Notes under the pieces: generated by a model
What the model was told of the DNA's origin: nothing
Databases searched by the model: none
What the model saw: the letters and a program-made list of their open reading frames with translations, nothing else
DNA from: Planctomycetota bacterium
GTDB lineage: Bacteria; Planctomycetota; Phycisphaerae; WQYP01
DNA: 36,515 nt
Assembly (NCBI GenBank): GCA_021808105.1
Contig: JAKBCC010000030.1
Span: 1-36,515 of the forward strand
Direction of reading: 5' to 3'
Part shown: one piece after another, positions 1 through 36,515 of the stretch
Position numbering within the stretch: position 1 is the stretch's first letter
Layout of the letters: the number at the start of each line of letters is the position of its first letter
Translations under genes and position numbers: made by a program

Positions 1-2
1 CT

Positions 3-908
3 GCGGCACCTCATGCCCAAGCCAAACTGGAATCCGCCAAGATCGGGCAAGGAACTATTTTTGTGGGATCGCTGGTGCCAACGCTGGCCGGTGCCGAAAT
101 TTCCGGTGAAACGCTGACCGCACACGCCGGACTTATGTACATCCGTCGAAGCTATCAGGGCGGCCGGCATTATTTTCTGGCCTATCAGGGAAAAACCCGG
201 CTTGATACCCGCATCACGCTGGCCACACCGGCCAAGGCTGTGGTGCTGATGGATCCCATGACGGGCCATTGCGCACCAGCCAGGATAACGCGCGATGCGC
301 AGGGCCGACCGTCGCTGAACATTTCTATGCAACCCGATACCTCACTGATACTGCGCACCTTGGACACGCCGCTCAAAGCTGGTAAAACCTGGACGTTTTA
401 CAATACTGCCGCCCAACCGCAACGCCTTACCGGCATCTGGGATGTTGCCTTTATTGAGGGCGGCCCGACCTTACCGCGGGGCTATGAAATCACCGAGCCA
501 GCCTCCTGGACCCGCCATGCTGATCCTGCTGCGCAGAACTTCTCCGGCACAGCGCGTTATACCCTTACCTTCAACGCCCCCACCGGCACCGGGCCGTGGG
601 TGTTGAATCTGGGAAAAGTCTGCAACACCGCGCGCGTGCGGCTGAATACCGAAAATCTCGGCGCATTGATTCAGGCTCCGTATGAGCTGGTGATTCACAG
701 CCTGAAACCGACGGATAATGTGCTGGAGGTTGAAGTTACCAACCTGCCGGCCAATCGCATCCGGTATATGGACCGCAAGCGTATCGCGTGGAAGATATTC
801 CGCGACGCCAATTTCGTGAATATCGACTACCGCCCATTTAACGCGGCCCATTGGCCGATTATGGACTCCGGCCTCTTAGGACCGGTGACGCTGTCATCCG
901 TCGGTTGA
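3..908 (+). CDS. Glycosyl hydrolase C-terminal part (alpha-L-rhamnosidase/GH106-like or GH2-like beta-sandwich); gene truncated by window start
   Basis: Frame 3 is open from the window edge; the listed ORF start at 63 (GTG) is probably internal. C-terminal region resembles jelly-roll domains (NLGKVCNTARVRLNTENLGALIQAPYELVI...LEVEVTNLPANRIRYMD) of GH106-type rhamnosidases. Confidence 0.6.
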   Translation, partial: AAPHAQAKLESAKIGQGTIFVGSLVPTLAGAEISGETLTAHAGLMYIRRSYQGGRHYFLAYQGKTRLDTRITLATPAKAVVLMDPMTGHCAPARITRDAQGRPSLNISMQPDTSLILRTLDTPLKAGKTWTFYNTAAQPQRLTGIWDVAFIEGGPTLPRGYEITEPASWTRHADPAAQNFSGTARYTLTFNAPTGTGPWVLNLGKVCNTARVRLNTENLGALIQAPYELVIHSLKPTDNVLEVEVTNLPANRIRYMDRKRIAWKIFRDANFVNIDYRPFNAAHWPIMDSGLLGPVTLSSVG

Positions 909-933
909 CCCAGCGCTCTGGGCCGCAGGGGCG

Positions 934-3342
934 TCAGGTCCCGGCCCGATGCAACACTACCGCGTGGCCGTCATAATGCACAATCTGATCCGGTTGGGCC
1001 GGTTCAATGCCCACACCATGATCAGGGCTGACAAACACAATGCGGAACGTGCGATGATTAAGCATGTCCGGGAACGATCCCTGGCGTTGGCCAATGGTCA
1101 GTTTTCCGGCTTTATCGTCCCAGGTAAACGCGATGGTGGCGTAGGTGCCCTTTTCATAATCGTAGGAATCGCCTTCATCTTCATAAAGCGTGAATTCACC
1201 GTTGGCACCGTCGTAGACGCGCAATTCAATTGGATCAGCCGGTTCCTGAGCATTCTGCACCGACGGCCCAAATGGAATAATGGATCCCGCGCGGATGTAC
1301 AGTGGCAACGAATCCAGAGCTGCCGGAGCTTCCACGCTTTGGCCGCCCTGCAATTTACGGCCGGTCCAGAAATCAAACCAGTGTGTCGATTCCGGCAGAT
1401 ATACCTGGCGTGAAGCCGCCCCGGCTTTGGTGACGGGGTTGACCAAAACCGCCGGGCCGAACATGAATTGATCCGGTACGTCATAGACTTTGGAATCGGT
1501 GCGGAAATCCATCACCAAACCACGCAACATGGTGTAACCCTGATTGGTTACCATCCATGCCACGGAATAAATGTAAGGCAGGAGGTGGTAGCGCAGGCGG
1601 TCAAACTTTTCCAGTATGGCCATTGCCGGCGGCCCGAACCGCCACATCTCCTTCGGATAATTGCAGCCATGCACCCGGAACATCGGACAGAATGCCCCGA
1701 ACTGGAACCAGCGGATAAAGCATTCACGATACGCGGGATCCTGCGGATTGCCGCTTAAATAGCCGCCAATATCGGTATTCCAATACGGGATGCCGCTTAA
1801 GCAGAAATTAATGCCCGCAGGAATCTGCAAAGCCAGCGTCGCCAAATTTCCGGCCACATCACCGGACCATGTAATGGCCGAATGGCGCTGCTGCCCGGCC
1901 CACGCGGAACGGGTTAAAATCATGACACGCTTAACATCCGTGGTGCCACGCTGCCCGTTGTAGACCGAGCCGGTGTGCATGAGCGGGTAGGCGTTATAAA
2001 CAAACGCTCCCCAGCCTGCGTGAGTTTTAACGTTAGCAAATTCACCCCATTTTCCACCGAGTTCCGGCTCACTGGCATCGAGCCACCAGGCGTCAACGCC
2101 TTTGGAAAACAAGTCTTTATTGAGCACGGACCAGTAAAGTTTCCGCGCTACAGGATTAAAGGCGTCATAATACGCGGTGGCGGGATTCCACATTTTGTTG
2201 TCCCCGCCGGTCATGGGATATAACGCCCCCGCCTGCTTGAGAAGATTATAATTGCTGGAGCCCGGAGCAAACTTCGCCCAGACTGAAATCATAAAGTGCA
2301 GCTTCTCGTGATGCAGTTGGTTGATCATTTCTGTGGGCCGCGGATAGCGCAGCGAATCCAGGATGTTGGAACCCCATGGGTGCGGGTACCAGTAAAACCA
2401 GTCCTGTACGATGCCGTCAATGGGAATTTTTAAGGAACGATATTCACTGGCGACACCCAGCACCTGCAATTGATTTTCATACCGATTTTTGCTTTGCCAA
2501 TACCCCCACACCCACCGCCCCATCATCGGAGCAGCACCGCTTAAATTCCGCCATTGGGCCATGGCGACATCCAGGTCCGGGCCGTACATGACATAATAAT
2601 CAACGACCGAACCCACATGTGAATGCCAGTTCAAAACATTCGGTTCTTTACCGGCCCCTACTTTGACCACGGTCATGGCCGGATTATCCCAGAACAGGCC
2701 ATAGCCCATGCTGGACATCATGAATGGAATGCCGATGTGTGTCGGGTTGCGCTGGGCCAGATGGACAATTTCTCCCCGGTTATTGGCTACACCGCGCGGA
2801 TGTTCGCCCAACCCGAAGATGGCCTCATCCGGCTGGAGGACAAATTTCTGGCGGACACGGTAGGTGGCGACATCCTTAAACTTCACCGGCAACATGCTTC
2901 GTCCGCCGCTGCTTTCCGCCAGAAACACGTTTCCCTGATCGTCAAGAAATTCAACCACACCAGTAGAGCGGTCGATGCGGGCGGAAATATGTTGTGCTGA
3001 AACGACCACGTGGGTCGCAGTTTTGTGCAGTTGCCAGGTGGTTTTAACCGGGCCGTGAATCACCGCCAGACTTTCATGCTGCGGGTTATCACCGGCGGCC
3101 GAGAAAAGAATGCGAATGACCCGATCCGAATAGACCATCACGCGCATGGAGCCGGTGGCCAATGTCAGCAGCACGCCATGAGCTTCCTGCCTGATGGCCG
3201 TAACTTTTGAAGTACCGTTGACCGCGCCCCGTTTGGCCGCCGTTGCCACCGATGCCCCAGCCGCCAGAGCCGAAGTCACCGCCGCCGCCTTGAGAAAACC
3301 GCGGCGATGCGTGGTAAGGGCCAGATGTTCCATTTCGCTCAT
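934..3342 (-). CDS. GH31 family alpha-glucosidase/alpha-xylosidase-like hydrolase, Tat-exported
   Basis: Tat-like N-terminus TTHRRGFLKAAAVTSALAAG; GH31 motifs DGIVQDWFYW and WWLDASEPELGG (nucleophile Asp); 802 aa; GGAG ribosome site upstream. Confidence 0.93.
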   Translation of the reverse strand: MSEMEHLALTTHRRGFLKAAAVTSALAAGASVATAAKRGAVNGTSKVTAIRQEAHGVLLTLATGSMRVMVYSDRVIRILFSAAGDNPQHESLAVIHGPVKTTWQLHKTATHVVVSAQHISARIDRSTGVVEFLDDQGNVFLAESSGGRSMLPVKFKDVATYRVRQKFVLQPDEAIFGLGEHPRGVANNRGEIVHLAQRNPTHIGIPFMMSSMGYGLFWDNPAMTVVKVGAGKEPNVLNWHSHVGSVVDYYVMYGPDLDVAMAQWRNLSGAAPMMGRWVWGYWQSKNRYENQLQVLGVASEYRSLKIPIDGIVQDWFYWYPHPWGSNILDSLRYPRPTEMINQLHHEKLHFMISVWAKFAPGSSNYNLLKQAGALYPMTGGDNKMWNPATAYYDAFNPVARKLYWSVLNKDLFSKGVDAWWLDASEPELGGKWGEFANVKTHAGWGAFVYNAYPLMHTGSVYNGQRGTTDVKRVMILTRSAWAGQQRHSAITWSGDVAGNLATLALQIPAGINFCLSGIPYWNTDIGGYLSGNPQDPAYRECFIRWFQFGAFCPMFRVHGCNYPKEMWRFGPPAMAILEKFDRLRYHLLPYIYSVAWMVTNQGYTMLRGLVMDFRTDSKVYDVPDQFMFGPAVLVNPVTKAGAASRQVYLPESTHWFDFWTGRKLQGGQSVEAPAALDSLPLYIRAGSIIPFGPSVQNAQEPADPIELRVYDGANGEFTLYEDEGDSYDYEKGTYATIAFTWDDKAGKLTIGQRQGSFPDMLNHRTFRIVFVSPDHGVGIEPAQPDQIVHYDGHAVVLHRAGT

Positions 3343-3508
3343 GATAAAAACTCCAATTAAGAGCGCGTCGGAATCTTACACGATAATTCGCAACTGGGAA
3401 ACCAATTGCAGATGACGGGCAAACAATGGGACTTGCTTTCCCCCTGCCGCTGCGCCTATGCTAATGAATGTGTGGCCTCAAGGATCGGTCAACAAAGGAG
3501 TTTATCCC

Positions 3509-3751
3509 GTGCCAATTTACGAATTTGAATGCAAAGATTGTGGTAAAACGTTTGACCATCTGGCACCCACCATGCAGGCCACGAATCAAAAAGCGATGTG
3601 CCCGCAATGCCAGTCGAAGAATACGATTCGTAAAGTTTCCGTTTTCGCGGTGGCCAATGCTCAACCCGCCGGTGCGGCGATGCCCGGCGGGGCCGGCGGT
3701 GGTGGCGGCGGTTGCTGCTGCGGGGCCGGCGGGTGCGGCTCGCACAATTGA
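3509..3751 (+). CDS. FmdB-family zinc ribbon protein
   Basis: GTG start at 3509 preceded by AAAGGAG (3494-3500); MPIYEFECKDCGKTFDHL...CPQCQSKNTIRKVS is typical of FmdB; Gly/Cys-rich tail GGGGGGCCCGAGGCGSHN. Confidence 0.9.
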   Translation: MPIYEFECKDCGKTFDHLAPTMQATNQKAMCPQCQSKNTIRKVSVFAVANAQPAGAAMPGGAGGGGGGCCCGAGGCGSHN

Positions 3752-3855
3752 AGCAGGAATATTTTTTGAACTCTGAAGCGGCTCATGCCCGTTGCATGAG
3801 GTGTTCAATTTCAGTGGGTTAGCTTTTTTATTCTTTCGTATTTCAGGGGGCACTC

Positions 3856-4389
3856 ATGTCGGTAAATCTTACCGGTAAAAAAATTCTCATGTTTGTTGAA
3901 AACATATATGAGGATCTGGAACTCTGGTATCCCAAACTCCGACTCGAAGAAGCGGGCATGACCGTTGTGCTGGCGGGACCCAAGTCCGGGGCCACGTATA
4001 GCGGTAAGCACGGGTATCCTGCGGTTTCAGACACCGCCATTGATCAAGTGGACGGTGCGGATTTTATCGGCGTGGTTTGCGTGGGCGGTTTTGCACCGGA
4101 TCAATTGCGCCGCGATCCGAAGGTGAAATCCCTGGTGGCTCATTTTGCCAATAAGGGACAACTGGTTGCCGCCATCTGCCATGGAGGCTGGGTTCCCGCT
4201 TCCGCCGGAATTTACCGGGGCGTTCGCGTGACCAGCTCGCGGGGAATTAAAGATGATCTGGAAAATGCCGGTTGCATTTGGATTGATGCACCGGCGGTCG
4301 TGGACCGGCATTTTGTTTCCAGCCGCAAGCCGGAGGATCTGCCGGCTTTCTGCAAATCCATTTTGCAGGTACTGACGGCTAACGTCTGA
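3856..4389 (+). CDS. DJ-1/PfpI (ThiJ) family protein
   Basis: EDLELWYPKLRLEEAGMTVVLAGP and nucleophile-elbow motif VAAICHGGW are characteristic of the PfpI family. Confidence 0.92.
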   Translation: MSVNLTGKKILMFVENIYEDLELWYPKLRLEEAGMTVVLAGPKSGATYSGKHGYPAVSDTAIDQVDGADFIGVVCVGGFAPDQLRRDPKVKSLVAHFANKGQLVAAICHGGWVPASAGIYRGVRVTSSRGIKDDLENAGCIWIDAPAVVDRHFVSSRKPEDLPAFCKSILQVLTANV

Positions 4390-4529
4390 TAATCCAGCAC
4401 ACGGTATACCCTCGGCAATCGATTGCTCGCCAAATTCTCAAGCATGAAAAACAGGGAAAAATCTCGGTCGCTTTTCTTTAGGCCCCGCGTTGCGTAAGAT
4501 AATACAGTGTTATTTAGGAGTCTGACAAG

Positions 4530-4859
4530 ATGACAATTGCATTAACGGAAACAGCGGCCAAAGAAATTAAAAATATTATCAAGGACCAGGGGCTTTCCGA
4601 GCAGGCAGCCTTACGCGTGGGCGTAAAGGGCGGCGGCTGCTCCGGCTTCAGCTATGTACTGGATTTAACCGAAGATTCCGGGGAAACCGATGAAGTCATG
4701 GAATCTCAAGGCATTCGACTGGTCGCTGATCGAAAAAGCTATCTGTATCTCAACGGCACGGAAATAGACTTTAAAGATGAAGTCATGGGCCGGGGATTTG
4801 TGTTTAAGAATCCCAATGCCACGCATACCTGCGGCTGCGGTTCATCGTTTAGCGCGTAA
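4530..4859 (+). CDS. Iron-sulfur cluster assembly accessory protein (IscA/ErpA/HesB family)
   Basis: VGVKGGGCSGFSYVLDL and C-terminal THTCGCGSSFSA (three conserved Cys); RBS TTAGGAG upstream. Confidence 0.95.
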   Translation: MTIALTETAAKEIKNIIKDQGLSEQAALRVGVKGGGCSGFSYVLDLTEDSGETDEVMESQGIRLVADRKSYLYLNGTEIDFKDEVMGRGFVFKNPNATHTCGCGSSFSA

Positions 4860-4906
4860 GCAGCGGTACCCAAAAATTTCACGGCCTGTTCTGCATGCGA
4901 AATCCT

Positions 4907-4935
4907 TACCGCCGGTAAAGCCGGCGGTTTTGTGG
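4907..4935 (+). repeat. Dispersed palindromic repeat, ACCRCCGG family, copy 1 (terminator-like)
   Basis: TACCGCCGGTAAAGCCGGCGGTTTTGTGG; same pattern at 18938 and 28781. Confidence 0.75.
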
Positions 4936-4980
4936 GGTTTCGCGCCAATCTATCTGGCTTCTTGGCGAAGCATCGCGTCA

Positions 4981-5051
4981 GAGCACCGTGGTGATAACCC
5001 GGTGGTTGGTTCGCAGCACTGGATCAACCACCGGATTATCATCCGGTGCTC
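4981..5051. repeat. 71 bp hairpin repeat, copy A
   Basis: gagcaccg...ccggtgctc; differs from copy B at 2 of 71 positions; 27-28 nt arms form a near-perfect inverted repeat. Confidence 0.9.
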
Positions 5052-5109
5052 GGCAAGCCGCGGTAACGATGGGGTGATTTTTAGCGTATTCGCTGAGCTT
5101 CGCGTCATA

Positions 5110-5180
5110 GAGCACCGTGGTGATAACCCGGTGGTTGGTTCGCGGCATTGGATCAACCACCGGATTATCATCCGGTGCTC
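5110..5180. repeat. 71 bp hairpin repeat, copy B
   Basis: Direct repeat of 4981-5051 in the same orientation, with the same internal inverted repeat. Confidence 0.9.
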
Positions 5181-5277
5181 TTCAGGTACTAAGTACCATC
5201 GCGCGTTCCCATCTCTGGTTTCAAAGGAATCTGCGCCCCCTGCTTCCAGAACCACATGCTATTGGTGCGTCTGGTAA

Positions 5278-6045
5278 TTACGGCACAATGATCACCTGGG
5301 GGATGCGCACGGCGGCGGTGCTGCGTGCGGCCATGGCGGCGGAATAGGTCATATAGATGCCGCCCTGCACCAGAAACAGGCTGTTGCCGGCAACCGTGTG
5401 CGGTACTACCGATGCCTGTACGCCCTGCGTTCTTAACGTGGCAACTTGTTTCCAAGCGGCCGGGGCATTATTCCAGGCACCAAATTGCAGGGAAAAGTGA
5501 TTCATGGATAGTCGTTGCAGCGCACGTTTGGCTAATGGCGAGTTGGGAAAACCCGCAATTAACTGATCCAGATATTGCCGGGCGGCATTCCAGTGGCCGG
5601 TATTTTCCAGGGACGTTCCCAAACGATAAAGCATCCGTTGGTCGGGTGGCGCGGATGAGTCCACTGATAGTGCATTTCTATAGTCCGAAGCGGCGCGGTT
5701 AAACCGGGCCTGTACGTAGGAAATATCGCCCAGCGCCCTGTACGATTTCCCCTGGAGATCCGGGCGTTGAGAATGGTTAATCGCCAGGCTGTAATCCCGT
5801 TCTGCCAGAGCCAATTCAGCCTGATGTTCTTCAGAAATGGCAGCAAGATAATAAGCCTCCGCCAAATTATGCCCGGTGGTATCCTCGGCAATAAAGGCCC
5901 GCGCCGTATTTTCCGCAGCCACAAATTGCCCTTGCTGATAAGACTGGTAACCGGCAGCCAGACTCGTGGTTTGGGCACTGGGCGCAGCACAGCCTGACAT
6001 CAGACCGATTGCGGTAAGAATTCCCCCGAACATCCATTTTCGCAT
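5278..6045 (-). CDS. TPR-containing lipoprotein with C-terminal SPOR-like domain
   Basis: Lipobox-like signal MFGGILTAIGLMSGCAAP; TPR-like helices; C-terminal FSLQFGAWNNAPAAWKQVATLRTQGVQASVVP resembles SPOR. Confidence 0.75.
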   Translation of the reverse strand: MRKWMFGGILTAIGLMSGCAAPSAQTTSLAAGYQSYQQGQFVAAENTARAFIAEDTTGHNLAEAYYLAAISEEHQAELALAERDYSLAINHSQRPDLQGKSYRALGDISYVQARFNRAASDYRNALSVDSSAPPDQRMLYRLGTSLENTGHWNAARQYLDQLIAGFPNSPLAKRALQRLSMNHFSLQFGAWNNAPAAWKQVATLRTQGVQASVVPHTVAGNSLFLVQGGIYMTYSAAMAARSTAAVRIPQVIIVP

Positions 6046-6086
6046 GAGGGGTTCTCCATGAACCGGAGCCGATCGCTGGTGCTCGG

Positions 6087-6497
6087 TTAAGCCTGTGGTG
6101 CGGCGACCGCAGCGGCGGGAACTTCCGCCGGCGCATGTGATGGAGCAATGGGTGCTCCTTCCTTCAAGCGTGTGGCTTTGCCGGTTAAATCGCGAAGATA
6201 ATAGAGCTTGGCGCGGCGAATCTTGCTCTTGCGGCGTACATCAAGCTTTTCAATTTTTGGAGAATGCACGGGGAAAATACGTTCCACGCCTTCATTGTTT
6301 ACGATTCGGCGGACCGTAAAGGTCCCGCTGATGCCCGCGCCTTTGCGCGAGATCACCGTGCCGGAGAAAATCTGAATACGTTCTTTGTCACCTTCCACAA
6401 TGCGGCAGTGCACATCCACAAGATCGCCGATGGCGAATTGCGGCGGCTTGGCCAGGAGGTGTTTGGCTTCAACATGACTAAGTAGTGCATTACGCAT
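6087..6497 (-). CDS. rplS: 50S ribosomal protein L19
   Basis: FAIGDLVDVHCRIVEGDKERIQIFSGTVISRKGAGISGTFTVRRI...GVERIFPVHSP...KIRRAKLYYLRDLTGKATRLKE; start at 6497 (MRNALL) has GGAG upstream (ORF track extends to 6509). Confidence 0.97.
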   Translation of the reverse strand: MRNALLSHVEAKHLLAKPPQFAIGDLVDVHCRIVEGDKERIQIFSGTVISRKGAGISGTFTVRRIVNNEGVERIFPVHSPKIEKLDVRRKSKIRRAKLYYLRDLTGKATRLKEGAPIAPSHAPAEVPAAAVAAPQA

Positions 6498-6580
6498 GAA
6501 TAACTCCAATTCGGATATTTATTCCCGGTTCCGTTAAGCCGGCGGCTCTGATTTGCCGTTGGGTCATTATTTTCCGCCCC

Positions 6581-7285
6581 TTATCGGGGTGGCAATAAAT
6601 CCGGTCTACGCTGACCGGTTCGTTGCCTGGATTGTTCTGTCCGCCAGCGGGCGATAGCTGCATGATCACCGGAAGTCAGAACTTCCGGTACTTCAAGGCC
6701 CTGATAATTTCGCGGGCGTGTATAGTGGGGATATTCCAATCCACCGCTGATTTCCGCATCCGCAATCGCAAACGATTCCGCCCCGGCACTGGCGTGATCT
6801 CCCAGCACGCCGGGAATTAATCGGATCACCGCATCCAGCACAACCATGGCCGGTAATTCACCACCGGAAAGCACATAGTCGCCGATGCTTACTTCCGTTG
6901 GATTAAGCACGTGTCTGATCCGCTGATCAAACCCTTCATAATGGCCGGATACCAGCAACAGTCGTGGCTTACCTGCCAACTCATGCGCCAGAGCCTGATC
7001 CATTTTCCGGCCCTGCGGACACAAGAGAATCCGCGTGGCAGGCACTGCATCCATGGCTTCAATGGCGGACACTGCATCCAAAACCGGCTGGCACATCAGG
7101 ACCATCCCCGGCCCGCCGCCAAAAGGCCGATCATCCACTTTTCGATGCGGATCCGTGGTGTAATCCCGCAGTTGATGCAGATGATAATGGGCCAGCGATT
7201 TTTCCGCAGCCCGCTTAAGAATACTGCTTCCCAGCACCGCGGGAAACATTTCCGGAAAAAGCGTAAGGATATCGACGCGCATCAT
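6581..7285 (-). CDS. trmD: tRNA (guanine-N1)-methyltransferase
   Basis: MRVDILTLFPEMF, GGGPGMVLMCQPV, LVSGHYEGFDQRI, EVSIGDYVLSGGELPAMV. ORF track extends to 7318. Confidence 0.97.
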   Translation of the reverse strand: MMRVDILTLFPEMFPAVLGSSILKRAAEKSLAHYHLHQLRDYTTDPHRKVDDRPFGGGPGMVLMCQPVLDAVSAIEAMDAVPATRILLCPQGRKMDQALAHELAGKPRLLLVSGHYEGFDQRIRHVLNPTEVSIGDYVLSGGELPAMVVLDAVIRLIPGVLGDHASAGAESFAIADAEISGGLEYPHYTRPRNYQGLEVPEVLTSGDHAAIARWRTEQSRQRTGQRRPDLLPPR

Positions 7286-7336
7286 CGTTTTAATCCGCAA
7301 TGCGGCCTGGAGTCCCACACGCCCCTGATTACAAAA

Positions 7337-7621
7337 TCAGGCCGAAACAGTAGCGGGAATCGCCGCCGCTGCCCCGGAATCGGTGGCTGTTTTCAGCAAT
7401 CCGGCAACCGTATCGCTGGGCAAAGCGCCAACTTTAATCCAATGTTCCACCCGCGCCTTGTTGACCACCACGCGCCGCGCGGGGTCCTTGGAAATGGGAT
7501 CATAATAGCCCAATTCTTCAATGACCTTGCCATCCCGCGGAGAACGGTGATCCACCGCATTTATACGCCAGAATGCACGATTTTTACGACCAAAGCGCTT
7601 TAAACGAATCTTTACTGCCAC
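7337..7621 (-). CDS. rpsP: 30S ribosomal protein S16
   Basis: VAVKIRLKRFGRKNRAFWRINAVDHRSPRDGKVIEELGYYDP; GTG start at 7621 inferred (ORF track extends to 7675). Confidence 0.95.
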   Translation of the reverse strand: MAVKIRLKRFGRKNRAFWRINAVDHRSPRDGKVIEELGYYDPISKDPARRVVVNKARVEHWIKVGALPSDTVAGLLKTATDSGAAAAIPATVSA

Positions 7622-7808
7622 GCGATACCTCGTTTGCCTGCTTGATGAATCCACCCGATGCGCCCCATGCACCACGCACCGGAGATCAACATCAGATTTT
7701 TCATCAGCCCGATGCCGGAAACCCCTGTTCCCGACCCATCGGTAAACCCAAGATATTACCCGCCAACGCCAACGCTTTCAAGCGCCCGCCGCAACCACAC
7801 CCAAAAAA

Positions 7809-7936
7809 GGGCGTGGCCATTTTTCCGGGCTGGGTAAAAAGCCGCCTTTTCACAGGAATGCTGAAGCCCACCGGGATAAACCCGGCGGCTCGCCGGTCGA
7901 GTTGATGCGGGGTGCCCGGAAATATTGCCACACCCC
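7809..7936 (+). mobile_element. MITE-like non-autonomous element, copy 1
   Basis: 127-128 bp; TIRs GGGCGTGGCCATTTTTCCGGGC and GCCCGGAAATATTGCCACACCC (19/22 complementary); flanked by CCAAAAAA (7801-7808 and 7937-7944; 9 bp if CCCAAAAAA is counted); ~96% identical to 30180-30307. Confidence 0.85.
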
Positions 7937-7938
7937 CC

Positions 7939-7962
7939 AAAAAAGGTGTCAGGTACCTTTAA
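7939..7962. repeat. GGTGTCAGGTACC palindromic motif, copy 1
   Basis: AAAAAAGGTGTCAGGTACCTTTAA; also at 15276-15321 (two arms) and 33951-33971. Confidence 0.8.
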
Positions 7963-8011
7963 TTTGGAGTGCGTGATTGTCCTCGGTCGGCCGTTGGCGG
8001 TTATCCGGCGT

Positions 8012-9667
8012 TTAACTCTTCCTCTTCAGCATTGCAAACATGGAGCCGGCCAGGAGGATGGCGATGGCGGCTGGTTCCGGTACGGTGACGGGATCGACAA
8101 AATTCCAAGCCAACGCGTAGGTGTCTGAATTGGAAATCAGATTGCTTCCGCCCAGCATTTCCACCGCCAGGTCATACTGGCCCGGTGCCAACGTACTCAT
8201 ACCCAGCGCGGAATTAACGTTGATCTGTTGCAGATTATCCAACATGCTGGTGCTGGCGGCCACCTGTTGCCCCGATGAATTCAGCAAAAACAACAACATG
8301 TGATTAATGCCATTGGCCTGGTAATTTTTATTCCATGTTAACGTGGCGGTCAGGTCCCAACTGTTGATCGATGTTCCCGGCAGGTTGAAATCGTAATTTT
8401 CTACTGCATTCCTGCTGGAAGACGCAGTAATAGAAGCCAGATTCCATCCACTTGTTGCCGTGATGGCCGGCCCGGCGAAGCCGGCCGCCGGAGCCGCCGT
8501 AACATTGCCGGACAAATTGCTGGTTGAAACACTGGTCGCCACTGAATAATTATGTTCCCCACCGGCCAGATTCTCATAAGAATTATAAATATTGACCATG
8601 CCCGATCCATAACGCGGATCCAGCGGCGTGACGGCGTTGGCGGTTGTGGCATTGTAAGTATACGTGCCGCTGTTGGCGGAATAGGAGTTGGTCCAACCCT
8701 GAATCTTGGTGGCTCCATTTAACAGCAACGCTTTAACCGTGCGAATATCCGTCGCGGCACCAGCGGTGCCCAAACCGCCGATCTGCTCATTTCCCGCCTG
8801 AATCAACAACGCCGCCGATCCGGAAACCAGCGGGGCGGTATAACTGGTATAGCTGCCCGGTGCTATCAGATCAGGTGCGGATCGGCCATCCCAGGTCGGC
8901 CCCACCCATGAGGACGGCGTGCCGCCGATTCCGGTATAGGCACCCACGGCAATACCGTTGTACATATCGGCGGGGGCGTTGACATAACTGGGTGTGGTGG
9001 TGCTGGTGGTTTGGCCGTCACCAATAGCGGTAACAAACAGCGTGTTATATTGTGCCGCGTAATTATCCCAAATCTGATCGAGATATTGGCTGGTGGACGA
9101 GGTCACGCCGGGATAAACAAAGCTCTGATTCACCACCGATGGAGCTTCCCCGAGGGAACTGTTGATCGGAGCTGTGCCAGCGTAAATGGTATTGTAGTAA
9201 TAACTTTCAGCGTAGACATAAACATGGGAAACGTCCGGGGCGACGCCCGCGCCGGCGCCGCCGTAAAATAGGGACGCCACATAACCCGCATGCCATGAGG
9301 CATCCGCGCTGGTGTAAGAGCCGGAAGAATTCCCGGATGCATCGATGAAGGTAAACTGTGCTTGCGTGTTGAGATTGGCGGGATTGGGTTCAAAGGCGTT
9401 CTGCGTGGTGCTGCTCACGGAAGCTTCCACCTGTGCCACATTCACGCCTGATCCGTCGATATTCGGGGCGAGGCCCTGCAATTGTGTCAGCCCGATTTGA
9501 TCAAAGGTAGTTACGGCCCGAACCGTGTGGGCGGCCGCCAGCGCCGCCGCCAATGCCACGGCCGCACTGGCGCACCGCGCAGCGTACGTGTGTGATGTAG
9601 ACGTATTATCATCTACAACACTAAGTATTTTCGGACGTAACGGTGTGAAGGCAGGTTTCGTGGTCAT
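8012..9667 (-). CDS. Subtilisin-like (S8-fold) secreted protein with PEP-CTERM sorting signal
   Basis: GVNVAQVEAS, DASWHAGYVAS, APDLIAPGSYTSYTAPLVSGSAALL correspond to S8 D/H/S regions; C-terminus VPEPAAIAILLAGSMFAMLKRKS is PEP-CTERM. Start at 9667 preferred (ORF track to 9724). Confidence 0.8.
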   Translation of the reverse strand: MTTKPAFTPLRPKILSVVDDNTSTSHTYAARCASAAVALAAALAAAHTVRAVTTFDQIGLTQLQGLAPNIDGSGVNVAQVEASVSSTTQNAFEPNPANLNTQAQFTFIDASGNSSGSYTSADASWHAGYVASLFYGGAGAGVAPDVSHVYVYAESYYYNTIYAGTAPINSSLGEAPSVVNQSFVYPGVTSSTSQYLDQIWDNYAAQYNTLFVTAIGDGQTTSTTTPSYVNAPADMYNGIAVGAYTGIGGTPSSWVGPTWDGRSAPDLIAPGSYTSYTAPLVSGSAALLIQAGNEQIGGLGTAGAATDIRTVKALLLNGATKIQGWTNSYSANSGTYTYNATTANAVTPLDPRYGSGMVNIYNSYENLAGGEHNYSVATSVSTSNLSGNVTAAPAAGFAGPAITATSGWNLASITASSSRNAVENYDFNLPGTSINSWDLTATLTWNKNYQANGINHMLLFLLNSSGQQVAASTSMLDNLQQINVNSALGMSTLAPGQYDLAVEMLGGSNLISNSDTYALAWNFVDPVTVPEPAAIAILLAGSMFAMLKRKS

Positions 9668-9835
9668 CGGCAGGCTCCATAAGGGGGGCGCTTGGGCCCA
9701 ATCAACTCTGGCGACCAAAGGCATGGTCGCCGGCGAGTAACAACATCCCTTGAATCGGATTGCCGAGGTGTCGCGGGTAAGTAAAAAGCTTCGGGATTGC
9801 CGGCAGAACTGTTATGAGTCGCGCGGCATGGTAAG

Positions 9836-9866
9836 AAGCGAATAATTCAGTATTATTCGGACGCTT
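9836..9866. other. Inverted repeat/hairpin between the S8-like gene and GT2
   Basis: AAGCGAATAATtcagtATTATTCGgaCGCTT. Confidence 0.5.
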
Positions 9867-9922
9867 ATGGGCACCGCAAACGCCGTATTTTTGAAATCTT
9901 AGATCGCCCGGGGGCGAACATT

Positions 9923-10666
9923 CTATATCCCGGATTTTTCTGCATATCGCCGGGCGGCGAAAAATTCTTTGCCAATGGTGTAGAGAATTTTATAACCCGC
10001 CATGACCACCCCACGCACCGTGCCGGAAATTTTGGATTTTCCGATACGACAGCGATAATCTACGGGCACTTCCATGGTTCGCAGGCCCGCAGCAGCGGCG
10101 CGAATCTGCATTTGCACCGTCCATCCGAAATTGCGATCATCCATCTGCAATTGCTCCAGAGCCGCGCGGGAGATTGCACGAAAAGGGCCGAGATCTGTAT
10201 AGTGTGCGTGCCACAATAGCCGCATGAGCTTGCACGCCAGTGCTCCGCCAAACCGCTGCTGAAGCGTTAAGGAACCGCGCTCACGGTGCCCCAGCGTCCG
10301 TGACCCAATGACCAACTCCGCGCGATTTTCGGCAATCGGTTGAACCAGCAACCCCATTTGTTCGGGATAATCGCTGAAATCGCCATCCATAAATACCAGA
10401 ACATCGGCATTTCCCGCCGCCGCTATGCCGGCCAGACACGCGCTGCCGTAACCGCGAATTCGCGCCGGCACGACGGTGGCACCAGCTTTTTGCGCCACGA
10501 CCACGGTATTGTCCGTTGAGCCATTGTCCGCGACGATGATCTGCTTCACCCACGATGGTACCGCGGCAATAACTTGTCCGATGGATTCCTGTTCATTAAT
10601 CGCAGGGATAATTACCGCCACATGGATGGCAGTGAGACTCTCAGGTATGGAAGGCGCAACATTCAT
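9923..10666 (-). CDS. Glycosyltransferase family 2 (dolichyl-phosphate mannosyltransferase-like)
   Basis: VAVIIPAINEQESIGQVIAAVPSWVKQIIVADNGSTDNTVVVA, VFMDGDFSDYPEQM; GT2 signature. Confidence 0.92.
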   Translation of the reverse strand: MNVAPSIPESLTAIHVAVIIPAINEQESIGQVIAAVPSWVKQIIVADNGSTDNTVVVAQKAGATVVPARIRGYGSACLAGIAAAGNADVLVFMDGDFSDYPEQMGLLVQPIAENRAELVIGSRTLGHRERGSLTLQQRFGGALACKLMRLLWHAHYTDLGPFRAISRAALEQLQMDDRNFGWTVQMQIRAAAAGLRTMEVPVDYRCRIGKSKISGTVRGVVMAGYKILYTIGKEFFAARRYAEKSGI

Positions 10667-10738
10667 CCTAAGAGTTTACGGCCCAGCGCACCGATTTGCC
10701 AAGCCGCCGGCGCGGCTGCAGAGATAAACATCGTCCCG

Positions 10739-12196
10739 TTACATTTCTGCCGGTCGCGCCTGCCGCTCGGTCAGGCCCACGAACCAATTCGCCACCCTGG
10801 GCTGGAACGCCTCGATAATTAACAGCGCCCAAACCGGGCCGTGTTCCACCCAGATCATCCACGGGTAAAAATAATGGGCGTGATACAAGCCCAGTGTCAG
10901 TGACCAGATTAATAATGAAATCCGCGGGTAAACCGCCAATAGAGGCAGCAACCAGGTGTAATACCATGCGAATTCCGTGGGGCTTAACAGAAAAATAAAC
11001 ATCACGGAAAACAGCCCGATCCGAATTGCGTTGCTTCCTGTTGCGCTGCGGCGATTCAGGAAAAACAGGGCCGCCAGATAAATAACCGCAATGCTCGCCC
11101 GTGCCGCCAGGGCCGCCCGGATATAGGCCGAAGGGGAAAAGACCCATTGCCAGAACAGGGAAATAAGGCGAAACACGCCGTCGTTGTCATGCCAATATCC
11201 CCCATAAGTAAGCAGGGAACGGATGGCGGGCGCACCGGTTAAAAACATCGGAGCTAAAGCGGCAGCGGTCACCAACGCCAGCACCAGGCCGACGGTGACG
11301 CATTTTCTCATGTCACCCAGAAGCGGACGTAGCAGTAAAGGGGCCAGAACAACGGGCCAGAATTTCGCGCCAATCGCCAGCCCCAGTAAAGCGGCGGCGG
11401 ATTTTGGCCGCTGCCTGATGAGCATCAGTGCAAACAGCGCAACAAAGGCCAGCGTTATGACATCCATGTGCGCTTCATTGTAAAAAGCATTGATGAGCAC
11501 GGGATTCCACCAGTAAATAAGCAACCATGACATAGGCCGTTTCAGCCGGCGCAGCATCAGGGCAATCGCTGCTGCGGTTGCACAGTCAAAGAGCAAATAG
11601 ACGCAACGCAACGCGGTTGCGCTAAAGGGTGAAATCTTAGCCGCCAGGGCCATGGCCAGTTCACTCACGGGTGGATAAATCGTGGCCAGTTTGGCATGAT
11701 TGATATGCTGCATGATCTGCCGATGGCTTTGCGCCATGGCAGTTAAAACAACGGGTACGCCCGCCTGCGTATGATTCAGCACCACCTGGGGACTATAGCG
11801 CCAGGGATTTTGGCCCTGGGCCAGCACCGCACCATCCCACAGGAACCGATAGTAATCGGTGGATAATACCGGCGTTCCACCCAGCAGGATGACCCGGCAT
11901 AGCATGCCACTTAATAGCATCCACATCCACAGATGTTTCCCCATGGGCCGCCGCAGAAACAGGCAACTCAATAGAAATACGGTGCCCGCCAGCACATTAC
12001 CGGCAACCAATAAATTGCGATTGGTCAGATGATGTAACGCACTTTCGACCAGGGCGGGCGAAGTAAGCCGCAGCAGCAGGGCCAAAGCTATAAGGATGGC
12101 ACCGGAGGCGATCCACGTGGCAGCGGCAACGGGCGACGCCGGCAGCGGTGAGAGGGACTCGCCGTTGGTTATACTGGTCGAACCATCACGCGCCAT
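10739..12196 (-). CDS. Polytopic membrane glycosyltransferase-like protein (GT87/DUF2029-like)
   Basis: Many hydrophobic segments; TDYYRFLWDGAVLAQGQNPWRYSP is typical of GT-C membrane mannosyltransferases. Confidence 0.7.
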   Translation of the reverse strand: MARDGSTSITNGESLSPLPASPVAAATWIASGAILIALALLLRLTSPALVESALHHLTNRNLLVAGNVLAGTVFLLSCLFLRRPMGKHLWMWMLLSGMLCRVILLGGTPVLSTDYYRFLWDGAVLAQGQNPWRYSPQVVLNHTQAGVPVVLTAMAQSHRQIMQHINHAKLATIYPPVSELAMALAAKISPFSATALRCVYLLFDCATAAAIALMLRRLKRPMSWLLIYWWNPVLINAFYNEAHMDVITLAFVALFALMLIRQRPKSAAALLGLAIGAKFWPVVLAPLLLRPLLGDMRKCVTVGLVLALVTAAALAPMFLTGAPAIRSLLTYGGYWHDNDGVFRLISLFWQWVFSPSAYIRAALAARASIAVIYLAALFFLNRRSATGSNAIRIGLFSVMFIFLLSPTEFAWYYTWLLPLLAVYPRISLLIWSLTLGLYHAHYFYPWMIWVEHGPVWALLIIEAFQPRVANWFVGLTERQARPAEM

Positions 12197-12221
12197 GCGC
12201 CACCTTCAAGAGATCTGAAAC

Positions 12222-12989
12222 TCACTGGGAACTGGTCGTGGTAGCGCTTTGCGAATGCGTCCGATCCGCTTCCTTCAGCAGCCGATTAATAAGCGAAGAT
12301 TCGCCGGCTTGCTGCGTGAATTCCAGCCCCCCGTCATTTTGCAGATAAATGACATACAAACGACCGGGTTTGACGGGGCGATAGACGGCCTGTCCCTGTA
12401 CAACATCCAGACCCAACTTTGCAGCGGATGTCGGATGCTGCATTAACTGCCGGATATGCTGCCACAGATTCACCGTAAAGGTATCCGGGCGTCCGGATTT
12501 TCCATCCAGGCACGGCGGCACGCCGTGGGAATCCAGCAGACTGCTGCCCAGTTGCGGCGATTGCTTGCTGGAAAAAATTCGGCGGAAAAACGCCAGAGAC
12601 TTGCCGCGCAGCAGGTCGTCATTTTCCACAAACTTATTTTGGAACTTCAAGACATAGCCATCGACATACGGCGTATCGCCGGGGATGACAATTTTTTTAA
12701 TCGGCAGCGGCGCTCGGGTGCCATTATCGCCGGTGACAAATTCCTCCCACAGCAGCGTGGTTTGCAGCACTTGTCGCTTGCCGTTGGTAACTTGTCCATC
12801 GACCACCAGTTCGGCCATGCGGCGCTGCCCGGTCAGACGGTTGATGATCACCTGCAGATGTTTGCGTTCACGTTCCAGTTGGAGGATGCGGGCGTTGCGC
12901 GACGCGAAATAGATGGCCATATTCACGCCCGCCGCCATGACGGTTGTCAAGACCACCAGTACAATCACGCGCTTGAGAAAATTCCGCAT
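12222..12989 (-). CDS. Hypothetical protein with N-terminal TM anchor and short coiled coil
   Basis: MRNFLKRVIVLVVLTTVMAAGVNMAIYF followed by ARILQLERERKHLQVIINRL; intact 255 aa ORF co-oriented with its neighbours. Confidence 0.75.
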   Translation of the reverse strand: MRNFLKRVIVLVVLTTVMAAGVNMAIYFASRNARILQLERERKHLQVIINRLTGQRRMAELVVDGQVTNGKRQVLQTTLLWEEFVTGDNGTRAPLPIKKIVIPGDTPYVDGYVLKFQNKFVENDDLLRGKSLAFFRRIFSSKQSPQLGSSLLDSHGVPPCLDGKSGRPDTFTVNLWQHIRQLMQHPTSAAKLGLDVVQGQAVYRPVKPGRLYVIYLQNDGGLEFTQQAGESSLINRLLKEADRTHSQSATTTSSQ

Positions 12990-13001
12990 TGCACAATCCT
13001 T

Positions 13002-14621
13002 TTATTGTTTCAGGGCGGCCAGCGAGGCACTCCATTTTTTGTTCATGGCCGCCGCAGTGGTCGGTGTCCATACGCTGCCATCGGAACCCTGATATTTTAT
13101 CAAGACACCCCTGGAATTCACCCAGAGGTTTGCAATTCCGGGGTCCAGTTGTTCGGTGAGGTGATGCACCATGATTCTGTGACCATTCACGGTGATGCGT
13201 TGCGTGCCGCGCACCGCCAGCATCCGCAGCCCCAGCCGGCGCGTGCTGGAATTAAACGTGACAAATCCCATAGCCGAAGGTTTGGACAAATTCACCAGCC
13301 GCGGCCAGAAATATTTTAAGGTCAGCGGCAGGTACGCCGGCATATAAGAAGCCAATTCATAGTGCGTTGGCTTCGTGGGCTGACCCGGTAGAACATGCCG
13401 TCGCTGCATATAAACAGTCATCCAACGATGGTGGACCAGTAAATCGGTGGGTTGGCCGTGCTTATTCAGGGCCGGCACAAAGGCGGATTGTTCATCGCCG
13501 GTTTCCCGCGCCCAGTGAATTTGCATATTGGGATATGGGATTGTGATATGTACCAATGTTTGCTTATTGGTCTTCGGATCAACGATAATCCGTTCCTGCC
13601 GCGCTTTAACTTCTTGCGGATTGTTAATGGGGACCAGCGTCTCCACCGCTTTATCCCATGTGGTGTAATGGGTAATGGGGCCGGGCGTTTTGCTCTGTTG
13701 GGCATACGCCCAGAAACTGGTTACTTTGGACAACAGCACGGTGCCATTGGGTAAAAACGTGCGGGCGTTGGTACTGCTGAAAACGCCGGTGTAGCCGTCT
13801 TCCGTGCCGGTGTAGCACGACAAAAGCACATAGCCAATGTCACGACCCGCAGCTTGAATCTGATACAAATGGGGGTGAATGGCTTTTGGGTTAAGATCGA
13901 TGGCGGAAATTCCCCTTAGCCAGGTGCGTCCCGCGCTTACCGCCGCCGCCCGCTGCTGCTGCAGGGCTTTCAGGTTCAAAAGATGAAACTTTTTGGCCAT
14001 GGCAAGAAAGCAGGCCCGCGCGCCGTCGGCCTGATCGGCAGGGCTGAAAAATGTCAGCAGGTAATAAAGTTTGGGGGCCGCCCGGATAATAAGCTGCTGC
14101 CGCATGACGGGCTTATTATTAGATGCAGTGGTCAGTTCTAAAACCAGAATGCCCGCGTGCTTACCCGAGTTACTGGTCATTCGCCGCGTCAGAACCTTTA
14201 CTTTCGGATAATTGTGTTGAGCTTCCGCGACAGTCTGGTCCAGCAGGGTTTTCAGCGGCACATCTTTTTCCAGTTCACTAAGATGCACGATGATGCCCCA
14301 GCGCAGCGAATTATTCACGAACGTCACCAGCGTCCCGGGTCTGACCGGGATGGCTCCATTTTGCTCCGGGGAAGGCGGCGTAAAGTTGGGCTGTAAAACT
14401 TCGCAATTCAGGGGCGGGCGCAGTTCAAAGCCATCCATAGCATCAATCCAAACCGGCGCCAGATGGCCCATGCCGGGTCTTGGGGCACCCTGCGCGGCGG
14501 GAAATATCCCCATCACGGCAAAACATGTTATCAACAACATGCTTAGCACTGTTTTTTGCGTATAGAGGTGAACTATTCCGGATGATTGTTTCATCGCAAG
14601 TGCGCGCATTAAAAACTCCAT
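13002..14621 (-). CDS. Hypothetical exported protein
   Basis: 539 aa; hydrophobic signal SMLLITCFAVMGIFPAAQGAPRPG; no family recognised; 12 bp from the downstream gene. Confidence 0.75.
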   Translation of the reverse strand: MEFLMRALAMKQSSGIVHLYTQKTVLSMLLITCFAVMGIFPAAQGAPRPGMGHLAPVWIDAMDGFELRPPLNCEVLQPNFTPPSPEQNGAIPVRPGTLVTFVNNSLRWGIIVHLSELEKDVPLKTLLDQTVAEAQHNYPKVKVLTRRMTSNSGKHAGILVLELTTASNNKPVMRQQLIIRAAPKLYYLLTFFSPADQADGARACFLAMAKKFHLLNLKALQQQRAAAVSAGRTWLRGISAIDLNPKAIHPHLYQIQAAGRDIGYVLLSCYTGTEDGYTGVFSSTNARTFLPNGTVLLSKVTSFWAYAQQSKTPGPITHYTTWDKAVETLVPINNPQEVKARQERIIVDPKTNKQTLVHITIPYPNMQIHWARETGDEQSAFVPALNKHGQPTDLLVHHRWMTVYMQRRHVLPGQPTKPTHYELASYMPAYLPLTLKYFWPRLVNLSKPSAMGFVTFNSSTRRLGLRMLAVRGTQRITVNGHRIMVHHLTEQLDPGIANLWVNSRGVLIKYQGSDGSVWTPTTAAAMNKKWSASLAALKQ

Positions 14622-14632
14622 GCGACATTAAT

Positions 14633-15190
14633 TTAATGAGATTGGTTCTGCCGAACCCATTGAAGCAGCGTATCAAATTCCTGGTTATCCAATGGCAAAT
14701 CCAGATTCCGACCCTCATAACTGATTAAATTCACCACGTGCCCGTGATGCATGGCCGCCACCCAGATGAATTTATGGTTCGGGCCGCCCATGGCTTTATA
14801 AATATACATGCGGCCACCGCCAACGGCCCATTTCACATACACATTGCGTTCATGCCGCCACCCGCCCGAGAGCATCTTCCGGTAGACATGCTCGGCCAGA
14901 GCCTTGGCGGGGGCTTTTGATCCCGGGGCCAGCACCAGGTAAACCTGCTGATAATGCCGCCGGCGGCCTTCTAAATTAATAGTGCCGGACGTGACGTATT
15001 GCAACCCGCGCGAACTTTTGACGGCGGTGTGCATGTCGCCCCGGTTGCCATACAGCGTATTGCCATCCATCCGCGTGATCAGCGTGACCGCATAAGCGCT
15101 GCTGATCGCCAGCAAAAGCAACAATGCCAAGGCTCCCATCAGCAGCCTTTTGCGCAACGTCGAATCAACCGCCAATAAGTGCTCCGCCAT
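14633..15190 (-). CDS. Hypothetical membrane-anchored protein (EpsI/exosortase-associated-like?)
   Basis: TM segment LLMGALALLLLLAISSAYAV; start at 15190 preferred (ORF track to 15277); 11 bp from the downstream gene. Family assignment tentative. Confidence 0.65.
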   Translation of the reverse strand: MAEHLLAVDSTLRKRLLMGALALLLLLAISSAYAVTLITRMDGNTLYGNRGDMHTAVKSSRGLQYVTSGTINLEGRRRHYQQVYLVLAPGSKAPAKALAEHVYRKMLSGGWRHERNVYVKWAVGGGRMYIYKAMGGPNHKFIWVAAMHHGHVVNLISYEGRNLDLPLDNQEFDTLLQWVRQNQSH

Positions 15191-15275
15191 ACCGGTATGA
15201 TAAACCAAAATGCCGATTAAAAAAACCCCAGATTTATCCGCCGCCCCCCCCGCCCGCCAAACACCCCGACCAAAC

Positions 15276-15321
15276 AAAGGTGTCAGGTACCTTTTTTCAA
15301 AAAAAGGTACCTGACACCTTT
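15276..15321. repeat. Perfect 22 bp-arm palindrome made of two inverted GGTGTCAGGTACC motifs
   Basis: AAAGGTGTCAGGTACCTTTTTT ca AAAAAAGGTACCTGACACCTTT. Confidence 0.95.
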
Positions 15322-15532
15322 TTCACGGTGCCCTGCTGGTTATGCGCGGTAGTATTCGCGACGAGTCAAGGCGTATCGCGTCATCAGATTGCAGTTCCGC
15401 AGCTAACTCAACGCTGCCGCATTGAGCTACCGGCGGTGTTACCGCTCGATGCGACATGCTCGATGCCAGATGCCTGACGCTAACGCCCCGTCCCGTGCCG
15501 GGCGCTTTCCTGCGGTGCGGATGCCGCATATT

Positions 15533-16315
15533 ATGAATCGTATGATGCACACGCAATCTACCACACACACGGGCGGGATCGTTATTAACGGCGTGGAAAA
15601 AACCTATCGCCTCGGCCGACGCACGGTGCGGGCGCTGGCGGGCGTGGATATAACCATTGCCCCCGGCGAATTTGTTGCCATTATGGGGGCCAGCGGTTCG
15701 GGAAAATCCACACTGCTGCATCTCTGTGCCTTGTTGGACACCCCGGATGCCGGCAGCATTACCGTGGACGGCCGCAATTTGTCCCAACTCTCTGAACGCC
15801 AGGCCACTTTATTTCGTCGGGAAACCGTGGGGGTTGTATTTCAGAGCTTTAATCTCGTGCCCACCCTGACCCTGCTGGATAATGTTTTGCTGACCGCCCG
15901 CCTGGCGGGAAAATATACGCCCGCAATCCGGGATCGAGCCATTGAACTCGCCGGCGCCCTGGGTCTGGCTGATCGCATCACTCATCGACCCGATGCGCTT
16001 TCCGGCGGTGAACAGCAACGTGCCGCCATCGCACGAGCCTTGCTGCTTCAACCGCGTATATTATTAGCCGATGAACCCACCGGAAATCTGGACTCGGTAA
16101 GTGCGGAAAATTTCTGGCACCTGCTCCAGGGTGTGTTGGCAGATTCTACTGCATCGCCCACCACCGTCGTGGTGGTCACGCATGAACCGGCTGCCGCCGC
16201 GTATGCCGATCGCGTGCTGGTACTGCGGGACGGAACCCTGGCGGGAAGTTTTGATGTGGAGGACCAGGATGATGCCGGCAGCATTGCAACTCGCTATCAG
16301 CACGCTTTGGCGTAA
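15533..16315 (+). CDS. ABC transporter ATP-binding protein (LolD/MacB-like)
   Basis: Walker A GASGSGKST, signature LSGGEQQRAAIARALLLQPRILLADEPTGNLDS. Start near 15533-15545 inferred (ORF track from 15422). Confidence 0.95.
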   Translation: MNRMMHTQSTTHTGGIVINGVEKTYRLGRRTVRALAGVDITIAPGEFVAIMGASGSGKSTLLHLCALLDTPDAGSITVDGRNLSQLSERQATLFRRETVGVVFQSFNLVPTLTLLDNVLLTARLAGKYTPAIRDRAIELAGALGLADRITHRPDALSGGEQQRAAIARALLLQPRILLADEPTGNLDSVSAENFWHLLQGVLADSTASPTTVVVVTHEPAAAAYADRVLVLRDGTLAGSFDVEDQDDAGSIATRYQHALA

Positions 16316-18872
16316 ACCCGTTAAGCCCCTGCTGACCGCCCTGGTCATCACCGCGGCCGTGGCACTGGTCATGACCGCGTGCAGCGTGCTTTCCAGCATG
16401 AGAGCCTCGCTGCAACACAACCTGGCTGCAGTATTGGGACAGGTCAACGCCCGCATCACGCCGATTACGCAGGGAGCGGATTCAGCCGTTCCGGCAGGAA
16501 TTTTAACCAAAGCGGCCAACTGCTCCGTCGTGCAATACGCTGCCGGCCGGACAATGGCTTTTTCCCGCATTCGCATCGGCCGACGCACGGTGCCGGCTCA
16601 TCTCATCGTGGGCAGTTGGCCGGCCGCCCAAAAAATTATTCCCCCCGCATTTTCCTTCGGCGGCCCGCTGACCAGACCCGCCGGACAAATCCTGATGAAT
16701 GTCGCCATGGCCCATCGACTGGGCGCGCACGTTGGCATGACCGCAACCTTGCTGGGACCCGCCGGTGCCCAGCAGGTAAAAATTGTCGGTCTGGTCCAGC
16801 GCTCGGCAGTTAAACGCTATTTTTCCTTTCCCTCCGCGTACATCACCGGACAGACCCTGCAAAAACTCACGGGTGCCGCACCGCGTTGGAGCCGCATTGA
16901 TATAAAATTCCGACATGGTACCACCAACGCAGCGGGCATAACCGCGTTAAAAAAAGTGGTGGGGCCGGGTGTAAAAATTCGGTCCATGGGCAAAAGCCGC
17001 AAGCCCTTTGCGCCCATGCAGAAAATGTTGCAGCGCCTGCGCTGGCTCATCGCCCTTCCCACGGCACTGGGTGCGGGCCTGCTGATATTGGCAGTATTTG
17101 CCATTGGTATTCAGGATCGCGTGCGATTTTTCGGGCAATTGCGGTGCATCGGGGCGGCGCGCAGTCAGGTGGCCCTGACCGCCTTGGTGGAGTCCCTGTT
17201 GCCGATGGCCGGCGGGGTCCTTCTGGGCATAGGTGGCGGAGCGGCTGCGGCGTGGTTTCTGGTGCATCATCTGCGGCACGGACATCTGGTGTTTCATCCC
17301 GGCATCGCCAGTTTTGTCATCGCCGGATGCGCCGGGATTCTGGCGGCGGCCGTCGGTATGGCTCTGCCCGTATACAAAGCCTGGCGCGTGACACCGATGG
17401 CGGCGGTGGCCAATATCGGCAGAGCCGCAAGTGCCCAATCCTTACGGGCCGCCTTATGCGTGGCAATCGGTGCTCTGGCCCTGCAGATTCTGCTCTGGTG
17501 GATTCCCAATCCGATTTGGGCGCTTTGGGCGTATGTGCTGTTGGGTGGGCCATTGGTGCTGCTGTCTGCGGTGGCGCTGGCACCGGTAACGGTGGCGGCT
17601 TTTGAGCGCTGGTTCAAGCGACCGCTGGCCTGGCTGTGGCATGTTGAGCCGACCTTATTTTCCACATCCGCATCACCGTATCGTGCGGGCATGATGGCGG
17701 CAGCCTTGCTGGCGGCGGTCTCTTTTTTTGTTTCCATGCAGGCCCGGGGCATCGGTTTGCTGGAATCATGGGAATTTCCCGCCCAGTTTCCTGATGCCTT
17801 TGTCTTCAGCCCGATGACGCCGCTGTCTACCCATCGCGCCATGGAAATTCCGCAGCACGTTCATGGTGTTACGGGTGTTTCGGCATTAACGGCCTTTTGG
17901 ATTCCCGCCCGAATCGGTGCGGCAAAACAGCAGCAGGTGCTGTTTGTGGCCGTGCAGCCCCGCAGCTTTCTTCGGATGCTGGGCGTGCATTTTTCACAGG
18001 GAAATAAAGCCTCGGCTCTGCAGGCCATGCGGGCCGGTACCGGCGTGCTGATCGCCGGGGATGCCCTGCATTCTCTGGGTTTGGCGGCGGGAAAAACAGT
18101 GGCTGTCGGCACGGTGGCCGGTGCAAAACAGTTGAGCGTCGTGGGCGTGGTGACCTCGCCGGGCGTTTCCATTGCCCAGAGCTTTTTGCGGGTGCGGCAG
18201 GCGTTTCATCAGGCGGCGGCGGTGGCCCTTATCGGCACGCTGGCGCAAGCCAAAAAATTATTTGGCATTAACGGCCCCAACCTGGTCATGCTGACATTAA
18301 AACCCAGCGCCGGCGGTATGAAAACTGTGGCCGACGTGAAGTCCTTCCTGACCTCCGGCGGCAAGCAATCCTTTTTACAGCGCTTGCTGAATTTTCAACG
18401 CTTTGCCCTGCACGGTACATCCGTGCGGCACATGAAGCGCGATTTGGATTATGTGATCACCCGCGTCATGCGTGCGTTATCTCTGGCGGCCCTGGGCGGA
18501 ATGTGTCTGGCGGCTATCGCGGTGGCTGCCATGGCCGCAGCCGCGGTCCGGCAACGGCGCTATGAATTCGGCATTCTCCGGGCGGTGGGGGCCGGGCGAT
18601 GGCAATTGTTGCGCATGGTGCTGGCGGAATTGTCGCTGATTATTGTGGCGGCCGTTGTGCTGGGCTGTGCACTGGGGCAGTACATGGCCTACATGGCAAC
18701 ACTGGTGGATCACCGCTTGAGCGGCTTTAATTCCCAGTACGCCTGGGCGTGGAACGCCATGCTGTTTGCCGCCGGGGTTTCCTGCCTGGCGACGTTGGCC
18801 GCAGGCTTTATCCCCGCCTGGCGGGCAGCCATTGTAGGCGTAAGATCCTTACTGGCCCCCGGCAGAGAATAG
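16269..18872 (+). CDS. ABC transporter permease, FtsX-like
   Basis: Start at 16269/16272 (MMPAALQLAISTLWRKPVKPLLTALVITAAVALVM), overlapping the ATPase 3' end; C-terminal RRYEFGILRAVGAGRWQLLRMVLAELSLIIV typical of FtsX permeases. ORF track start 16101 is overextended. Confidence 0.92.
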   Translation: MMPAALQLAISTLWRKPVKPLLTALVITAAVALVMTACSVLSSMRASLQHNLAAVLGQVNARITPITQGADSAVPAGILTKAANCSVVQYAAGRTMAFSRIRIGRRTVPAHLIVGSWPAAQKIIPPAFSFGGPLTRPAGQILMNVAMAHRLGAHVGMTATLLGPAGAQQVKIVGLVQRSAVKRYFSFPSAYITGQTLQKLTGAAPRWSRIDIKFRHGTTNAAGITALKKVVGPGVKIRSMGKSRKPFAPMQKMLQRLRWLIALPTALGAGLLILAVFAIGIQDRVRFFGQLRCIGAARSQVALTALVESLLPMAGGVLLGIGGGAAAAWFLVHHLRHGHLVFHPGIASFVIAGCAGILAAAVGMALPVYKAWRVTPMAAVANIGRAASAQSLRAALCVAIGALALQILLWWIPNPIWALWAYVLLGGPLVLLSAVALAPVTVAAFERWFKRPLAWLWHVEPTLFSTSASPYRAGMMAAALLAAVSFFVSMQARGIGLLESWEFPAQFPDAFVFSPMTPLSTHRAMEIPQHVHGVTGVSALTAFWIPARIGAAKQQQVLFVAVQPRSFLRMLGVHFSQGNKASALQAMRAGTGVLIAGDALHSLGLAAGKTVAVGTVAGAKQLSVVGVVTSPGVSIAQSFLRVRQAFHQAAAVALIGTLAQAKKLFGINGPNLVMLTLKPSAGGMKTVADVKSFLTSGGKQSFLQRLLNFQRFALHGTSVRHMKRDLDYVITRVMRALSLAALGGMCLAAIAVAAMAAAAVRQRRYEFGILRAVGAGRWQLLRMVLAELSLIIVAAVVLGCALGQYMAYMATLVDHRLSGFNSQYAWAWNAMLFAAGVSCLATLAAGFIPAWRAAIVGVRSLLAPGRE

Positions 18873-18937
18873 GGCTTGCAGGACACCAAGGGACCAGCCT
18901 AAAATAATTTTCCGATTTGCGCGGCTATCGAAAGCGG

Positions 18938-18967
18938 TACCACCGGCATAGCCGGCGGCTTTGTGAC
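18938..18967 (+). repeat. Dispersed palindromic repeat, ACCRCCGG family, copy 2
   Basis: TACCACCGGCATAGCCGGCGGCTTTGTGAC. Confidence 0.85.
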
Positions 18968-19007
18968 GGGGCAAATCAGCTTTCGGGAAGTTATTTCCGA
19001 CCCGTGC

Positions 19008-21092
19008 CTACCGTTTATTCCTCACCGGCATATCCGCCGGTGCCAGCACCTGTGCTGTGCGGCATGGCAGATACATTTGCACACTCTGATTTCGGCCATA
19101 CATCGGCACATCCTGCCGGGGATAAATCACATCACCGGCCACGCGGCCCAAGCCGTCAAACACCGGGCTATCGGTATCCAGAATAAGCCGGTAATCGCAG
19201 GGGTCAGGCACCGGCACGCGCAAGCCCACGTAGGATTCGGTGGGATGAAAGTTGAAAACAAATAACACCGGCCCCCGGCGAAACGCAATTTGCCTGGTGT
19301 CTTCATGCACCAGAATCTGCTCAATAAATGGATCTTCCAGAATGCCGCGCTGCTGATCCAGCAGCAGCATGGCACGATCAAATATTTTCAACCCCAGATA
19401 ATGCAGGTCGTCGCGATCCGACAATGACCAGAGCCGCCGGGCGTGCTGATAGGAATAATTGTTGCCGGGCCGCGGAAAATCCACCCATTCCGGATGGCCG
19501 AATTCATTTCCCATGAAATTCAGATACGCTTCCCCCGCCAGTGCAAAAGTGATCAGCCGGATCATTTTGTGTAACGCCAAGCCCCGCTCCACAATCGGAT
19601 GGCCCTGGGACTTGCTCATGTTCCAGTACATCTGCTTGTCCATCAGCCAGAACGCGAGGGTTTTATCGCCCACCAGAGCCTGATCATGACTTTCAGCATA
19701 TCCCACATGTTTTTCATTGCGCCGGCGATTCATCAGAGTCTGGTATAACCCGCCCAGATTCCACTCTTCGTCGCGCTGTTCCTTAAGCAGTTTTATCCAG
19801 TAATCCGGGACACCCATTGCCAGACGATAATCAAAGCCGATGCCGACTTCCGCCACCGGCCGGGCCATACCGGGCATGCCGGAAACATCTTCCGCAATGG
19901 TGACCGTCTCCGGACGCAGGGTATGCACCAGGTCATTGGCGATTTGCAGATATGCGACGGCACTGTCATCTACATTGGGGCCGAAATAACTGTCATAGCT
20001 CGAAAACTTCGCCCCCAGCCCGTGATCCAGATACACCATGCTGGTCACGCCGTCAAAGCGGAATCCGTCAAAGTGCATATCCTCCAGCCAGAATCGCAAA
20101 TTGCTTAACAAAAACCGCTGCACTTCCGGCACACTGTAATCAAAACACAGGGAGTCCCACGCAATATGCTGCCCGCGCGCACCGGCGTGAAAATATTGAA
20201 AATCGGATCCGTCAAAACGATTCAGCCCCTCATTGACATTTTTAATGGCGTGGCTGTGTACCACATCCAGCAGCACCGCTATGCCCAGGCCATGCGCGGT
20301 ATCAATTAAATGCTTTAGTTCCTCCGGCGTGCCGAACCGGGAAGAGACGGCAAAAAAGTTGCTCACGTGATAGCCGAATGAGCCGTAATAGGGATGTTCC
20401 ATAATGGCCATGAGCTGTATGGCGTTATAGCCCAGATCAGCAATCCGCGGCAGCACGTGACGGGTAAATTCCTCAAACGTTCCCACCTTGGGTTCTTCCT
20501 GCGCCATGCCGATATGCGCTTCATAAATGCGCAGGCCGCCTTGCCCTGGCGCAGCGTAAGGATGCTTAAATGTGTACGCTTCCGGTGGATTCCAATACTG
20601 CCCGACAAAATCAACGCCCTGCTGCGCCTGCACCACCCGCCTGATATACGCCGGAATGCGGTCCATCCGCCCATTGGCGGAATCTACCTGCACCTTAATT
20701 TTGCTCGCATGGGCAATAGCGGGCGTCCCGGATTTTGCATCCGGCAGAAAAATGGACCAGACCCCGAAGGCATCCCGCACCATAGGATGGCCGGAGCGGT
20801 TCCACGAATTAAAATCGCCTATGACATGCAACTGCGCTGCAGCCGGTGCCCATTCCCGGTACCATATTCCCGTCTTTCCGTCCTGCGCCCCGCGATTGAA
20901 TCCAAAATAGTGATGCCCGCAACTCACCGCTTTCAGCAGCCCGCCCGCCTTTTCAATGCCCTCCCGCATTTTGACATAATGCTCCCTCCGTCGCCGCAAC
21001 TGCCCCGCATAAGGCTCCAACCACGAATCCCCCGCAATCAGCCCCGTCCCGTCCGGTGCCGCCTCCGTCTTCAAACGTTTTTCAACACCCAT
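19008..21092 (-). CDS. glgB: 1,4-alpha-glucan branching enzyme (GH13)
   Basis: YREWAPAAAQLHVIGDFNSWNRSGHPM, IYEAHIGMAQEEPKVGTFEEF, FDGFRFDGVTSMVYLDHG, AESHDQALVGDKTLAFWLMD. ATG at 21092 has GAGG upstream (ORF track to 21104 uses TTG). Confidence 0.95.
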   Translation of the reverse strand: MGVEKRLKTEAAPDGTGLIAGDSWLEPYAGQLRRRREHYVKMREGIEKAGGLLKAVSCGHHYFGFNRGAQDGKTGIWYREWAPAAAQLHVIGDFNSWNRSGHPMVRDAFGVWSIFLPDAKSGTPAIAHASKIKVQVDSANGRMDRIPAYIRRVVQAQQGVDFVGQYWNPPEAYTFKHPYAAPGQGGLRIYEAHIGMAQEEPKVGTFEEFTRHVLPRIADLGYNAIQLMAIMEHPYYGSFGYHVSNFFAVSSRFGTPEELKHLIDTAHGLGIAVLLDVVHSHAIKNVNEGLNRFDGSDFQYFHAGARGQHIAWDSLCFDYSVPEVQRFLLSNLRFWLEDMHFDGFRFDGVTSMVYLDHGLGAKFSSYDSYFGPNVDDSAVAYLQIANDLVHTLRPETVTIAEDVSGMPGMARPVAEVGIGFDYRLAMGVPDYWIKLLKEQRDEEWNLGGLYQTLMNRRRNEKHVGYAESHDQALVGDKTLAFWLMDKQMYWNMSKSQGHPIVERGLALHKMIRLITFALAGEAYLNFMGNEFGHPEWVDFPRPGNNYSYQHARRLWSLSDRDDLHYLGLKIFDRAMLLLDQQRGILEDPFIEQILVHEDTRQIAFRRGPVLFVFNFHPTESYVGLRVPVPDPCDYRLILDTDSPVFDGLGRVAGDVIYPRQDVPMYGRNQSVQMYLPCRTAQVLAPADMPVRNKR

Positions 21093-21111
21093 AACTGTCC
21101 TCAAGCTGGAA

Positions 21112-21272
21112 CCTGGAATTTGGAACCTGGAACCTGGAATTTAGCATCTCGCATTCTGCATTCTGCCAAAGCGAAGCGCTTCCACATTCTAACTCCTAAC
21201 TCCCAGGTTCTGCGTCCTCGTCCAACTCCTAACTCCCGTAACCCGTAACCTGTAACCTGTCCCCTGTAACCT
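21112..21272 (+). repeat. Composite heptamer tandem-repeat array 1
   Basis: Modules (GGAACCT)n, (GCATCTC/GCATTCT)n, GCGAAGCGCTTCCACATTCT core, (CTAACTC)n, (GTAACCT)n; lies between glgB and proA. Confidence 0.9.
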
Positions 21273-22590
21273 ACCTCCGCACGTGCCCATTGCCTGTCAC
21301 AATAAACTTATACGTGCACAAGTCCGCTGCCCCCATGGGGCCACGGGCATGGAGTTTATCCGTGCTGATGCCGATTTCCGCGCCCAATCCGTATTCAAAT
21401 CCATCGGCCCAGCGGGTGGACGCGTTGACCATCACGCTGGCGGAATCCACGTTCTGGATGAATTTATTGGCTGCGGCAATATCGCCGGTAATAATGGCAT
21501 CGGTGTGTTGTGAACCATATTGCGTGATATGGGCAATGGCTTCGTCAATCGAATTCACCTGCTTGATGGCCACAATCAAATCCAGATATTCCGCTCCCCA
21601 GTCGGATTCCACCGCCAGTTTGGCGGTTTGCAAAAGCCCCTGGCTGCGGGCATCAGCCCGCATTTCCACTTTGGCTTCCCGGAACTTGGCCGCCAGGCGG
21701 GGCAGAATGCGGGCGGAAATATCCTGATGAACAAGAATACATTCCGCGGTATTGCACACCGCGCAGCCGTCCACCTTCGCACTGACTGCCACCGCCACAG
21801 CCATATCGACATCTGCATATTTATCAATATAAATATGACATACGCCTTTATAATGCTTGATCACCGGAATCGTCGCCTGCTCCACCACCGCCCGAATCAG
21901 GGATTCTCCGCCGCGCGGAATGGCCAGGTCCACCAGGCCCTCTGCGGTAACCAGCACGCCCACGGCCGCACGGTCCGTCGTGGCGATCAACTGCACCGCG
22001 TTGGGATCCACGTGTGCGGCCAGCAGAGCTTCACGGATGATTTTGGCGATCGCCTGATTACTGTGGACCGATTCCTTGCCGCCCCGCAGGATGCATGCAT
22101 TGCCGCTTTTCAGGCACAGGGCCGCTGCATCGCTTGTGACATTGGGGCGGCTTTCATAAATGATGGCAATAACGCCAATGGGCACGCGGCGTTTTTCAAT
22201 CCGCAGGCCATTGGGGCGGTCGTACGCCTCCAGGGTTTGGCCCACCGGATCGGTCTGCCCCGCGATTTCCCGCACACTGGCGGCCATGGCTTCGATTTTT
22301 TTCTCAGATAAAGTCAGGCGGGAAATCAGAGGCAACGCCAGATTGCTGTTTTTGGCCTCCCGCAAATCCATCAAATTGGCCGCCAGCACTTCAGCTTGAC
22401 CGGCGATCAGGCCATCAGCAATTCGCAGCAGAGCCGCATTGCGGACATTCCCACTCAACGCGGCCAACTGCCGCGCCGCCAGCCGTGCCTGCCGCGCCAT
22501 GCGCAAAACTTCCTGCGTAACATCCGCCGACTCGGTCATTGGCATACCCGCCGGTCCATTTTCAACATTCCGTTCCGTGGCACTTTCCAT
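21271..22590 (-). CDS. proA: Glutamate-5-semialdehyde dehydrogenase (gamma-glutamyl phosphate reductase)
   Basis: RRVPIGVIAIIYESRPNVTSDAAALCLKSGNACILRGGKE, GVCHIYIDKYADVDMA, ASTRWADGFEYGLGAEIGISTDKLHARGPMG. Confidence 0.97.
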   Translation of the reverse strand: MESATERNVENGPAGMPMTESADVTQEVLRMARQARLAARQLAALSGNVRNAALLRIADGLIAGQAEVLAANLMDLREAKNSNLALPLISRLTLSEKKIEAMAASVREIAGQTDPVGQTLEAYDRPNGLRIEKRRVPIGVIAIIYESRPNVTSDAAALCLKSGNACILRGGKESVHSNQAIAKIIREALLAAHVDPNAVQLIATTDRAAVGVLVTAEGLVDLAIPRGGESLIRAVVEQATIPVIKHYKGVCHIYIDKYADVDMAVAVAVSAKVDGCAVCNTAECILVHQDISARILPRLAAKFREAKVEMRADARSQGLLQTAKLAVESDWGAEYLDLIVAIKQVNSIDEAIAHITQYGSQHTDAIITGDIAAANKFIQNVDSASVMVNASTRWADGFEYGLGAEIGISTDKLHARGPMGAADLCTYKFIVTGNGHVRR

Positions 22591-22696
22591 GATAACTCCA
22601 AGGGTGCTGCCATTATTCCATTACCGTTTAGTATTTTAGCATCATTCGTCAGTTCATACATAGATTCAGCAGTGGGCAGTACATTCAATACGGACC

Positions 22697-22890
22697 AGTT
22701 AGGAGTTAGAAGGCGACTTAGGTTACAGGTTACAGGTTACAGGTGACGGGGGACAGGAGTTGGGAGTTAGAATGTGGAAGCGCTTTGCTTTTGCAGTGTG
22801 CACAATGCCAGATGCCAGATGCAAGATGCAAGATGCTAAGTTCCGCGTACCAGTTTCCACGCCAAATTCCCCAAGTTCCAAATCCCCCGC
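22697..22890 (-). repeat. Composite heptamer tandem-repeat array 2 (inverted relative to array 1)
   Basis: (GGTTACA)n, (GGAGTTA)n, AGAATGTGGAAGCGCTTTGC core (22769-22788), (GATGCCA/GATGCAA)n, degenerate AAGTTCC units. Confidence 0.85.
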
Positions 22891-23060
22891 TCCGGAAATG
22901 GGCTTTCCATCCGGCTAGCCACGGCCTGAAAATCATAATAATTACCAATTGTGTCATGAAAATAAAAGCCCTAAATGCTTCTAAAACACCTATAAAAGCC
23001 CGTTTTTCAGCCGTGTGGTAATTAAATGGTAAATGGTAAATAAAATTTCTGGTTTTTTTC

Positions 23061-23089
23061 TTGACATTCGCTGGCGGACATCGTAATAT
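23061..23089 (+). promoter_or_regulatory. Sigma70-type promoter upstream of prepilin-like gene 1
   Basis: TTGACA - 17 nt - TAATAT. Confidence 0.7.
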
Positions 23090-23249
23090 TTAAGTAACAA
23101 ATAACTGATACAGGTTGACCCTGCATAAAGGTCGGCTTGGCGCGAAGAGAAAAATTGAATATGTGTCGCAAAAAGATCTGAGCCTGCGTTGGGCTGTAGA
23201 CATTGCGAACAGGAAATTACGCTGAGGCATTTTTTTAGGAGGTGCTTTT

Positions 23250-24182
23250 ATGAAGCGCTCGGAAAAACATCAAGGATTCACCCTTATCGAGCTGCTGGTG
23301 GTGATCTCCATCATCGCCCTGCTCATCGCATTGTTATTGCCGGCATTGGCAAGGGCGAAGGACGATGCCAATTCAATTGCATGCCAAGCAAGTTTGCGCT
23401 CGATGGGGCAGTTGTCCATGGAGTACGCGGCCTCGTATGAGGACGCGCTTCCGCCCAGCGTGGTTGGCAAATATGGAGCTGGCACGTGGATAGATTTACT
23501 GTTCCAGATGTACGCAGGCGCTCCGGTTGAGCTTAACACGACCGGCAGCTATTATTATGGCGCATGGCACAACGGATTTATCGCCTACAGCGTAAACAAG
23601 ACCCAGGCGCTGGCCTACTCGCAGAAATTCAACGGCCTCTTTATTGACCCGTCCAGCGTGGTCCAACGAGCGCATAACTGGGATAATTCATACGCTGCCA
23701 ACCCGAACGTATTTATCAACAACGGTGCCTATAATCCCACGAATCCGCCGTCGTATTGGCCGCAGGTTAAAATATTGAAGGTCGCGCAGATCCCCAATCC
23801 GGCCCATGTGTATATGGTTGCTGACTCCAACCTTCCGTACGCCGGTGGTTACGGCTGGCCGGAAAATGATTGGATGCAGTACACTTACCAAGTGCAAGCG
23901 GACACGATTGGCACCTACTCAGCGGTTTCTGACCTGAACCCGGCGTGTTATTACGGCACTGCCAACGAGGACGCAACGAAGTCAACCCTGCGCCCGGGAA
24001 TCCGTTTTCGGCATATGGAATATTCGCTTAACGGTGGTTACGCCAACATGGTGTTTGCCGACGGGCACGCAGCGTCGGTACGCGCCGGGAATCTCCACCC
24101 GGAGAACGTATTGCTCGACCCCTTTGTCAACGTCTATTGGTCGACCAGCGGTGGAAAAGTGGCTTATCCGTACATTCCTTAA
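23250..24182 (+). CDS. Prepilin-type N-terminal methylation domain protein, H-X9-DG family (paralog 1)
   Basis: [30 protein letters not shown] class III signal; C-terminal [31 protein letters not shown]. Confidence 0.93.
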   Translation: MKRSEKHQGFTLIELLVVISIIALLIALLLPALARAKDDANSIACQASLRSMGQLSMEYAASYEDALPPSVVGKYGAGTWIDLLFQMYAGAPVELNTTGSYYYGAWHNGFIAYSVNKTQALAYSQKFNGLFIDPSSVVQRAHNWDNSYAANPNVFINNGAYNPTNPPSYWPQVKILKVAQIPNPAHVYMVADSNLPYAGGYGWPENDWMQYTYQVQADTIGTYSAVSDLNPACYYGTANEDATKSTLRPGIRFRHMEYSLNGGYANMVFADGHAASVRAGNLHPENVLLDPFVNVYWSTSGGKVAYPYIP

Positions 24183-24219
24183 GTTGGATTACAGTTAAGC
24201 AACTTACCTAGAATCAACA

Positions 24220-24258
24220 GGAATCGCTCGGGAAATTTCCGAGCGATTCCTTTTTTTT
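24220..24258 (+). terminator. Intrinsic terminator after prepilin-like gene 1
   Basis: GGAATCGCTCGGGAAATTTCCGAGCGATTCC followed by TTTTTTTT. Confidence 0.9.
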
Positions 24259-24562
24259 GGTCGAGCCGAAAATAGCGCGCCAACTCCACGGTTCCCCGCC
24301 GCCTTCGGCGGCTCAGGGGCAGACCCCTGCGGCTTCAGGGCACGACACCAGCGTGCACGGTTGGCCCAAAGAGGTTGCGCGGCGGTGCCGGCAAAGTACA
24401 GGAGGGGGCCCAGGTGGGAAGGTCGTCAGTGTGACCGATAGGCAACCCTCGCCGCTTTCGGCTGGGCCCCGCAGGTGCGGCTGCGCAAAGAGCGACCGGT
24501 ATTGCGAACAGCAATGCGTCGATTCGGACACTTACATTGGTCTAAAAATGCCCAGATTTTTC

Positions 24563-24591
24563 TTGACCCGCGAGGAGACGCGTGTTAACTT
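24563..24591 (+). promoter_or_regulatory. Possible sigma70-type promoter for the Gly-rich PEP-CTERM gene
   Basis: TTGACC - 17 nt - TAACTT, preceded by TTTTTC as at the promoter at 23061. Confidence 0.4.
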
Positions 24592-24863
24592 TGTTCGAAC
24601 TCGGTCGCTCAAACCGTTTGGGCCGGCCGAATCGCCGTGTGGGGGATATGAGAAACATTTGGACCTCAGGGGATTATCGTGATCTCGGTCCGCCGGCGCG
24701 GTGGGGCGCGCCGCGGCTGAATTGCGATAGCTCTCGGGCCGCTTCACAGAATGGGGACAGCGAGACATTTATAGTGCGTTTCAAAATGCCGCCTAGCGCG
24801 CCGCGTGGCGTCGCACCATTAAGGGTGGCACTACTCGTTGTGGCCTTTTATGAGGAGAAAACG

Positions 24864-27194
24864 ATGAAAGGCATTAATTTCACGTCCACGGGAAGGGGAG
24901 TCGGGATCGTGTTGGTACTGGGCGGCGCTTTCGCCGCAGTCGCGGGCACGCGCGCAGCGGCGGATACGCTCATCGTCTACGGCGGCAACGGTGGCCCCGG
25001 GCAGGACGGTGGCGTCGCGAATGCTGTAATTGGCGGCTCCTCGGCTGCCTACAATATGACCGGTGCGTACGGCGGAAACGGCGGCGGTTTTGTGAATGTT
25101 TCTGGCGGCTCGGCCCAGTACATGAACGCTGGAATCGGGGGTAATGCCACCGCTGCAACCGGTGACGGCTCGTCAGCCTATACGAGCGGGCTGGTGACCT
25201 CCATAGCAAGGGCGCAAGGCGGCATCGGCGGAGACGGGGGATATTCGGCAAAGCCCAACGTGCAAGCGTACCTGGGCGGAGGGTCGGGGTCGGCGGGGGC
25301 GACTGCCGTAGCCGATAACCGGCTTGGTTCAGGAACAGCAACAGCGGTGGCCCGCGGAGGAATGGGATGGGTTGGGATCGGTGGCAACGACGATACGCCC
25401 GGAACGTACGCGGCAGCCAGTTCCTCGGCTTACGCCGGGGCGGGCGCGGCGAGGGCATCGGCTTCCGCCTATGGCGGGAATGGTATGGAGGGTGGCCCCG
25501 TGCAGAGTGGCCCCGGGGGAAACGCGACCGCGAATGCCGTAGCGGCGGCGGTGGGCGCAAACCCCGCGACCGTGTACGCGACGGCAGTCGGAGGGTCGGC
25601 CTATGGCGCGGGCCACGGGAGTGGCCCATACGCCGGCCCCCCGGGCGGCGCTTCGTTCGGCAATGTGTTCGGAAGCTCGGGTAGCGGGACCGTTAACGTA
25701 ACCGGCGTTATTACCGGGGGATCGGCCGGCGAAGGGGGGGCCTACGTGGACGGAAATGGGTTCTATGTTCCTGGCCCCACCTTCAACGGAAAAGGAGAGA
25801 TGTTGCACAACGGGATCGGCGGGACAACATCGGGCGTCCTGAATCTGACACAGCAAGTATCCGGGGGGTATGGTTCAGGGGTCTCGAGCTGGAACGGCAG
25901 CAGCAGCTATACGACGGGCAGTGGGGGGTACGCAGAGAGTTATTTGTCCGTGTCGCAATCCTGCACCTCGCTCAATATCCAAACTATCGCGGCCGCAGGG
26001 GCGGCGGGCGGAACCGACGGGGCCGGCACGCCCGGCAACGCCGGTGCCGGGACCGCTGATTCGGAGGCCCGCAATTCCTCGGGCACGGCCTCGGCGACCG
26101 CCAATGCGACCGGCGGAACAGCCGGGTTCACCACAAGCGCCATCGGCTTGGCTGGGGGTGCCCTTGCCACTGCGACCGCGACAAGCTCTGGTGCCGGGGC
26201 GACCGCGAACGCGGAGGCCACCGGGGGCGCGGGTGCCTACTTTGGTAACGGCGGGGTCGGGGGCGTTGGTGGCGACGCTCAAGCCCTTGCGAGCGCAGCG
26301 GGCGCAACCTCGGCGGACGCTGTCGCGAAAGCCAACGGCGGCTCAGGTGGCTACATACAAGGATATGGTGGGGGCGCAGGCTCCGCGGCCGCTGGGGCCT
26401 ACGCGGCGGTTACCGGTGATCCAAGCGTCGGCCTCGTGGTGTCGCAGCAGACGGTCCAGGCGCTGGGCGGAAGCGCGGTCAGCGGCACTGTTGTGGCCGT
26501 GGCATACGCGCACGCCTCGGTCGGCGGCACGATCCCCGCGGCCGCAGGCGTTGCGGGCGATCAACTTGTTGGCTACGCCACCACATCACCCGGCGCAGGC
26601 GCGGTTTCCTCGGCCACGTCAAATAACGCAAGTGTTAGCTCCGTATTTAATTCCCCTAATACCAAGGCGCTGGGAATGTTTACCGTGCTCGCAGGCGCGC
26701 CTAACCTCGGCACGCCGGGCGGCCCCCTAAGCGAAACCCTCAAGTGGACGGTCGCCGGCAGTGCCGTGGGATCCAATGAGAACTTGATGTTCGGCTTCTT
26801 CGGGCCGGCGTCAAATGGGACCGGCGCAGTGACGTTTGACGCCACAGTAAATGGAGCTTCGGGCATTTCGGAAAGCTTCGGAAGTTTTTCAGCCGCGTCG
26901 ACGTGGTTCAACGACAACGTGGTCAACCTTGGCACTGTAGCGGCCGGGCAGGCCCTCGCTATCGACGTTACCTTTGCGGTAACGCCCGCAGGCCCGGGCA
27001 ACTACTTCGGCACCAGTGGAATTTTCGGGCTCGAAGGCCCTCTGCAGAATGGCCCGGCGTTTGCGATGCGGTCATTTGCCGCAACACCGGTGCCGGAGCC
27101 GTCGACCTTGGGGCTGCTTGCGTGGCCGGCGGTTGCCCTTCTCCCCTTGCTGATGCGAGCGAAGGGGCGCCGTCGGCAGTTGACGCGGATTTAG
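24864..27194 (+). CDS. Large Gly/Ala/Ser-rich secreted protein with PEP-CTERM sorting signal
   Basis: Start at 24864 (MKGINFTSTGRGVGIVLVLGGAFAAVAG) with GAGGAGA upstream; dense GG-rich repeats; C-terminus VPEPSTLGLLAWPAVALLPLLMRAKGRR. ORF track start 24582 judged overextended. Confidence 0.88.
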   Translation: MKGINFTSTGRGVGIVLVLGGAFAAVAGTRAAADTLIVYGGNGGPGQDGGVANAVIGGSSAAYNMTGAYGGNGGGFVNVSGGSAQYMNAGIGGNATAATGDGSSAYTSGLVTSIARAQGGIGGDGGYSAKPNVQAYLGGGSGSAGATAVADNRLGSGTATAVARGGMGWVGIGGNDDTPGTYAAASSSAYAGAGAARASASAYGGNGMEGGPVQSGPGGNATANAVAAAVGANPATVYATAVGGSAYGAGHGSGPYAGPPGGASFGNVFGSSGSGTVNVTGVITGGSAGEGGAYVDGNGFYVPGPTFNGKGEMLHNGIGGTTSGVLNLTQQVSGGYGSGVSSWNGSSSYTTGSGGYAESYLSVSQSCTSLNIQTIAAAGAAGGTDGAGTPGNAGAGTADSEARNSSGTASATANATGGTAGFTTSAIGLAGGALATATATSSGAGATANAEATGGAGAYFGNGGVGGVGGDAQALASAAGATSADAVAKANGGSGGYIQGYGGGAGSAAAGAYAAVTGDPSVGLVVSQQTVQALGGSAVSGTVVAVAYAHASVGGTIPAAAGVAGDQLVGYATTSPGAGAVSSATSNNASVSSVFNSPNTKALGMFTVLAGAPNLGTPGGPLSETLKWTVAGSAVGSNENLMFGFFGPASNGTGAVTFDATVNGASGISESFGSFSAASTWFNDNVVNLGTVAAGQALAIDVTFAVTPAGPGNYFGTSGIFGLEGPLQNGPAFAMRSFAATPVPEPSTLGLLAWPAVALLPLLMRAKGRRRQLTRI

Positions 27195-27217
27195 CAGAAC
27201 AAGAAAACCCCTAGCTT

Positions 27218-27253
27218 GGGCCGCCCGGAACAACCCCGGGCGGCCCTTTTTTT
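27218..27253 (+). terminator. Intrinsic terminator after the Gly-rich PEP-CTERM gene
   Basis: GGGCCGCCCGG aacaac CCCGGGCGGCCC then TTTTTTT. Confidence 0.92.
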
Positions 27254-27637
27254 ATTTTAAAATAGCTTGCCAATCCCTCCAAAACCGGAAAATAAGAAAT
27301 CCGTGGACATCGCATCCGTGAAATGCCGATAGCTTTGGCATCGTCGGGTCCTATAAATGAACCAACAAACGTGCTATAAGCCCAATTCGATAGAAATGGC
27401 AATCAAATGGAAATTGCCATGGAATTCGCCGCATCGAATTCTTACCTTTGCGCCTTCATCTGCATGGACTCTTCTAACGTATGTAAAAGAAGGGGCGTGG
27501 CTGTGTCGAAGATGCTCTCGGCTCGGTACATTTAGAGAAAGCATCGCAAATGTGTCGCAACATGTTATAAGCCCGCGCCGGGATATAAATATTGCGGCCG
27601 TAGAGTTACACCCCGGCATTTGTAAGGAGGTGCTTTT

Positions 27638-28570
27638 ATGAAGCGCTTGGAAAAACATCAGGGATTCACCCTTATTGAGCTGCTGGTGGTGATCTCCATC
27701 ATCGCGCTGCTCATCGCTCTGTTATTGCCCGCGCTGGCAAGGGCGAAGGATGAGGCTAACTCAATCGGCTGCCAAGCGAGGCTGCGTTCGCTGGGGCAAA
27801 TCACGCTCGAGTATTCCTCGTCCTATGAGGACGCGATACCCCCCAACTCGGTGAACTATGAAGGGGTCTGGATCGACCTCTTGTTTCAAATGTACGCTGG
27901 CCCACCGGTAACAGTCAACGAGGGCCAGAAATCGGGTGCCGTGGCCCCGAATAACGGCTACTGGGAGGGCGCATGGCACAATGGATTCATTTCATTTAAT
28001 TCAAAAATACAATCTTCAGCCTATGAGCTCAAGTACAATGGGCTGTTTATGGATCCAGCCAGCACGATGCAAATTGGGCATAAATGGGACAACTCCTATG
28101 CCGCCAATCCGCAGGTGTTCATCCTAAACCCGAACTACGGTAGCAAGGCACCCGAGCTTCAGGTGCTGAAGTCGGCACAAATCCCCAACCCAAGCCATGT
28201 TTTCATGATTGCGGATAGCTCCCTGTGGTACGGCGGCGCGGGTTGGCCTGATTTTGACAATATGCAATACACTTACCAGATTAAGGCCGACTGTTTAGGC
28301 CCCTATTCTCCAACTGCGGATATGAACCCGAACTGCTATTACAACACCGGCAATACCGATCTCCCGGGCGGAGGAAAAGCTCCTGGGATTCGCTACCGCC
28401 ATATGGAAACCAACCAGAATAATGGAAATGCGAACATGGTATTTGCCGACGGCCACGCCTCCACCGTCCAATTCGGGAATCTCCACCCTGAAAACGTCCT
28501 TCTGGACCCGGGCGTTAATGTCTACTATTCCAACGGCGGAGGGAACGTTGCCTACCCCTACCTGCCGTAA
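27638..28570 (+). CDS. Prepilin-type N-terminal methylation domain protein, H-X9-DG family (paralog 2)
   Basis: N-terminal ~40 aa near-identical to the 23250 gene; same C-terminal [11 protein letters not shown]...[26 protein letters not shown]. Confidence 0.93.
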
Positions 28571-28597
28571 CCAAGCAGCGCAACATTTCGATTAACT

Positions 28598-28632
28598 GGC
28601 CGCCCGGAGCAACCCCGGGCGGCTTTTTTTTG
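28598..28632 (+). terminator. Intrinsic terminator after prepilin-like gene 2
   Basis: GCCGCCCGG agcaa CCCCGGGCGGC then TTTTTTTT. Confidence 0.92.
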
Positions 28633-28683
28633 TTCTCCGAAAAGTAATCCTTTGGTGACGGCGGAAACAGATGAACGCCGCGG

Positions 28684-28860
<177 letters not shown>

Positions 28861-28873
28861 GCCGTCGGCCGCC

Positions 28874-29230
28874 TCACGTCAGCGAGCTGCTGCGATCGGC
28901 ATTCGGTGTAACCATGGGGGCGGCCCCGGCGGTGGGGTGGGAGCCTTGCAGCACTTTTACGGCAGAATATTCATCCAGGTTCAGGACCACTTTTTCGCCA
29001 TCATCTTTCTGGATAAGCAGGCGATCCAGCCACAGGTGATCTCCCTTGTTGCGCGCAAACCAGCTGCCGCTCTCCTGCCGCTCCTGCCGCAGCACCGTAC
29101 CGGTCACACTGATGGGATAAACGTGCGATCTCTGGGCAATCTGCTGTGTGACTTCCACCCGCGTCCCCGGGCTGTACAGCAGCGTTTTTTGAGAATCATT
29201 TAAGCCGGCCGATGTTTGCGATTCATTCAA
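28874..29230 (-). CDS. Hypothetical small protein
   Basis: 118 aa ORF, MNESQTSAGLNDSQKTLLYSPGTRVEVTQQIAQRSHVYPISVTGTVLRQERQ; plausible composition; TTGA stop/start context; no family recognised. Confidence 0.65.
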   Translation of the reverse strand: MNESQTSAGLNDSQKTLLYSPGTRVEVTQQIAQRSHVYPISVTGTVLRQERQESGSWFARNKGDHLWLDRLLIQKDDGEKVVLNLDEYSAVKVLQGSHPTAGAAPMVTPNADRSSSLT

Positions 29231-29292
29231 GGGTCAATCTCCTGATGCCAGAAAAATTCCAGCCATGCAACATACCCTGTGCCCGCCCCGCG

Positions 29293-29384
29293 GGCAAGTC
29301 GGGCTGCGGCCCGACAGAGCAGGAGAATTTAGACAGGTGAACAGTAGAGCAAATTCGGCTGGCGCAAAAGAGTGGCTGTCGCCG
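29293..29384 (+). repeat. ~90 bp direct repeat, copy 1
   Basis: ggcaagtcgggctgcggcccgacagagcag...agacaggtgaacagtagagcaaa...gagtggctgtcgcc. Confidence 0.85.
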
Positions 29385-29434
29385 AGCCGAGAACGCCCTC
29401 CTGCGGTCACCTGATCACCTGTTCACCTGATCTC

Positions 29435-29524
29435 GGCAAGTCGGGCTGCGGCCCGACAGAGCAGATGTTAGACAGGTGAGCAGTAGAGCAAATAATGCTG
29501 GTGCAAACGAGTGGCTGTCGCCGG
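29435..29524 (+). repeat. ~90 bp direct repeat, copy 2
   Basis: ggcaagtcgggctgcggcccgacagagcag...agacaggtgagcagtagagcaaa...gagtggctgtcgcc. Confidence 0.85.
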
Positions 29525-29697
29525 GGCAAAATGGAAACTCGCCGTTTATCCGCGTGATCCGCGTAATCTGCGGTTTTTATTGCAGTCTATCTCGATTGCA
29601 TGCGCCGGCGCGGGCATTGGGTTGCCATTTCGTGTAAAATGGAATGAAGAGTATCGGGAAACGAGGACGGTCGGTAAAACTCCGATCAGGCGCTGGT

Positions 29698-30171
29698 ATG
29701 ACTGAACTACAACATCCACCTCTGCCACGCGTGCAGATTCTCAAACAAGCGATTGCCATCTATCTGCCCCTGGCTTACGGCGATGGAAAAATACCGGATG
29801 TCGTTGAGGCACGAATCGCACCGATTTTGGCGTCTGCGGATTCGGATGCGATCAAGCCCGAATGGTTTGAACCGGCGAACAAGGATGGCCGGGTGGTTTA
29901 TCGCCTGCGTTTGGGGCAGGTGGCGTATCCACACATGAAGTTAAACGTGGAAGAATCTCCGGACTCCACAGGTTATCTGCTTTTGGCCGATGCCCATGAC
30001 ATGCACCTGCTGGCACCTGAAACGTCGCCGGATGCCAAGTTTTTATGTGAACTTCGACAAAATAACGCTGTTCTGGTGGAAAAAATACAATCTGCCTGGA
30101 CCCAGGCCGGCCTGCCGACGTTCCGAAATTATTTCCGCGCCACCATGGAACGCCGGGTTCGGGCAAAATAA
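29698..30171 (+). CDS. Hypothetical protein
   Basis: MTELQHPPLPRVQILKQAIAIYLPLAYGDGKIPDVVEARIAPIL..., 157 aa; stop directly abuts the target-site duplication of MITE copy 2. Confidence 0.7.
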   Translation: MTELQHPPLPRVQILKQAIAIYLPLAYGDGKIPDVVEARIAPILASADSDAIKPEWFEPANKDGRVVYRLRLGQVAYPHMKLNVEESPDSTGYLLLADAHDMHLLAPETSPDAKFLCELRQNNAVLVEKIQSAWTQAGLPTFRNYFRATMERRVRAK

Positions 30172-30179
30172 CCGTGGAC

Positions 30180-30307
30180 GGGCGTGGCAATTTTTCCGGG
30201 CGGGGTAAAAAAGCCGCCTTTTCACAGGAATGCTCAAGCCCACCGGGATAAACCCGGCGGCTCGCCGGTCGAGTTGATGCGGGGTGCCCGGAAATATTGC
30301 CACGCCC
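30180..30307 (+). mobile_element. MITE-like non-autonomous element, copy 2
   Basis: 128 bp; TIRs GGGCGTGGCAATTTTTCCGGGC and GCCCGGAAATATTGCCACGCCC (21/22 complementary); flanked by 8 bp direct repeats CCGTGGAC (30172-30179 and 30308-30315). Confidence 0.9.
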
Positions 30308-30406
30308 CCGTGGACGAAATAACTGGGGGCACTTTCGCGACGGCGCGATTTCTGATACAAACTTACAAGTTTTTTCCCCGACGCTGGTGTAAAAGGTTGT
30401 TGACCC

Positions 30407-33400
30407 ATGCCCAAAAGAACGGACATTAAAAGTATCCTGATCATCGGTTCCGGCCCCATTGTCATCGGACAGGGCTGTGAATTTGATTATTCCGGTACGC
30501 AGGCGTGCAAAGCTCTCAAAGAAGAGGGCTACCGCGTAATCCTGGTGAACTCCAACCCCGCCACCATCATGACTGATCCGGATATGGCCCACCGCACCTA
30601 TATTGAACCGCTGACCGTTGAAGCGGTCGCGAAAATCATTGAACTTGAACGCCCCGATGCCCTGCTGCCCACACTGGGCGGGCAGACCGGTCTGAATTTA
30701 TCCGTGGCACTGGAAGATGCAGGCATCCTGAAAAAATTCGGCGTGCAGATGATCGGTGCCACGCGGGAAGCGATTCATCGTGGGGAAGATCGTCGCAAAT
30801 TCAAAGCCATTATGGAATCCATCGGCTTGCAATGTCCGCGTAGCGGCCTGGCCTACAACATGGAACAGGCCAAAAAGGTGGCCGAGGAGGTCGGGCTGCC
30901 CTGTATTATCCGTGCGTCGTTTACGCTTGGCGGCACCGGGTCCGGCGTGGCGTGGAACATGGAGGAATTTGAAATTATCGCCCAGCGCGGCATCGACGCC
31001 TCGATGATTAATGAAATTCAGATTGATCAATCCCTGATCGGCTGGAAGGAATATGAACTGGAAGTCATGCGCGACAAAGCCGACAACGTGGTGATTGTCT
31101 GCAGCATTGAAAATTTTGATCCCATGGGCGTACACACCGGAGATTCCATCACGGTCGCCCCGGCCCAAACCCTCACGGATAAAGAATATCAACGCATGCG
31201 CGACGGGGCCATTGCGGTTATCCGGGCCATTGGCGTGGAAACCGGCGGCTCCAATATTCAATTTGCCATCAACCCCGCCAATGGCGATATGGTGGTGGTG
31301 GAAATGAATCCGCGCGTGTCACGCTCCAGTGCGTTAGCCAGCAAAGCTACAGGCTTTCCCATTGCGCGTATTGCCGCGAAGTTGGCGGTGGGTTACACGC
31401 TGGATGAACTGCCCAATGACATCACGCGCCGCACCGTGGCCTGTTTTGAACCCTCCATCGATTATGTGGTGGTAAAAATTCCGCGCTGGACTTTTGAAAA
31501 ATTCCCGGATGCCGATGAAACCCTCACAACCCAGATGAAAAGCGTCGGCGAAGCCATGAGCATTGGCCGGACGTTTAAGGAAGCATTGCAGAAAGGCATT
31601 CGTTCCATGGAAGTCAAACGGTTTGGCCTGGGGCTGGATCGCATTGATAAATGGTGGCGAAGACAAGTACTGGAACTTGACGTGCAACCAGCTTCCGTGC
31701 CATCGAGTCTGGGAGATCGCGGTGCGTTTGTTACCCGCACGGCGGCACTGGAGGAAGCGGCGCAAATTTGGCCCATACCGGAAGACCGGTTAAGGCGGAA
31801 ATTATCCATTCCGTCGCAGGGCCGGCCGTATTACATCCGGTACGCCTTCAAAATGGGTTATACGCTGGAACGGGTGCATGAACTGACGCATATTGATCCC
31901 TGGTTTCTCGCCCAGATGAAGGAACTCGTTGATTTTGAAAAAGTATTATTTGAGTTGCGCCCGCAGGCCGCCGCGTTTATGGCCGGTAAAATTTCCCCGG
32001 AAGATCGGCAGCATTTCGCCGCACTGTTGCGCCGCAGCAAGGAAATGGGATACTCCGATGTGCAGTTGGGCACCATCTGGTCCCTGCAGCCTGCGGATGT
32101 CCGGGGCATCCGCAAGCGTCTGACCATTGAGCCGGTGTATAAACTTGTCGATACGTGTGCCGCGGAATTTGAAGCGGCCACACCCTATTATTATTCCACC
32201 TATGAAAGTCCGATCACCCGGCTGGAGGGCGGTCGATCCATGCAGCAGGTGGATGATGAAGTGCGCATTACGGATCGCAAAAAAATTATTATTCTCGGCG
32301 GCGGGCCGAATCGCATCGGGCAGGGCATCGAATTTGATTACTGCTGCGTGCAGGCGGCCTTTGCATGTCGGGAATTGGACCTTGAAAGCGTGATGATCAA
32401 TTCCAATCCGGAAACCGTCAGCACGGATTATGACACATCCAATCTTCTGTTTTTTGAGCCATTGACGCATGAAGATGTGTTGAACATTGTGGAACGCCTG
32501 AATGGCCGTCCCTTAAGCCAGCCGGGGGGACTGGTGCAGGGCGTTATTGTGCAATTTGGCGGTCAAACCCCGTTGAATCTCGCCCGCGGACTTAAAGATG
32601 CGGGCGTGCCGATTATCGGCACGGCGGTAGAGTCCATTGAAGCTGCGGAAGACCGGGATAAGTTTAATCGCCTGATAAAATCTCTGGGCCTTAAGCAGCC
32701 TGAGGGCGGTATTGCCCGCAGTGCCGAGCAGGCCCGCAAGGTGGCTGCGGAAATCGGTTATCCGGTGCTGGTGCGTCCGTCGTTTGTTCTGGGCGGCCGG
32801 GCCATGGAAATTGTGTCCGATGAAACGCAGTTGGATTATTACATCCGTCATGCCGTGGAAGTTGCGGATGAACATCCGATTCTTATTGACCGTTTCCTCG
32901 GCGATGCCACGGAGGTGGATGTCGATGCGTTGGGTGATGGCACAAATTATCTGGTGATCGGGGTGATGGAACACATTGAGGAAGCGGGAATTCATTCCGG
33001 TGATTCCGCGTGTTCTCTGCCGCCGTTCAGTCTGCCGGCGGAAATTGTGGCCCGCATTCATGATAACGCGCTGGCGCTGGCCAAGGCGTTGGCGGTGCGC
33101 GGATTAATGAATGTGCAGTTCGCCATTAAAGATAATGAAGTCTATGTGCTGGAAGTCAATCCACGGGCCAGCCGCACGGTGCCGTTTGTCAGCAAAGCCA
33201 CGGGCGTGGCCTGGGCAAAAATTGCGGCGAAAGTCATGTGCGGAAAAACGTTGCCGGAGTTGGGCGTCACGGAAGAAATCATTCCGAAAAATCATGTCGC
33301 GGTGAAGGAAAGCGTATTTCCTTTCAACAAATTCCCCGGTGTAGATGTAATTTTAGGCCCGGAAATGCGATCCACCGGCGAAGTCATGGGCATTGATTCC

Positions 33401-33865
33401 AGCTTCCCGGTGGCCTACGCCAAATCGCAAATGGCGGCCGGCGGCAGTCTGCCGATGTCGGGAACCGTTTATATTTCCGTGCGCGATGGGGACAAAAAAG
33501 CGATTATCGAATCCGCCCGGAAAATTGCCCAGGCGGGTTTTGAACTCATTTCCACCAGCGGCACGTGCCAGGCGCTAAATGACGCGGGGGTGCCATGCCG
33601 GAAAATTAATAAAATTCAGGAAGGCCGTCCCAATATCATTGACGCCATTAAAAACCATCAGGTGCAGTTGTTAATTAATACCCCCACGCACAAAGGCCCC
33701 ACCACGGACGAAGGCCGCATTCGATCCGCCGCGGTGCTGAACCGAATTCCAATTATCACCACCGTGACCGGAGCCGAAGCCGCGGCGGATGCGATTGTGA
33801 GTCTTAAACAGGGCCAGTGGACGGTAAAGCCCATCCAGGATTATTACGCGCAAATGAAGCCGTAA
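30407..33865 (+). CDS. carB: Carbamoyl-phosphate synthase large subunit
   Basis: [50 protein letters not shown]; two ATP-grasp halves ([20 protein letters not shown]); 1152 aa. Confidence 0.98.
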
Positions 33866-33950
33866 TATACACTCCAAAACCGACAAAAAAAGCCGGATTG
33901 ACCGGCGCACCGGATCACGCGGATAACCTCCGGGGTTTCAAGACCCGCAG

Positions 33951-33971
33951 AAAAAGGTGTCAGGTACCTTT
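33951..33971. repeat. GGTGTCAGGTACC palindromic motif, copy at convergent carB/GT2 gap
   Basis: AAAAAGGTGTCAGGTACCTTT. Confidence 0.85.
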
Positions 33972-33976
33972 GTTTT

Positions 33977-35431
33977 CTATTTTTCACCGATGGCGAGGAT
34001 ACTTAGGCCGCCGCCGAGGTTCATGGCGTCTACGGATTTTACTACGGGAAGCAGCCACTGGAAAAGTTTAATCTGGCGGGCGGTTAATGCTGCGCGGCCC
34101 CGCCATTTATTAAAGCGCCATGCCCAGGCCCCTACCGTGTTGTATTGTGAAATATGCCGGATGCTAAAGCCCGCGTTCGTCATAAGCGCTTGCAGAGATT
34201 GGCGGGTGTAGCGTCGCCGATGTCCCAGGGCCTGATCACAGGGACTCATCAGGGCGGGATTGGCCGGCACGAGAACAATGAGCTTCCCGCCCGGCTCCAG
34301 CAGATCATAAAAGCGCTTAAGCGCCGGCGTTTCATCCTCAACATTTTCAAGGATGTTCAGGCAAACTACGGTGTCAATGTGTTCATCACGCAAATTGCCT
34401 TCGGCATTTGGATCCGTAATATCCGCCTGTAACACGCGGAGATTTTCCAGGTGACCAAAGCGCCGCCGGGTCATTTCCACAAAAAACTCATTTTCGTCCA
34501 CGCAGATCAGCCGGGGGCGATCCAGTAATAATTCCGCAAAATTGCCGATACCGCATCCGGTTTCCAGGACGCGCGAACCGATGAACGGTTGAAATTTATT
34601 AAAATCCCAGCGGCTGACGCGCCGCGTCTGGCGAAATGTCTGGAGAAGAAAATATTCATCGTTGGTGGTGAAACGGGTATCAAGAAAGCAGCACCGCAAC
34701 AGCGTGGTGAGGGCTTCGATGGCGTCCTTGAAGCCGATTTTTTTTCCTTCGGCAGCCGTGCGGCCATGGTAGCTGATGGGCACTTCATAAATACGGATGC
34801 CCCATTGCGCCAGGCGGGCGGTAATTTCCGGTTCAATGCCGAAGCGCTGCGCCCGCAAGGGGGTTTGCAGCAGAATATCAGCCCGCACTGCTTTGTAACA
34901 AGTTTCCATATCCGTTAAATTCAGATCCAGAAACATGTTGGTCAACAGGGTTAAAACTCGATTGGCCACCGCATGCCAGAACAGCAGCACACGTCTCTGG
35001 CCGGAAAAAGCGAAGCGGGAACCGAACACCGCATCGGCCTTGCCTTCAACAATTGGAGCCAAAAGGGCTGAAAAATCCCGCGGATCATATTCGAGATCCG
35101 CATCCTGAATCAGGACAATATCGCCGGTGATGTGGGTGACCGCGGTATGAATGGCCGCGGCTTTGCCCGCATTTTTTTCATGGCGGAAAATGCGGACGCG
35201 CGGATCGGCCGCAGCCAGAGCCTGCAGAATTTCCCAGGAATTATCCCGGCTGCAATCATCAACGCAAATGAGTTCAATCGGAATGGGGCACGGTGCCGCG
35301 AGCACCCGGCCCACAATGGTGCGCAGCGTGCGCGATTCATTGTAAATGGGCATTAAAACGCTTAATAGCCGATAATGAATCGCCAAATAAGTATCACCGT
35401 TTGCTGAACTGGTACGCTCTACGGGCACCAC
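33977..35431 (-). CDS. Bifunctional GT2 glycosyltransferase - class I SAM methyltransferase
   Basis: N-terminal LSVLMPIYNESRTLRTIVGRVL...ICVDDCSRDNSWEIL (GT2); C-terminal SRVLETGCGIGNFAELLLDRPRLICVDEN...VCLNILENVED (SAM MTase). Start uncertain: a TTG at 35386 would avoid overlap with rpsI. Confidence 0.9.
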   Translation of the reverse strand: MVPVERTSSANGDTYLAIHYRLLSVLMPIYNESRTLRTIVGRVLAAPCPIPIELICVDDCSRDNSWEILQALAAADPRVRIFRHEKNAGKAAAIHTAVTHITGDIVLIQDADLEYDPRDFSALLAPIVEGKADAVFGSRFAFSGQRRVLLFWHAVANRVLTLLTNMFLDLNLTDMETCYKAVRADILLQTPLRAQRFGIEPEITARLAQWGIRIYEVPISYHGRTAAEGKKIGFKDAIEALTTLLRCCFLDTRFTTNDEYFLLQTFRQTRRVSRWDFNKFQPFIGSRVLETGCGIGNFAELLLDRPRLICVDENEFFVEMTRRRFGHLENLRVLQADITDPNAEGNLRDEHIDTVVCLNILENVEDETPALKRFYDLLEPGGKLIVLVPANPALMSPCDQALGHRRRYTRQSLQALMTNAGFSIRHISQYNTVGAWAWRFNKWRGRAALTARQIKLFQWLLPVVKSVDAMNLGGGLSILAIGEK

Positions 35432-35849
35432 GTAAGCCGTATTTCTTACGCTCTTTCATGCGGCTGTCGCGCGTGAGGAATCCGCCATCCTGCATGGACT
35501 TGCGTAACGTGGCATCATACAAAGTTAAGGCCCGCCCCAGGCCCTGCAGAATGGCCCCGGATTGCCCGGTATGGCCGCCGCCATGCACATTCACCAGCAC
35601 ATCCATAGCGCCGACCAGATTGGCTGATACGAGAGGTGCGTTGACCATGGTGCGATCACGGGACTCCGTGAAAAAGGAATCCAACGGACGATCATTGATA
35701 ATAAATTTACCCTGTCCCGCCACCAGCCGAACACGGGCGACCGACTTCTTACGGCGGCCGGTGCCCAGATAATAGGTTTTTCCGCCGGCCGTAATAACGC
35801 CACGGGGTTTGATGGCCGGCGCTGCGGATGTTGATGTCGTTTCAGTCAT
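35394..35849 (-). CDS. rpsI: 30S ribosomal protein S9
   Basis: GTGRRKKSVARVRLVAGQGKFIINDRPLDSFF...VNVHGGGHTGQSGAILQGLGRAL...DSRMKERKKYGLRGARRAYQFSKR. Confidence 0.98.
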   Translation of the reverse strand: MTETTSTSAAPAIKPRGVITAGGKTYYLGTGRRKKSVARVRLVAGQGKFIINDRPLDSFFTESRDRTMVNAPLVSANLVGAMDVLVNVHGGGHTGQSGAILQGLGRALTLYDATLRKSMQDGGFLTRDSRMKERKKYGLRGARRAYQFSKR

Positions 35850-35912
35850 TTTCTGTTTGCCTCTGTTTTCAGGTTATCCCGGTAAAACGGGAAGGTCTCT
35901 TCTGTTATGAAC

Positions 35913-36389
35913 TTAAAATTTGAGTACGGCAGGCCGTTGGGCTGCGTGCGGATGCTTATCATCCTTAAAACATTTGAGTTTGGTGAACATCTTCACGCCC
36001 ATGGTGGTCTTGGGCATCATGCGGCGCACGGCCAATTCGAACACCGTTTCAGGGTGCCGATTCTGTAAATCCCGCAACGGCTTAACCTTGTGGCCGCCGG
36101 GATAATAGGTGTAATAATCATATTCGCGTTGATCCAGCTTGCGGCCCGTAACCTTAATTTTGCTGGTGTTGATGACAATAATGAAATCACCCACATCCAC
36201 AGTGGGTGTGTAGGTGGCTTTATGTTTACCCATGAGATGCGTGGCAACTTTAGTGGCCAGGCGTCCGAGGGTTTGATCGGCGGCATCTACAATATACCAG
36301 CGATTATCAGTGTGTCCGACACGGGCCAGGGTGGTACGCCCCGCCGGCTTGGCGATGCGATGACGGGTTGGATTGGCTGTTACTGTCAT
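35913..36389 (-). CDS. rplM: 50S ribosomal protein L13
   Basis: RWYIVDAADQTLGRLATKVATHLMGKHKATYTPTVDVGDFIIVINTSKIKVTGRK...YYPGGHK...RRMMPKTTMGVKMFTKLKCF. Confidence 0.97.
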   Translation of the reverse strand: MTVTANPTRHRIAKPAGRTTLARVGHTDNRWYIVDAADQTLGRLATKVATHLMGKHKATYTPTVDVGDFIIVINTSKIKVTGRKLDQREYDYYTYYPGGHKVKPLRDLQNRHPETVFELAVRRMMPKTTMGVKMFTKLKCFKDDKHPHAAQRPAVLKF

Positions 36390-36485
36390 ATTCTACTCAA
36401 TCTAGTAAAGACTACTCATCACTGGGTGACGGCCGGGATTCTTACACTTAGTACCCCGGGTTTCCGCCATGCCCGAAAACTTCAA

Positions 36486-36513
36486 ATTGTAAAGTTTTCA
36501 CGAAATATGTCAA
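36486..36513 (-). promoter_or_regulatory. Sigma70-type promoter for the rplM-rpsI operon
   Basis: Minus strand TTGACA (36513-36508) - 16 nt - TACAAT (36491-36486). Confidence 0.65.
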
Positions 36514-36515
36514 TG

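Follow-up and report, generated by a model that had tools for sequence, protein, structure and literature searches.

A MITE family of uncultured planctomycetes shares its ends with an ISKra4-like insertion sequence and lies at a fixed distance upstream of predicted sigma70 promoters

To our knowledge, promoter-directed insertion is rare among bacterial transposons. It is already known for Mutator-like prokaryotic elements, namely TnGBS, ISLre2 and some ISKra4 elements. In the ISKra4 group, some members are inserted upstream of sigmaA promoters, which can adjoin either side of the element, and the known promoter-targeting relatives do so at a distance of 13-17 bp (Guerillot et al. 2014, PMC3942029). 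Within p-MULT 4 (ISKra4, ISMich2 and ISAzba1), promoter targeting is reported there only in the ISKra4 group, for which a frameshift is unreported; ISMich2 has a -1 shift, and a D(2)H motif is described for prokaryotic Mutator-like transposases (PMC3942029).

The locus compared here with these systems lies in a 36,515-nucleotide stretch of DNA, hereafter the window (Table 1); within its planctomycete assembly, which totals 3.86 Mb, it is contig C31. A preliminary description had identified a MITE upstream of rpsP as the second copy of an element that also lies upstream of carB. The rpsP-side element is indeed a MITE: it ends in imperfect inverted repeats (GGGCGTGGCCATTTTTCCGGG / GGGTGTGGCAATATTTCCGGG), is flanked by a target duplication (TSD), contains no transposase gene and belongs to a set of about 27 near-identical genome copies of a 128-bp unit. 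Of the span originally given to it, 7809-7936, the start was retained and the end was corrected, as the element stops at 7935 and base 7936 opens the right-hand duplication. The duplicated flanks were also as described (CCCAAAAAA on both sides, exact over 9 bp), and alignment recovered the same four substitutions and one A-run indel between the rpsP-side and carB-side copies. Because each of the two copies has its own intact duplication, recombination between them was rejected. The rpsP-side feature is a member of a large non-coding transposon family in uncultured planctomycetes.

Table 1. Coordinates of the features discussed, in positions of the window
Feature	Position	Strand	Remarks
rpsP (bS16)	7337..7621	-	GTG at 7621 is the likely start
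-10 box of the rpsP promoter, TAATAT	7753..7758	-	17-bp spacer
-35 box of the rpsP promoter, TTGAAA	7776..7781	-	first base 28 bp from MITE edge
Left TSD of rpsP-side MITE, CCCAAAAAA	7800..7808	.	promoter-proximal; exact over 9 bp
rpsP-side MITE copy, 127 bp	7809..7935	+	imperfect terminal inverted repeats of ~21 bp; window sequence, genome BLAST
Right TSD of rpsP-side MITE, CCCAAAAAA	7936..7944	.	promoter-distal; A-run 7939-7944 doubles as REP left edge
REP, AAAAAAGGTGTCAGGTACCTTT	7939..7960	+	one of ~109 in the genome; core exact over 7943-7959
Inverted pair of REP cores	15277..15320	.	
Left TSD of carB-side MITE, CCGTGGAC	30172..30179	.	
carB-side sister copy of the MITE, 128 bp	30180..30307	+	empty allele in six congeneric genomes
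Right TSD of carB-side MITE, CCGTGGAC	30308..30315	.	
Weaker promoter-like sequence of carB, TTTCGC-17-TACAAA	30333..30361	+	-35 start 26 bp from MITE edge
carB	30407..33865	+	
Single REP core	33954..33970	+	

Genome-wide BLAST recovered 27 full or nearly full copies in the own genome. In the 25 copies with both flanks readable, the left and right 8-bp flanks agreed on average at 6.0 of 8 positions, compared with 2.0 for mismatched pairs, which establishes transposition with duplication. The duplications are mostly exact or nearly exact over 8 bp, with two or three copies fitting 9 bp better, and those of the other copies have no sequence in common. The terminal repeat alone gave 131 genome matches at up to three mismatches against 2 for a reversed-pattern control, so chance is excluded, and it also bounds members of other subfamilies, about 119, 163 and 184 bp long, whose interiors differ. 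The central hairpin of the MITE was considered as a separate dispersed repeat and rejected, as 27 of its 30 matches lie inside MITE copies and 3 (contig C132) outside. The terminal repeat is common across the taxonomic family, with matches in 24 of 120 relative genomes, nearly all of family f1, and is next to absent from the rest of the class; in a named genome collection, the exact element-end matches among those listed were all from assemblies labelled Planctomycetota, Phycisphaerales or Phycisphaera. Every genome compared is a metagenome assembly, and some of the copies located where a contig ends, such as L002, are possibly misjoined. Two MITE copies 2.8 kb apart (L008 and L024; G000:C100:2865-2992 and 1-108) have the right flank GAAAGCGTTAGGC in common, and the MITE-bearing segment was therefore either duplicated after insertion or misassembled.

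The comparison with empty sites that the preliminary description had called for was run on the carB copy. The two carB flanks, joined into a 963-bp query, aligned without a break to six congeneric genomes (G002-G007) at 83-87% identity; apart from local divergence at a few bases, the relatives lack only the MITE and a single copy of its duplication. This clean empty allele is strong evidence that the carB-side MITE arrived by insertion. At rpsP, homology to the relatives stops immediately upstream of the promoter, and farther out the sequence is non-syntenic in every congeneric genome; the predicted empty site would be CACACCCAAAAAAGGTGTCAGGTACCTTTAATTTGG. In two congeneric genomes (L177 in G003 and L178 in G005) carB lies directly upstream of rpsP, while the two genes are 22 kb apart here; their separation in this genome is a rearrangement at the locus of the rpsP-side MITE.

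The ends of the MITE are shared with a longer element. More specifically, a related genome (G024:C66:62248-63813) contains a 1566-bp insertion sequence (IS) with the 21-bp repeat of the MITE at both ends (one mismatch to the MITE pattern), an 8-bp TSD, TTTTTGAA, and two overlapping ORFs, and related IS in G025, G023, G017 and G011 have the same repeat (0-1 mismatch) at one readable end. The long ORF of the G024 element has NF033572 (ISKra4) as its best match (E 2.5e-42, 145 bits against a curated cut-off of 205), and its transposase also matches PF06782 (UPF0236) above the cut-off of that profile. Residues D140, D236, D257-H260 and E350, which together form a Mutator-like D/D/E triad with a D(2)H motif, are invariant in four transposase homologues; the D(2)H motif follows D236 by 21 residues, compared with 11-19 in PMC3942029. 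The repeats and duplications fall within the ISKra4-family ranges of 18-39 bp and 8-9 bp (TTTTTGAA in G024, AAATTAGA in a relative from the own genome). ORF2 lies in the +1 frame relative to ORF1 in four elements (L094 659-2087, L107, L109 and L117), not in the -1 relation that joins the two ORFs of the ISMich2 group; in L094 this lies near a TTTTTCCCCC run. The parent of the MITE is, judging from these sequence comparisons, a putative two-ORF ISKra4-like (Mutator-like DDE) IS of related genomes. An origin of the MITE by simple internal deletion from this IS was ruled out, as the two have only the terminal repeats in common. No cognate transposase was found in the own assembly (94.6% complete), where the sole relative is 42% identical and has different ends and the TSD AAATTAGA; mobilisation by the ISKra4-like IS lineage is accordingly inferred from the shared ends.

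The position of the elements relative to promoters was assessed on junctions, defined as the borders between terminal repeat and genome at every fetched locus, with junctions alike in their first 40 bp merged (n=249); promoters are predicted, as matches to the sigma70 consensus. Without any promoter model, the bases T, T and G were enriched 27-29 bp outside the element and positions 51-55 were A/T-rich. A TTG (-35) starting 26-28 bp outside the element was present at 61 of 249 junctions against about 14 expected from positions 41-140, and a TANNNT (-10) at 49-51 bp was present at 65 against about 7 expected. The boxes point away from the element, and promoters pointing towards it showed no distance peak at the same 249 junctions. 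Promoters scoring at least 9/12 started at 25-30 bp at 39 junctions, compared with 0-4 in equal-width windows farther out. The signal was replicated in 65 junctions from 60 later-fetched stretches (TTG, p 0.001; TANNNT, p 1e-10), and was present in each of six length classes. Across 314 junctions, 104 promoters scoring 8/12 or better fell in the bin of 5 bp at 26-30 bp, compared with about 11 in each of the others. Full-length copies of the IS show this spacing too, with TTGACA-17-TAAAAT at 27 bp in G025 and TTGCGT-18-TATACT at 26 bp in G024. From these counts we estimate that a promoter can be recognised beside one end in roughly half of the elements and beside neither end in the other half. 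No MITE copy lies between convergent genes among those with a clear gene layout, the layout being a crude one drawn from ORFs.

These results establish a fixed promoter distance, and with it the location of both window copies in the 5' regions of core genes, which was the most informative remark of the preliminary description, turns out to be the real signal, that of fixed spacing upstream of a sigma70 promoter. The opposite orientation relative to the gene, remarked on in the same place, does not extend to a rule, as the MITE can have either of its ends towards the promoter. The rpsP promoter is kept in five congeneric genomes and degenerate in a sixth, and the MITE is absent there in all six; because the promoter is present in relatives without the MITE, it is older than the insertion. 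The carB promoter-like sequence, which scored 7/12 one base further on, lies in a block that is also conserved in relatives without the MITE.

A fixed promoter spacing, together with an internal hairpin whose DNA fold is stable (z -2.6), is also what a host-useful regulatory module, promoter-boosting or terminating and kept upstream of core genes, could show. We consider this improbable, since congeneric genomes have these carB and rpsP promoters without the MITE, the promoter is faced by either end of the element, the same spacing recurs in full-length IS copies and an Rfam search of the window gave no match. Less probable still is random insertion followed by selection that purges copies from genes and promoters and so leaves those in 5' intergenic DNA. 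Wherever the case can be interpreted, MITE copies lie between genes, as purging predicts, but purging would leave a broad range of distances, whereas the observed peak at 26-28 bp is 3 bp wide, and REPs, which are also dispersed, show no promoter-distance peak at their edges under the same treatment. The merging of junctions alike in their first 40 bp counters a longer shared repeat as the source of the peak.

The rpsP-side MITE adjoins a second kind of repeat. The motif GGTGTCAGGTACC had been noted at two other loci of the window, and both were recovered (an inverted pair at 15277/15304 and a single copy at 33954). Genome-wide, AAGGTGTCAGGTACCTT gave 109 matches at up to two mismatches against 1 in the control, with inverted pairs frequent, and the consensus carries A-runs on its left flank and T-runs on its right. 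A Y1 transposase gene (G000:C171:1069-1422) has copies on both sides, six of them within 800 bp, and the GGTGTCAGGTACC repeat is for this reason best called a REP with a RAYT-like (Y1) partner. It resembles REP/RAYT systems in being a short imperfect palindrome with about 109 copies, in its inverted pairs and in its clustering round one Y1 gene, and differs from the MITE in having neither IS terminal repeats nor a fixed promoter distance. As previously proposed, the MITE is nested in a pre-existing repeat: the A-run belongs to the REP consensus and recurs in both of the duplications that flank the MITE, so the edge of the REP was already in place before the MITE arrived. The further suggestion, that MITE copies prefer A-runs or the REP motif (GGTGTC) and that nesting reflects target choice, is the least probable of the alternatives, for although the rpsP copy sits at a REP A-run and a REP core lies within about 20 bp of 3 of 27 MITE copies (none in other distance bins up to 1300 bp), a 5-base A/T run occurs in the first 8 bp at only 7 of 314 junctions against 5.7 expected, a REP core lies within 80 bp of 2 of 314 junctions and the TSDs of other copies share no sequence. 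Nesting in the REP is incidental and the A-run a coincidence of position; what fixes the landing site is the promoter and not the interrupted A-rich repeat.

The window contains several other repeats. A dispersed hairpin repeat, CCACCGGCAnAGCCGGCGGCTTTGTGA, lies downstream of genes at 4907-4936, 18938-18967 and 28781-28810, and a similar hairpin is found inside the 163- and 184-bp MITE subfamilies, as if captured. Two 72-bp copies (4980-5051 and 5109-5180; 97% identical, starts 129 bp apart) each have internal inverted symmetry. Three intergenic sites (21103-21274, 22714-22856 and 28665-28864) consist of short-unit arrays (GGAACCT/GGAATTT, GTAACCT) followed by GCATCTCGCATTCTGCA, and a pair of diverged direct repeats, about 64 bp long and spaced by 139 bp, lies at 29293-29523, preceded by an identical 30-bp hairpin. 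Paralogous pseudopilin-like genes with an N-terminal methylation motif (23250-24182 and 27638-28570) flank a large glycine/alanine-rich PEP-CTERM-like protein.

Among described systems, the closest are ISKra4, ISMich2 and ISAzba1 (p-MULT 4), which resemble the present elements in transposase profile match (here below the curated cut-off), D/D/E with D(2)H, near-symmetric repeats of about 21 bp and 8-9 bp duplications. A promoter facing either end is likewise seen in ISKra4-group elements with symmetric repeats. The present elements, like the promoter-targeting p-MULT groups, keep a sigma promoter at a fixed distance from the repeat end, but the p-MULT 4 -35 box lies at 13-17 bp, where we found no promoter excess, and the present peak at 26-28 bp is about 10 bp farther, while the convention for the -35 position in PMC3942029 may differ from ours by a few bases, hardly by ten. 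Furthermore, the two-ORF +1 transposase fits neither the ISKra4 group nor ISMich2 (-1), and most of the present copies are gene-less MITEs, unlike the p-MULT 4 insertion sequences. The TnGBS conjugative transposons and ISLre2 (p-MULT 3) also have a Mutator-like transposase and a fixed distance upstream of sigmaA promoters; theirs is 15-17 bp, with oriented insertion and mostly in Firmicutes, whereas the present elements show no orientation bias and belong to Planctomycetota. In the open-access literature we found no earlier report of a MITE tied to ISKra4, ISLre2 or promoter targeting, and as far as that literature shows, a promoter-targeting MITE family with a spacing of about 26 bp and a two-ORF transposase in planctomycetes is new.

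We therefore propose, with considerable confidence, that the MITE derives from an ISKra4-like IS of Phycisphaerae-type planctomycetes, is mobilised in trans and inserts about 26 bp upstream of sigma70 promoters in either orientation. The transposase of a full-length relative would act in trans on the shared terminal repeats and make a staggered cut of 8-9 bp, leaving about 26 bp from the element end to the first -35 base; it would read either the promoter itself or the RNA polymerase bound there. Such an insertion would spare the -35 and -10 boxes, some 17-19 bp of single-copy upstream DNA and one copy of the duplication. Because the promoter boxes and the adjacent upstream DNA are left untouched, core genes such as rpsP and carB could be hit without loss of their promoter, and expression would presumably survive. 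At rpsP, the target point would have fallen on the A-run of an older REP, giving the nested look. The element edge would lie near -62 relative to the transcription start, a position that we take to be just beyond the usual upstream contacts of RNA polymerase. More tentatively, and with some doubt on our side, we hypothesize that a Phycisphaerae lineage of Mutator-like transposases recognises promoter-bound RNA polymerase and makes its cut a helical turn farther upstream than do TnGBS, ISLre2 and ISKra4, just outside the alpha-subunit contacts, and that its gene-less MITEs multiplied in a harmless niche, so that their copies mark active promoters in uncultured planctomycetes.

The second spacing class that this family provides, offset by about one helical turn from that already described, could separate models in which the transposase reads promoter DNA from those in which it touches RNA polymerase. 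Furthermore, with dozens of small copies in each genome tied to promoters, the family offers a map of probable sigma70 promoters drawn from sequence alone, which would be useful in a group for which hardly any transcript data exist.
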